A stretch of 42,347 nt of DNA from a virus. The notes under the pieces are model-generated. The model saw nothing but the letters and a program-made list of their open reading frames with translations, was not told the DNA's origin and searched no databases. The stretch spans positions 1 to 42,347 of IMG/VR virus record IMGVR_UViG_3300028383_000093; one strand, written 5' to 3'. The position numbers and the translations under genes were made by a program. This document shows, piece after piece, positions 1 to 42,347 of this stretch. Numbering within the stretch: the first letter of the stretch is position 1; each line of letters starts with the position of its first letter.

Positions 1-895
1 TGAGGTACGTGAACTTGACCTTGTCTCCATTACTTACTTTGCCGTACCGGGAACCATTCCCCGACCGATCGATCCAGTTGTTGTACAGGAGAGCACCCCG
101 AACATGAATCGGTGTCCCCTTCAGGTATATACTACTCGGATCAACCCATTTGTCAATATCCGATACGCCACGCGGGAACGATACATCCTCGGGGGGGAGT
201 GTCTTGAAGTGCCGCTTGAATGTCTGGATCGCTTCCTGTGACTTCTCTTCGGACCCCGAGATAATCACCTTGAAAATCTCTTTCAAGCCCTCACGACACG
301 CCGATGGGGTTGACGACTTGATCGCCTCGATACCCATGATCTTGAGTTTGGGGTCGGAGTACCTGACACCCTCATTATCATGGACATTGAGGATATACCG
401 CTTCTTGGCCGTCCAGATACCACGATCGGCAATCACTTCCCGAGACATTTCCATGCGGTTTTCGTACCCGCCAAACCGATCGTACATACGGGCATACGCA
501 TCGGCGATAACCGGCTCGATCTTCTCGGAGCAGATCGTGTCAAGGAAGTCTATGGGCTTGGACGGCTTGAACCGATCGACCAGATCGCCCATATTGACAT
601 ACAATGAGTCTGTATCAATCGCAATCACATAGTCGACCGAATCAGTCGACAGGATCTTGTTCAGGTACTGGTTCACTGCCTTCTCGGCCCACTGGATCGC
701 CATGCGTCCGGATGCCGTGATCCCCTCGGCCATTGGCATCGAGAAGTACCGAAAGTATTGATTGCCATAGGCACCGTACAGCGAATTCAAGCTAATTTTG
801 ATACTCTGCTCTTTTGTACCAAGATTAAGGACCTTCTTTGAAATATTTTTTCTAAGGGCTAAAAGTTCATCGTCGGTATACTCACTCAATTCCAT
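1..895 (-). CDS. 43: DNA polymerase gp43, C-terminal fragment (43B), cut by window edge
   Basis: Second half of a split family B replicative DNA polymerase. The reverse strand is open from an ATG at 895 to the window edge. The translation begins MELSEYTDDELLALRKNISK, then polymerase motif B (KISLNSLYGAYGN) and motif C (AIDTDSLY), the catalytic Asp pair of the palm. Motif A and the exonuclease lie on the separate upstream gene at 1908-3392. The ATG lies inside the last codons of the intervening endonuclease gene (10-base overlap), with an AGAGG ribosome site 8-9 bases upstream inside that gene, so translation is probably coupled. No polymerase segment looks missing: the end of 43A and the start of 43B join at a fingers helix. 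Known in the family: T4-like Aeromonas phages also have split gp43 polymerases. Inference: the two chains assemble into one enzyme. The C-terminal thumb and clamp-binding tail are outside the window. Confidence 0.93.
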   Translation of the reverse strand, partial: MELSEYTDDELLALRKNISKKVLNLGTKEQSIKISLNSLYGAYGNQYFRYFSMPMAEGITASGRMAIQWAEKAVNQYLNKILSTDSVDYVIAIDTDSLYVNMGDLVDRFKPSKPIDFLDTICSEKIEPVIADAYARMYDRFGGYENRMEMSREVIADRGIWTAKKRYILNVHDNEGVRYSDPKLKIMGIEAIKSSTPSACREGLKEIFKVIISGSEEKSQEAIQTFKRHFKTLPPEDVSFPRGVSDIDKWVDPSSIYLKGTPIHVRGALLYNNWIDRSGNGSRYGKVSNGDKVKFTYL

Positions 896-1842
896 TGCAA
901 CAACCTCTCAAAACACTTGCACTTTGTATCATTTATTTCAAAGTCTGTAAACCTTATCACAAGGTACCCATGATCAGACGCATACTCTTCAAATTTTCTG
1001 TCCAATTCTTTTTGCTCGTCCGTTGAGTGCCAGTATACCCCGTCGATCTCAACCAGTATGCCCACATCGTTTATTAAGAAGTCGTATCTATGGGTGCCAG
1101 ATTGTATTTGATATTGGCGAGTGTAATCGACATCATTTTCATCACACCATTTAGCAAACGCCCTTTCCGGTTGTGTAAATCTGTATGCACCTTCACTTTG
1201 CAAATGAATGCCGATAATACCATCATAGGCAAGTTTTCTTTGGCGTTCTCTTGCTTCTTCGGTCCAGACAAGCTCGGCTCTTTCTGAGTACGATCTAACA
1301 GGTATGCTATACTTGTGGATAAGTGTGCGGATGTAATTGTTTGGGACATCAAAAAGATTAGCAATCTCTTTCATAGTCTTTTTTTCAATATGATATAATT
1401 CGTGAAGTTCATTTTTTTGTATTTTAGGACGATCTTTAAGATGTGCCTCTGATATCCTGTCTCTATGTATTTCGTTCTTTTTTCTTGAAAGTATTTCAGG
1501 GCGCCTCTCTTTAATTGCTGCATACATTTGCCAATAATTGGCTGAAAGATCTTTGCAGATTTGTCTCAAAGACTCCCCAGTCTCTAAAGAGGATATGACA
1601 GAGTCGATGTTTTCATCTATTTCTTTTTTAATGCTAGGATCTTTAATCCCTTTGTAATGAGAATGTGCAATTATATAATACCCATGGCTACTCTCTATTA
1701 GAGTTTTTGCTCCACGATAACGAATATTTAATATGCGACATATCTCAGGGAGATTTGTCCCCGTTTTGTTAAGGTTAATAATCGTGCCAATATTTTCCGA
1801 TATCATTCTTTGCTGCTTTTCTTGTACTGTTTCCTTTTTCAT
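886..1842 (-). CDS. Homing endonuclease, Vsr/EDxHD (PD-(D/E)XK-like) type, splitting gp43
   Basis: A 318-residue free-standing endonuclease between the two halves of the DNA polymerase gene. The N-terminal two thirds hold three helix-turn-helix-like repeats (about residues 18-50, 75-112 and 145-185, e.g. TMKEIANLFDVPNNYIRTLI), presumably for DNA recognition. The C-terminal domain (from about 220) has the Vsr-like set E226, D254 in HRYDF, E265-I-D in VEIDGVYWH, H272 and D281, which fits the EDxHD homing nucleases found in fractured phage genes. The gene is visibly richer in A+T than the polymerase halves, a sign of transfer. Its stop overlaps the start of 43B. A TATAAGTA element about 35 bases upstream could be a variant late promoter. 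The target is presumably the intact gp43 fingers sequence of related phages. Family assignment is from motifs only. Confidence 0.85.
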   Translation of the reverse strand: MKKETVQEKQQRMISENIGTIINLNKTGTNLPEICRILNIRYRGAKTLIESSHGYYIIAHSHYKGIKDPSIKKEIDENIDSVISSLETGESLRQICKDLSANYWQMYAAIKERRPEILSRKKNEIHRDRISEAHLKDRPKIQKNELHELYHIEKKTMKEIANLFDVPNNYIRTLIHKYSIPVRSYSERAELVWTEEARERQRKLAYDGIIGIHLQSEGAYRFTQPERAFAKWCDENDVDYTRQYQIQSGTHRYDFLINDVGILVEIDGVYWHSTDEQKELDRKFEEYASDHGYLVIRFTDFEINDTKCKCFERLLQWN

Positions 1843-1876
1843 TTTGGATACACCTGCTCTACGTTTGTCGTACTAT

Positions 1877-1884
1877 TACTTATA
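1877..1884 (-). promoter_or_regulatory. Possible T4-type late promoter (variant TATAAGTA)
   Basis: On the minus strand TATAAGTA sits about 35 bases upstream of the Vsr-like endonuclease start. It differs by one base from the TATAAATA late box used elsewhere in this window. It would let the endonuclease be made late, independently of polymerase transcription. Weak evidence: one mismatch in an A+T-rich gap. Confidence 0.35.
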
Positions 1885-1907
1885 ACATGCAGCACCCAAA
1901 ATAATAA

Positions 1908-3392
1908 TTAATTGACCCCTCTCTTCCTTAGTTCTTTATCAATCTCCTCAAGCTCTGTTTTCTTTTGGAGCATCTCTTTCTTCACACTTTTTCGCTCTTT
2001 GTACATGCTGGCCACGATCTCGGGGATCACGCCGCGCTCACTGGTCTGGAATAACGCCCCGTTTGCGGCGAGGGCATACCCATCAGGGGCCTCGACCTTT
2101 TCGTCAAGACATCGCTGGACCGTCACATTATCCTTGGTCCTTGGGGCAAGCATCTCGGGAGACATGTTGTTCTGTACGATGATCGACGGGTACAGCGAGT
2201 TGAGGTCAAGTGACACGACCCACTTGTGCAGCCCGATCTTCGGGTCCTTGACATACCCACCATCGTACTTTGCTTTATGCGTATCCTCATTCGGGGGAAC
2301 CACGATATTCCGATCCATCAGGGTGCGGTAGATAATCGTGTCCCAGATACCTGTCGTTCCAAAGGTATCGGTGTAGTTGACCCCACCACGGTATGCCATC
2401 GTAAGAGCCAGATTGATCAGACCCAGTTTTTCGTCTATCCGGTGAATCAGTTCCACGTCACGGATGTTATACTCAAGGAACTTCTGGTAATCGTGTTCGT
2501 ACAGGTCATCGAGATTCGAGTACTCCTCGTACGATAGCTTCCGCTCCCCGAGTACCGTGTTTGCGATCGTGTCAAGGCGGTAGTTTTCCTGTTCACCGTA
2601 CGTGTACCCAAACTTCTTGAACAGGTCCATGTAGTCAAGCTGCTGAATGCCGTACAGGACATATGCCTCGCGGGGCTTTTTCATCATCATGACCGTGCGT
2701 TGATTGATGACCCGCCATGGCGACATCTTCTTCAGCATATCGGACCCGACGATCTTGTTGATCCGATTGACCAGATACGGGATATCAAACAGTTGGGTGT
2801 TCCACCCCGTCACCACGTCGGGCGACAGACTCTCTGAATCCCAGTATTCAAGGAACCGGATCAGGAGATCACCCTCATCGGTGCAGTGAATATACTTGAC
2901 CGAGTACTCGGACGCCGACTCATCAAACTCCTTGGTCCCAAAAACATAGTATGTCGAGTCACGCGAACTCTTGAGTGTGATGGCCGTGACTGGCTGCTTT
3001 GCTTCCTCGGGGTGTGGGAACCCTTCGTCGTTTACCGCCACCTCGATATCGATCGACACCACGTTGACGAGCGATGGGTCAAAATCAATATCTCCGGGGA
3101 AACGGTCATAGATAAACTGGGCCACATAGTTCTGATTACCGTACACGCGGAAGTTCTCGATGTCCCGGTGTGCCTCACAGAAGTCCCGAGCCTCCTTCAT
3201 GTTCGAGAACTCTCGCGGCTTTACACGCACACCATCCAGTGCCGTGTACCCAGTTTCTTCAGAACCCGACGGGACATACAGTGTCGGGGAGAAAGGGATC
3301 TTCCGTGCAATCCTCTCACCTGTACCGCTCTCATACCCCCGGTACAGGATGTTATTTCCATACTTGTTCACACATGTATAAAACTCAGTCAT
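1908..3392 (-). CDS. 43: DNA polymerase gp43, N-terminal fragment (43A)
   Basis: First half of the split replicative polymerase, 494 residues. It carries the N-terminal domain, the 3'-5' exonuclease (Exo I VVSIDIEV with D115/E117; Exo II VTGWNTQLFDIPY; Exo III YNIRDVELI) and the first palm motif A (SLDLNSLYPSI). The chain ends in the charged fingers helix (ELEEIDKELRKRG) just after the palm-to-fingers crossing, then VN and a stop. T4 gp43 is a single chain of 898 residues; here the rest is on 43B. A strong hairpin terminator lies just upstream (3431-3464), so this gene needs read-through or its own promoter; I could not recognise one. The coding content up to the break looks intact. Confidence 0.95.
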   Translation of the reverse strand: MTEFYTCVNKYGNNILYRGYESGTGERIARKIPFSPTLYVPSGSEETGYTALDGVRVKPREFSNMKEARDFCEAHRDIENFRVYGNQNYVAQFIYDRFPGDIDFDPSLVNVVSIDIEVAVNDEGFPHPEEAKQPVTAITLKSSRDSTYYVFGTKEFDESASEYSVKYIHCTDEGDLLIRFLEYWDSESLSPDVVTGWNTQLFDIPYLVNRINKIVGSDMLKKMSPWRVINQRTVMMMKKPREAYVLYGIQQLDYMDLFKKFGYTYGEQENYRLDTIANTVLGERKLSYEEYSNLDDLYEHDYQKFLEYNIRDVELIHRIDEKLGLINLALTMAYRGGVNYTDTFGTTGIWDTIIYRTLMDRNIVVPPNEDTHKAKYDGGYVKDPKIGLHKWVVSLDLNSLYPSIIVQNNMSPEMLAPRTKDNVTVQRCLDEKVEAPDGYALAANGALFQTSERGVIPEIVASMYKERKSVKKEMLQKKTELEEIDKELRKRGVN

Positions 3393-3430
3393 ACAACCTC
3401 GACTACACTTTTTCTAATTCGCAAACATAA

Positions 3431-3464
3431 ACACCCCGGTAGGATATCACACCTGCCGGGGTGT
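3431..3464 (-). terminator. Rho-independent terminator upstream of gp43A
   Basis: Minus-strand hairpin with a 9-bp perfect stem (ACACCCCGG with CCGGGGTGT), extended by AGG/CCT after a mismatch, followed by TTTATGTTTG. It ends the transcript of the small Sm-like gene at 3490-3795 just before the polymerase gene. Confidence 0.8.
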
Positions 3465-3489
3465 CAGCAATAGATTTGTGGGGATTGAT

Positions 3490-3795
3490 CTAAGAGGTAA
3501 CGATGTTCTGGTTCGGGGTCATCAGCTTCGAGAACATGTTCTGGTACTGCTTCTCCAGATCATCGACCGGGTCGGTCATGAACATCACGTCCTTCTCCCC
3601 GATTTTGATCCCCGACTCAGATGCCTTACTGTACGCCATAAACGGGGCAAGGCCAAGTTGGTTTGCCTCCGTGGGGATCAGGATCGCAATGTCCTTGAGT
3701 TCGTACACAACACCACGCGCCGAGGTGCTTTCGCTTTTCTGGACGGTGCAGATAATCTCTTCGCCAGTCGTCAGTCGCAGAATCTTGGTACTCAT
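3490..3795 (-). CDS. Conserved T4-like phage protein, possible Sm-like fold (101 aa)
   Basis: A 101-residue protein beginning MSTKILRLTTGEEIICTV. The opening strand with TGEEII, a middle LKDIAILIPT strand and a C-terminal acidic helix (DPVDDLEKQYQNMFSKLM) match a small conserved family of marine T4-like phages as I remember it; an Sm/LSm-like beta-barrel is an inference, not proven. A longer relative with the same opening pattern (FKLSSGEDIIGIV) is encoded at 15311-15793. It stands alone between two terminators (3828-3869 and 3431-3464). GGAG lies 11 bases before the ATG. Function unknown; RNA binding would be the guess if the fold is right. Confidence 0.8.
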   Translation of the reverse strand: MSTKILRLTTGEEIICTVQKSESTSARGVVYELKDIAILIPTEANQLGLAPFMAYSKASESGIKIGEKDVMFMTDPVDDLEKQYQNMFSKLMTPNQNIVTS

Positions 3796-3827
3796 AGTAT
3801 ATCCATCTCCAATATCATTGTTGGGTT

Positions 3828-3869
3828 AAAAAGAACCCCCGAGCAGTTACACAAAGCAACTGACGGGGG
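3828..3869 (-). terminator. Rho-independent terminator after the hsp20 unit
   Basis: On the minus strand CCCCCGTCAGTT pairs with AACTGCTCGGGGG (one small internal mismatch), loop GCTTTGTGT, followed by TTCTTTTT. It ends the hsp20 plus 57-residue gene transcript. Confidence 0.85.
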
Positions 3870-3882
3870 CCGTGTTGCACAA

Positions 3883-4056
3883 TTATTTAGCAGGGAAGAT
3901 TATATCATGCATACGCTTTCGGTGTCTATCCAGTCGGTACGCTTCATCGAATTTACCCTGCCGGGTAAGAGTGAAAATATGATCCGACAAAGTTAGATAC
4001 CGAAACCGTGCGTAGATCCCACGCGCAAGCACGCGAAGGGGGATCGGAAGTTGCAT
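3883..4056 (-). CDS. Small basic hypothetical protein (57 aa)
   Basis: A short reading frame, 57 residues, starting MQLPIPLRVLARGIYARFRY and ending in a basic stretch (YRLDRHRKRMHDIIFPAK). It starts 5 bases after the hsp20 stop, with an AAGGAG ribosome site 8 bases before the ATG, which is among the best in the window, and it ends just before the 3828-3869 terminator. That context strongly supports a real gene co-transcribed with hsp20. Net charge is strongly positive (Arg/Lys rich), so nucleic-acid or ribosome contact is possible. I do not recognise a family. Confidence 0.7.
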   Translation of the reverse strand: MQLPIPLRVLARGIYARFRYLTLSDHIFTLTRQGKFDEAYRLDRHRKRMHDIIFPAK

Positions 4057-4061
4057 TGTCT

Positions 4062-4568
4062 CTACTCCTTCTGATTTTCGGTCAGGAACTCGGGGCGGCG
4101 ATAATCCCCCGTCGGTGAGGTAACATCGATCTTTCGCACACCTTCTGGGGTCGGGGTGATGCGGCGAAGACGCAGTGTCAGCATCCCATTATCAACCTCG
4201 GCACCTTCGACCTCGACGTTTTCAGATAGGGTAAAGTTCCGAGAGAAGTTGCGAAGCGCCAGCCCCTTGTACAGGTATTCGGCCTTTGACGGGTCCTCGG
4301 TTGATGTTTTTTCCCCGCGAACATTTAGAATATCACCGGAAACTTCAACACCAATTTCATCTTTCGTGAAGCCTGCAACGGCCATCTCAATCAGATAGGT
4401 TGTATCGTCGGTCTTGACGATATTGTACGGGGGGTAGTTGGTACCGTTGTTCCACTGGCTTGTCTGTGACATGTCAAACAAGCGGTCAAACACACGGTCA
4501 AAACCAACAAGATGCTTGTCAGCACCCTTGAACATATCATCGAACTTTGGATAGTTGACATGAGTCAT
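4062..4568 (-). CDS. hsp20: Small heat-shock protein Hsp20/IbpA family
   Basis: A 168-residue alpha-crystallin-type chaperone. The N-terminal segment has FDRVFDRLFDMS as in IbpA-like proteins; the alpha-crystallin domain follows from about 50 to 140 with the typical VAGFTKDEIGVEVSGDIL strand pair, LALRNFSRNFTLSENVEV and GMLTLRL. Hsp20 is a regular core gene of marine T4-like phages, placed near gp43 and regA as here. It presumably holds unfolded capsid or host proteins during infection. An AAGGAG site precedes the ATG. A 26-base hairpin (4614-4639) and a late-promoter-like box (4642-4649) lie upstream, so late expression is likely. The 57-residue gene follows in the same unit. Confidence 0.95.
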   Translation of the reverse strand: MTHVNYPKFDDMFKGADKHLVGFDRVFDRLFDMSQTSQWNNGTNYPPYNIVKTDDTTYLIEMAVAGFTKDEIGVEVSGDILNVRGEKTSTEDPSKAEYLYKGLALRNFSRNFTLSENVEVEGAEVDNGMLTLRLRRITPTPEGVRKIDVTSPTGDYRRPEFLTENQKE

Positions 4569-4613
4569 ATTGCTTTCTCCTTAATTGATAAGCGAGTTAC
4601 TAATGGTTAAGTG

Positions 4614-4639
4614 ACTGAGTCCCAATCAGGCGACTCAGT
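4614..4639 (-). promoter_or_regulatory. Leader hairpin upstream of hsp20
   Basis: Perfect 8-bp inverted repeat ACTGAGTC/GACTCAGT with a 10-base loop, between the late-promoter-like box and hsp20. A late transcript starting about 6 bases after the box would begin inside the 5' half of the stem, so only longer read-through RNA would form the full hairpin. No U-run follows, so it is not a clear terminator. Confidence 0.5.
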
Positions 4640-4641
4640 AT

Positions 4642-4649
4642 TATTTATC
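4642..4649 (-). promoter_or_regulatory. Possible late promoter (GATAAATA) of hsp20
   Basis: Minus-strand GATAAATA, one base different from TATAAATA, about 75 bases upstream of the hsp20 start and directly before the leader hairpin. Confidence 0.4.
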
Positions 4650-4692
4650 AGCACAAATAGAAAAAATTGATTCCACGAGAGAACAAGTCTAT

Positions 4693-5460
4693 TTACCCAA
4701 AGTTTTCGGTCAGATCCGCGACCGTCTCCTCAATCCTCCCAAAATCGTACAGGTGGATATCCGTATGCGTCGATGCCATCTTCTCGACAAACCGATTGGT
4801 CGCAAACCCATCATACGTCATGTAATGGAGAAGCCCACCCAGATCTCGAAGTGGATACCTGAGTGAGGGACCGACACCACACAGTTTCATGTACCGGTAC
4901 AGACCCGAGAAGTCTGCTTTCGACGGAACACCGATCCGTGTGTCTGGAAACCTCCGCAGCTTTCTCGGGGAGAGGCACACCTGTGAAATCCCACCAGCAT
5001 ACTTACCGTCGAACTTAAAGTAACCGTAGTATGAGGGCGAGTACTTGTACGGGTATACACCGCAGAGAATAGATTTGAACCCCTGCTTTCGCACCGGGTC
5101 GAGAAGATCATCGTCTTCATGGAACGGGCATTCGACCGAGTCCTTTGTCGATCCCCCGACGAGTAGAACATTCGTCACGCCGATGCTCCTGAGATTCTTG
5201 ATCTGCCGGGTTAGCTCGGCTTTCGACGAAAGGTTTCGTGCGCCGATATGAGGGATGATTCGGGTGGGGGAGACTTTGTCCCTGTCGACCAGTGCCTTGA
5301 CCGCCTTGGTCGTATCCTTGAGTCGTGACTTCGGAAGGTGCGTCACCGTGATGTAGTCGGCATACGTCAGAACAACTTCCGACACACCGTCTGTAATAAT
5401 CTTCTTGGGTGTCTGTTCAACCGAGATGTTAAGACTCGGCAAGGTATTGGTATCTACCAT
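4693..5460 (-). CDS. Methylenetetrahydrofolate reductase-like (MetF-type TIM barrel) protein
   Basis: A 255-residue protein that looks like a reduced MTHFR barrel. Visible MetF-like segments are ADYITVTHLPKSR, RIIPHIGARNLSSKAEL (the position of HLTC in MetF), IGVTNVLLVGGS (position of LALRGD) and CGVYPYKYSPSYY (position of AAYPE). MetF reduces methylene- to methyl-tetrahydrofolate with FAD for methionine synthesis. Several canonical residues are changed (no GDP/AAYPEGHP), so flavin or folate use is uncertain. It could instead serve another one-carbon or amine reaction. Its start overlaps the upstream 59-residue gene by 32 bases, tying it to the regA-62-44 unit. Auxiliary metabolic role is inference. 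Confidence 0.65.
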   Translation of the reverse strand: MVDTNTLPSLNISVEQTPKKIITDGVSEVVLTYADYITVTHLPKSRLKDTTKAVKALVDRDKVSPTRIIPHIGARNLSSKAELTRQIKNLRSIGVTNVLLVGGSTKDSVECPFHEDDDLLDPVRKQGFKSILCGVYPYKYSPSYYGYFKFDGKYAGGISQVCLSPRKLRRFPDTRIGVPSKADFSGLYRYMKLCGVGPSLRYPLRDLGGLLHYMTYDGFATNRFVEKMASTHTDIHLYDFGRIEETVADLTENFG

Positions 5461-5608
5461 TCTCCCAGTTCTCCTTCACTCGCTTCGCTTCATTGATATC
5501 ACGCATTACCTGAGTCGATACGGTCTTCCCGGTTTCGTCTTTCAGGTTCACCGAGTAATGGTCACCCATGTCTGTTTCGTATGTATACACTTCTGCTTTT
5601 CGTGGCAT
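5429..5608 (-). CDS. Small hypothetical protein (59 aa) after regA
   Basis: A 59-residue frame starting 6 bases after the regA stop: MPRKAEVYTYETDMGDHYSV, then a charged C-terminus with DINEAKRVKENWENG. It overlaps the start of the MTHFR-like gene by 32 bases. The tight spacing to regA and codon use like its neighbours support a real gene, but the ribosome site is weak, so translation probably depends on coupling. No family recognised. Confidence 0.65.
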   Translation of the reverse strand: MPRKAEVYTYETDMGDHYSVNLKDETGKTVSTQVMRDINEAKRVKENWENGRYQYLAES

Positions 5609-5614
5609 GACTGT

Positions 5615-6100
5615 TCACCGTCTACTTGAGTTGCCGATACAATACTTGGGTTCGAGGATCCAGTTTTCTTTATCGCGGTACGAGATAATCTTGATCTGCC
5701 GCAGGGGCGCTGTCTCTACCATCTGTGTTGTGTTGACCGGCTCGACAAGTCCCCAGTCAGACAGGAGCATGACGATCGTGTTCCGCCGCCGTAGGTCATT
5801 CTCCATCAGGTTCGACGGCTTGCCATCAAGGAGGAATAGTTCCTTGAAGTGAACGATAAAGTACCGGCCCTGTTTATGTAGGATATGGCATGACTGGAAC
5901 AGCTTGTTCTCGCGCCTCGATGCCACACCGATCCGGGTGAGTGTCTCCCGTACCTTCAGGAAGTCGTCTGGCTCCCGCAACGATACCTCGACCATCATGG
6001 CCGGAGTCCACTCGATCGGCTTGTCAGGATTTACGGGGCTGGGCGATGTCTGCTCAATCGCCGGGGTTTCCCCTGCTGCTGCTGTTGTTGATATAACCAC
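5615..6100 (-). CDS. regA: RegA translational repressor
   Basis: T4 RegA homologue. The conserved body starts MVEVSLREPDDFLKVRETLT and continues QSCHILHKQGRYFIVHFKEL and RRRNTIVMLLSDWGLVE, as in T4 RegA (122 residues), which binds start regions of early mRNAs and blocks translation. Two starts are possible. The longer uses GTG at 6100, inside the end of gp62 (47-base overlap), with AAGGG about 9 bases upstream; it adds a 35-residue Pro/Thr-rich tail. The shorter uses ATG at 5995 and gives 126 residues, close to the family length, but has no clear ribosome site. I give the longer form; the shorter could be the true one. Place between gp62 and gp43 is as in T4. Confidence 0.9.
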   Translation of the reverse strand: MVISTTAAAGETPAIEQTSPSPVNPDKPIEWTPAMMVEVSLREPDDFLKVRETLTRIGVASRRENKLFQSCHILHKQGRYFIVHFKELFLLDGKPSNLMENDLRRRNTIVMLLSDWGLVEPVNTTQMVETAPLRQIKIISYRDKENWILEPKYCIGNSSRR

Positions 6101-6500
6101 CTTTATAGACCCTTTTCTTCAATTCGTTTAACTGTGAATTTGAGAGAAGAGTCAGAGCCTCACGGGCCTTTTCGGTAGAGTAGCCATAATACTCTTTGAC
6201 CACATCGAGGTCATCCAACTCACTCGGTTTCATCCATTTCGAGAAGCGTTTCCGCTTCCTAACCGTATTTAGGAAAAACGCATTTTGAAGAACCGGGTCG
6301 ATATGGTGGTTCTTGTTCATCTCATTCGCATACATGACCGTGTCATTAAAGTACGAGAGTGAACGGTTCACGACAAACGAATCGTACAGGCGCTCGCTCT
6401 CTGGGTATTCCTTGATCAGGTCGCGTTTACTCTGGTTGATCTCCTTGACAAAAGAAAAGACGTTGAGGGATTCATTTTTTGGTGTTGTTGTTGCCGCCAT
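6054..6500 (-). CDS. 62: Clamp-loader small subunit gp62
   Basis: 148 residues, similar to the short gp62 of marine T4-like phages. The pattern VNRSLSYFNDTVMYANEMN, NTVRKRKRFSKWMKPSE and EYYGYSTEKAREALTLLS is characteristic. gp62 forms with gp44 the ATPase complex that opens and loads the gp45 clamp at primer ends. Position between gp44 and regA is as in T4. Its C-terminal tail (NNSSSRGNPGD) is encoded in the region that overlaps the regA extension. Confidence 0.9.
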   Translation of the reverse strand: MAATTTPKNESLNVFSFVKEINQSKRDLIKEYPESERLYDSFVVNRSLSYFNDTVMYANEMNKNHHIDPVLQNAFFLNTVRKRKRFSKWMKPSELDDLDVVKEYYGYSTEKAREALTLLSNSQLNELKKRVYKGGYINNSSSRGNPGD

Positions 6501-6521
6501 TATCAGTTGATCCCACTCTAT

Positions 6522-6704
6522 TCAGTATGCCTGCTGTTTATCCGACCTTACTTCTTGATCCACGTACCCTCGTGGAAAGAAGTGAGGGTACCTTTCCAAC
6601 ATGATCTTAGCATCTTCAAATTTCATGGGCCATGTCGAGACCCAGCGCCCTGATTCCTCGGTCTCTTGACTCCAGTAGGTGATTCGCGCCATGTTCTCAC
6701 TCAT
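6522..6704 (-). CDS. Small hypothetical protein (60 aa)
   Basis: A 60-residue frame, MSENMARITYWSQETEESGR..., aromatic-rich, between gp44 and gp62. Its start overlaps the preceding gene by 8 bases. It lies in the clamp-loader unit and shares its codon use. No domain recognised. Confidence 0.7.
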   Translation of the reverse strand: MSENMARITYWSQETEESGRWVSTWPMKFEDAKIMLERYPHFFPRGYVDQEVRSDKQQAY

Positions 6705-6957
6705 TTTTGGATTCCTCTTTGGGCCGGATCTCGTAGCCGATCTCCCCCAGTTGTTTCACCAAATTTGACATACCCCTTTCATTAAATCGAATTTTACAGT
6801 TATGGCTCAAACCTAAATCACGGGTTGCATATGCAAAATCCTTCAGGTCTTGATCCAGACCCGCCCAGATCGCCTTGAGTTCATTTGTATGTTTGGAATC
6901 CGGCAAAGGTTTCGCCATTTGTTCTTCTTTCTTCTTACCAAATAATCCGAAAAACAT
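6697..6957 (-). CDS. Hypothetical protein (86 aa) coupled to gp44
   Basis: Starts at the ATG that overlaps the gp44 stop as TGATG (MFFGLFGKKKEEQMAK), with GGGGAAG just upstream. The N-terminus is aromatic then basic, the body helical and charged (LKAIWAGLDQDLKDFAYATR). Tight coupling to gp44 suggests an early replication-time role; function unknown. Confidence 0.75.
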   Translation of the reverse strand: MFFGLFGKKKEEQMAKPLPDSKHTNELKAIWAGLDQDLKDFAYATRDLGLSHNCKIRFNERGMSNLVKQLGEIGYEIRPKEESKNE

Positions 6958-7931
6958 CACTTCCCCCACTCAGCAGATACCATAATTTCGGTCATACACG
7001 CCACGACATTCAGTTCATGGTCGGCGACAAAGGCATCGTAGTACTGATACTGTGCCAAGATCAGGATGACCTGTGGAACCGATGCCGGTGCAAGGTAATC
7101 GGTCAGGACATCGTACAGCTTACGGAAGATGGCCTGTGGTTCGGTGTCGATGTTATCGGCCACCCACTTTCGCATCTTGCCGAACTCCTTGTCCTGAAGA
7201 TATCCCATCAGGGTCTTGATGTTTTCGTCACCCATATCGACAAGGATCGACGAATCAATGACCCCGGAGATGGAGTGGCGCTGACACTCATTCAGGACAC
7301 GACGCCAGTCGGGAAAGTGCTTTTCGATCAGGGTGGCAAGGGCCTTCTCCTGATACTCGACGCCCTCGCGGTCAAGGATACTGGTTAGTCGGTTAAAAAA
7401 CCGTGCGGCGGTCTTGGGGCGCTCGCTCTTGGGGATCGAGAAGTCGTACACCGAGCAGCGCGAATGGAGCGGCTCGATGATTCGGTTCTTGAAGTTGCAG
7501 GTCAGGATAAACCGGCAGTTGTTTGAGAACTCCTCGATAAACGCACGGAGGGCTGGCTGTGTCGACTGGGGGTTTAGATAGTCGGCCTCATCAAGGATAA
7601 CCACCTTGAGACCACCGTGTAGCGATACCGTCGACGCAAACTGACGAATACGCCCACGGAGAGTATCGATGTTTCCCTCTTCAGAGCCATTGATCACGAT
7701 ATGATCAAGATCCAGTTCCTCACAGAGTGCCCGAGCAACCGTTGTCTTCCCGACACCCGGTGTCCCGGAGAAAATCATGTTCGGAAGTCCGTCGGTACTC
7801 TCGATAATCGAACAGAATGTCTCGGAGATTGAGGTGGGGAGGATGCAATCCTCGATCTTGTGGGGGCGGTAACGCTCGACCCACAGGAACTCATTGGTTT
7901 TACCAGCATCACGTTCATTCATCGTCATCAT
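6957..7931 (-). CDS. 44: Clamp-loader large subunit gp44 (AAA+ ATPase)
   Basis: 324 residues, T4 gp44 (319) homologue. WVERYRPHKIEDCILP opens the protein as in replication factor C; Walker A is SGTPGVGKTTVARAL, Walker B VVILDEADYL, and the arginine-finger SRC motif is in EPLHSRCSVYDF. Four gp44 with one gp62 load the gp45 sliding clamp using ATP. The start has ATGATGACGATG, so the exact start among nearby Met codons is uncertain. The next gene downstream is coupled through TGATG. Confidence 0.97.
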   Translation of the reverse strand: MMTMNERDAGKTNEFLWVERYRPHKIEDCILPTSISETFCSIIESTDGLPNMIFSGTPGVGKTTVARALCEELDLDHIVINGSEEGNIDTLRGRIRQFASTVSLHGGLKVVILDEADYLNPQSTQPALRAFIEEFSNNCRFILTCNFKNRIIEPLHSRCSVYDFSIPKSERPKTAARFFNRLTSILDREGVEYQEKALATLIEKHFPDWRRVLNECQRHSISGVIDSSILVDMGDENIKTLMGYLQDKEFGKMRKWVADNIDTEPQAIFRKLYDVLTDYLAPASVPQVILILAQYQYYDAFVADHELNVVACMTEIMVSAEWGK

Positions 7932-7956
7932 TATATATCACCACAGTCAAATTCTA

Positions 7957-8145
7957 TCAATTACGATTAACGGTCGAGGATACTACCATCGTCACCCATG
8001 CGGCTGCAAGCCATGTGTACAAGTTGTATGGAATCGACAACTGCGGAAACAGTGTGTTCAATGCCCAGATGCTTATCAACGGGATGCTGACAATAAACGC
8101 CGCGATAACAGGGACAGCGATAATAATCACAAGTAGATCTTTCAT
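7957..8145 (-). CDS. Small membrane protein (62 aa)
   Basis: MKDLLVIIIAVPVIAAFIVS begins a strong transmembrane segment (about 4-28) and a second hydrophobic stretch follows (about 44-57, TWLAAAWVTMVVS). The middle NTLFPQLSIPYNLYTWL resembles a small membrane protein found in many T4-like phage genomes, of unknown function. It sits between the tRNA-like element and gp44. Confidence 0.75.
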   Translation of the reverse strand: MKDLLVIIIAVPVIAAFIVSIPLISIWALNTLFPQLSIPYNLYTWLAAAWVTMVVSSTVNRN

Positions 8146-8183
8146 TCACTTTCACCATTCGGTTTGTTGTGTCATATGTAAAG

Positions 8184-8263
8184 TGGCCGGGCTGGAGGGA
8201 CTCGAACCCCCATGTGTCCAGTTACCCTTTCTCCAGATTAGAAGTCTGAGGGGATACAGCCCG
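8184..8263 (-). tRNA. tRNA-Arg(UCU)-like element lacking a D-arm
   Basis: On the minus strand a 7-bp acceptor stem (CGGGCTG with CAGCCCG), G73 and an encoded CCA can be drawn, with a T-arm whose loop is TTCGAGT. The anticodon arm is textbook: loop CTTCTAA closed by CAGA/TCTG, anticodon TCT at 8242-8240 (Arg). The usual D-arm between acceptor and anticodon arm is missing: only 7 bases are there, which may pair (TA-CCC with GGG-TA) to extend the anticodon stem. A 21-base stretch separates anticodon and T arms. Total length is normal (77 plus CCA). It may be a degenerate tRNA, an unusual functional tRNA, or a tRNA-like RNA. Confidence 0.55.
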
Positions 8264-8282
8264 TTGCCATATAACCGCTCTC

Positions 8283-8555
8283 CTAGATCACCGATGACCC
8301 GACGATCTGTTCGTACAGTGTCTCGATGTCCGAGAATTCGGCCTTTACATCCGAGACATTGTCCTTGTGGTACATCTTGGCGATCTGCCGAGCATACTTC
8401 TTGGGGATCTCGTACCGCTCTTCGATATTCCCGAGTACCTCATTGATATGCTCGCGCTCACCCTCAATGCGAGTCAGGGAGTCCGAGATCTCAGAGATCG
8501 CGCCCTTGATTGCCTCGCGGTCATTAGGGGACGACGGAATCACTACGTTACTCAT
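8283..8555 (-). CDS. dsbA: DsbA-like double-stranded DNA-binding protein
   Basis: 90 residues from the ATG at 8555, almost the length of T4 DsbA (89). The C-terminal half (RQIAKMYHKDNVSDVKAEF and LYEQIV) matches the T4 DsbA pattern of ALYHKDN followed by a spaced acidic helix. T4 DsbA binds dsDNA and is linked with late promoter use. The start overlaps the upstream gene by 8 bases. Placement between gp45 and gp44 is typical of marine relatives. The tRNA-like element follows. Confidence 0.75.
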   Translation of the reverse strand: MSNVVIPSSPNDREAIKGAISEISDSLTRIEGEREHINEVLGNIEERYEIPKKYARQIAKMYHKDNVSDVKAEFSDIETLYEQIVGSSVI

Positions 8556-8790
8556 TACTACTCTCCTCTGTTTCCTCGTCATCCGGAGTGTTGGCCTTGA
8601 CGAACTGCTGAATGCGTCCACGAAGGGCACCAACGGCCTCCATCTCCGATCCCTGAAAAGCACCGCGCTGGGAACACACGTCGATAATCTGTACCACCGA
8701 TGCGAGATCACCGATACCCAGTGAAATCTGACCCTCGGCCTCGGCCTGATCAGCGGTCATCGTGTCTACCTGATTCTGTTCTTCACTCAT
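8548..8790 (-). CDS. Acidic hypothetical protein (80 aa) after gp45
   Basis: 80 residues, MSEEQNQVDTMTADQAEAEG..., with a predicted helical core (LASVVQIIDVCSQRGAFQGS, VGALRGRIQQFVKAN) and an acidic tail. It lies directly downstream of the clamp gene and is coupled to dsbA. Similar short acidic proteins accompany gp45 in marine T4-like phages. Function unknown. Confidence 0.75.
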   Translation of the reverse strand: MSEEQNQVDTMTADQAEAEGQISLGIGDLASVVQIIDVCSQRGAFQGSEMEAVGALRGRIQQFVKANTPDDEETEESSNE

Positions 8791-8823
8791 ACTACTACTA
8801 GCTCCTATGCTATTACTTTGGGT

Positions 8824-9558
8824 TTACGAATTATCGTCGTTTGAGAAGGACGATTCCTTATACAGGGCGACCCAGTACTGGATGTTGAGGTCAGACCCCC
8901 GTGACTTGAAGTGCGAGAACTTCTTCTTTGATACCGACACATCATAACTCTGCGAGCCGATCAGCTTGTTCAGGTTCTGTACCTTGAACACCAGAGAGAA
9001 CGACGCATCGGTCTCTTTCGAGCACTTGCTCTCTGGTACATCGACGTTGAATGTATTCGATGTCGGGTTCTCGATGTCCGTGACGGCAATCGAAATCTCG
9101 TCCTCACCGGAATTGCCGGTCACGACCATATCCGGTGCCGACAGTACCGACGATGCCTTTCGGATCGACGTAAGATCTTCCTTCGACAGGACAAAGGACA
9201 TATCGACCGACGGCAGTTCAATGGATTTCTGGGGATATGTCAGCATCGACGGGTTCGACAGATAGTACCGAACCGACTGCTCACCCCCACAAGTCACGTC
9301 GACATAGTTGCCGTCCTCATCAAATCGAAGGGTCGGTTCATCGAACATCGAGATTACACCAAGGAACTCAGGAAGGTCAAAGACTCCGATCATCATCTCG
9401 GGGAACGTCTCTGAAACCTCGGCGGATGCGAGAATCGTCTTGGTCTCGGCGAGCGTAGAAATCGTATTCCCGCCCGTAAAAACGATATTCGACTGAATGC
9501 CCGAGAACGACTTGAGGATCGAAATCGTGTCGGTCGACAGGGTCATTGTATAACTCAT
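8824..9558 (-). CDS. 45: Sliding clamp gp45
   Basis: 244 residues from ATG 9558; an AAGGAG site 10 bases upstream favours this start over the internal ATG at 9546. MTLSTDTISILKSFSGIQSN aligns with the T4 gp45 N-terminus, and the body has DLPEFLGVISMF as in T4 DLNGFLGILSLV. The trimeric ring tethers the polymerase and is also the mobile activator of late transcription with gp33 and gp55. T4 gp45 is 228 residues. Confidence 0.95.
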   Translation of the reverse strand: MSYTMTLSTDTISILKSFSGIQSNIVFTGGNTISTLAETKTILASAEVSETFPEMMIGVFDLPEFLGVISMFDEPTLRFDEDGNYVDVTCGGEQSVRYYLSNPSMLTYPQKSIELPSVDMSFVLSKEDLTSIRKASSVLSAPDMVVTGNSGEDEISIAVTDIENPTSNTFNVDVPESKCSKETDASFSLVFKVQNLNKLIGSQSYDVSVSKKKFSHFKSRGSDLNIQYWVALYKESSFSNDDNS

Positions 9559-9560
9559 TA

Positions 9561-9872
9561 TCACTTGTCTCCTTGCGTATCATCTAATCGCTTGTTCCGA
9601 ATCATCTTACCTTCCCAGAACAGGGCAAGGTATTCTGATTCATTGTCACAGTATTGTACAGATCCCGAAAAATCTGTCAAGGGTACCCACTCTGCCGATA
9701 CCTCTTCAAGATGCCCGCCAAACAGGTGGTCAGAATCCTCGACCCATTCGTGGTCGACATCACGGTACCAGAGTTCATCGCCACGGATCTCATACTCCCC
9801 GAGGAACTGACCCGGAGTGTCCTTGGTCTGGTAGCACCGACCGTTGTGGTACAGCCAATCAAACATCCCCAT
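9561..9872 (-). CDS. Conserved phage protein of unknown function (103 aa)
   Basis: Starts MGMFDWLYHNGRCYQTKDTP and belongs to a recurrent phage family: MFDW opening, QTKDTP, an acidic WVEDSD stretch, then WVPLTDFSGSVQ. The ATG at 9872 has GGAG 9 bases upstream and overlaps the preceding gene by 14 bases. Its stop is directly followed by gp45. No known activity. Confidence 0.8.
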   Translation of the reverse strand: MGMFDWLYHNGRCYQTKDTPGQFLGEYEIRGDELWYRDVDHEWVEDSDHLFGGHLEEVSAEWVPLTDFSGSVQYCDNESEYLALFWEGKMIRNKRLDDTQGDK

Positions 9873-10398
9873 GATCACCGTCTCCACTGTGCTCAAGGTC
9901 ATGGACATACAGGGCAAGGAGTCCGTAGTGCAGGACCTTCAGCAGATCTTTTCGGTTGTACCCCTCTTTGGCACCGTACCTCGACGCATACTTGAGGATG
10001 TTCCTGACGGCAAATCCCTCGCCATGGTCACAATCGACGATCGCCTCGAACGTCTGCATCTTGTTACGGGCATAGTGCTGTTCGTACGTACAGTCGATGT
10101 ACTCGGCCAGTTCACCCAGCAATTCATCCTCCCGGTATTTGTACTCACTGTCTCGTCTGTTGTACCGAGCATCGTACTCCTTGATCTCCCGGAGCACCTC
10201 TCCAAGGACATCGACCATGTCAAAGTCAAAAGAGTTGGTCCAACCGTCAAACGATATCTGCCGGGTCGTGTAGTCGATATCGACATCAAGCAATGCCTTG
10301 TTGATGCCACCGTCGTCCGCGTCGGTCGCCAGAAATCCGTACCGGACGGGATAACAGTCCGTATCATCCCACTTGTACTCAAAGGCACTGTATTTCAT
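9859..10398 (-). CDS. Hypothetical protein (179 aa)
   Basis: Starts at the ATG that overlaps the upstream gene's stop as TGATG. MKYSAFEYKWDDTDCYPVRY, rich in Asp, Glu, Tyr and Arg; the C-terminal half has DCDHGEGFAVRNILKYASRY and HYGLLALYVHDLEHSGDGDH. A His/Asp-rich end could bind metal, but I recognise no family. It is the second gene after the early promoter at 10582-10611, so early expression before gp45 is likely. Confidence 0.75.
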   Translation of the reverse strand: MKYSAFEYKWDDTDCYPVRYGFLATDADDGGINKALLDVDIDYTTRQISFDGWTNSFDFDMVDVLGEVLREIKEYDARYNRRDSEYKYREDELLGELAEYIDCTYEQHYARNKMQTFEAIVDCDHGEGFAVRNILKYASRYGAKEGYNRKDLLKVLHYGLLALYVHDLEHSGDGDHGDV

Positions 10399-10538
10399 CA
10401 CAAAGTCTCTCGCTTCTGTTTAGCCTTGGCCTTCCGATACTTGCGCTCGACACGATCGATGGCCTTGGACAGGCGGTGCATCTTAAACGACAGGTACGCA
10501 AGTCGTATCCGTGCTGTCACTAACTGGACATATTTCAT
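10398..10538 (-). CDS. Small basic protein (46 aa)
   Basis: MKYVQLVTARIRLAYLSFKM, then a highly basic helix with RVERKYRKAKAKQKRE. It is the first gene behind the sigma70-like promoter at 10582-10611 and its stop overlaps the next start (TGATG). Strongly positive and probably one long helix, so RNA or DNA binding is possible. No family recognised. Confidence 0.65.
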   Translation of the reverse strand: MKYVQLVTARIRLAYLSFKMHRLSKAIDRVERKYRKAKAKQKRETL

Positions 10539-10581
10539 ACCAATGTGTCTCTTTTCTGTTCACTTATTGGAAGTAATCGGA

Positions 10582-10611
10582 ATTATACCGGTCTCGCCTT
10601 TAGGCTGTCAA
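10582..10611 (-). promoter_or_regulatory. Sigma70-type early promoter with -35 box in a hairpin
   Basis: TTGACA, 18 bases, TATAAT: an exact match to the bacterial consensus, beginning right at the gp46 stop. The -35 box sits inside an AGGCT/AGCCT inverted repeat (10602-10615). It drives the 46-residue gene, two unknown genes, gp45 and onward. Confidence 0.8.
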
Positions 10612-10613
10612 GC

Positions 10614-12341
10614 CTACTCGACGACCTGCATGAACGAAAAGTTGCCTTCCTTACTGCAATGCATTTTCCGGTCAAACTTGTTGTCGAGTACCTCATCCCC
10701 CTTGTGAGAGATAACAAACGTATTGGTCCCCTCCTCAAGTGTGTTCAGGATCTTGAGTAGATTGTCGGTCCCGTCATAGTCGAGTGACGAATCGAAAACC
10801 TCATCCATGATAAGCAGGTTCGTCGACATCGTATTCTTGAGTCGAGCGACCTGCCGCCATGTAAACATGAGTGCAAGGTTGATTCGTGCTTTCTCACCCT
10901 CCGAGAATGACGGGTACGAGAACTGGTCCCGGTGCCGCGACTTGATCGTTTCGTCAAAGTTCTCGTCAAGATGAAACGACACAAAGAAGTCGAGGGTCTG
11001 GAGGTACTGATTGATCAGTTGGTTCATCAGGGGCAGATACTCGCGCACGACCTTGGTCTTGATCCCCGTATCCTTGAGCATCTCGGAACACGCTCGCTTG
11101 TACTGCTGTTCGTCAAGGAGTCGGACCCTCTCGTTCGCCAGATTCTCCCGCTCCTGTTTCAGGGATTCGAGTTCTTCCTGACCAGAAGACAGGTCACTCT
11201 CCTTGGAGAGCAGCCGTTCTATTTCAATCTCTCGATCACGAATCTGTCCTTGGAGCCTGCGGATACCCTGACTGTTAGCATGAAGATCGGCTCGCGCCTG
11301 AGCAGTCTCCCGTGCAGTTGCGCGGAGCCGTTGAATATCCTCGTCCAGAGAAGCCGACTTTTCAGCGGCATCGTCCATCCCTTTCTGTAGCTGGGACGCC
11401 CTTTCCTGTGCCTCACTGAGTTTCTTTTCCCGGAGTTCTGGATCAATACCTTGGGTACATGTCGGGCATACTTCGTTTTCTTCATAGAACTTCGCCTCCT
11501 TGACCAGAGTCGCGACCTCCTGACGAAACTGGCTTTCATAACCTTTGATCTTGTCCCGCTTTTCATTCAGATTCTGTATCTGGTCATCGACATCATTAGA
11601 AGAGATCCAATCCTCCAATTCTTGGTTTGTACTCGTCAGTGCCTCGATCTCTTCCTGATACTGTGTAATAGCCGCCCGTGCAGCGTTGATCGTCTCCTCA
11701 TTTACCCCGCGCATATCTTCGACATACTTCTCCTGCATATCGATCTTCTGGCGGTTCAGGTCAATAGAGTGGTCGACCTCCCGAATGTCGTCTTTTAGGG
11801 CCGACAACTGGTCTTTCAGGATCTCGCGCATACGCGAGAACACCTGTATGTCGAGTAGATCCTCGATCACTTCTCGCCGCTGGGGTGCCGGGAGTTGCAT
11901 AAACGGGGTAAAAGACGATGATCCAAGGACGACGATCTGTCGGAATGACTTGTCGTTCATCTTGAGGATACTGGTCTCAAGGTACTGCTGGTACTCACGG
12001 GTCGTTGCCGACTGGGGAACCAGTTCACCGTCCCGGTAGATCTCAAACTTCGATGGCTTGATACCCCTGCGGATCAGAAAGTGTTGGGACCCGGAGAGTG
12101 TGAACTCGACCTCGACGATACATCCCTTCTGGTTCACCGAGTTGAGTAGCTGCCCCTTCTTGATCGAGCGGTGCGGCTTCCCAAACAGGGCAAAGAACAG
12201 TGCATCGAGCATCGTCGACTTACCGGATCCATTATCACCAACGATCAGGGTCGAGCGATGCGACGATAGGTCCACGTGTGTGAAGTTATCTCCGCTGGAC
12301 AGGAAGTTTGCCCAGCGGAGTGTGCGGAAGGTAATGGACAT
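10614..12341 (-). CDS. 46: Recombination endonuclease subunit gp46 (Rad50/SbcC-like)
   Basis: 575 residues (T4 gp46 560). Walker A GDNGSGKSTMLDALFFALFG near residue 38, Q-loop region VLGSSSFTPFMQLP, long coiled coils around a CPTC zinc hook (EENEVCPTCTQGI), ABC signature SFSEGEKARINLAL and Walker B LLIMDEVFD. With gp47 it processes DNA ends for recombination-dependent replication and host DNA breakdown. Its ATG overlaps the upstream stop as TAATG. All ATPase motifs are intact. Confidence 0.97.
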   Translation of the reverse strand: MSITFRTLRWANFLSSGDNFTHVDLSSHRSTLIVGDNGSGKSTMLDALFFALFGKPHRSIKKGQLLNSVNQKGCIVEVEFTLSGSQHFLIRRGIKPSKFEIYRDGELVPQSATTREYQQYLETSILKMNDKSFRQIVVLGSSSFTPFMQLPAPQRREVIEDLLDIQVFSRMREILKDQLSALKDDIREVDHSIDLNRQKIDMQEKYVEDMRGVNEETINAARAAITQYQEEIEALTSTNQELEDWISSNDVDDQIQNLNEKRDKIKGYESQFRQEVATLVKEAKFYEENEVCPTCTQGIDPELREKKLSEAQERASQLQKGMDDAAEKSASLDEDIQRLRATARETAQARADLHANSQGIRRLQGQIRDREIEIERLLSKESDLSSGQEELESLKQERENLANERVRLLDEQQYKRACSEMLKDTGIKTKVVREYLPLMNQLINQYLQTLDFFVSFHLDENFDETIKSRHRDQFSYPSFSEGEKARINLALMFTWRQVARLKNTMSTNLLIMDEVFDSSLDYDGTDNLLKILNTLEEGTNTFVISHKGDEVLDNKFDRKMHCSKEGNFSFMQVVE

Positions 12342-12622
12342 TACGCGGCATTCACCCCCTCGAAGATACGGATACCGTTGTGGGAAGTGACCGAGTAGTT
12401 GGGGAGCGAGTACCCAAGGGACTCATACTGGTCGCGGACCGCGATAGCCGCCTTCTTGGTCTCGATCAACTCGCGGGTCTTGGCACCCTCGATGTTCTCG
12501 AAGCGCAGGTCAATCAACTCGATCAGGAACTCAAGGTCGCTGCGGGAGGACTCGTCGAAGTTTTCGATCTCAAACATCTCGACTAGGCGAGCGACATAAC
12601 GGTTGTCAGTAAGTGCGGTCAT
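12341..12622 (-). CDS. Hypothetical protein (93 aa) coupled to gp46
   Basis: MTALTDNRYVARLVEMFEIE..., mostly helical and acidic, with RELIETKKAAIAVRDQYESL. The ATG at 12622 is preferred because upstream in-frame starts are not ATG and lack a site. It is the first gene after the early promoter at 12667-12695 and overlaps gp46 (TAATG). Function unknown; expression timing suggests a partner of the 46/47 nuclease. Confidence 0.75.
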   Translation of the reverse strand: MTALTDNRYVARLVEMFEIENFDESSRSDLEFLIELIDLRFENIEGAKTRELIETKKAAIAVRDQYESLGYSLPNYSVTSHNGIRIFEGVNAA

Positions 12623-12666
12623 AATCAAGGTCTCTCTCTGTGTCCCTTCTCTCTCAATTCAGGAGT

Positions 12667-12695
12667 AGTATCTCATAATACCCGATCTATGTCAA
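12667..12695 (-). promoter_or_regulatory. Sigma70-type early promoter upstream of the gp46 unit
   Basis: TTGACA, 17 bases, GATACT. The -35 box contains the TGA stop codon of the preceding gene, the same layout as the plus-strand promoter at 20398. A short CGAT/ATCG repeat encloses the -35 box. Confidence 0.65.
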
Positions 12696-12916
12696 TCGTC
12701 GTCGTCATCCTCCAACATATCCAAGTAGTCAGAGAAGCCTACTCGATATGCAATCGGGTCTACTTCCGAGAGAGCGCGACTGGTCGAGTACTGGTGACCC
12801 CCAATATTCACGTCACCATAAATCTCGTCGAGCATTTCATCATACGCTTCAACAACAGCCGGTTCATGACTCATCATCAATTCATCCCGTCCGTTCATAT
12901 CACTATTACCACTCAT
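12692..12916 (-). CDS. Conserved small acidic phage protein (74 aa)
   Basis: From ATG 12916, one base after the gp47 stop codon. The core AYDEMLDEIYGDVNIGG and EVDPIAYRVGFSDYLDML is a recurrent small family in T4-like phages, located in the 46/47 region; the tail is a run of Asp. Acidic enough to be a DNA-mimic or partner of a DNA-binding protein, but that is a guess. Confidence 0.8.
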   Translation of the reverse strand: MSGNSDMNGRDELMMSHEPAVVEAYDEMLDEIYGDVNIGGHQYSTSRALSEVDPIAYRVGFSDYLDMLEDDDDD

Positions 12917-12917
12917 A

Positions 12918-14009
12918 TCACACAGTCTCCTCGTCACTTTGGGCTTCGACATACACCTCTCGCATCATTTGCTTGAGGCGGTCCTTGTCTAGATCCGTGT
13001 CCTCGACCGATTCGACATACGAGTCGATCAGGCCCGGTGTATCGTCCACACTACCAACTCGAGCGTCTTCGGTCAAGTCGACGTTTGCCCCCAAGTACTC
13101 ATCCAGATTCTCGGCCACCTTCAGGTCATGTGCCCCCATGTCATGGAGTGACTGAATAAACTGGTCAAACCGCTTGGGGTCATTGGACCTTGACGTGACA
13201 ATCACCTTGACGTACTTGCCGCTAATGTCCCCGGTTTCAGGACTCGGGACAGAGCCTTCTGGAGAATCGTCGTATTGCAGCTTACAGAACAAGGAGTGTG
13301 GATTGTACACCGGGTAGATAGACCGGGCCTCCGTGTCGATGATATGAAAGCACTTGCGATCATCGGCATCGGCCCATGTGAACTGGGTCTGTGATCCCAG
13401 ATACATGATGTTTCCCTTCACGGAACCTGAGTGGTAATGCCCCGACAGGACTTGCTCGTACCGATCAAATGCCGACGGATCCATCCCATGAGTCGACTTG
13501 ACGCCCCGCATCATGTCAAAGCCTACGATCTCAAAATGACCGGCAAGCCATGTGGCCTTGCACTTTGACTGAATAAACTGGAGGCACTGCTCTTCGTTGT
13601 CTCGGCTGATCCATGGCACGACCCCGATCTTCATCCCCGAGTAGTCGAGTACCTCCGGCTCCTCGATAATATGGATGTTGTTGAGGAAGTGCCCGAGCAT
13701 CTCCTTCAGGGAGTTGAGCGAGTTGGTCGACTTATAGTACACGTCATGGTTACCCGGAATGATATCCATCGTCATCCCAGTATCGCGCATACGCTCAAGG
13801 AACATCTTTCGGGCTTCGTACTGGGTGCGAACCGAGATCGCTTTCCGGTTATCGTACAGGTCACCGAGATGGAGGATCTGACTGATACCTTCCTTCTCGA
13901 CGGTCGGGAAGAAGACCTTCTCGAAGAACTCGCGCTGATTTGCACTCACGGCCTCGGAGCCTCCCCGAGCACCAAAGTGCGTATCGTTCAGGACCGCTAT
14001 TTTGCTCAT
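12918..14009 (-). CDS. 47: Recombination endonuclease subunit gp47 (Mre11/SbcD-like)
   Basis: 363 residues (T4 339). Calcineurin-like phosphoesterase motifs in order: VLNDTHFGARGG, LHLGDLYDNRK, IIPGNHDVYYKS, WLAGHFEI and VLSGHYHSGS, which place the metal-binding Asp/His/Asn residues. It forms the nuclease with gp46. Its start overlaps the Mom-like gene as ATGA. The C-terminal part is acidic, as usual for this subunit. Confidence 0.97.
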   Translation of the reverse strand: MSKIAVLNDTHFGARGGSEAVSANQREFFEKVFFPTVEKEGISQILHLGDLYDNRKAISVRTQYEARKMFLERMRDTGMTMDIIPGNHDVYYKSTNSLNSLKEMLGHFLNNIHIIEEPEVLDYSGMKIGVVPWISRDNEEQCLQFIQSKCKATWLAGHFEIVGFDMMRGVKSTHGMDPSAFDRYEQVLSGHYHSGSVKGNIMYLGSQTQFTWADADDRKCFHIIDTEARSIYPVYNPHSLFCKLQYDDSPEGSVPSPETGDISGKYVKVIVTSRSNDPKRFDQFIQSLHDMGAHDLKVAENLDEYLGANVDLTEDARVGSVDDTPGLIDSYVESVEDTDLDKDRLKQMMREVYVEAQSDEETV

Positions 14010-14605
14010 ATAATTACCCGTGATTTCCAGTATTTTCTATCGGTTTTATTGGTTCCGACGATTAACAGATATCTGACTTTGGCATTCCTTTTCTCTCTAG
14101 TCCACCCTCTTTTTTTAGCCTCTTGGTGTGAGATATTAACTCCTGACTGCCGGGGATGCCTAAGCCTACCCTCTCCGTCCCTGTAAAACCAAGCAGGCGA
14201 ACTGGTTCCTTTCCACTCAAAATTAAGTGCCTTGTAAATAGTACCAGTATGCCCTTCTGTTGTATCTGCAAAAGAGAGAATCCCTTTCACAAGTGGCTTA
14301 TACTCGACAAGCCCCTTTATAGCGCGAGAAACAAACCAAGAGGTTGTATTTTCGGGCAGGTCATCTTGCGTGTATAGTCGATGTAATTCCGTAACCCGAT
14401 CTTTATGCTCAGGACCAAAAACACTTCGTCTTACATTTTCCGAGCATGGTGTTGCAAAAGCACACACTCCGACAAGGGAATCATCTCGATATAGACCCCA
14501 GCACATAGGACCATTGTGGCAGCTTTTGCTGTAGTGATTTTCTCGTATATATGCTTTCCCTATCTTGGATGAGATTTTTTTAACTGATAAATCAACAATG
14601 GCCAT
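14006..14605 (-). CDS. Mom-like GNAT-fold protein, candidate DNA base modifier
   Basis: 199 residues from ATG 14605, which overlaps the gp55 end by 14 bases. The family pattern is clear: AYIRENHYSKSCHNGPMCWG, LVGVCAFATPCS, VTELHRLYTQDDLPENTTSW, ILSFADTTEGHTGTIYKALN. These match the Mom group of GNAT-like proteins; in phage Mu, Mom converts adenine to a carbamoylmethyl form that blocks restriction. Whether this enzyme modifies DNA, and which base, is inference; relatives of unknown activity share the fold. It sits between gp55 and gp47, both conserved neighbours, and is richer in A+T than either, so it looks like an inserted accessory gene kept in the operon by start/stop overlaps. Confidence 0.7.
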   Translation of the reverse strand: MAIVDLSVKKISSKIGKAYIRENHYSKSCHNGPMCWGLYRDDSLVGVCAFATPCSENVRRSVFGPEHKDRVTELHRLYTQDDLPENTTSWFVSRAIKGLVEYKPLVKGILSFADTTEGHTGTIYKALNFEWKGTSSPAWFYRDGEGRLRHPRQSGVNISHQEAKKRGWTREKRNAKVRYLLIVGTNKTDRKYWKSRVII

Positions 14606-15176
14606 CCTTTGGTTCCTGTTCTTGCTCCTGCTCCAGCCGCTTCTGCTCGCGCTCAAAGTCCTTGAGTACTTGATCCCGCACATGGACCTGATCGATGCGC
14701 TCGCGCAGAGAATCGACAAATGCCGCGCTGTCTGATACCACGTGCTGGCTACCACCTTCCTCAAGAAAACCTTCGAGGCCCGACTCTTCCATAAACTTGG
14801 TGCGGATATCGTACTGCCGCTTCTCGCGTTGCAGTCTCCGCAAGAATGCATAGTACGAGATCTGAGTAAAGTATGCAAATGCGTTTGGTGATCCGGTCCG
14901 GGTGGCTGCATCTATGTTATAGTTCTTGACGGCCTTGAGGCAGTTCTCGACGGCGTCCATGACCATCTCTTCTCGGTACGTGTACCGGACAAAGTTGGAC
15001 TTATGAGATAAACCTTCCGCGATCTTGAGGAAGCACTCGGCGATATAGTCAGGTACCTCGGGGATAGGGTCACCTGCCGCATCGGCCTCATTCACTTCCC
15101 TGACATACTCGACTACAGCAGCCGAGAACTCTTTGTTGTTGACATAGTGGTGGGGTGCTCTTCGCTCTACTGGCAT
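14592..15176 (-). CDS. 55: Late-transcription sigma factor gp55
   Basis: 194 residues (T4 185). Matches T4 gp55: HHYVNNKEFSAAVVEYV, LKIAEGLSHKSNFVRYTY, EEMVMDAVENCLKAVKNYNI and PNAFAYFTQISYYAFLRRLQ, a short sigma70 region 2-like protein. It directs host RNA polymerase to TATAAATA late promoters, of which at least seven exact copies occur in this window. A likely promoter is at 15211-15240. The C-terminal tail is an unusual Gln/Glu-rich stretch (EREQKRLEQEQEQEPK). Confidence 0.95.
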   Translation of the reverse strand: MPVERRAPHHYVNNKEFSAAVVEYVREVNEADAAGDPIPEVPDYIAECFLKIAEGLSHKSNFVRYTYREEMVMDAVENCLKAVKNYNIDAATRTGSPNAFAYFTQISYYAFLRRLQREKRQYDIRTKFMEESGLEGFLEEGGSQHVVSDSAAFVDSLRERIDQVHVRDQVLKDFEREQKRLEQEQEQEPKDGHC

Positions 15177-15210
15177 ATTTTCTCCATGATCAAAGGTTTA
15201 TATTAGTGTG

Positions 15211-15240
15211 ATTATACCACAGTCAAGGGCACTCGAACAA
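15211..15240 (-). promoter_or_regulatory. Probable early/middle promoter of gp55
   Basis: TATAAT preceded by TGG (extended -10) with TTGTTC 18 bases upstream, ending about 35 bases before gp55. A nearby TTGACT is too close to act as -35. Suits early expression of the late sigma factor. Confidence 0.55.
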
Positions 15241-15310
15241 GGGGTATTGACTTTATGATATTCTTCGTGTAAAATGTATTCAGCCGCTCAGGGGGGTGAG
15301 TACCCATCGC

Positions 15311-15793
15311 TCAGTGATAACTGTTCGAGCCACTCGTCGGGTAGGTCACAGACAGCTTTGACTCAAGATCCTGCTCATCAAGAAAATCATCAATATCCGT
15401 AGAACCTTCTTGGTCGAGTGCCCACCCCTCATGAGCAGACTCATCAGTATCATCATCACCTGCCGTCGATCCCGATGAGATACAGATACGGATATACCGC
15501 TCCTTGGTCCCCTCATCACACTCGACATGCGAGAGTACATGAGTCGGGTTGATAAAGCAGTACGGGTATTTAGACAGGGGTTGCCACTCATGGAACAGGA
15601 ACAGTGTCCGGTCAGTCTTCTCGATGATCTCAACCCTCATGGGTCGGTTCAGGATAATCAGTGCCTCATCAGGATCAAGTTCCGAGGAGTCAACTTCCGA
15701 CGGATCAATCACAATTCCAATGATGTCCTCGCCGCTCGATAGCTTGAAGTGACGAATGTTGATATCTTCGAGTGTCGTTGCTGTTTCGGTCAT
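15311..15793 (-). CDS. Conserved T4-like phage protein, longer Sm-like relative (160 aa)
   Basis: 160 residues: IRHFKLSSGEDIIGIVIDPS followed by ALIILNRPMRVEI, FLFHEWQPLSKYPYCFINP and HVLSHVECDEGTKERYIRI, then an acidic disordered tail. The opening strand pattern equals that of the 101-residue protein at 3490-3795, so the two are probably distant paralogues. Lies between uvsW and gp55, a position where marine T4-like phages keep such a gene. Function unknown. Confidence 0.8.
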   Translation of the reverse strand: MTETATTLEDINIRHFKLSSGEDIIGIVIDPSEVDSSELDPDEALIILNRPMRVEIIEKTDRTLFLFHEWQPLSKYPYCFINPTHVLSHVECDEGTKERYIRICISSGSTAGDDDTDESAHEGWALDQEGSTDIDDFLDEQDLESKLSVTYPTSGSNSYH

Positions 15794-15805
15794 TATTATA
15801 TCCTC

Positions 15806-16135
15806 TCACTCATCCTTTAGTTTGATCTGATTGATCGTGTACTCAAATCGCTCACGTGCATAGATTTTGATCCGCTCGGATGCATGGTTCAGGGTATAGT
15901 TCCTGTAACTGTCACCTATATGTAGGTCATCGGCAATGTCGTACACCTGTGTGGGTCGCCCATCGTCCGACACCCTGAGTCCTCGACCAATCGACTGGAG
16001 AATGCGGATCTGGGACTTGGACGGGGAGGCAAATACGATATTGTGGATGTTCCGAATGTTAATACCCGTGCTGAAACATCCCATACTAGCAGCTATTACC
16101 ACACCTTTTCCGCGTTCAACTTTACTTGGTTTCAT
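15806..16135 (-). CDS. uvsW: UvsW helicase, C-terminal fragment
   Basis: 109 residues carrying the end of helicase domain 2: GVVIAASMGCFSTGINIRNI, HNIVFASPSKSQIRILQSIG and GRGLRVSDDGRP, helicase motifs V and VI with the arginine finger (QSIGRGLR). The ATG at 16135 overlaps the HNH endonuclease stop (TAATG), so it can be made as a separate chain. Helicase motifs I to III are on the upstream fragment (16832-18220). The halves must associate, or be joined by RNA splicing, to give an active helicase. Confidence 0.9.
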   Translation of the reverse strand: MKPSKVERGKGVVIAASMGCFSTGINIRNIHNIVFASPSKSQIRILQSIGRGLRVSDDGRPTQVYDIADDLHIGDSYRNYTLNHASERIKIYARERFEYTINQIKLKDE

Positions 16136-16809
16136 TATTTCTTTCTTCTTTCTTCTCTTGCTTTCCTACGTGCTTCTAGCATCTTTTCTCTCCATACAGG
16201 GTCTGCCCATTTTTCTTTAAGCGCACTTCCATCAGATCCACGAGGTTTTCTCTTAGACATTTTCTCTCGCCACTCTGGATCAGACCATTTTTGTTTTAAT
16301 GATTCACTAGCCTTTTTTCTTTTATTTGGGTCTTTATTAACCAAGTTCATTTTTTGTTTAAACGCGTCACGTTCTTCAGCAGGCATTTTATCCCATCGTT
16401 TTTGAACAACGCGATGTAGTCTTTCTTGTCCCTCAGGGCTATTTCTTTCTGCGATCATAGACTGTCGAATATCTTCACGCTTTTTAGCCCACATTTCTCT
16501 GAAGTGATGGCTAAGTGATTCAGCATGTTTTCTTTTCAACCAGCCATGTAACTTATTGTTCATCCTTTGATTAGTGCTATGGAATTGCATATTCCACGCA
16601 GCAAACACGAGGCCATTATTATTCGGGTGCATTTTCACGAGAAGTAAATGCGCCAAATAATGTTCTTCTGGTGTAAGAGAGCAAATGTTGTCAGGATCAT
16701 CAGTACCACCAATACACTTTGGCACCACATGATGTTTTTCCAAATATCCTTCTAGTACTCTGTTTCTAGCTTTGTTTATTAAATTGTCATATATTTTATG
16801 GTAATTCAT
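16135..16809 (-). CDS. HNH homing endonuclease splitting uvsW
   Basis: 224 residues. The HNH core is at residues 20-54 (YLEKHHVVPKCIGG, then N41 and H50/H54 in DNICSLTPEEHYLAH). The C-terminal two thirds are a basic region with repeated units of the form KWSDPEWREKM (about 165-175 and 190-200), probably DNA-binding. Strongly A+T-rich compared with the helicase halves. It has its own late promoter and a hairpin that should block translation from early read-through RNA. Its stop overlaps the start of the uvsW C-terminal fragment. Whether it is a free-standing gene in a split gene or lies in an intron is not settled. Confidence 0.88.
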   Translation of the reverse strand: MNYHKIYDNLINKARNRVLEGYLEKHHVVPKCIGGTDDPDNICSLTPEEHYLAHLLLVKMHPNNNGLVFAAWNMQFHSTNQRMNNKLHGWLKRKHAESLSHHFREMWAKKREDIRQSMIAERNSPEGQERLHRVVQKRWDKMPAEERDAFKQKMNLVNKDPNKRKKASESLKQKWSDPEWREKMSKRKPRGSDGSALKEKWADPVWREKMLEARRKAREERRKK

Positions 16810-16814
16810 ATATT

Positions 16815-16842
16815 AATACCAGTTTGCCGACTTACTGGTATT
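16815..16842 (-). promoter_or_regulatory. Hairpin that may block early translation of the HNH endonuclease
   Basis: Perfect 9-bp stem (AATACCAGT/ACTGGTATT, loop 10) ending 6 bases before the ATG. Its 5' arm overlaps the late promoter box, so late RNA starting about 16833 lacks that arm. This is the layout T4 uses for late-only translation of some genes, including intron endonucleases. Confidence 0.65.
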
Positions 16843-18220
16843 TATATTTTACTAAAATTGAAGATATAAACGATTCAGATATATCATCATCTATTGTGAC
16901 ATCGACGGCTTTTTTTGATACCTTATTGTTTAACAGTATAATCATGTCGTTAGGAATTTTATATTTTGTATTTCCAAGTGTAATAAATGTATAAAGATAA
17001 TTGTCATGTTGATCCGTGATCTGTCGAATCTCTTCTCGGGTGTCGGTATCGGTCTCACCCGACACATAGAACGCCTTCCTGTCCTGATGTATCGCGTCCC
17101 TCACGGCTTTGAACAGTGGCTTCCCGTGCTTATCGACATATTGGAACAGGAGTAGGGTGTTACCGTCCAGAGAAGCCGTCAGATCAACGATCCAGCGGTT
17201 GCGGGACGCATCCCCCACAAGGAAGTCAATCTCTTCATGATAACTCGATCCTTTGACCTGACGGCGAACCCTCTGCGGGTAGTCAAGGATCTGCATGTTC
17301 ACCTTTAGCTGGGCAAGTGCCCCTGAGTCCATCAGATCACGGGTCGTGGTCACATACCTGAGTGGCCCGAATAACCCCTCAAGGACCAACTGGTTTGTCT
17401 CTGACCCATCAGTGGTACCAGTAGTCCCGATACGATACTCGGTGCCCTCCATCTTCGTGAGGATCGAAGTGAGGGACTTGGCCTTAAAATTATGGGCCTC
17501 ATCACCGATCACGCATCCAAACTGAGAGAACCACTTCTTGGGCATCTGGTAGATCGACTGCCATGTCGAGACCACTACCGGAATTCCAGATACATCGTCC
17601 CGCTCCTGTCCCTGATAGACCCCATGACAGTCGACTGATGGGTTGAAGTGTCGGTCATCTGTCGAGTAATCCTCAAAGTCCGAGATCATCTGGCGGACCA
17701 GTGACGTGGTCGGAACAACGATCAGTACGGGCTTTTGTACATGGTACAGGACATACCGGGTGATCATATAGATGATCAGGGACTTCCCGGACGCCGTGGG
17801 AGAGAGTAGAAGCGCCCGCCGGTGCGTGAGGGCGTACTCGACGGCCTCTCGCTGGTACTCCCTCGGGCTGATCGGGTTACCCCGAGCGGAGAGCGGTAGA
17901 TCGTCGAGATAATCTGTGTCGACTCGATCAGTAGCAATTGGAAGGCCGTTCGTCTCATCGATTTCGATATCATATCCATTCTCTTTGGCAAACGCGCACA
18001 CGTGCGGGAACAGGCCCGCGTACAGGGTGTTGTTTCGGGTGTTGAACAGACGTATCTTCCCATCCCACTTCCGTGCCTTGAACGCGGGCATATATTTGTA
18101 CCCTTCGACATAAAACTCGAATCGCTCGGACAACTCGGCAAGGGTCGAGCGATCGTCGCAATCGATCTGAATGTACACCGAATCCTTCTTTCTGACTCGG
18201 AGGGGAGCAGAGACACTCAT
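16832..18220 (-). CDS. uvsW: UvsW helicase, N-terminal fragment
   Basis: 462 residues from the ATG overlapping the uvsY stop (TAATG); an upstream GTG in frame is less likely. It carries the UvsW N-terminal DNA-binding domain (FYVEGYKYMPAFKARKWDGK), Walker A LLSPTASGKSLIIYMI, DEAH box GDEAHNFKAKS and motif III GTTGTT. UvsW unwinds D-loops and R-loops and moves branches in late replication. Native sequence runs to about REEIRQITDQHDN; then follow about 55 residues (YLYTFITLGNTKYKIPNDMI...) that are A+T-rich and do not look like UvsW, ending at a stop. This foreign tail marks the insertion edge. Helicase motifs V and VI are on 15806-16135. Confidence 0.93.
   Translation of the reverse strand: MSVSAPLRVRKKDSVYIQIDCDDRSTLAELSERFEFYVEGYKYMPAFKARKWDGKIRLFNTRNNTLYAGLFPHVCAFAKENGYDIEIDETNGLPIATDRVDTDYLDDLPLSARGNPISPREYQREAVEYALTHRRALLLSPTASGKSLIIYMITRYVLYHVQKPVLIVVPTTSLVRQMISDFEDYSTDDRHFNPSVDCHGVYQGQERDDVSGIPVVVSTWQSIYQMPKKWFSQFGCVIGDEAHNFKAKSLTSILTKMEGTEYRIGTTGTTDGSETNQLVLEGLFGPLRYVTTTRDLMDSGALAQLKVNMQILDYPQRVRRQVKGSSYHEEIDFLVGDASRNRWIVDLTASLDGNTLLLFQYVDKHGKPLFKAVRDAIHQDRKAFYVSGETDTDTREEIRQITDQHDNYLYTFITLGNTKYKIPNDMIILLNNKVSKKAVDVTIDDDISESFISSILVKYKYQ
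16839..16846 (-). promoter_or_regulatory. T4-type late promoter (TATAAATA) of the HNH endonuclease
   Basis: Exact TATAAATA on the minus strand, 30 bases before the endonuclease start and overlapping the end of the uvsW N-terminal fragment. Confidence 0.75.
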
Positions 18221-18666
18221 TAAATACCTGCCGTGAACTTCTTCCACTCGATCATGTTCTTGATATTTTGGTGACGCCAGCGGATATTGCTCATGATCTC
18301 TTCGAGTACCGAGATCAGTTCCTTGGTGTAATCGATCTGGGCCTGAGCCTTCTGGATATGTGGGTCAGAGTCATAGAACTTGTTCATGTCACCCTTCAGG
18401 ACTTTGAGGCCATCGAGTGGATCGTACGACCACCCACGCGCCTCGATATCCTCACGAGGCATCTTGCCGTTGTAGTGAAGCCACTTGTCTTTCAGGAGGG
18501 TGTTGAATTCCATCTCTCGCCGCTTCAGTTGAAGCCGTGCGACCGACAGCATCTCAAGGTACTTGGAATGAAGGTTGGCTGACTTGCGTGACTCTTCGTC
18601 GAGGTTAAGGTCATCAATCTCCGAGTCACTCTTCCACATCTCTAGTACATCGTCTATCTTCATCAT
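18220..18666 (-). CDS. uvsY: Recombination mediator UvsY
   Basis: 148 residues (T4 137). MKIDDVLEMWKSDSEID, a conserved helix with YLEMLSVARLQLKRREMEFN and the family stretch KWLHYNGKMPREDIEARGWS followed by YDPLDGLKVLKGDMNKFYDS. UvsY loads UvsX recombinase on gp32-coated ssDNA. Coupled to uvsW by TAATG. A late promoter lies 41 bases upstream. Confidence 0.95.
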   Translation of the reverse strand: MMKIDDVLEMWKSDSEIDDLNLDEESRKSANLHSKYLEMLSVARLQLKRREMEFNTLLKDKWLHYNGKMPREDIEARGWSYDPLDGLKVLKGDMNKFYDSDPHIQKAQAQIDYTKELISVLEEIMSNIRWRHQNIKNMIEWKKFTAGI

Positions 18667-18706
18667 ATGCGTTTGCTCTTTCTCTCACTGGTTCGTAATG
18701 TACCTG

Positions 18707-18714
18707 TATTTATA
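18707..18714 (-). promoter_or_regulatory. T4-type late promoter (TATAAATA) before uvsY
   Basis: Exact TATAAATA just after the stop region of the 145-residue gene, 41 bases upstream of uvsY. Confidence 0.75.
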
Positions 18715-18717
18715 CCC

Positions 18718-19155
18718 CTATACTTTGACCAGTCTGTAATTGACCTTAAATCCTAGATCTTCTTCTTTACCTAGTCGGTATCCATGCGATTTTGCAAATC
18801 GTCCAATCAATCTGCTATAAAGTCGGTCTCTAGAGTTACCATTTGTCGGCGATTTTTCTGCAAAAAACCTAATTTCTTCCGGATTTTCATTTTCAGCAAA
18901 ATTACTCATAATATCAACAACGGTTGAGAAAACTTTAACCTCGTCTCCTTTACCAGTAATGGAAAGATCATCGTCTACTGCAAATATCATATTCCAGTAG
19001 TTTTCATAAACGCGGAAAAAAGTTACTACCAATTCTTTACCATTTATATTAGATTTATATTCCAATTGATCATTATTACTTGACACCATTTTCCACCGGG
19101 CAGGTCGATCGAACATTTCATCGATCTGGGTCTTGAATTGTTTGAATGATTTCAT
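18718..19155 (-). CDS. Hypothetical T4-like phage protein (145 aa)
   Basis: MKSFKQFKTQIDEMFDRPAR, a beta-rich middle (LEYKSNINGKELVVTFF, WNMIFAVDDDLSITGKGDE) and a helical end (SRDRLYSRLIGRFAKSHGY). The pattern is shared with small proteins seen in many T4-like genomes that end in a fungus of the form LY.R...FA...GY; function unknown. More A+T-rich than the flanking genes, so possibly a recent arrival. Confidence 0.75.
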   Translation of the reverse strand: MKSFKQFKTQIDEMFDRPARWKMVSSNNDQLEYKSNINGKELVVTFFRVYENYWNMIFAVDDDLSITGKGDEVKVFSTVVDIMSNFAENENPEEIRFFAEKSPTNGNSRDRLYSRLIGRFAKSHGYRLGKEEDLGFKVNYRLVKV

Positions 19156-19161
19156 GACGTT

Positions 19162-19686
19162 TTACTGCACCTTAAAATACGAGTACTTGAAAGTGACTGT
19201 CCCGACCAGATACTCGATGTTCGTGGCCGTCGCATCAAAATCAAGGGTCGAGAGTGAGGTGGGGAACGCATCGACAAAGTGAATCTCCCGCGATACGTTG
19301 TTATGCGAGTTAAGGACAAGGAGTGTCATATCGCGGGTCTTGTTCTGGTTGTCGGCCTCTGGCTCAAGTGCCATACCCAGAATCCAGTCATGGATCTCCG
19401 TATAATTGGCGAGGTCTTCATCGATCAGGAACGTGGCCGAGAAGTCCTCGTACGCCACTTTGTCGCCCGGCATCTCGATATTTCGCTGGGGTGTCGAGAG
19501 GACAGACGTAGAGACCGACACCTCGGGGATCGATGCCGACTGGACATTGAACTGGGCATTCGGGTACTTGAGCGAGTCGATCAGGAGTCGAAACCCCGTC
19601 GGGGACGCAAAGGTACTGTTTTCGCGAAGCGTCGATGTCCGGGTCTCCGAGAAATCGACATTCAAATCATACGGAGGGGGTGCCAT
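19162..19686 (-). CDS. Tail-tube-like virion protein (174 aa)
   Basis: MAPPPYDLNVDFSETRTSTL, then SPTGFRLLIDSLKYPNAQFN, TFLIDEDLANYTEIHDWILG, LLVLNSHNNVSREIHFVDAF and TFKYSYFKVQ. The FLIDEDLANYTEIHDWI and FVDAFPTSL pattern is that of the gp19 tail-tube fold, to which gp19 at 29230-29757 and baseplate tube proteins such as gp54 belong. It is a structural tail protein placed between gp23 and uvsY, as in marine T4-like phages. Whether it is gp3, a tube initiator or a second tube protein cannot be decided here. Confidence 0.75.
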   Translation of the reverse strand: MAPPPYDLNVDFSETRTSTLRENSTFASPTGFRLLIDSLKYPNAQFNVQSASIPEVSVSTSVLSTPQRNIEMPGDKVAYEDFSATFLIDEDLANYTEIHDWILGMALEPEADNQNKTRDMTLLVLNSHNNVSREIHFVDAFPTSLSTLDFDATATNIEYLVGTVTFKYSYFKVQ

Positions 19687-19688
19687 GG

Positions 19689-20048
19689 CTACTTATTCTC
19701 TCCTTTATCATCATGCTGTGAAACATACCGATGATCGTTGATCACCCGCTCGATATGCAGGTACGGGATTCGTTCGTTCGGCACATACCGCCAGTAGTGG
19801 GTGATCTCAGTCGATCCGCGTTCGGTGCGGTAGATCCCAAACACGGTACGGGAGAATCCGATCTTCACGACGATCGCCTCTTCCCCGTCAAGGATCACCT
19901 TGTCACCCTCGGCAAAGTCTGACGAGAACTTAAAGGCCATCCCCCGAACGATTCGACCGGCAGTGTCCTTGATCCAGAGTGACAGGATCAGTGCCACGGC
20001 TCCCGAGACAAACGGAGTGATCCACTCGTTGATGTGATCTTGTAACAT
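19689..20048 (-). CDS. Mini-MscS-like membrane protein (119 aa)
   Basis: One transmembrane helix (about 13-27, FVSGAVALILSLWI) followed by a small domain like the beta-domain of MscS channels: FSSDFAEGDKVILDGEEAIV, KIGFSRTVFGIY and YWRYVPNERIPYL, i.e. the EGD.V, T and VPN signatures. It is far shorter than MscS (286 residues in E. coli) and lacks the sensor paddles and C-terminal cage, so a working channel is doubtful. The late box is only 9 bases before the ATG. Confidence 0.7.
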   Translation of the reverse strand: MLQDHINEWITPFVSGAVALILSLWIKDTAGRIVRGMAFKFSSDFAEGDKVILDGEEAIVVKIGFSRTVFGIYRTERGSTEITHYWRYVPNERIPYLHIERVINDHRYVSQHDDKGENK

Positions 20049-20056
20049 AGTACCCC

Positions 20057-20064
20057 TATTTATA
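20057..20064 (-). promoter_or_regulatory. T4-type late promoter (TATAAATA), very close to a start codon
   Basis: Exact TATAAATA 9 bases before the ATG of the mini-MscS gene. Transcription would start within a few bases of the ATG, giving an almost leaderless RNA. Divergent from the plus-strand promoter at 20076. Confidence 0.65.
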
Positions 20065-20075
20065 CTCTGGGCGGG

Positions 20076-20104
20076 TTGACAGGCCAGAGACCCGTAAGTA
20101 TACT
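20076..20104 (+). promoter_or_regulatory. Early promoter cassette 1
   Basis: TTGACA, 17 bases, TATACT, then ACACGCGTTGTTTAGTTGAGAG. The -35 box lies in a CGGGT/ACCCG inverted repeat (20072-20094). The downstream initial sequence is shared by all four plus-strand promoters. Confidence 0.8.
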
Positions 20105-20143
20105 ACACGCGTTGTTTAGTTGAGAGAAAAAAAGGTAACCGAA

Positions 20144-20401
20144 ATGTCATACACATACACGACTCGCAGTAGCACTGATGCCGCACTTGCCCGGACGATT
20201 GAAAAAGTCGAGCTTGGGAATATGAACTGGGGTGCGATACTTCAAATCCTGAATGATCGGGCTTCTTATCTTCGCCAAAATATCAGGCCCCTTCCGGGTT
20301 ACGCACCCGAGTATGATCGTCGAGCCAGAATGGCTGCTGAACTGGAAGAACGGCTCGACCAGATTCGTGAGATGAAGGCCATTTACTCCGATCGCTCTTG
20401 A
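20144..20401 (+). CDS. Early hypothetical protein (85 aa), plus-strand island
   Basis: ATG at 20144 with AAAGG 8 bases before. MSYTYTTRSSTDAALARTIE, helical and charged, ending LEERLDQIREMKAIYSDRS. First of four single genes on the plus strand, each with its own strong promoter, in the gap between gp23 and the uvsY unit. The stop codon is part of the next promoter's -35 box. No family recognised; early host-takeover function is a guess from the promoter type. Confidence 0.75.
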   Translation: MSYTYTTRSSTDAALARTIEKVELGNMNWGAILQILNDRASYLRQNIRPLPGYAPEYDRRARMAAELEERLDQIREMKAIYSDRS

Positions 20402-20426
20402 CACAAGTTGCTTCAGGAAGTACACT
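20398..20426 (+). promoter_or_regulatory. Early promoter cassette 2
   Basis: TTGACA, 17 bases, TACACT. The TGA in the -35 box is the stop codon of the preceding gene; a short CTTG/CAAG repeat spans it. Followed by the shared GTGTTGGTTAGTTGAGAG. Confidence 0.8.
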
Positions 20427-20463
20427 ACATGTGTTGGTTAGTTGAGAGATCGAGGTAAGAAAG

Positions 20464-20745
20464 ATGAGTATCAAGAACCGTCGCCAGCTTGAGAAGGTCC
20501 TGAGTCAGAACGGGCTGTCTGAAGGTATTCACATCGATTCGTACAAGGAAATAGAAATCGCGGTGTTTGAGGACTCTGAAGTGGATCGGGACCTCAGTGA
20601 GGATGCCAAGGACGCTGTCCTGAATGCCCTGCGAGAGTACGGCAACTGGGGCGGATTCCGCACGGGATACGGCGGGTGGATCCTCCAGCAGAACTACCGC
20701 GACGCGGGTGACTGGAACGATCGGTCGAGTCGTCACCACTACTGA
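20464..20745 (+). CDS. Early hypothetical protein (93 aa), plus-strand island
   Basis: MSIKNRRQLEKVLSQNGLSE, a middle strand region YKEIEIAVFEDSEVD, and a Gly/Trp-rich end (REYGNWGGFRTGYGGWILQQ). GAGG lies 8 bases before the ATG. Flanked by promoter cassettes 2 and 3. The Gly-Trp-Tyr end is distinctive; function unknown. Confidence 0.75.
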   Translation: MSIKNRRQLEKVLSQNGLSEGIHIDSYKEIEIAVFEDSEVDRDLSEDAKDAVLNALREYGNWGGFRTGYGGWILQQNYRDAGDWNDRSSRHHY

Positions 20746-20753
20746 TGCCAAAA

Positions 20754-20779
20754 GACGGGGGTTGACACATCTCCCCGTC
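20754..20779 (+). terminator. Hairpin after island gene 2, enclosing the next -35 box
   Basis: Stem GACGGGG/CCCCGTC (7 bp), loop of 12 bases that contains TTGACA, followed by ATTTAG. Terminator-like but with a poor U-run; overlaps promoter cassette 3. Confidence 0.65.
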
Positions 20780-20791
20780 ATTTAGTACACT
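20762..20791 (+). promoter_or_regulatory. Early promoter cassette 3
   Basis: TTGACA, 18 bases, TACACT, followed by the shared ACGTGTTGGTTG. The -35 box is the loop of the hairpin at 20754-20779. Confidence 0.8.
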
Positions 20792-20843
20792 ATACGTGTT
20801 GGTTGATAAGAGACAGAGACACACAGAGAGAGAGGTACTCGGT

Positions 20844-21182
20844 ATGACGACTTCCACAAACATCAAGAACCTGCCCGAAAACGCCAAGTACATGACTATG
20901 CTCTGCTACTCGGATGCCAAGCCGTATGTCGTGGTCAAGGAGACTGCCAAGACCAAGGTTCTGTCACCGGTGCTGGTTGAGAAGGATCCTGACTGGAAGC
21001 CCGAGATGCATCCGGGTGGTTTCGCCGCCCACTGCTCCAATCAGAGTTCCCAGACATGGCTATACGATGGAGTTGATGAAGAGATGCAGATCCGGGTCTA
21101 CAAGACCAAGCGCGGCTGGGGCTGGAAAGGCACACGGTTCGCCGAAGATCGGGCCACCTACTTCTACGACTACAACTTCTGA
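20844..21182 (+). CDS. Early hypothetical protein (112 aa), plus-strand island
   Basis: ATG at 20844 (AGAGG 8 bases upstream). MTTSTNIKNLPENAKYMTML, VVVKETAKTKVLSPVLVEKD, HPGGFAAHCSNQSSQTWLYD and a Trp/Lys/Arg end (KRGWGWKGTRFAEDRATYFY). Beta-rich pattern with aromatic residues. No family recognised. Flanked by cassettes 3 and 4. Confidence 0.75.
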   Translation: MTTSTNIKNLPENAKYMTMLCYSDAKPYVVVKETAKTKVLSPVLVEKDPDWKPEMHPGGFAAHCSNQSSQTWLYDGVDEEMQIRVYKTKRGWGWKGTRFAEDRATYFYDYNF

Positions 21183-21194
21183 TATCGAAGAGTT

Positions 21195-21224
21195 GAGCCG
21201 GGCTTGCATTTCCCCGGCTCTTTT
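21195..21224 (+). terminator. Rho-independent terminator after island gene 3, enclosing the next -35 box
   Basis: Stem GAGCCGGG/CCCGGCTC (8 bp), loop of 10 bases holding the TTGCAT -35 box, followed by TTTT. A clear terminator fused with the next promoter. Confidence 0.8.
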
Positions 21225-21232
21225 GCTACACT
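21204..21232 (+). promoter_or_regulatory. Early promoter cassette 4
   Basis: TTGCAT, 17 bases, TACACT, followed by GTCCGTGTTGGTTGGG. The weakest -35 of the four, placed in the loop of the terminator at 21195-21224. Confidence 0.7.
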
Positions 21233-21276
21233 GTCCGTGTTGGTTGGGAAAATACAGAGATAAAGAGGCAATAGAC

Positions 21277-21531
21277 ATGACTAACTACGAAAACACCGAT
21301 CTGGCTAACTATGACGACATGATCGCCGAGGCCGAGACCATGTATGAGCACCTGCTCGAATGGTACGAGCAGTTCACCCTGATCGACCCCGCAAAGGTGT
21401 CGACCCAAGAAGCTCATCGCTGCAAAGACAGCCTCCAGAGCATCGTCAGTGTGATCGACTCCCTTCGCAGGGCGCGGTACTCAAACGAACTGTACAACCG
21501 GACTGGCGAAGACGTGGTGTCGGCGCGGTAA
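21277..21531 (+). CDS. Early hypothetical protein (84 aa), plus-strand island
   Basis: MTNYENTDLANYDDMIAEAE, acidic helix then KDSLQSIVSVIDSLRRARYS. AGAGG lies 8 bases before the ATG. Last gene of the plus-strand island; it runs towards the gp23 terminator and converges with gp23. No family recognised. Confidence 0.75.
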   Translation: MTNYENTDLANYDDMIAEAETMYEHLLEWYEQFTLIDPAKVSTQEAHRCKDSLQSIVSVIDSLRRARYSNELYNRTGEDVVSAR

Positions 21532-21557
21532 CGCCGTGTATGTTTACGATGCAGAAT

Positions 21558-21581
21558 AAAAAAGGGGACCCGAAGGTCCCC
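21558..21581 (-). terminator. gp23 terminator with UUCG tetraloop
   Basis: Minus strand GGGGACC, loop TTCG, GGTCCCC, then TTTTTT. A near-ideal terminator 28 bases after the major capsid gene. The stem also faces the plus-strand island and may stop that transcript weakly. Confidence 0.92.
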
Positions 21582-21608
21582 TCTGGGTTCGTAGATTTTG
21601 ATCTACGT

Positions 21609-22994
21609 TTAGCCCTCGCCGAGGATCGAATCCACGCGGAAGATACGATAATACTCGTTGCCGCGAACCGGACCGACATTGTCCACCGGGGTGGAGTTGC
21701 CAGTCGAGGTACCGACGAAGGGATTTGCGATCATCCCATACCGAGTCTTGAAACCGATCTTCGGCTGGAACGTCTGCTCACCCACGGCACGGACCATTGT
21801 CAGCGGGACGTACGGGCAGTAGAACAGACCAGCGTCGTACGGGTTCGAGCCGCGATAACCGACGGTCAGATAGTTGACCGTGGCGTACGGATCGATGTAC
21901 ACCTTGATGCCGCTTGACAGGGTACCCACGAAGGTGTTGCCCGTGTCGTCGACCTGAAGGTTGCTGTTCGAGGACAGCGCCGGGTAGTTGTTCAGCATAC
22001 CAGTCGCCGAAAGCGCCGCAGCGACGTCTGACGAGCAGAGGATGAAGTTACCCTTGCCCCGACGAGTCTCACGGGCGATGACGTTGGCTTCACGCTGAAG
22101 CTGGACCAGCATACCCTGATACTTCTCTGAACTCCACCGACCGTCGGCGTCAACATCCAGATCAAACACACCGGGAGTGGTCAGATCACCCTGCTGGCAA
22201 CCCAGCTTGGCGCGGGAGTTGATCGTCCGAACCATCTCACGGTTGATCTCGGCGAGAATCTCGGCAGACAGGATGTTGGCAAGCTCGGACTCGGCATCCA
22301 GACCATGAATGCTCTTGAGGTCCTGAGCAAGCTCCATCGTGTACTCAGCCTTCAGCGCACGGGTCTTGGCCGTGACTGTCGCCCGCTCGATCGTGAATGA
22401 CATCTCGGCGAACTCGTTGGCCGAACTATCGCCAAGGGCCTCACCGTCAGCGGTCGTCATGCCCGAACCGAAACCGAAGTTATCGGCGACCTGATCGAAC
22501 GGATCTGAGTCAACAGCACCACCAGTACCGGGGAGCGAGGACGGTGAACCGGAATGCGTACCCGCCTTCTCGTTCTGGGTCGTCCCATTGAACGAAGAAG
22601 ATGAGTAGTCGGTCTCGGCCTCGTTGAACAGCGCCTCGGTCGAATCAAGACGGCTGGCCGCGTCGTTGTACCGGCTCTTCATGGCAAAGATAAGGCCAGT
22701 GGGGCCGGACATCGGCTGCACACCCGCGATATCATATGCGATGAGGTTCGGCATCGAACGGCGGACAAGCGAGATCAGAATCGGATCCCAGTTGTTGATA
22801 CCAGCGCCGGTCGAGTTGGTCGGCGCGTCCTCTGAGAGGAACTGCTCCTGACCACGCTGCTCGGCAAGCTCGCGCTCCGTGTTCTCCAGAACCTGAGCAA
22901 TGACGCCCTTCTTGTAGGTATCGTTGACCTCGGGAGCCTCCTTGGCCTCAAGGACCGGCTTCCACTTGCTAATTGTGTTTTCGTTCGTAAACAT
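21609..22994 (-). CDS. 23: Major capsid protein gp23
   Basis: 461 residues (T4 521 before cleavage). Typical gp23 segments: INNWDPILISLVRRSMPNLI, AYDIAGVQPMSGPTGLIFAM, FTIERATVTAKTRALKAEYT and MELAQDLKSIHGLDAESELA. The N-terminal FLSEDAP may be the prohead protease cleavage site (pattern hydrophobic-x-Glu), although Asp after the cut is unusual. Strong AGGAG ribosome site and a strong terminator fit very high expression. Forms the hexamers of the head shell. Confidence 0.97.
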   Translation of the reverse strand: MFTNENTISKWKPVLEAKEAPEVNDTYKKGVIAQVLENTERELAEQRGQEQFLSEDAPTNSTGAGINNWDPILISLVRRSMPNLIAYDIAGVQPMSGPTGLIFAMKSRYNDAASRLDSTEALFNEAETDYSSSSFNGTTQNEKAGTHSGSPSSLPGTGGAVDSDPFDQVADNFGFGSGMTTADGEALGDSSANEFAEMSFTIERATVTAKTRALKAEYTMELAQDLKSIHGLDAESELANILSAEILAEINREMVRTINSRAKLGCQQGDLTTPGVFDLDVDADGRWSSEKYQGMLVQLQREANVIARETRRGKGNFILCSSDVAAALSATGMLNNYPALSSNSNLQVDDTGNTFVGTLSSGIKVYIDPYATVNYLTVGYRGSNPYDAGLFYCPYVPLTMVRAVGEQTFQPKIGFKTRYGMIANPFVGTSTGNSTPVDNVGPVRGNEYYRIFRVDSILGEG

Positions 22995-23032
22995 TTTGGA
23001 TACTCTCCTATGCGATTTCTTTTAATGCAATC

Positions 23033-23869
23033 TTAGTTGGTGTTACTACGTGAAAGGGCATCAAGGTAGCTGGCCATCCGATTCGACACGTTTCGCGTCT
23101 CGTCTGAATTGTCTGACTCAACCTCTTCACCCAGAAGATCAGTGCCCGAAGCACCCGAAGTACCTGTTGATTCAGTGTCGTCGGACCCAAAGTATGACTC
23201 CTTCAGCGTGCCGATCTTCTTCTCAAAAGTATCGACGGAATCAAACTCCATGTCCTCGGCCAGTGAATGCAACTTCTCGGCCTGAGTTTCGGTCAGATCG
23301 GCAGCAGCCTCACGAATGATCTTCTCACGAGTCAGCCCCTTGACCTTCTCGTTCAGGCGGATTGACCGCTTGACCGAGGAGTTCAGTTCCTCTTCGAGAG
23401 ACTCATTCTTCTTGGCAAGCTCGTCGACCAGATCGACCTTCGAGTCCGGAACCTCGACATAGTGCTCGGCGAACAGGTTCTTCAGCTTGCCCTTCTTGCG
23501 CTCCTTCATGAAATCAGAAGTGGACTCATCGTCCTCGTCTTCCTCATCATCCTCGTCTTCGGCTTCTGCGTCCTTGGCCTCGTACATCATCTTCTCGACG
23601 GTCTTCTTGACATCGTCTTTCTTCATGGCATTCAGCTTATCGTAAGCTGCCTGCACCATACCGGCCTTGGTCTTCGGGAGAGGCTTTGCCTTTGGAGCAG
23701 CATCGGAACCCTTATCGACTTCGTCGACTCCGGCACCCTTTGCCACTTCGGTAGCCTTGCCTTCCGGCCCCTTTTCTTCGTCTACACCCACGATTCCCTC
23801 GTCAGAAACTTTTCTCGTATCGCCACCGAGTTCATCGTGGAGTCGTGTACCAGTGCTATTTGTTGGCAT
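23033..23869 (-). CDS. 22: Prohead core scaffold gp22
   Basis: 278 residues, highly charged and helical, as for T4 gp22 (269). Long acidic runs (EAEDEDDEEDEDDE), KERKKGKLKNLFAEHYVEVP, coiled LAKKNESLEEELNSSVKRSI and ETQAEKLHSLAEDMEF. It forms the inner core of the prohead and is later digested by gp21. Position between gp21 and gp23 confirms the call. Confidence 0.93.
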   Translation of the reverse strand: MPTNSTGTRLHDELGGDTRKVSDEGIVGVDEEKGPEGKATEVAKGAGVDEVDKGSDAAPKAKPLPKTKAGMVQAAYDKLNAMKKDDVKKTVEKMMYEAKDAEAEDEDDEEDEDDESTSDFMKERKKGKLKNLFAEHYVEVPDSKVDLVDELAKKNESLEEELNSSVKRSIRLNEKVKGLTREKIIREAAADLTETQAEKLHSLAEDMEFDSVDTFEKKIGTLKESYFGSDDTESTGTSGASGTDLLGEEVESDNSDETRNVSNRMASYLDALSRSNTN

Positions 23870-23980
23870 CTGTGTATTACTCCTATGAGTTAAAGTTTTG
23901 AGAGGAAATCGTTACACTACGATCTCTGTCTCAGTCCATCAAAACCCCTGCAAGGGAGTACCCATTGATATAATATATTC

Positions 23981-23997
23981 GCGGGCAATTTACCCGC
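23981..23997 (-). promoter_or_regulatory. Leader hairpin of the gp22-gp23 late transcript
   Basis: GCGGG/CCCGC stem with a 7-base loop just downstream of the late promoter at 24016. It would be near the 5' end of the late mRNA, where a stem can protect RNA. No U-run, so not a terminator. Confidence 0.45.
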
Positions 23998-24015
23998 AAA
24001 TTCTTTAATTACTTG

Positions 24016-24023
24016 TATTTATA
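24016..24023 (-). promoter_or_regulatory. T4-type late promoter (TATAAATA) for gp22-gp23
   Basis: Exact TATAAATA, about 145 bases upstream of gp22, in the only sizeable gap of this region. The gap 23870-24053 otherwise holds the leader hairpin and no gene that I can see. Confidence 0.78.
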
Positions 24024-24053
24024 AAATTGTAACTTTCAAGAACAAGTAATGTT

Positions 24054-24341
24054 CTATTTCATCTCTTTGCGTTCAAAATCTTTGGCCGAAGAAACGCCAG
24101 AATTATCCTTGGCAATCGCATCGAGAAGCTTGGTGATATTAGAGTACTTCTTGTTCTTGTATTTGAAGTCCTGATCCCCATCACGGATAGTGTCAAACAC
24201 TTTTTTGCCGTTTACATACACATTAAGGACAACACCACCATCGTACGGGTCACCGCCGACCTCATAGTAGTTGCCTTTGGCCTCAGTAAGCATCGAGACG
24301 TATGCCTCGGAGATTGATTTGATGTCTTTATTGTCACGCAT
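24054..24341 (-). CDS. Possible internal head protein with prohead-protease sites (95 aa)
   Basis: 95 residues between gp21 and gp22. The N-terminus SISEAYVSMLTEAKGNYYEV holds two matches (ISE-A and LTE-A) to the T4 prohead protease pattern of Leu/Ile-x-Glu before Ala/Gly. The rest is a compact beta-rich domain (GGVVLNVYVNGKKVFDTI) with a basic end. Neighbours are all head genes. An internal or core protein processed by gp21 is a reasonable inference; no direct homologue recognised. Confidence 0.7.
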   Translation of the reverse strand: MRDNKDIKSISEAYVSMLTEAKGNYYEVGGDPYDGGVVLNVYVNGKKVFDTIRDGDQDFKYKNKKYSNITKLLDAIAKDNSGVSSAKDFERKEMK

Positions 24342-24351
24342 TTCTAAATTC

Positions 24352-26055
24352 TTAGAATGAATTGAGAAGATCTTTGAAAAACTTCATCTGAGCATCGGCC
24401 ACCCGCGACTCAGGAATCGTACGAATCTCTTTGTTGTACTGGTCGATCTGCTGGGCCTTGATTGTTCCGTTATCGACAAAGTACTCGACCCCCTCCATAA
24501 TACCGTTGACGAATGCCTCGGGAGCCGATGGATCCTGCACCACATCGACGGTCGCAAGCATAAAGTCGTCTTTGACGTATGTCTTGCCGCCGCGCTCTTG
24601 CAATGAACCCATCCCACGAGTCGACACGCCAAGCTGGACCTCACCTTCCATCAACCCCTTGACGATCTGGCCCATCGGCGTATCAAGTACCTGTGCCCGA
24701 CCAATCACATTGTCGCCGTCCCAGCGGAGTTCAGTGATCCGGTGAGATACCCGATCAAGGTTGACGGTGGGGGAGTTGCCTGTCCAGAATGTGTATTGCT
24801 GTTTGCCGTCACCATCCCTGACCAAAAAGTTGGAGTTGTCTACAGTAAGACAGTACACTTTATCGTCATAGTTATGCAATTTTTCAATCTTCAAAAATCT
24901 TTTATCAATGTACACTCCACTGGTCTGGATAAACCGCGCAAAGTATAGACGATTTTTGTTTGATTTCTTAATGATTCGACCAGCAAATTTATAATCTTTT
25001 TCTGTATCTACGTAAAATTTACGTGTCGCAATTCCGGCTATTGATGATACGGCCATCAATTCATCGATAAGGCGTTCTGATGTTGAAAACATGTCACACC
25101 GAACATACTTTTTATTGACAGTGCCTCGACCATCACCATCTACAAATCCCTCAAGAAGATGACTTGCGCTTTTGGCATCAAGAGCATTAATAACGTGGGG
25201 ATCAATATACTTTTCAGAGCATGTTCCAAATTGAGTCAAATAATTTGCCAATCCCATGTCAGATATTACAAAAATATGATGGGGATTTTTGCTCGATTTT
25301 TTATCCCGTACAGTATACTTTAACCCCATTCGATCTAGGAGGTCTTTGATTTTATCTGCAATAATTCCATCGTTTTGGTGCAAGTATACATGATAGTTAT
25401 TAGGGCGGTCTTTTCTTTTTTGGACACAACCCTCGGCGAGCCAGAATCCCAAAAAGTAACAAAAATCGTCAATATCATACTCTTTATTGCCAACTTCTAT
25501 TACTCGGTTACCTTCAATTTCTGGCACACCATTGGAAGACTTGACAATCTTGTGGTGACGATACTCGTTTTCAAACAGGTCTTGGGCCTCAATGTACTCA
25601 TACTTCCCTTTTCGGTTTATTGTCAAAAACCGATGATTTGGGGTGACTACGGTATCAATTGTTCGCCCTTTGAAGTGATACATTTCACCCTGATAAGGTT
25701 CTTTATATGTACCCTTGACTTCTTGGTATTCCACAAACCCCTTTTTGTTAAGTGTGTATACCTTTTCGCCAATTTCAATGTCTTTGATTTTTTTCCATCC
25801 AGACTTTGTAAGGGCTTCGGTGTTTTCATGAAAACACTCTGGATGACCAAGTTCCCCGACCGCACGACCCTTAGATACCTGAGTCTCATTATACTTGTTG
25901 ACTGCATTCTCAAGTACATCACGCGGGTACACGCGACCGTTCCGGTTGGCCATCTCGGCCTGTGCAAAGATACCCTCGATCATATGCCGACGCTGCCCAT
26001 CAACATCCTCGGCCAGATACTCAAGTTCTTCGGTGTGTTCGGTGATCAGTTTCAT
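24352..26055 (-). CDS. 21: Prohead core protease gp21 interrupted by an in-frame intein
   Basis: 567 residues. Residues 1-73 and 428-567 make a 213-residue gp21 (T4 212): MIEGIFAQAEMANRNGRVYP, VGELGHPE with the catalytic His71, then SPTVNLDRVSHRITELRWDG and LGVSTRGMGSL with the catalytic Ser. The intein occupies residues 74-427 and must splice out before the protease can fold. The insertion point lies 3 residues after the His, the most conserved part of the enzyme. gp21 digests the prohead core and trims gp23 in head maturation. No frameshift is visible. Confidence 0.95.
   Translation of the reverse strand: MKLITEHTEELEYLAEDVDGQRRHMIEGIFAQAEMANRNGRVYPRDVLENAVNKYNETQVSKGRAVGELGHPECFHENTEALTKSGWKKIKDIEIGEKVYTLNKKGFVEYQEVKGTYKEPYQGEMYHFKGRTIDTVVTPNHRFLTINRKGKYEYIEAQDLFENEYRHHKIVKSSNGVPEIEGNRVIEVGNKEYDIDDFCYFLGFWLAEGCVQKRKDRPNNYHVYLHQNDGIIADKIKDLLDRMGLKYTVRDKKSSKNPHHIFVISDMGLANYLTQFGTCSEKYIDPHVINALDAKSASHLLEGFVDGDGRGTVNKKYVRCDMFSTSERLIDELMAVSSIAGIATRKFYVDTEKDYKFAGRIIKKSNKNRLYFARFIQTSGVYIDKRFLKIEKLHNYDDKVYCLTVDNSNFLVRDGDGKQQYTFWTGNSPTVNLDRVSHRITELRWDGDNVIGRAQVLDTPMGQIVKGLMEGEVQLGVSTRGMGSLQERGGKTYVKDDFMLATVDVVQDPSAPEAFVNGIMEGVEYFVDNGTIKAQQIDQYNKEIRTIPESRVADAQMKFFKDLLNSF
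24775..25836 (-). mobile_element. Intein with LAGLIDADG endonuclease inside gp21
   Basis: 354 residues. Begins with Cys74 (CFHENTEALTKSGWKKIKDI, block A); block B is TVVTPNHRFLTI; the two LAGLIDADG-type motifs are FLGFWLAEG and LLEGFVDGDG; block F is KVYCLTVDNSNFLVRD. It ends TFWTGN before Ser428. The usual penultimate His is replaced by Gly, as in some known inteins. A+T-rich compared with the gp21 exteins, fitting recent homing. Confidence 0.95.
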
Positions 26056-26075
26056 TGTTCTGTGTACTCTATTGG

Positions 26076-26348
26076 CTACATTACCGGGTAAGTCGTGCGC
26101 GTAAGCCTGATATCAGCAGAATCACTATAGATCCTGTCGGACTCGCGCTTCTTGATGAATACCACTTCGGATGGAACTAGTGACATGGACCCAATTGCAC
26201 CACCGTTCTCGTCGACAACTGTCAGGAGCAGTACCGATGACCCTGATGTGTTGACTGCCCTGACAATATCGGCATTTGATACATTAGTAGCATTGCCGGA
26301 CGTAGTGGGGGCTTCGATTTCTTCTGTAATTGGTCTGTACGATGCCAT
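26076..26348 (-). CDS. Conserved small head-region protein (90 aa)
   Basis: MASYRPITEEIEAPTTSGNA, then IVRAVNTSGSSVLLLTVVDE and VPSEVVFIKKRESDRIYSDS, a beta-rich pattern common to small virion proteins of marine T4-like phages. Lies between the prohead core genes and gp21. Function unknown; a minor structural or decoration role is plausible. Confidence 0.75.
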   Translation of the reverse strand: MASYRPITEEIEAPTTSGNATNVSNADIVRAVNTSGSSVLLLTVVDENGGAIGSMSLVPSEVVFIKKRESDRIYSDSADIRLTRTTYPVM

Positions 26349-26353
26349 AGCTC

Positions 26354-26587
26354 TTACACGTCCATCAGCTTGACAAAGTCCTTGACACCCTGCCGGGCCT
26401 CTTTCTCGGACTTAAACTCATCCAGTTCGTCGCCATCAACATATGCAACGTACTTGGAACCCTTTTTCTTGATCTCGGCTTTCAGATTGTCTTTACCGAC
26501 CTTGAATGTATCAACGGTTTTCTCGCTGATCATCTTGGCCGATTCGTCGATCTGATCCCGAAATTCCTTGAAGCGGAGATTACTCAT
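26354..26587 (-). CDS. Prohead core protein, gp68-like (77 aa)
   Basis: From the ATG at 26587, which overlaps the previous gene by 8 bases. MSNLRFKEFRDQIDESAKMI, KVGKDNLKAEIKKKGSKYVA and FKSEKEARQGVKDFVKLMD. The order gp20, gp67, gp68, gp21 in T4 and the small helical charged character suggest gp68, though T4 gp68 is 141 residues. Assignment rests mainly on position. Confidence 0.65.
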   Translation of the reverse strand: MSNLRFKEFRDQIDESAKMISEKTVDTFKVGKDNLKAEIKKKGSKYVAYVDGDELDEFKSEKEARQGVKDFVKLMDV

Positions 26588-26774
26588 TACTGCCAACACT
26601 CTCATTACTCGACGAAGCACTAATGCGATTTCCAAGTTCGATCTTCTTGGCTTCAAATGCATCAGACACCTTCGACGCAATAACGGCATCGAACTCGCTT
26701 TTTGCGGTGGCATGGTCGTCTGACTGAGCCGAGGCGACAAAATTTTCAACGTGCTTTTTAGTTGAGTCGGCCAT
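26580..26774 (-). CDS. Prohead core protein, gp67-like (64 aa)
   Basis: MADSTKKHVENFVASAQSDD, then KSEFDAVIASKVSDAFEAKK and IELGNRIS. This matches the short helical pattern of marine T4-like gp67 core proteins (Phe...Val/Ile..Lys.....Glu.KK.E). Preceded by AAGGAG and an exact late promoter. Likely part of the scaffolding core digested by gp21. Confidence 0.72.
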   Translation of the reverse strand: MADSTKKHVENFVASAQSDDHATAKSEFDAVIASKVSDAFEAKKIELGNRISASSSNESVGSNE

Positions 26775-26799
26775 TTTGATTTACTCCTTGATTTGGTAC

Positions 26800-26807
26800 T
26801 ATTTATA
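26800..26807 (-). promoter_or_regulatory. T4-type late promoter (TATAAATA) for gp67-gp68-gp21
   Basis: Exact TATAAATA followed by G, 26 bases before the gp67-like start. Confidence 0.78.
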
Positions 26808-26827
26808 TGTTATGCAAATTTACAGGC

Positions 26828-27577
26828 TCATAGGTTTCGCTTATTCCCAATTGCATCACCGTACGCAATGGCCATCGGGAGTAGCGTGTTGATCGGCAGG
26901 TCAACCTTCAGTACCTGTGCCCCCATCGACGGGTCGACAAGAACCGCCGAAAGAAACCGATGATGCCCATCGATAATGTAGTTGTCTGACGAACAGATCA
27001 GTATCGATTCATTCTCGATAAACGATACGGTGCCGTCTGCTCCGTTTCTCCCGATCGTCTCGATCGATTTGTCGAAGTATATCTGCTCCTGAATAGGGCG
27101 AAGATCCTTGGCCTTGACGGACGTTAGCTGGAGGGGAACGACATCATCCCGAGCATCACCGTCATACACTTTGAGACCTGACTGGAGCCACTCTTTTGCC
27201 TCTGAGCCACTCAAACCTTCGGGGAAGGGGTTCGATGCATGTGACGGCTTGAACGGCTCTGTCACGTCGATCTCGCCGCTTCTCAGACGCTTTTGGAACT
27301 CTCGCACGTCTCTGCGCCCAATCACGGGCATGTCTTTTCGCTTGGCAAAACCTACAGACGCCAGTTTCTGGGCCGTTCGGTAGTTGTGCTCAAAGTCCGG
27401 AATCTCACTGTCGATATCCTTGCCGTACGACCGAAGTACCCGATCCCCGTGCGCGTACGCGTCGCGTACAGACGTGCGCGTAACTTCCATCGAACCGGCA
27501 GACTCGCCACCCGCCTCAAGGATTGTTTTTGCAGTCCTGATCAGATCTTTGAACTCATATACCGATGAAGATGACAC
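26828..27577 (-). CDS. ParB/sulfiredoxin-like domain protein (249 aa)
   Basis: Starts at GTG 27577, right after the portal stop. The C-terminal half has the ParB-type signature: PIQEQIYFDKSIETIG, then ILICSSDNYIIDGHHRFLSA, where DGHHR is the nucleotide/metal-contact motif of ParB-like and sulfiredoxin folds. The N-terminal half is a helical region (YEFKDLIRTAKTILEAGGES). Unusual between portal and prohead core. It could be a nuclease, an NTP-using enzyme or a head-internal protein; no activity can be assigned from sequence. Confidence 0.7.
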   Translation of the reverse strand: MSSSSVYEFKDLIRTAKTILEAGGESAGSMEVTRTSVRDAYAHGDRVLRSYGKDIDSEIPDFEHNYRTAQKLASVGFAKRKDMPVIGRRDVREFQKRLRSGEIDVTEPFKPSHASNPFPEGLSGSEAKEWLQSGLKVYDGDARDDVVPLQLTSVKAKDLRPIQEQIYFDKSIETIGRNGADGTVSFIENESILICSSDNYIIDGHHRFLSAVLVDPSMGAQVLKVDLPINTLLPMAIAYGDAIGNKRNL

Positions 27578-27579
27578 GG

Positions 27580-29127
27580 CTAGAATCTTCCTCCACCAAA
27601 GCCCGACGATCCTTCCTCATTCGGATCGGGGATTTTCTTGTTCTTGATCTCTTCCTCGATCTGTTTGTCGATCGCCTCGATATCTTCGTCGGTCTGCTGG
27701 AGGACATTCTTCCGAACCCACTCAAGTGAGTAGTACCGACCGACATAGTCGTTCAGGTCGCGAAGAAGGTTCAGCCGATCCTGCATCAACTCGGCGTGCT
27801 TGAGTTCCGAGAAGTGGGTGTCCTGAACATAGTCGATCGAGATCTTCTGTGATATCTCTTTCCACTCACTCTCGGTGATAATCTTCTTGGCGACCAACTG
27901 GGTCTTCAGCATGTCGAAGAACAGCATCGAGAATTTCTTGCGAAGTCGGTTGATGAACTTCTGGAACTTGAGTTCGTCGCGAGTGATCTCAGTAGACCGA
28001 CCCAGCGAGAACTGTGCCTCCTGCTCAAGGCGATTCACCGGTACGTTCAGTGACTTGTACAGGTTTTTCTGGAAGTACACGATATCGTCGATCTGCCCAA
28101 GGTTATCACCACCGGGAAGTGTGTCGATTTCAGTGCCTCGACCACCTTCTTTACGCGGGAGCCAGAAGTCTTCGAGCATCGACATATGCTTACGGTCATC
28201 ACGCATCTCACCGGTATTGGCGTCATACACCATCTTGTTTCGGTACTTGGACATGATGTTCCGCATGTACTCTTCGGCCTTACCCTTCGGCAGGTTACCC
28301 ACGTCGATATAAAAGATCCGGCGCTCAGGGGCACGAGACAGCCGGTAGATGACCAGTGAGTCCTCCATCATACGAAGCTGGTTTACTGGCTTCAGTGCCT
28401 TGTGAAGGTACGAAAGCACCCGTTTGCGCGACGAGTCGGTCACACCAGAAGTGACATACGAAATTGCATCAGGGGAGATTTTGAGGCCCTGATTCATTTC
28501 CGTGAGTGTCTGGTTCTGGTAGATAAAGTATTCGTTTACGCCCGTGACCATCTTGGTTCGGGTCTTGGCGTCGTAATCTTCCTTGACTTCGCGAACTTTC
28601 TTGATTTTGGTCGGATCGATATACCGCACCTCAAGAATCCCCTTCTTGGGGTTCTGTTCGTCAAGGATCTTGTGATAGTAAATCTTCCCGTCGATATACC
28701 AGCGACGGAAAATATCATGACCTCGAAAGTTGAAGTCCAGCAGTTCGACGACATTGTCAAACTCCTGATAGATCATGTCCTTGATCTTATCGGACAGTTC
28801 GGTGTCTTCGAGGTTGATATTCACGGGGGCGGATGCATCGTCAGAGACAATCGCCTCATTCACGATATCTTCGATCGCTGCATCACACTCAGGATTCTGG
28901 GAAACGTCCCGGTACTTGTAGATCAGGTCTTTATCAGACTTGGTACCCGATCCGTCAAGATCAATGTACTGGCCGTAGTAACCACCAGCATTGATTACTT
29001 GGCCTGTTCCGTCCTCCTCTGTCGGGGGGACAAACGAAATCTTTTTGGGATCATCACGGTCTTTGTTTTTCCGCTTGATCTCAAAGCCAAATAGATTAAA
29101 GCCATCAGCGTTTTTTTCGTCGGCCAT
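27580..29127 (-). CDS. 20: Portal protein gp20
   Basis: 515 residues (T4 524). Family segments: DLIYKYRDVSQNPECDAAIE, DIVNEAIVSDD, FRRWYIDGKIYYHKILDE, LRMMEDSLVIYRLSRAPERR, IFYIDVGNLPKGKAEEYM and DIVYFQKNLYKSLNVPVNRL. Twelve copies form the ring through which gp17 packages DNA. GGAG lies 5 bases before the ATG. The Gly/Phe-rich C-terminal end is normal for the family. Confidence 0.97.
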   Translation of the reverse strand: MADEKNADGFNLFGFEIKRKNKDRDDPKKISFVPPTEEDGTGQVINAGGYYGQYIDLDGSGTKSDKDLIYKYRDVSQNPECDAAIEDIVNEAIVSDDASAPVNINLEDTELSDKIKDMIYQEFDNVVELLDFNFRGHDIFRRWYIDGKIYYHKILDEQNPKKGILEVRYIDPTKIKKVREVKEDYDAKTRTKMVTGVNEYFIYQNQTLTEMNQGLKISPDAISYVTSGVTDSSRKRVLSYLHKALKPVNQLRMMEDSLVIYRLSRAPERRIFYIDVGNLPKGKAEEYMRNIMSKYRNKMVYDANTGEMRDDRKHMSMLEDFWLPRKEGGRGTEIDTLPGGDNLGQIDDIVYFQKNLYKSLNVPVNRLEQEAQFSLGRSTEITRDELKFQKFINRLRKKFSMLFFDMLKTQLVAKKIITESEWKEISQKISIDYVQDTHFSELKHAELMQDRLNLLRDLNDYVGRYYSLEWVRKNVLQQTDEDIEAIDKQIEEEIKNKKIPDPNEEGSSGFGGGRF

Positions 29128-29149
29128 ACTTACTCCAAGTTCAAATCAT

Positions 29150-29182
29150 AAAAAAACATCAGGGGGAGGAGTGACCTCCCCC
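29150..29182 (-). terminator. Rho-independent terminator between gp19 and gp20
   Basis: GGGGGAGG/CCTCCCCC stem with a 5-base loop, then TGATG and seven Ts on the minus strand. It ends the sheath-tube transcript; the portal gene would be read through or have another start. Confidence 0.88.
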
Positions 29183-29229
29183 GTCAGTTTCTTTCATTAT
29201 TTATTATTACTGATATTATACTCGTCGTA

Positions 29230-29757
29230 TTAGCTAGTCGTACGAGCAGTCCAGTAATCGACCTGAAGCTCAACCGTAAACTCTTCGATCGAGTCGGTTT
29301 CGTCCCAAGACACATCGATCGAGGAAACGCTCGATGGGAACGTACCACGGAAGATGTATGTCTTGATCGGAATACCCTGCTTGTCAAGCTGTGAGATCGT
29401 CATGTCTGACTTGTAGTCGTCAGGATTAGTGGCACCCGAGTTTTCGGCATGGCCATTGATACCATTCATCCAACCCTCGAACGCATCGCGAACGACAAAG
29501 TCAGTGTCATTGATGACGGTAATTGTCCATGGCTCGAAAGTACGGTCGCCCGCGATCTGAAGCTCACGGCCCCGGAAAGCGACCGGGATATTCCCGATCG
29601 TCGAGGCAGGAAGCGCAGCGGCCTTGCACATAAATGATGTTTCCACCACAGGTGCAGTCGGGGCGACTGCCGGGAAAGTGGCAGTTACCTGAAACAGATT
29701 GGGCCGTGCGCCACCACCTGTCAGTTTCGACTTAAATTCATCTACTCCAAGAGTCAT
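29230..29757 (-). CDS. 19: Tail tube protein gp19
   Basis: 175 residues (T4 163). MTLGVDEFKSKLTGGGARPN, FQVTATFPAV, IPVAFRGRELQIAGDRTFEP, WTITVINDTDFVVRDAFEGW and YIFRGTFPSSVSSIDVSWDE are classic gp19. Forms the inner tube through which DNA passes. Directly after gp18 and before a terminator, as expected for a high-level late unit. Confidence 0.96.
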   Translation of the reverse strand: MTLGVDEFKSKLTGGGARPNLFQVTATFPAVAPTAPVVETSFMCKAAALPASTIGNIPVAFRGRELQIAGDRTFEPWTITVINDTDFVVRDAFEGWMNGINGHAENSGATNPDDYKSDMTISQLDKQGIPIKTYIFRGTFPSSVSSIDVSWDETDSIEEFTVELQVDYWTARTTS

Positions 29758-29770
29758 TTTTCTTTACTCC

Positions 29771-31504
29771 TTACCCAGTAACCTCAGAGAATTCGACGCC
29801 CGTGCGAACGGCCACGAAACTCAGCGTAATAAAGTTGATTGACCGGGCTGGCTTGATGTAGATATCAGCAACAAACCGGTTAGTATCAATAACCTCGGGG
29901 GTGTTGTTCGTATCGTCACACACGACCAAGAAATCGGTCATGCCGCGACGACCCTGAACATTCCGGAGGAACGGCTCGACCAGATTCCGGAACTGCGCCC
30001 GAGTAAACTCGTCGTTAAGCTCGAACAACTGGAACTTCGCCGCCGTGGCGATTGCCTTCTCCAGTGTGATGAACAGGCGACGAACATTGATACGATCAAA
30101 CGCCGATGGACGTGACAGGGCAGTCTTGTCGCCATACAGCACTGTACCCTCGCCGGGGAACGAAACAATCGGATTGACTCGTGCCTTGTACAGGGAATCG
30201 CGCTGTGCCTGCTTCGGATTATGGGCGATCTTAGTGACGCCACGAAGCTGGCCACGGTTAAATCCTGCCGGTGAGAACCACGGATCGGCCACGTTGTCTG
30301 TAAAGGCACAGAGGCCCGCAACAGCACCAGCCGCATTGATCCAGCGGAACTTGTCGTTGTACTTGTCGTACACATACACGGCAGACGAATCGAGTACTGC
30401 GTATGAAGTTGACCCGATCGTATTTGCCCAACTGATAACGTCAGCATTCGCCGATACGTTGTTGATCGTGCGACCACTTGACGGTGAAAGGAACACAACA
30501 ACATCACGCCGCTGTTCGGCCAGTGCCACAAGCTGCGTTGCGATGTTCTCGTCATCACCTTCCGGGAGATCCGGGCCAATGATCAGGTTTACGTCGACGG
30601 TTTCTGAGTCGGCAAACAGATCGTACGAATCAACCAGATCGTCGAAAGAGGCAAGATTGCCACCGTCCGAACCACCGGCAAGATCGTAGTCAACAACCGT
30701 ATCAACGGTACTGAACTCAAAACCATCCGACACGGCAACCAGATCCTCGGTATCGTTACTGTTGGTACCAATCTCCGGGAAGTTAGTGGTGTCGAGTTCG
30801 CCGATCCAGATGTATGCCGACTGATCGTTGATCACGTCGCGGTAGTAGTTATTCGAGCCATCGGCCTTACGGGCATTGGATGCCTGTGACAGACCCGCAA
30901 AGGTTTCGAGAAGCGTGCCCTCAGAGCCAGTCAGCTTCCCGTCCTTGTCGTACACCACGACATGAAGCTCGTCACCTGAGATTGAACGCTCGGCAGCAAA
31001 CTCGGTGGTCGACGGGACAAAGTCAAACTGATCCTGAAAGTCCGGGTCCAACGCATCAAAAGATGCCTCATTGGTCACGAACTTGACAGCGATCGAATTA
31101 CCGAGAGCACCCGGATACTTGGCAATAACCTCATCACCGGCCTCAAAGGTCGCGGTCTCAAAGGTGTCCGAGTTCTCGACCAGCGTGCCAGTCCCGCCAG
31201 CATTCGCGTTGGCAAGGAGACTTGCATCTGGATCCTGTGGATCGGCAATGTTAGTGCGGACTACGCGCAGATCACTTGCATACTGCAAGAACTGCGTAGC
31301 CGAAAGGAAAAATTTGTAGTTGGCGTCATTCGGTTCGCCAAATCGATCAACCAACTGTTTCTCAGAACCAACCTGAACGATCTGATTGACAGGCCCCCAT
31401 ACAAAGGAGCCAGCGATCGCGCCGATTGAAGTTGAAACAGCCGGAACCACATTGGTAAGATCGACCTCGCGGACCTGTACGCCCGGTGATACCTGAAAAG
31501 CCAT
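29771..31504 (-). CDS. 18: Tail sheath protein gp18
   Basis: 577 residues (T4 659). Starts MAFQVSPGVQVREVDLTNVV like other sheath proteins; the conserved C-terminal sheath core includes GTVLYGDKTALSRPSAFDRI, NVRRLFITLEKAIATAAKFQ and the region FRNLVEPFLRNVQGRRGMTD. Contracts on infection. A late promoter is 68 bases upstream. Confidence 0.97.
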   Translation of the reverse strand: MAFQVSPGVQVREVDLTNVVPAVSTSIGAIAGSFVWGPVNQIVQVGSEKQLVDRFGEPNDANYKFFLSATQFLQYASDLRVVRTNIADPQDPDASLLANANAGGTGTLVENSDTFETATFEAGDEVIAKYPGALGNSIAVKFVTNEASFDALDPDFQDQFDFVPSTTEFAAERSISGDELHVVVYDKDGKLTGSEGTLLETFAGLSQASNARKADGSNNYYRDVINDQSAYIWIGELDTTNFPEIGTNSNDTEDLVAVSDGFEFSTVDTVVDYDLAGGSDGGNLASFDDLVDSYDLFADSETVDVNLIIGPDLPEGDDENIATQLVALAEQRRDVVVFLSPSSGRTINNVSANADVISWANTIGSTSYAVLDSSAVYVYDKYNDKFRWINAAGAVAGLCAFTDNVADPWFSPAGFNRGQLRGVTKIAHNPKQAQRDSLYKARVNPIVSFPGEGTVLYGDKTALSRPSAFDRINVRRLFITLEKAIATAAKFQLFELNDEFTRAQFRNLVEPFLRNVQGRRGMTDFLVVCDDTNNTPEVIDTNRFVADIYIKPARSINFITLSFVAVRTGVEFSEVTG

Positions 31505-31571
31505 ACCTGTGTTCCTCTTCTACTCAGTGGACTAATGTGAATGATTCATTATACGGTGGAATTCATACTGT

Positions 31572-31579
31572 TATTTATA
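31572..31579 (-). promoter_or_regulatory. T4-type late promoter (TATAAATA) for gp18-gp19
   Basis: Exact TATAAATA in a palindromic stretch (TTATTTATAAATAA), so the box reads on both strands; only the minus strand has a gene in front of it. Confidence 0.75.
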
Positions 31580-31615
31580 AATAAGGGAATCTTGGGGGTA
31601 CGGGTAACAATGTAT

Positions 31616-33016
31616 TTAGTGAAAGATGCCAAAGTCAGGCGTATCATCTGATACCCATACATCACCGTCGATCACTTCGTACCGATTATCAAGGCCATTA
31701 TCGATTTCACCGAACGGAAGAACATCGTCCTCGATCATTTTCATCTGCTCTTCGTACATCATCTTCTTGACATCGATATCGGTAAACTCGGCGAACATCT
31801 GAGTTGTTGCAAACCATGCAAATAGTACAAGGTTCATGACCAAATCATCATGGTTTCCATCAGCCGCTTCGTACGAAGACCCACGTGCAACGAATGTCGA
31901 CAACTCGATGATCGTCGGCGAGTCCCGCACCCATAACTGACCTTCCTCGATCAGATCCTTGAGGTTCGAGACACCAATTCGTTTGACCTTCTTGTCCATA
32001 TACACTCCGATGCCAGTCGACTTGATTGCCGACTCGACAAACACGTTTTCATACTCCAGTTCATAGTACAGGCCATTACACACCACCGAACCCTGATCGT
32101 TGTTCTCGATAACAACATATGCATCATTGTACGTGCGGGCATACTTGTAGATGATATCGGGGAACAGGAGCGGGGATATCATACTGTCCTGATACACGGC
32201 CACCTGTTTGAATGGCTTGGACGTGATATCGATGATCGTAAAGGTCGAGAAGTCTTTCCCGCGCCCTTTACACACGTCGACAAACATCATGTAATTGGCA
32301 TCAGGGTCTGGTCGCTCGTACACCCGAACCGAGTCCTGCTGGTAGATCGGATTCTCGGAGTGAAGACCAAGGAGTTTGTCTGCCGAGATCAGGGTGTCGG
32401 ACGTGCCGATAAACTCGTTAGAGAACTCCTGCCGGAACTGCATCTCCGAGGTATTGGCAATTGTCTGTCGCTTCCACTCTTCGTCACGACCCGGTACGTC
32501 CCACCAGTCGATACGAAACGGCTTGTACTCATTTGTCCCCTGTACGGCACCTTCCCAAATCTTGTGGAACAGGTTGCCGACACCGTTGGCCGTCGAGGTA
32601 ATGATGACCTTGGAATTGGCACCCGACGAAATGACCGGGTATGTCGAGGTATAGAATTCCTCGGCCCGGTTCACGAACGCAAACTCATCCAAGAAAATGA
32701 GGTCGCAATTATGGCTAATGACACCATTAGTCATGTACGAATGAGTGTCATTTACATTAAAGGCATCGTATACATCAATGCCATTTTCATAATCCAACTC
32801 TTGTATTGCTGTTATTTTTTGATCGGGGTATAAAGAATCTGATTGCGAAAGTTTTTTGCCTTCCTTGAACACACCATCGACAGTCATAAACCGGTGATCT
32901 TCAGTGCAATCGATTGATCCACCACCCGATAAAAATACGCGCAAAAGCGTACCCACCTTTCCTTGGTGAATAAACCCTTCAAAGTTTTTGAATCCTTTTT
33001 CGGTAAGTATTTCCAT
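31616..33016 (-). CDS. 17: Split intein C-part fused to terminase large subunit C-terminal part (gp17C)
   Basis: 466 residues. Residues 1-103 are the C-part of a split intein (MEILTEKGFKNFEGFIHQGK ... block B IDCTEDHRFMTV ... blocks F/G YDAFNVNDTHSYMTNGVISH then N103). Cys104 is the splicing nucleophile and starts the terminase part with Walker B (CDLIFLDEFAFV), ATPase coupling motif (VIITSTANGVG), and the RNase H-like nuclease: MMFVDVCKGRGKD, YVVIENNDQGSVV and NHDDLVMNLVLFAW. Spliced with the 169-residue N-extein this gives a 532-residue gp17. It starts 5 bases after the stop of the N-part gene with its own AAAGG site. Confidence 0.94.
   Translation of the reverse strand: MEILTEKGFKNFEGFIHQGKVGTLLRVFLSGGGSIDCTEDHRFMTVDGVFKEGKKLSQSDSLYPDQKITAIQELDYENGIDVYDAFNVNDTHSYMTNGVISHNCDLIFLDEFAFVNRAEEFYTSTYPVISSGANSKVIITSTANGVGNLFHKIWEGAVQGTNEYKPFRIDWWDVPGRDEEWKRQTIANTSEMQFRQEFSNEFIGTSDTLISADKLLGLHSENPIYQQDSVRVYERPDPDANYMMFVDVCKGRGKDFSTFTIIDITSKPFKQVAVYQDSMISPLLFPDIIYKYARTYNDAYVVIENNDQGSVVCNGLYYELEYENVFVESAIKSTGIGVYMDKKVKRIGVSNLKDLIEEGQLWVRDSPTIIELSTFVARGSSYEAADGNHDDLVMNLVLFAWFATTQMFAEFTDIDVKKMMYEEQMKMIEDDVLPFGEIDNGLDNRYEVIDGDVWVSDDTPDFGIFH
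32708..33016 (-). mobile_element. C-part (103 residues) of the atypical split gp17 intein
   Basis: Contains block B, F and G; only block A is missing and lies on the other gene. This early break resembles the AceL-TerL intein from an Antarctic lake metagenome, which also sits in a phage terminase and has an N-part of about 25 residues and a C-part of about 104. Confidence 0.9.
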
Positions 33017-33021
33017 TAGGG

Positions 33022-34071
33022 CTAACCTTTAAGAAACCCACGTACCCAACCGTCTGGAATGCTGTCGTCTTTATTGATCAGCCTCTTTTCTTTTGTTGCC
33101 GGGTTATGAATGTATATTTTACCTTTGTTTTTTGCGGGTTTACCCTTTTTGGCCTGTGACATTTTACTCTTCGCATCATCAGACCGCTTCATCCCGCGAT
33201 GCTTTTCGGCAGTTTTCCTAATCTTCTCAGGATTTCGATTGATCTTGTCGACCCACTCTTCGCTCTTTTTCCGACCTTTAAGCGAATTACTCCGCTTCTC
33301 TCTAGCTTCCGGGCCGTGTGTTTTGTTGTACCATGCCTGATATTCTTCTTCATTCATTGAGTCAAACATCTGTCGCTTTGATTGACTAATTTTCTTTCCC
33401 ACTTCAGGGGGAACAATTTTGCCTTTATTTGACTCACTGATCAAATTCTTAGTTTCTTCCGAATGCTTACGGGCTTTAAGACTTTCTATAAAAACCCTGC
33501 GTTTTTCCTTATCCTGCCACATTGCTTTAGTGGCCAATGAAATTCGCCGTTTAGACTCTTCTGTATGAACACTTTTTCCGGTATTGTTCCGAGAAATTTT
33601 TTCACGCGTTTCTTTTGTGTGAGTCTTTCCGTAAAAGCCGTTGTTTTCTCCGTAAAGAATACACGCGCCGCCGCCAATAGCGACGTTGTAGGTGTCTCTT
33701 CTACCGACGTATTCTTCATTAACTAGTTCTTTTTCAAGGGCAAGAGCATCCTCTTTACAATCAAAAACCGCAATGATTTCGCGTTCAAAATTTTCAGGAC
33801 CATGTGCCTCTACAGCCCTTTTTAACAGTTTCCCTGATCCAAGATACCCGTCATCGATATTATCCGTTTGATGGAAACCAATGTATTCTTTTCCGTTAAT
33901 CAGATTCTGGGTTCGGTATACAATATTATATTTTTTATTTTTGCCCATGGTCAGTTTATCCTCGATGAGTTTGCTTTTATTATTATATAGTATTTGGGCA
34001 ATTTCTACAGTAGTATAGTATACGTCTCCGTTGTCTAAAGACACACACACTTTGGTGTAATCTGGAACACA
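33022..34071 (-). mobile_element. Intein N-part with in-frame GIY-YIG homing endonuclease
   Basis: From Cys170 of the frame to the stop. IntN is at most 41 residues (34071 to about 33949); the endonuclease is 33022-33948 (308 residues). The whole stretch is A+T-rich against the terminase sequence. Confidence 0.88.
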
Positions 34072-34578
34072 AGACTCGCCACGAACCGACGAAGACGAAG
34101 TCGCTGCCGCAAAAACTTTGGAGTTATTCGAGAACTTAATAGACCCTTTGTTCAGGACCTTGCAGCCGGGTTGGAGAAAGAACGGAAGATTCTCAAGGGC
34201 CAGTGTCAGTCGCCCGAGCATCTCCCGTGCAGTAGACCCTTTGTTCGCAAGTACTGCGATGTTTTTGTCGGGGTGGAATATCGCAAACCACAAGATCCAG
34301 ACGACCGAGGAGATTGACTTACCCGATTGCCGACACGCCAGTACTACCGAAAACCGATTTTCGGTAAAATGATCGAACATATCCTCCTGATACGGGTACA
34401 AGTCAAAACTCGTGAGACCTTCGTCAAGTGATATGACCTTGACATAGTTCTTGGCAAAGTACTTGGGGTCACTCATGCACTTGCGGTATTCGTCAACCTT
34501 ATGCGGTGTCCATTCTTCCTCGACACCGTCTCGCTTGACCTGCGGATTCCCAAGGTATGATCGTTTATCTGTCGTCAT
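33022..34578 (-). CDS. 17: Terminase large subunit N-terminal part (gp17N) + split intein N-part + GIY-YIG endonuclease
   Basis: 518 residues in one frame. Residues 1-169: terminase ATPase with Walker A ACRQSGKSISSVVWIL, ending SSSVRGES as in T4 (AIRGNS before Walker B). Residues 170-210: intein block A beginning CVPDYTKVCVSLDNGDVYYT. Residues 211-518: GIY-YIG homing endonuclease (MGKNKKYNIVYRTQN, KEYIGF, YLGSGKLLKRA) with NUMOD3-type DNA-binding repeats (GKTHTKETREKISRNNTGKS) and a basic tail. The endonuclease also has its own ATG at 33948 with GAGG 11 bases upstream. The frame overlaps gp16 by 14 bases. The terminase part alone is incomplete. Confidence 0.93.
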   Translation of the reverse strand: MTTDKRSYLGNPQVKRDGVEEEWTPHKVDEYRKCMSDPKYFAKNYVKVISLDEGLTSFDLYPYQEDMFDHFTENRFSVVLACRQSGKSISSVVWILWFAIFHPDKNIAVLANKGSTAREMLGRLTLALENLPFFLQPGCKVLNKGSIKFSNNSKVFAAATSSSSVRGESCVPDYTKVCVSLDNGDVYYTTVEIAQILYNNKSKLIEDKLTMGKNKKYNIVYRTQNLINGKEYIGFHQTDNIDDGYLGSGKLLKRAVEAHGPENFEREIIAVFDCKEDALALEKELVNEEYVGRRDTYNVAIGGGACILYGENNGFYGKTHTKETREKISRNNTGKSVHTEESKRRISLATKAMWQDKEKRRVFIESLKARKHSEETKNLISESNKGKIVPPEVGKKISQSKRQMFDSMNEEEYQAWYNKTHGPEAREKRSNSLKGRKKSEEWVDKINRNPEKIRKTAEKHRGMKRSDDAKSKMSQAKKGKPAKNKGKIYIHNPATKEKRLINKDDSIPDGWVRGFLKG

Positions 34579-34990
34579 CGGTGCCGTCAGTATCGCCGGA
34601 TGATGATGCCGGTGTCACGTCTTTCTCTTGTGCAAGCATTCTCTGGAGTTCGGTCGTCGAACCGACATACACGTTGTTCTGAGTCATGCTGGCCGGGTCC
34701 GGTGCCGTCGACTGGTCGGACAGGCGCACTTCATTTTTCTTCTTCTGAAGATCCATGAGCCGGTCAGTGATCTCGGCATTCTGTTTGAGCATGTTCGACA
34801 GAATCTCAAAAGCCCGAGGATGCTCGGACTCTCTCGCCAGATCGAGCATCAGTTCGATCGCCTCATCACCCTTTTCGGCCAGATTGTAGTATTTCCCCCG
34901 AGCATACTCATAGTCATCCTGAATATCCTTCGTTGGATCTACAAGCGCCTTGTTGGGGTCGCCGCCGTCGCTATTAGTATTATCACTCAT
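34565..34990 (-). CDS. 16: Terminase small subunit gp16
   Basis: 141 residues from ATG 34990, overlapping the gp15 stop by 8 bases. DIQDDYEYARGKYYNLAEKG followed by DEAIELMLDLARESEHPRAF and EILSNMLKQNAEITDRLMDL is the gp16 helical core; a disordered acidic Ser/Asp tail follows. T4 gp16 is 164 residues. Oligomer that controls gp17 on DNA for packaging. Confidence 0.93.
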   Translation of the reverse strand: MSDNTNSDGGDPNKALVDPTKDIQDDYEYARGKYYNLAEKGDEAIELMLDLARESEHPRAFEILSNMLKQNAEITDRLMDLQKKKNEVRLSDQSTAPDPASMTQNNVYVGSTTELQRMLAQEKDVTPASSSGDTDGTDDDR

Positions 34991-35987
34991 TACTGTTCGG
35001 TGTACTCCATATTGGCTGTACGCTCTGGATGATGAACGATCCGCCCGACTCGGTGCTACTGACCGTCTCTCCGACCTCGAACCGCTCATCCGGATTCTGA
35101 ACCGTCAGTTCTCCCGACTCGGCATCAGTACTTGCAATACCAACTGCCCCCGAGATATTACCCCTTACGTGGTCGGACTGTGAGATAACCCCCGAGAGTG
35201 AGTCATACGACAAGGTTACCGATTCGTACAGTTTTGGATCATACGTCGCCTCGATCGAGTAATCCGAATCCTCCGAGGCATCCGGGGGGATGATCTTGAG
35301 CCTCTGCTGAAAGTACGGGTTCTCTTCCGATGTACTGTCGATGTCCGAAACATTCACGAGTGTCTGTCGAATCACCGACGAATCATCTGACAGCGGTCCA
35401 TAGTACTTGACCCGCGTCTCAAAAGTGAGTGTGTAGATCAGAGAACGTCGAGTCTCAAAGTCCCCCTCATAATCATCGGACAGGTTCACGGAGTTGAGGA
35501 CAAACGGCATATCGGACTTGAAGTTATTGTCGACCTCATGAACCGTGACCGTGTACTCGGGCTGAAAGTACGGGAGAATCTGCTCTAGGATCTGAAGCGC
35601 ATCGTCTTGGTGCTTTGAGATGATATTCAGTTCAAATCCAAGGCGGTATGTCGATGGGTAGAACATCGTTTTTCTTGACCCGACCGAATCGCCGGGGAGT
35701 GTGTACTGGGTCCCCCGAGTAAGGCGCGTCGACTCATCATACTCGATCGACGTAATCTCAAATGCCATGCGAGGCAACTTGATCGCAAGGCGCGGATCGT
35801 TCAGGTTCTCTTCCTGTCGAATCCGAGACAGGAATTTCTGCCGAGGTCCATACGACAGCGGTACCTTGATCTGGCGAAGCGCGGCCCCCGAACCATCCCG
35901 CTTGACCACCCGGATATCATTAAAGAGGGTGCCAAACACCGATACGGCCCGCCGTGTATGCTCATGGTAAAAATACTGCGAAAACAA
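34983..35987 (-). CDS. 15: Tail sheath stabiliser/terminator gp15
   Basis: 334 residues, starting at TTG directly after the gp14 stop, with GAGGAG 6 bases upstream. MFSQYFYHEHTRRAVSVFGT aligns with T4 gp15 (MFGYFYNSSFRRYATLMGD), so this rare start is well supported. Further match: KVPLSYGPRQKFLSRIRQE and LPRMAFEITSIEYDESTRL. Caps the tail and joins it to the neck. C-terminal acidic/Ser region is longer than in T4 (272). Confidence 0.93.
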   Translation of the reverse strand: MFSQYFYHEHTRRAVSVFGTLFNDIRVVKRDGSGAALRQIKVPLSYGPRQKFLSRIRQEENLNDPRLAIKLPRMAFEITSIEYDESTRLTRGTQYTLPGDSVGSRKTMFYPSTYRLGFELNIISKHQDDALQILEQILPYFQPEYTVTVHEVDNNFKSDMPFVLNSVNLSDDYEGDFETRRSLIYTLTFETRVKYYGPLSDDSSVIRQTLVNVSDIDSTSEENPYFQQRLKIIPPDASEDSDYSIEATYDPKLYESVTLSYDSLSGVISQSDHVRGNISGAVGIASTDAESGELTVQNPDERFEVGETVSSTESGGSFIIQSVQPIWSTPNSNE

Positions 35988-36941
35988 TTACTGCTCCTCT
36001 CGCGGATCACCGAATGGATTTTGCTCCGAAAAATCAAGGATACTATCTGACTGAATCTCATACTCAGTGTTATCGGCAAACTCATCCAGATCCTCGGGGA
36101 TAAACTGGTTGTCCGGGTCCGACAGATCATATGTCTTGACGAACGTCCAGTCACTCATCGAATCGTCTTCGGCGCGGTAGATAGGCCCGTATGCAGGATC
36201 AAACTGTACGATTTCCCCGTCAGACCCCGTGACACCGACAAGTGCCAGATTTGCCGTCCGCTCAAGCCCTGCCTCGGGATCAAGCTTCTGGGTCTCGACA
36301 AAATCGGCAACCTCACCGGTCACGGTCGTTTGGCCGTCGATCTGCTGGTACACAAACTCACCGGCCCGGAATCCTACTGACCCAGAAGACAGTTCGATCA
36401 CTTCCCGTGAACCGTGCTCTCGCTCAAACTGATTGATTGCCTCGAACGGCGTATTGATCAGTTCGGACGAGTACTCGAACAGTTCACAATTAATCTCATA
36501 GATCGGCAGATCGTTCAGCCGGTAGAACGGCTGCTCATGCTCGACAAACTTGATCTGGAACAGCGAGTTCGCAAGAGGGAGGTAAATCAGGTCACCCTCG
36601 CGGGGACGCTCAACCTGTACGGCATTCTGGTCGATCTCGACTAACCGCCGGAATCGCCGTTTCGCGACGATAAAGGTAGCCTGATCTCGAATCTCGATAC
36701 CAAACTTCGAGAGCAGTGTCCCCTCGCCCTCAAACCCATCGGTATTGGCAATGTACATCTCGACGGCATACGCTTCCGTGAACTGAGAGTAATCCTCATT
36801 CAGGATTTCGTCGGTCGTGATCTTCTCACGGGGGATATACATCACATCTTGCCCGTACATCTGAAGGGCTTCGATGATAATATCCTCGTACAGATTTTGT
36901 TCAGACCGTACTGCCGGAGAAAAGAATACGTTCGTGGGCAT
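35988..36941 (-). CDS. 14: Neck protein gp14
   Basis: 317 residues (T4 256). YEDIIIEALQMYGQDVMYIP, EKITTDEILNEDYSQFTEAY and GEGTLLSKFGIEIRDQATFI parallel T4 gp14 (ESIQMRGVECYYVPRE, SKFGMQVQDEVTL). Builds the neck with gp13 after DNA packaging. C-terminal part is more variable and acidic. Confidence 0.92.
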   Translation of the reverse strand: MPTNVFFSPAVRSEQNLYEDIIIEALQMYGQDVMYIPREKITTDEILNEDYSQFTEAYAVEMYIANTDGFEGEGTLLSKFGIEIRDQATFIVAKRRFRRLVEIDQNAVQVERPREGDLIYLPLANSLFQIKFVEHEQPFYRLNDLPIYEINCELFEYSSELINTPFEAINQFEREHGSREVIELSSGSVGFRAGEFVYQQIDGQTTVTGEVADFVETQKLDPEAGLERTANLALVGVTGSDGEIVQFDPAYGPIYRAEDDSMSDWTFVKTYDLSDPDNQFIPEDLDEFADNTEYEIQSDSILDFSEQNPFGDPREEQ

Positions 36942-36951
36942 ATGCGATTAA

Positions 36952-37695
36952 CTACCCTACAAAAAAGTCGGGGGGCATCGAGTAGTTGGTCTGCATCTCT
37001 TCTTCGATTCTCTGGATCTCCTCGATTGCCTCATCATACATCTGCTGACCGTTCATCGTGACGCCACCGGGAAGTTCCATCCCCTCGAACTTCTTGAGGT
37101 TGATCCCCCACTGCCGCTTGATCAGGGCCGTGAGGTACCGCTTGACGAATATATCGTTGTACACATCAGAGTTCTGCTGTGGATCTACGATCCGGTACCC
37201 TTCGACGACCACATAATCACCGACATTCAGGTACCGGTTCCAGTCGATATTCAGTTTCAGCCGATTGAGATGGCGATTAAACTCGACCTGTGGTGTCCCG
37301 TTGATGATCATGTTAAGCGTTTCGATGTACTGCTGGACATGCGTGTAATTGGCCAGCGTCCCGGCAAACCCAAGATTGTACATATCATTCAGGGCCATTT
37401 GATACCGTGCATCGAACATGTTGATCGATGAGTTCTCGTACGTAAACGGGAGGACCCGCACGACAAAGAGCATTGCATCCGGGATATCGATATACTCATT
37501 GTCGACATCCCCCTGAGTCAGTTGGTGCTTAAAGTAATCGTGGACCACGCCGTCTGAGTGGTACTCCTGATAGAACTGGAGCGCCTCATCGACCCGATCC
37601 TCGATCTGATCCTCATCTACATTGATTTCGAGTACAGGAGAACCGAGGTTCCGCAGACAGTAGTTAATCAAGGATTGCCGCGTGTTTGGTATCAT
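36952..37695 (-). CDS. 13: Neck protein gp13
   Basis: 247 residues. RQSLINYCLRNLGSPVLEIN and VDEDQIEDRVDEALQFYQEY are the gp13 signature in marine T4-like phages; a YVVVEGYRIVDPQQNSDVYN segment follows. T4 gp13 is 309, so this is a short form as usual in this group. Coupled to the upstream gene by TAATG. Confidence 0.92.
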   Translation of the reverse strand: MIPNTRQSLINYCLRNLGSPVLEINVDEDQIEDRVDEALQFYQEYHSDGVVHDYFKHQLTQGDVDNEYIDIPDAMLFVVRVLPFTYENSSINMFDARYQMALNDMYNLGFAGTLANYTHVQQYIETLNMIINGTPQVEFNRHLNRLKLNIDWNRYLNVGDYVVVEGYRIVDPQQNSDVYNDIFVKRYLTALIKRQWGINLKKFEGMELPGGVTMNGQQMYDEAIEEIQRIEEEMQTNYSMPPDFFVG

Positions 37696-37988
37696 TACAG
37701 GTCATACCCCTTGTAGAAAATCCCGTCCATCTTACTCGGCGTAATTCCCATCTGTTTGGTCATCTTGACAAACCAGTCGGCATACCGGTACACTTTCTCG
37801 CCGTACTGCCATTCGATTTCGGCAACCGACCGATCAGAGTCAGGGAGTGTGGCAATCGCCGCATCAACATCTCCCAAGATCCCCGCGTCATTAAACGCCA
37901 GCCGGATCTGACGCATCGTCAGGGGCTTTCGCTTGAGGTGATACTTCTTGATACCCTTTTCGATTTCTTTCTGTGTCTTCTTGGCCAT
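37695..37988 (-). CDS. Hypothetical protein (97 aa) before gp13
   Basis: MAKKTQKEIEKGIKKYHLKR, KPLTMRQIRLAFNDAGILGD and VAEIEWQYGEKVYRYADWFV. Basic N-terminus, helical. It sits between the adhesin-like gene and gp13, overlapping gp13 by TAATG. Small tail/neck or fibre-assembly role possible by position only. Confidence 0.72.
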   Translation of the reverse strand: MAKKTQKEIEKGIKKYHLKRKPLTMRQIRLAFNDAGILGDVDAAIATLPDSDRSVAEIEWQYGEKVYRYADWFVKMTKQMGITPSKMDGIFYKGYDL

Positions 37989-37992
37989 TCTA

Positions 37993-40617
37993 CTACACTA
38001 CCCGAATCTTGAGGTTTTCGGTCTGACTGGACAGGCTGGTAAACAGGATTTTGTCTGGGGCCGGATGTTCGTACTCAAAGTCATCTCCAACCACACCGAC
38101 CATATCCTTGACATTTCCGTCATAGTTGATTCGCACCCCATTGGTCGATGGCGACGAATTCGCCGACTCGGGGAGGAACAGAACGATGCCCAGATCAAGT
38201 GTATTGGTCAGGGTAAAGTACTCGGAATCCGAGGCATTCTCTAACTGGTTCCCACTCATGCGATTGAGCGGGTTGTCCATTGCCTCCTGTAGGGCATAGT
38301 GAATCGTATTCGTAACTGCCGGGGTCCATGTCACACCCCCGTACACTTCGTTGCTGTTGATCTCAAAAGTCCCATTATTATTCCGAAGGATCTTGCGGAT
38401 ACCCGAGCCGGGGGATACGATATCAAACGATTCCTGAGTATCGGTCGATACCGCATAGTAAATCTCCCCATCGGCCTCGATATCAAGGGCAGTCATGTTA
38501 TTGATATCGGACCAGTACTCGGTATCGATCTGACCGGATACTGTATTGATTGCCGAGGAATACTTGGTCGAGATGACTGTCGACTCTGACCCAAGCGTAT
38601 ACTGGTACACCTCATCAGGACCATTTGTTGCAACGTACATTGATCCTTCGTCTGAGAAGAACAGGCCCTCCATACCCGATGACTGGCTGATCTGGTAAAA
38701 ATCACCAGTATACACTGCCGATGTGATGTCCCATGGTGTCGACAGTTCGTACTCGTACACCGTGTCATTTCGATCGCCAAGGATATAGAATCGGGTTCCG
38801 TTCACCTGATCGATATAGATGTCTGCCACATAAGTGTCTTCAGATCCAACATCAAGAGAACCGGCAGACGATGCCGTGTCGATATTCCATGGAGTTGACA
38901 TGACATGCTGAGTGATCGTATCGCCTTGTAGGGTGTACAGACGGCTACCCGAATCGCCAAATGTCATCGACTCATGGGCATTAAAATCCCGAGACCGAAT
39001 CCTTGAAGCCGAATCGATATCATATGGCGTGGACAGAGAGTACTGTGTAATGTCACCACCAAGATCCATGGTATAGAAGTCCGTACCATCATCAGAGATA
39101 AAGACACTCTCATTTGCCCCATCGTCCATTCGACCCGAGAAGAATGCCGATGCCAGATTCCACGGGACGTTGAGTGTATACTCATCGGCACCATGATCAT
39201 CAGAGGCAACATACATGCGCCGCCCGTCCCGAGAAAAAGCAAGGCCCTCGGTATCACCCGATGTAAGGTTAAACGAACGGGTAAATGTCGAATTCGACAG
39301 ATCCGAGAATTCTGATGCAGTCTCGAACTTGATCCCCTCACTTGGGTCGAAGGTCAGGTCAAAAAGACTCCAGCTACCCGATGAAATTGGCGATGTATCG
39401 ATGAACGAATCCAGTAGCTTGTACGCCCCATCGGTCGAGAGGATGACAGCCTCACCGCCATTACCGACAACTCGCTTACCCACATCGGCGTTTCGGAATG
39501 ATCCTGACCCAAGGGTAAACGTCCCGTCTGAATTGGAAGATGACGGGGTGATCGACGTGTTGTATGCCGTATCATGGAGTGAGTAATCTCGCGTCGAAAC
39601 CTCCCACTCACCAGAAATAAGATTGGTCTGTGGGACTTCCTTGGTCACCCCGACAATCGGGGCAAACACCGATTCGTTTAGATCGATCTCGATTGTCTCG
39701 CCTGCCGCAAACGTACGGGTCACCGATGCCTTCTGGACAGTCGGTGACATAATCTTCCATGCCGTCCCGTTGTATGTTTCATACTCATTCAGTTCGGTAT
39801 TGAATCGAATATCACCGGCAACCGGGTTGGGAGGGCGCTGGGCAGTTGTCCCGGACGGAAGGGTAATCGACCCAGTGCCTTCTGAAAAGTCGGCAGTCGA
39901 GAGTGACAGATTCCCATTCGAGTCGATAACCGTGTTACCGGATACTAGCAACCCACCAGTCGCGTCAAAAAACCCGGCAGAAACGGTGCCAGATGCTGCA
40001 TCGTATGTCAGATCGCCGGGAGAGACATACCCTTGTAGGAACTCGCCACTTGTCTGGTCTGCAAGGACAAGGTGGTACCCCTCGGTCGAGTTGTCGTCCG
40101 AGAATATGTTTGCTGCCCCGACGGTATTCCAGTCCGAGGAATAGTACCCTTCAAATGCATTGGTATCGGTATTGAAACGAATCTGCCCGGTCGTAAAGTT
40201 GGCAGGCCGATCCTCGGTCGTCCCTGCCGGAATACCAAGGGCAGTCTGTGTACTGAATTCGGGGTTCGGGGCATCAAAGGTCGCAGTGTTTTCGTTGTAT
40301 GCCTGTACGGTCACGCCGATCGATCCTGCCGTCAGGACCGATGCACCAGATACCTGAAGATCCCCAGTAAAGTTGGCGACCGTATCAGTGTAATTCGCCG
40401 TATCCGGATCGTATGCCTGAACATCGGACCCAATCTCCAGTTCAAGGTTCTGGCGAGCAATCGCCACGTCAGTCAGGTCCGACAGATTATTCTGAGTCTC
40501 GACCTTCGAGTTTACCAGCGTGATAAAGTTGTAGTCGAGTTCTGCGTTGGTAAGTGGTGCGTCCTTGAGTAAAACACCAGTACCCGGAATCTCGCGTGTT
40601 GTCACTACCTCTGACAT
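37993..40617 (-). CDS. Large virion adhesin/fibre-like protein with beta-propeller (874 aa)
   Basis: N-terminal SEVVTTREIPGTGVLLKDAP resembles base-attachment ends of tail fibres, followed by phage structural repeats of the form RPANFTTGQIRFNTDTNAFE and SDWNTVG (twice, near residues 130-170 and 255-290). Residues about 450-680 hold five repeats with Tyr-x-Leu-Ser-Thr-Pro-Trp-Asp/Asn-Ile-x-Ser-Ala, each preceded by a strand with F.S.DG...Y: a beta-propeller. Then a C-terminal beta-rich part. Late promoter upstream. A receptor- or surface-binding tail protein is the best inference; the exact tail position is unknown. Confidence 0.8.
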   Translation of the reverse strand: MSEVVTTREIPGTGVLLKDAPLTNAELDYNFITLVNSKVETQNNLSDLTDVAIARQNLELEIGSDVQAYDPDTANYTDTVANFTGDLQVSGASVLTAGSIGVTVQAYNENTATFDAPNPEFSTQTALGIPAGTTEDRPANFTTGQIRFNTDTNAFEGYYSSDWNTVGAANIFSDDNSTEGYHLVLADQTSGEFLQGYVSPGDLTYDAASGTVSAGFFDATGGLLVSGNTVIDSNGNLSLSTADFSEGTGSITLPSGTTAQRPPNPVAGDIRFNTELNEYETYNGTAWKIMSPTVQKASVTRTFAAGETIEIDLNESVFAPIVGVTKEVPQTNLISGEWEVSTRDYSLHDTAYNTSITPSSSNSDGTFTLGSGSFRNADVGKRVVGNGGEAVILSTDGAYKLLDSFIDTSPISSGSWSLFDLTFDPSEGIKFETASEFSDLSNSTFTRSFNLTSGDTEGLAFSRDGRRMYVASDDHGADEYTLNVPWNLASAFFSGRMDDGANESVFISDDGTDFYTMDLGGDITQYSLSTPYDIDSASRIRSRDFNAHESMTFGDSGSRLYTLQGDTITQHVMSTPWNIDTASSAGSLDVGSEDTYVADIYIDQVNGTRFYILGDRNDTVYEYELSTPWDITSAVYTGDFYQISQSSGMEGLFFSDEGSMYVATNGPDEVYQYTLGSESTVISTKYSSAINTVSGQIDTEYWSDINNMTALDIEADGEIYYAVSTDTQESFDIVSPGSGIRKILRNNNGTFEINSNEVYGGVTWTPAVTNTIHYALQEAMDNPLNRMSGNQLENASDSEYFTLTNTLDLGIVLFLPESANSSPSTNGVRINYDGNVKDMVGVVGDDFEYEHPAPDKILFTSLSSQTENLKIRVV

Positions 40618-40657
40618 TCAGAATGTTCCCCGTTGGCTAGTACACTGTATATACTCT

Positions 40658-40665
40658 TATTTATA
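40658..40665 (-). promoter_or_regulatory. T4-type late promoter (TATAAATA) of the 874-residue gene
   Basis: Exact TATAAATA 41 bases upstream of the ATG, right after the stop of the papain-like gene. Confidence 0.78.
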
Positions 40666-40673
40666 CCCATTGC

Positions 40674-41024
40674 CTATTCGGTGATCGTGTACCATGTCCC
40701 GTCGGGCTTCCCGATCTTGAGCCAGCGGTACGGGAGTTCGTCCTTCCCCATCACCCAGTCGTGCCGGTTATCGAGAATCCATCCATCGACCGAACAGACA
40801 AGGTGGCCGACCGAATTCTCGGTCAGACAGAACACCAGATCCGACTGGATATCGTACTCGTCGCGCAGCGTGTTCCGAATCCAGAGGGCAAAATCCTCGC
40901 AGTCCCCCTCAAGATTCACACTCCAGTGCTCGCGAAGATCGTACTTTTCCTGATCCGACACATACATATGATCTCGGTGGGCACGGTTCAGGACTCCCTG
41001 AAGTGTGTCGTACAAACTCGCCAT
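40674..41024 (-). CDS. Transglutaminase-like cysteine proteinase family protein (116 aa)
   Basis: MASLYDTLQGVLNRAHRDHM, then VNLEGDCEDFALWIRNTLRD with the putative catalytic Cys in GDCEDFA, GHLVCSVDGWILDNRHDWVM supplying His and Asp, and PYRWLKIGKPDGTWYTI. This is the pattern of the bacterial transglutaminase-like cysteine proteinase (BTLCP) group. It is short but keeps the triad. Directly follows a small lipoprotein, with only two bases between stop and start. Could act on cell-surface peptides or proteins; substrate unknown. Confidence 0.8.
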   Translation of the reverse strand: MASLYDTLQGVLNRAHRDHMYVSDQEKYDLREHWSVNLEGDCEDFALWIRNTLRDEYDIQSDLVFCLTENSVGHLVCSVDGWILDNRHDWVMGKDELPYRWLKIGKPDGTWYTITE

Positions 41025-41026
41025 GG

Positions 41027-41194
41027 CTAGCAGTCACCTCCACGGGTCTTGTATTCGATACACCCTAGCGGCGGTGTGGTCTCCTCGCCCGTCTCGAAAT
41101 CACCGGGCGGTTCGGTCATCGAAGTACACCCGGAGATGAGAATGAATAGGGTGATCAACAACAGTACGGATGATGTCTTAGTCGAGAATTTCAT
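41027..41194 (-). CDS. Small lipoprotein (55 aa)
   Basis: MKFSTKTSSVLLLITLFILI then SGC: a signal peptide with a lipobox (LISGC), leaving a mature chain of about 33 residues with an acidic/Pro-rich stretch. Overlaps the preceding gene by 17 bases. It would be anchored in a membrane. Candidates are an outer-membrane spanin (Rz1-like; no inner spanin is visible nearby) or a superinfection-exclusion lipoprotein. Confidence 0.75.
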   Translation of the reverse strand: MKFSTKTSSVLLLITLFILISGCTSMTEPPGDFETGEETTPPLGCIEYKTRGGDC

Positions 41195-41648
41195 CAGAGA
41201 TATCTACCTTACTTGACTGGAGTCCGAGTGCCGAGAGGACTGATTCAAGGTCCTGTATCGGGGAGTCATCCTCAAATACCACAACGCCGACCTTGTCCGG
41301 ATTCGTCGGGATCGGGGACACATTATGTGGGTCGTCATACAGTGCGACTCCCGACTCGATTGCACTGACCACGTACTCGGGTGTCACACGCGCATGGGGC
41401 TGTACCAGCCCATCGACCATCGAGTGGGGGTCCTTGAATAACTGGACGATCGATTCGGTCACGACAGGAGTCGAGAAAACGTACTCTGAGTTGTCTGACT
41501 GATTGTAGTACACCCCATTGTTCTCGACCCGGAATGTGTGGTCATCAGAGTCAGACGGACCGAGTGCCAGTGCCACTTCATTCGCCTGATCGATCGCCGA
41601 CATTGGGACCGCAATCAGGAGTTTTCTATTGTTGGTATTATTCGGCAT
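41178..41648 (-). CDS. Hypothetical protein (156 aa)
   Basis: MPNNTNNRKLLIAVPMSAID, with FRVENNGVYYNQSDNSEYVF, TESIVQLFKDPHSMVDGLVQ and KVGVVVFEDDSPIQDLESVL. Acidic, alpha/beta. Start overlaps a 19-codon frame as TAATG. In the tail-fibre region, but no family recognised. Confidence 0.75.
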   Translation of the reverse strand: MPNNTNNRKLLIAVPMSAIDQANEVALALGPSDSDDHTFRVENNGVYYNQSDNSEYVFSTPVVTESIVQLFKDPHSMVDGLVQPHARVTPEYVVSAIESGVALYDDPHNVSPIPTNPDKVGVVVFEDDSPIQDLESVLSALGLQSSKVDISDEILD

Positions 41649-41707
41649 TATTTAAAATCCTCTGTTGGAAACCACCCAGCCGCTTCTAGCTGCTCGCGGG
41701 TTTTCAT
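41648..41707 (-). CDS. Possible 19-residue mini-gene
   Basis: MKTREQLEAAGWFPTEDFK, start overlapping the previous stop (ATGA) and stop overlapping the next start (TAATG). Its AAGWFPTED resembles KQIGWYPVEG of the neighbouring 114-residue protein, so it could be a remnant of a second copy or a coupling linker. Too short to be certain. Confidence 0.35.
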   Translation of the reverse strand: MKTREQLEAAGWFPTEDFK

Positions 41708-42048
41708 AATTTATCATCTACCCAAGACTGACTTTCCTCGTCCCATGTGTAATCACCATCGGGTTTCGGCGTCGGCGGCACCCAGCCTTCGCCATCGACC
41801 CACGACCAGCTCGGGTAGGACTGCGGGCGCTGCTTGGTCTTCCATGTGCCGTATACCTTGTTGTCGTTGAATGACCATTCTGCGCTGTACTCCCAGCGAT
41901 AGCCCGGTTCGGTAGGCTCAGTTGGCTTAGGCGTGCCTTCAACCGGGTACCAACCAATTTGCTTTAACTTGTTCAAACTTTGGTTGGCAAGATCACTAGG
42001 TAAACGTATTGCCGTGACCGCGCCCTTTTCTACTTTTGCCATCGTCAT
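41704..42048 (-). CDS. Trp-rich tail-fibre-region protein (114 aa)
   Basis: SLNKLKQIGWYPVEGTPKPT, PGYRWEYSAEWSFNDNKVYG and a repeated Trp pattern (PSWSWVDGEGWVPPTPKPDG, YTWDEESQSWVDD). Similar Trp/Pro-rich repeats occur in small structural proteins of marine T4-like phages. Possibly a fibre-tip or chaperone-type protein. AAGGA precedes the ATG. Confidence 0.7.
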   Translation of the reverse strand: MTMAKVEKGAVTAIRLPSDLANQSLNKLKQIGWYPVEGTPKPTEPTEPGYRWEYSAEWSFNDNKVYGTWKTKQRPQSYPSWSWVDGEGWVPPTPKPDGDYTWDEESQSWVDDKL

Positions 42049-42082
42049 ATTCTTTTTTCCTTAAAGGACGAGTGTCTTGAGT

Positions 42083-42347
42083 TTACGAAAGCACAACACG
42101 CCGGACGGGACGAAGGTTGCGGAAGTCCTCGTCCTTGTCGTTTGCCGCCTGCTTGCCATTATTGGCACCATTGAAAAACTGGCGCCAAGCATAGCTAGCA
42201 TCGTCTGCGTCAGTCGTTGACCAATACTCTAATTGATCCAGCGATTGCGCGTTGCCTTGCTTGAACAGATCAAGGAACGTCACATCCGGTATGCGTGGAC
42301 TGTTCTCGTACGGGAAGCCCTCAATCGCCGATGATGGGTTGGTGCCG
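42083..42347 (-). CDS. C-terminal end of a tail fibre/adhesin, DUF1566-type, cut by window edge
   Basis: The frame stays open to the right edge, so only the last 87 or so residues are here. The ending LEYWSTTDADDASYAWRQFF, NGANNGKQAANDKDEDF and RNLRPVRRVVLS is the DUF1566 hallmark (YWS.T..., W...F..G, VRPVRR), a C-type-lectin-like fold found at the tips of phage fibres and bacterial adhesins. Host recognition is inferred. The start lies outside the window. Confidence 0.75.
   Translation of the reverse strand, partial: GTNPSSAIEGFPYENSPRIPDVTFLDLFKQGNAQSLDQLEYWSTTDADDASYAWRQFFNGANNGKQAANDKDEDFRNLRPVRRVVLS

Follow-up and report, generated by a model that had tools for sequence, protein, structure and literature searches.

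A T4-type DNA polymerase gene in two parts at the fingers tip, with a homing-type endonuclease gene between its halves, in an uncultivated virus

Split gene 43 and the present locus

Gene 43 divided into 43A and 43B was reportedly described for Aeromonas phages 25 and 44RR by Petrov, Ratnayaka and Karam in 2010, and fractured genes with split inteins are said to have been described by Dassa in 2009. The parallel that the sequence-only reading had drawn with Aeromonas phages holds, both 44RR and phage 25 being split at the same fingers tip as the locus studied here. This is a T4-type PolB gene (gp43) in two parts at the fingers tip in the uncultivated virus IMGVR_UViG_3300028383_000093, whose whole IMG/VR record of 42,347 nt was analysed (the window). 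While the Aeromonas fingers-tip split of gp43 is known already, the kyanovirus-like setting, the type of nuclease and the comparison are new. Phage 25 shares with the window the fingers-tip split, a leader hairpin, an endonuclease and a 43B Shine-Dalgarno site in the end of the endonuclease gene, and 44RR shares the fingers-tip split into two cistrons. However, the endonuclease of phage 25 is of the GIY-YIG (Seg) type and the 43B of that phage contains an intron, whereas the window has a DUF559/Vsr-type endonuclease and no intron was found in it; the predicted hairpin covering the start codon and the kyanovirus-like polymerase also set the window apart from both Aeromonas phages. Synechococcus phage ACG-2014f (KJ019151) has a 43A with the same KKRGV-type tail at the fingers tip and a separate 43B, but two small ORFs and no endonuclease between the halves.

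Other systems resemble the locus in part. An excerpt of the review PMC2988022 describes nrdA/mobE of phage Aeh1, where an endonuclease gene lies within an essential gene and leaves two working chains, as the window may do by analogy, and treats as established the I-TevI/mobE arrangement of hairpin and late promoter, in which the start site is hidden until late transcription, as is predicted for the window. These systems involve an HNH or GIY-YIG nuclease and another host gene, and the late promoter of the window is a predicted one. I-Bth0305I, an EDxHD homing endonuclease (3r3p) that its PDB entry gives as an intron protein, has a C-terminal nuclease domain like that of the window's putative endonuclease, but differs from it in the N-terminal part. 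In MIJ3, as reported in part of PMC6892783, an endonuclease gene lies between two PolB pieces. The features of the locus are as follows.

1908..3392, minus strand: 43A, N-terminal half of T4-type PolB with exonuclease domain, palm motif A and first fingers helix; 494 aa
1843..1907, minus strand: intercistronic leader of 65 nt, from the 43A stop to the endonuclease start; 35% G+C
1839..1904, minus strand: predicted RNA hairpin in which the start codon of the endonuclease and some of its ribosome-site region are paired; -18.4 kcal/mol, z -3.09
1877..1884, minus strand: late-promoter-like motif TATAAGTA towards the apex of the hairpin, one letter off the T4-type late promoter TATAAATA
886..1842, minus strand: free-standing homing-type endonuclease ORF, 318 aa, with a helix-turn-helix-like N-terminal part (weak matches) and a C-terminal DUF559/Vsr-like nuclease
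895..1179, minus strand: nuclease domain, endonuclease residues 222-316, carrying E226, D254, E265, H272 and D281
904..909, minus strand: GAGAGG, Shine-Dalgarno-like site of 43B within the endonuclease ORF, 8 nt upstream of the ATG
886..895, minus strand: overlap of endonuclease end and 43B start, 10 nt (ORF coordinates)
1..895, minus strand: 43B, with second fingers helix, motif B KxxxNSLYG, palm motif C DTDS and the following part; ATG at 895-893

The two polymerase chains and the endonuclease

The split of gp43 is real: 43A and 43B are two separate cistrons flanking the endonuclease ORF, and the ORF coordinates (886-895) confirm that the 43B start and its Shine-Dalgarno site lie inside that ORF, with a 10-nt overlap. 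43B reaches the record's edge without a stop codon, with 298 aa visible and roughly the last 70 residues missing, and an in-frame TGA that begins 15 nt upstream of its ATG shows that 43B does not belong to a larger fused frame. Aligned with gp43, the two halves are intact and colinear, 43A occupying columns 6-496 and 43B columns 500-788 of the T4-type DNA polymerase profile phrog_262. The alignments also show that the catalytic motifs are kept, namely DIEV, SLDLNSLYPS, KxxxNSLYG and DTDS, which we take to be the exonuclease motif and motifs A, B and C.

An AlphaFold model of 43A (24 sequences, mean pLDDT 83) places its last helix at residues 455-490 of 494 and aligns to residues 1-~513 of RB69 gp43 with a Z of 39, the C-terminus superposing on residues ~508-513 in most of the matches listed. 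43A had been read as ending in the fingers helix; the fingers location stands, but model and superposition put the end at the tip between the two fingers helices. In RB69 gp43, residues 504-530 are disordered in crystals of a mutant, as stated in an excerpt of PMC3792054. The earlier statement that nothing was obviously lost at the split is right and even understated, as 67 residues lie between two conserved flanks in the window and 44 in most intact relatives, that is, ~23 extra. The fingers-tip position is common to the window, 44RR, phage 25 and ACG-2014f; the junctions of the window and of the 44RR/25 kind fall 4 columns apart in a 7-sequence alignment and 16 in an 11-sequence alignment of this gappy region.

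The assignment of the endonuclease to the Vsr type was borne out by matches to PF04480 (DUF559; E 1.4e-5, above the cut-off) and to the I-Bth0305I chain 3r3p (E 3.8e-5; 30% identity over 82 aligned residues). E226 and D281 align with 3r3p, while D254 and H272 are present but stand opposite other letters in that chain. In sequence searches the endonuclease is an orphan: no relative was confirmed by tblastn among stretches from pattern scans of viral and genome contigs, tblastn gave one weak record in phages and 22 plasmid records that match at domain level only, and no second copy occurs within the record. A single-sequence structure model (pLDDT 39.8) was uninformative and was not used.

Proposed origin and expression of the interrupted gene

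Judging from sequence comparison, we think it probable that a free-standing homing-type endonuclease at the fingers tip split the T4-type polymerase gene, and jointly that the chains reassemble, that the endonuclease is under late control and that it homes. Its gene sits at the flexible fingers tip, leaving gp43 as two genes. 43A and 43B would reassemble without splicing into one polymerase, helped by the lengthened fingers hairpin; for phage 25, an excerpt of PMC2988022 reports that the two chains co-purify and polymerise. Early read-through RNA would fold the hairpin over the endonuclease start, so that 43A and 43B are produced without the endonuclease, and late RNA starting at TATAAGTA would lack the 5' arm of the hairpin and allow the endonuclease to be made. 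In mixed infections the endonuclease would cut an uninterrupted gp43 and be copied in together with flanking polymerase sequence.

Regarding the last step, G+C is 37% in the endonuclease versus 50-52% in the polymerase halves, and GC3 over the 20 codons before and 50 after the split is 0.44, lower than in any of the 582 further 70-codon windows that were tested, whose minimum is 0.57. Such a low GC3 around the split is what co-conversion would give. Segment-by-segment amino-acid identity to relatives, a comparison that disregards the misaligned row of one locus (L213), gave no clear sign of an imported flank, and among the ACG-type splits identity around the junction was not raised outside the linker.

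Regarding late control, a predicted hairpin of the I-TevI type is present over the endonuclease start, with a candidate late promoter, one mismatch away, within it. In fold prediction only 1 of 200 shuffles was as stable as the hairpin, while the 43B start region is less structured than shuffles (z +1.11). TATAAGTA arose in 113 of 5000 leader shuffles (2.3%). TATAARTA occurs 9 times in the window versus 1.01 expected, and 7 of the 8 minus-strand copies lie between ORFs, upstream of a start. Since the predicted hairpin covers the endonuclease start and has the late-promoter-like motif inside, the endonuclease is probably silent early; with its start predicted to be buried and that of 43B unstructured, 43B could be translated whether or not the endonuclease is, and 43B probably starts independently.

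Alternative explanations and recurrence at the fingers tip

IMG/VR was scanned for gp43 loci, the best 80 per query being kept, and a fingers-tip split was found in 11 of 210 distinct loci in this set, 3 of the 11 being references. What lies between the halves varies: nothing, small ORFs, a GIY-YIG endonuclease or purM. One alternative is that the split came first, by simple gene fission (a stop plus a fresh start codon in a tolerant loop), and that the endonuclease settled in the gap later, which we regard as unlikely though a serious contender. L213, L219, L221 and L222 are split with no insertion, L220 has purM in its gap, 44RR has a 49-nt spacer only while its close relative phage 25 has an endonuclease as well, and the same argument is made for phage 25 in an excerpt of PMC2988022. 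Because ACG-2014f-type splits lack an endonuclease, its insertion is not required for a split. However, the nearest tree neighbours of both the window and L053 (a fingers-tip split with a GIY-YIG endonuclease) are intact, so no split-but-empty ancestor is seen in either lineage. A point against the main reading is that the exact empty site was not seen, because the nearest intact gene (L097; 65% over 671 columns) is without the extra tip residues.

In a 52-row tree of 12 split and 40 other rows, with the palm split L257 scored as unsplit at the fingers, the 12 splits need 11 changes; the alignment behind the tree work kept 194 rows, those with short halves being dropped, and for the AU test the group was defined after the tree was viewed. 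By alignment, fingers linkers measure 66-88 residues in splits versus 43-58 in 194 intact genes, a count that excludes two skipped loci (L004, L104) and T4; intact T4 (L012) is the exception, with ~85 residues read by hand from alignments. An ACG-type linker profile gave the window a head score of 7.6 (13 of 4000 shuffles as good) and a tail score of 4.6 (59 of 4000), but the best of 194 intact controls scored higher (tail up to 23.4 and head up to 15.0, both in L223), so that common ancestry of the window and ACG-type linkers is only suggestive.

Two further loci favour the main reading. In L053, an independent case, the leader hairpin (z -4.49) contains TATAAATA, and the best cultured relatives of its endonuclease are the gp43-embedded endonucleases of Aes002 and phage 25 (37-38% identity). 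In L239, which groups with L257 by its 43B segment, the palm part of gp43 holds an HNH endonuclease, with a hairpin (z -4.93) that contains TATAAATA. L267, with unread letters and a frameshift, was treated as an artefact.

It is conceivable, and we propose it tentatively, that T4-type polymerases undergo fission repeatedly at the tip of the fingers, where a split arises or moves many times, survives without an endonuclease, is held together by a longer hairpin and offers a slot for varied endonucleases and purM. If so, the middle of an essential gene becomes an intergenic slot for different endonuclease classes and even for a metabolic gene, purM. The comparison suggests that splitting of the replicative polymerase is not confined to Aeromonas phages: among cyanophage-like viruses it occurs repeatedly at a single structural point, whether or not a selfish gene is present. 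These loci are natural replicates in which to study the reassembly of two-chain polymerases, a possible role of longer fingers helices as the clamp, and the question whether gene fission is brought about by homing genes or is used by them.

It had also been proposed that loss of the endonuclease would silence 43B, a form of addiction in which 43B translation is coupled to that of the endonuclease and the element cannot be lost. We find this improbable. The Shine-Dalgarno site and ATG of 43B do lie in the endonuclease ORF, but only loss of its last ~20 nt would be expected to silence 43B, the hairpin is predicted to silence the endonuclease early, 43B has an unstructured start with its own Shine-Dalgarno site, and splits without endonuclease are known (44RR, L213, L219, L221, L222). 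The idea is thus weakened by the probable early silence of the endonuclease and by these splits; a mild version survives through the argument, made in an excerpt of PMC2988022, that T4 homing genes are more readily retained because of the promoters that lie within them. Nor is the overlap unusual: in phage 25 the 43B site AAGAAGGA lies in the last codons of the endonuclease, with the ATG 2 nt after the endonuclease stop, and the 43B of Aes002 is annotated as starting 22 nt within the endonuclease, though that start may be over-called.

That the stretch is a self-splicing intron carrying a nuclease ORF, the full polymerase being made from spliced RNA, is very improbable. A group I intron does lie in the 43B of phage 25 and a putative intron in gene 43 of JSE (PMC2993671, in excerpt; record annotation), and according to part of PMC12350094 group II introns of phages can carry Vsr-like endonucleases. 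However, Rfam found nothing credible in the window at the gathering threshold or in 780-2050 at E<=10, the sequence outside ORFs amounts to only 65 nt at the 5' end of the stretch and is absent at its 3' end, and 43B has its own Shine-Dalgarno site and start, in agreement with the earlier reading of two chains rather than an intron.

Least credible of all is a split intein joining the halves after translation, for while MIJ3 is reported in part of PMC6892783 with a split PolB, a split intein and an endonuclease gene, and the window's own terminase looks fractured in this way, the intein parts of fractured genes are missing here: Pfam, which does detect an intein or Hint domain in the C-half of the terminase and in the prohead protease, detects no such domain in either polymerase half, neither Cys nor Ser occurs among the final 20 residues of 43A, and the start of 43B is a mere 36 residues upstream of the conserved NSLYG. 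As a separate observation on this genome, its terminase gene is likely a split-intein fractured gene, and its prohead protease carries an intein/Hint domain by Pfam.

A split in the fingers and its endonuclease

In the window, which spans an entire 42,347-nt IMG/VR virus record, the T4-type PolB DNA polymerase gene gp43 is carried as two halves, 43A and 43B, separated by an endonuclease gene:

3392-1908, minus strand: 43A, 494 aa
65 nt, minus strand: leader between 43A and the endonuclease
1842-886, minus strand: endonuclease ORF, 318 aa
895 to record end, minus strand: 43B, 298 aa seen

The split noticed in the sequence-only reading was confirmed, 43A and 43B being colinear on one T4-type DNA polymerase profile, phrog_262, which is matched in order by 43A (6-496) and 43B (500-788). 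The nearest cultured phage, C48C1 (Kyanoviridae; identity 49.5% and 56.9%), and the locus nearest to the window gp43, L097 (65% over 671 columns), both have an intact gene. The predicted model of 43A (mean pLDDT 83.1; last helix 455-490) superposes on RB69 gp43 1 to about 513 with Z of about 39, and RB69 residues 504-530 are described in PMC3792054 as disordered in crystals of one mutant; together, these place the break at the flexible tip between the two fingers helices, outside any helix. Thus the fingers location claimed earlier holds, but not a break within a helix, as the model puts the 43A end at the tip past the last helix. Alignments showed that motif A and motif B are retained, one on each side of the break. 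The junction of the 44RR split lies 4 columns from that of the window in a 7-sequence alignment and 16 in an 11-sequence alignment, this region being gappy.

The label of the endonuclease as Vsr-type is supported by matches of its C-terminal part to DUF559 (1.4e-5, above cut-off) and to the EDxHD enzyme I-Bth0305I (3r3p; 3.8e-5), with E226 and D281 aligned to 3r3p, and D254 and H272 present opposite different letters. No close relatives were found in pattern scans of viral and genome contigs or by tblastn against phages and plasmids. The G+C content of the endonuclease is 37.3%, versus 51.5% in 43A and 49.9% in 43B. GC3 over the 20 codons before and 50 after the split is 0.443, the minimum of 582 other such stretches being 0.571; this fits imported flanks, while start-region composition may contribute.

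Recurrence of the split and linker length

Among 295 gp43 loci surveyed (L002-L296), 288 had both halves and 210 were distinct by a 43B segment, comprising 197 intact and 13 flagged. Fingers-tip splits account for 11 of the 13, three of them the references ACG-2014f, 44RR and phage 25, the latter two picked as already known splits. Eight come from IMG/VR among 201 distinct loci (210 minus 9 phage-record references), which is not a frequency because split relatives headed two of the queries and the best 80 per scan were kept.

Content of the gap in fingers-tip splits
Nothing or stop/start overlap: L213, L219, L221, L222
About 95 nt: L217
62-aa ORF: L218
Two small ORFs: ACG-2014f (Synechococcus phage)
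Spacer: 44RR
GIY-YIG endonuclease: L053, phage 25
AIR synthetase gene, purM-like (2789-3721): L220

The best cultured relatives of the L053 endonuclease are the gp43-embedded endonucleases of Aes002 and phage 25. In L220, the 43A stop overlaps the start of the purM-like gene. The other flagged loci are L267, probably an artefact, and L239 (with L257), whose palm part is split by an HNH endonuclease. The latter is a second insertion point in gp43 (L239 3147-3756), with a hairpin leader carrying TATAAATA, and the frame of the next ORF opens within the end of the HNH endonuclease.

In an IQ-TREE analysis of 52 rows with linker residues removed, the 12 split rows, including the window, need 11 changes, 10 of them forced by starred branches. 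Seven splits share tail and head sequences of the ACG-2014f type, and their union in one clade, a group named after seeing the tree, was rejected (p 1.1e-44). The split state has therefore repeatedly arisen, been lost or been transferred, and gain and loss look alike on this tree.

The fingers linker, taken between two conserved flanks, measures 66-88 residues in all 12 splits versus 43-58 in 194 intact loci. In 10 independent pairs, the split member has the longer linker in 9 and the shorter one in none, and 1 pair shows no difference (p 0.004). T4 gp43 is intact despite a linker of about 85, so a long linker does not by itself make the gene split. L223 and L299 (Synechococcus phage RN05-S) have an intact gp43 with an intermediate-length linker like the ACG-type tail and head; such a gene either predates splitting or was fused again after it.

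Expression and the proposed addiction

A predicted hairpin in the window leader takes in the endonuclease start codon (z -3.09; 1/200 shuffles equally stable) and bears TATAAGTA in its apical part. The window contains 9 copies of TATAARTA versus 1.01 expected, and 7 of the 8 minus-strand copies fall in gaps between ORFs, ahead of a start. Exact TATAAATA lies inside the hairpin leaders of L053 (z -4.49) and L239 (z -4.93). These three predicted leaders with late-promoter-like motifs resemble the I-TevI/mobE design, in which a hairpin and a late promoter control the endonuclease gene; PMC2988022, which describes this design, states that the phage 25 hairpin leaves the ribosome site uncovered. 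Predicted structure at the 43B start is weaker than in shuffles (z +1.11). The simplest reading, a prediction throughout, is that 43A and 43B would be produced early in infection and the endonuclease late.

It had been proposed that 43B translation depends on the endonuclease gene, whose loss would silence 43B as a form of addiction. The 43B ATG does lie in the endonuclease ORF, whose last 10 nt overlap 43B, and GAGAGG precedes this ATG by 8 nt; however, endonuclease-free splits and the predicted structural independence of the 43B start weaken the addiction claim, and phage 25 and Aes002 have a similar arrangement, so the overlap neither sets the window apart nor proves dependence. Ahead of 43B, L053 carries a sigma-70-like site of its own (11/12 matches) as well as a ribosome-site-like stretch. 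The 44RR and 25 splits, with co-purifying phage 25 halves, and the phage 25 intron are described in PMC2988022 and PMC2993671, respectively. The earlier interpretation is partly supported, and the window locus taken singly is a variant of an already known arrangement; the recurrence across lineages is more interesting. For split gp43 in cyanophage-like viruses, no paper was found by title or abstract start in a full-text search with most subscription-journal papers outside its scope.

Other features of the window

The large terminase gene (31616-34578, minus) appears to be fractured, its intein being split in an atypical way:

34578-33022, minus strand: first ORF, N-half ending VRGES/C..., continuing in frame as a GIY-YIG endonuclease that bears NUMOD3 motifs
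33016-31616, minus strand: second ORF, intein C-part ending VISHN/C, then terminase C-half

This arrangement is reminiscent of AceL-TerL inteins. The prohead protease (24352-26055, minus) contains an in-frame intein and a LAGLIDADG endonuclease (PF14890 5e-9, PF14528 8e-13). At 16135-16809 (minus) there is a weak HNH match (0.0038, below cut-off), and TATAAATA lies 30 nt upstream, within the end of a uvsW-like ORF. A 33-bit Rfam tRNA match at 8187-8263 (minus) has no ARAGORN call. A Mom-like DNA modification protein (14006-14911, minus; PF25680 4.9e-33) adjoins the gp46/gp47 genes.

Follow-up and report, generated by a model that had tools for sequence, protein, structure and literature searches.

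A turnover island of small genes behind early-type promoters next to gp23 of a T4-like phage

The region between a tail-side gene and gp23 of the T4-like myovirus investigated in this study is, in our judgement, likely a hot spot for accessory genes, in which small genes located behind copies of an early-type promoter are gained and lost singly or in small groups. The window, by which we refer to the entire analysed virus record of 42,347 bases, is a fragment of the late-gene region of such a phage, an assignment that follows from the presence of homologues of gp23, gp18, gp21, UvsY and UvsW, of the head scaffold protein and of an SbcC-like (gp46-type) protein, and that is accompanied by late promoters of the sequence TATAAATA. 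Its gp23 shares about 58% identity with the nearest named relatives, which are found in Methylophilales phage Melnitz and phage C48C1. The TATAAATA octamer occurs eight times, compared to 0.57 copies expected in all, and seven of the eight reside on the minus strand together with the late genes, whereas the genes of the island are placed on the plus strand. Since nearly all of these late promoters thus face the other way, it is reasonable to regard the island genes as putatively early. The island and its borders comprise the following features:

20057..20064, minus strand: left island border, T4-type late promoter TATAAATA belonging to the adjacent late gene (19689-20048)
20076..20117, plus strand: promoter 1, early-type, TTGACA-17-TATACT-N4-GCGTTGTTT
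20144-20401, plus strand: gene c1, 85 residues, with a homologue of about 40% identity in contig L145
20398..20439, plus strand: promoter 2, early-type, TTGACA-17-TACACT-N4-GTGTTGGTT, with the TGA stop of c1 inside TTGACA
20464-20745, plus strand: gene c2, 93 residues, no relative found
20754..20779, plus strand: hairpin after c2, GACGGGGG-ttgacacatc-TCCCCGTC, whose loop holds the -35 of promoter 3, followed by a weak U-tract (ATTTAG)
20762..20804, plus strand: promoter 3, early-type, TTGACA-18-TACACT-N4-GTGTTGGTT
20844-21182, plus strand: gene c3, 112 residues, PHROG 19789, with conserved GGFAAHCxNQ and DYNF
21195..21220, plus strand: hairpin after c3 with the weak -35 of promoter 4, TTGCAT, in its loop, GAGCCGGG-cttgcatttc-CCCGGCTC, followed by TTTTGC
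21204..21245, plus strand: promoter 4, early-type, TTGCAT-17-TACACT-N4-GTGTTGGTT
21277-21531, plus strand: gene c4, 84 residues, with a homologue (35%) adjoining gp23 in contigs L067 and L169
21561..21584, minus strand: right island border, terminator hairpin of gp23 with a minus-strand U-tract

An earlier note on this DNA had described four small plus-strand genes of 84–112 residues and the location of the c1 stop codon within the TTGACA of promoter 2; both descriptions are confirmed, as is the existence of the four genes with their promoters. The same note considered the promoters as near-identical, which holds for the -10 hexamer TAYACT and the element downstream of it, both present at all four sites. 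It does not hold throughout, because the -35 of promoter 4 matches the consensus at only three of six positions and is thus poor, and promoter 1 carries GCGTTGTTT, which agrees with the element at seven of nine positions. With this variant included, the core TAYACT-N4-GTGTTGGTT is found four times in the window, in all cases at c1–c4. The 19-nucleotide pattern TACACTNNNNGTGTTGGTT was detected in three exact copies and one with three mismatches, and its reversed control in none. Further copies, for which the earlier note had proposed a genome-wide search, were not encountered at up to three mismatches anywhere else in the record, the rest of which holds mainly late and structural genes. Combinations of TTGACA and TACACT at a spacing of 15–19 bases were found three times with 0.01 expected, at promoters 2 and 3 and at a site at position 37765 that is devoid of the downstream element.

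The turnover of genes at this location is directly observed in close relatives, which we define as contigs whose gp23 is 83–88% identical, and which amount to a handful that was compared to the one window. While the window contains c1-c2-c3-c4, the island holds c1-c3 in L145, c3-Y-c4' in L169 and c3-X-Y-c4' in L067 and L181, and it is empty in L066 and L068. The borders persist in occupied and empty relatives alike, with an exact TATAAATA at the left side of L145, L169/L181 and L068 and a closely similar octamer there in L066, and with a gp23 terminator of the GGGGACC-CGAA-GGTCCCC type at the right side of the relatives examined there. L145 and L169 differ in the content of their islands despite flanks that are 94–96% identical, and L169 and L181, which are 98% identical, differ by precisely one gene, X, the gain or loss of which is bounded by the hairpin after c3 on one side and the Y start codon on the other. 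The swapping of genes one at a time, as envisaged in the earlier note, is thus borne out by presence and absence in near-identical surroundings. In L145, the stop codon of c1 still overlaps with a TTGACA, which there serves c3 instead of c2. The breakpoints observed so far are found at intergenic hairpins and start codons and not demonstrably inside promoters. Among wider relatives, 35 of 56 junctions between gp23 and the tail gene are nearly empty, measuring no more than 190 bp, and the other 21 hold 370–4930 bp of varied content.

The promoter core is not confined to the window. It precedes c3 in L145 and L169/L181, and five copies were identified in contig G001, an early region of another T4-like phage, where they share the strand with the genes of UvsX, a DnaB-like helicase and NrdA/B. 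Over the 30 bases that start with the -10, promoter 2 agrees with one of the G001 copies at 27 positions and promoter 3 with another at 26, although they serve different genes in different phages, compared to 16 of 30 between the c1 promoters and 22 of 30 between the c3 promoters of the window and L145, which occupy orthologous positions. In the 24 bases upstream of the -10 there is no conservation beyond the -35. These comparisons indicate that it is the promoter core, and not a stem-loop, that is portable, and there is good support for an island of early-gene turnover with such a mobile core. In a collection of viral contigs, the pattern TTGACN-17/18-TANACT-N5-TGTTGGTT was found in 26 stretches, nearly all with the 17-base spacing, compared to three when a scrambled element was used with the offset unchanged, which corresponds to an approximately ninefold enrichment. 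The exact 19-nucleotide core without a -35 was rejected as a query, since its 60 matching stretches are nearly all due to chance and few contain a -35. The TGTTGGTT promoter was absent from the eight named phages that were searched, including T4, Melnitz, phiN3 and Itty13, and none of the literature matches listed linked the element to phage promoters. A scan of genome contigs returned 20 mixed matches from which the host cannot be interpreted. One contig binned as a Nanoarchaeia genome, JAQUVJ010000002.1 (L188/L195), carries three copies and is probably a mis-binned phage contig. Assuming the usual distance to the start site, TGTTGGTT would span about -1 to +7. We tentatively consider, with more doubt than conviction, that TTGACN-17-TANACT-N5-TGTTGGTT might constitute an unnamed class of phage early promoters, whose start-site or initial-transcript element (about -1 to +7) would be common to unrelated phages and act in both early expression and gene exchange, in the latter as a short anchor.

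In our preferred reading, the hot spot lies between the late promoter of the tail-side gene and the terminator of gp23 and would be read against the late genes. Each island gene would be placed behind the phage's own early promoter, consisting of sigma70-type -35 and -10 hexamers and the start-site region GTGTTGGTT, and the host RNA polymerase would transcribe these genes right after infection. Genes may be gained or lost singly or a few together by recombination or deletion at short intergenic stretches, and an incoming unit could bring its own promoter and would therefore be expressed wherever it lands. Any benefit might concern host range or takeover. Where space is tight, the next promoter overlaps with the preceding stop codon (promoter 2) or terminator-like end hairpin (promoters 3 and 4), which yields a compact unit of gene end and gene start. 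An own promoter is not required, since X, Y and c4' in L067 and Y and c4' in L169 are not preceded by one of this type. The description of the island as a series of single-gene units is consequently accurate for the window, where each gene has its promoter, and does not extend to the genes following c3 in these relatives. The same arrangement, with one promoter followed by several genes, together with the poor -35 of promoter 4, would also fit a conventional co-transcribed accessory operon with weak or unused downstream promoter copies and leaky terminators. We regard this as unlikely, because promoters 2–4 retain the -10 and GTGTTGGTT without change, so that both appear to be under selection.

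The hairpins surrounding the -35 hexamers deserve separate consideration, as the earlier note had taken them as the defining unit. Our search was limited to stems overlapping the -35, with significance estimated by dinucleotide shuffles. As claimed, the -35 of promoters 3 and 4 is enclosed by a hairpin that follows the preceding gene, in both cases with a stem of 8 bp (p=0.007 and p=0.005), and the repeats at promoters 1 and 2 are unremarkable (p=0.06 and p=0.38). These two hairpins are probably real. They are located after c2 and c3 and have short U-tracts; termination is a candidate function. Neither was reported in a terminator scan that accepts loops of up to eight bases, with both loops comprising ten, and a search of Rfam over 15600-22000 returned no matches. 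Among about 30 further promoters of the same type, a comparable stem was found only at L184 (p=0.018, uncorrected for multiple testing), from which it follows that the hairpins do not belong to the promoter type as such. The -35 hairpin is not conserved in the promoter copies of L145, L169/L181 and G001, and in L067 the hairpin after c3, GACGGGGC-TTCG-GCCCCGTC, contains no -35 in its loop. A conserved -35 hairpin as the defining unit is thus not supported, with strong stems in the window restricted to promoters 3 and 4 and the upstream sequence not conserved, and the arrangement at the two junctions is best read as the end of a gene that overlaps with the next promoter. The strong stems with a -35 in their loop might alternatively suggest a regulatory switch, in which the -35 is masked by the structure or the next promoter is occluded by transcription reading through from upstream. 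We consider this highly improbable, since sigma70 recognizes double-stranded DNA, with the hairpin expected in the upstream RNA rather than in the promoter, since the other copies do not conserve the structure, and since overlap for compactness accounts for it.

The described organization invites comparison with the promoter-early stem-loop (PeSL) cassettes of T4-type phages, which are composites of promoter and terminator (Arbiol 2010; Comeau 2014, cited in PMC4503421) and whose features we take here from the paper titles, the second-hand account in PMC4503421 and general knowledge. Judged by this account, the island resembles PeSLs in a promoter that is by sequence sigma70-like and early, preceding a non-core gene, in its junction, at two of the gene borders, with a terminator-like stem-loop, and in its location within a stretch flanked by core genes where genes are shuffled among close relatives. 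It differs in that the stem-loop accompanies only two of four promoters, with weak U-tracts, and is missing from nearly all other copies. Conservation is seen in the promoter core, start site included, and not in the stem-bearing upstream half. The resemblance noted previously concerns how the elements work, and since promoter and stem-loop are not conserved together, as the available account of PeSLs implies, we have not classified the island as a member. That it might nevertheless consist of true PeSL cassettes, with promoter and stem-loop as one mobile unit and genes exchanged by homologous recombination between copies, is conceivable, if on balance improbable. This possibility gains from the two composite hairpin-promoters in the window, from gene swaps in near-identical backgrounds and from the junction in L145, where the overlap of stop codon and TTGACA was kept in front of a different gene, suggesting a crossover inside the promoter. 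It is weakened by the unrelated upstream halves of the copies and by the one finely mapped single-gene indel, in L169/L181, which contains an ordinary terminator hairpin and lacks a promoter, so that among the few close genomes one junction is suggestive of recombination at element copies and the other is not. In the light of the same partial account, two properties that are joined in the PeSL concept come apart in the island, where the promoter core travels and the stem-loop does not.

Other known systems share single aspects of the island. Hyperplastic regions of T4-like phages, as found in Sinorhizobium phage phiN3, where six opposite-strand genes separate gp23 from the tail tube gene, and at segD after gene 23 of T4, contain small non-core genes on the opposite strand at the same position; they differ by containing other genes and no copy of the island promoter. 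Early promoters of T4 are strong, of the sigma70-type and conserved beyond the -35 and -10 (PMC2988021). The promoters of the island share this extended conservation, which in their case concerns the start-site element TGTTGGTT, a pattern that is absent from T4. The series of empty, two-, three- and four-gene islands, some with flanks of 94–98% identity, offers a natural system for following the gain and loss of single early genes in T4-like phages, and the promoter signature provides a searchable tag for early genes of uncultured phages.

With respect to the encoded proteins, only c3 belongs to a known phage family, the uncharacterised PHROG 19789, as reflected in its profile match, the conserved motif and the predicted fold. 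Its other members, small proteins of phages such as Itty13, CRP-901/902, Blastoid and fHe-Yen8-01, reside in unrelated phages infecting Pseudomonas, Roseobacter, Bacillus and Yersinia. Where such members were inspected in viral contigs, their upstream sequences differed. Between the window and L145, c3 shows a dN of 0.12 and a dS of 0.80, and the resulting ratio of about 0.15 demonstrates, at the level of sequence comparison, that it is under purifying selection. The protein is predicted to form a beta-rich domain (pLDDT 88.5), which matched no structure in the PDB and otherwise only uncharacterised phage proteins. For c1 and c4, one distant set of homologues each was reached, solely through the neighbouring loci, and no relatives of c1, c2 or c4 were confirmed in scans of viral contigs or found in named phages. 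Searches of Pfam and PADLOC with c1–c4 and of PDB sequences with c3 returned nothing above noise, and no family or fold match of the four proteins conveys a function. The role in host takeover that the earlier note proposed for them gains no support from these results and is not contradicted by them.

Several observations concern the surroundings of the island. The prohead protease gp21 (24352-26055, minus strand) contains an intein that includes an endonuclease domain of the LAGLIDADG type. UvsW (15806-18247, minus strand) is split between its N- and C-terminal parts by a gene of 224 residues (16135-16809), which appears HNH-like by eye and has no Pfam match, and the same protein is the product of one continuous gene of 524 residues in L169. 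Adjoining UvsY, relatives contain a gene of 149 residues of PHROG 3636, annotated as 'DNA binding protein' (202-651, minus strand, in L145; 3554-4003, plus strand, in L169), the place of which is taken in the window by an unrelated gene of 145 residues (18718-19155). Finally, a domain of the Mom family (PF25680, DNA modification) is found in the protein encoded at 14006-14911 on the minus strand of this T4-like phage.
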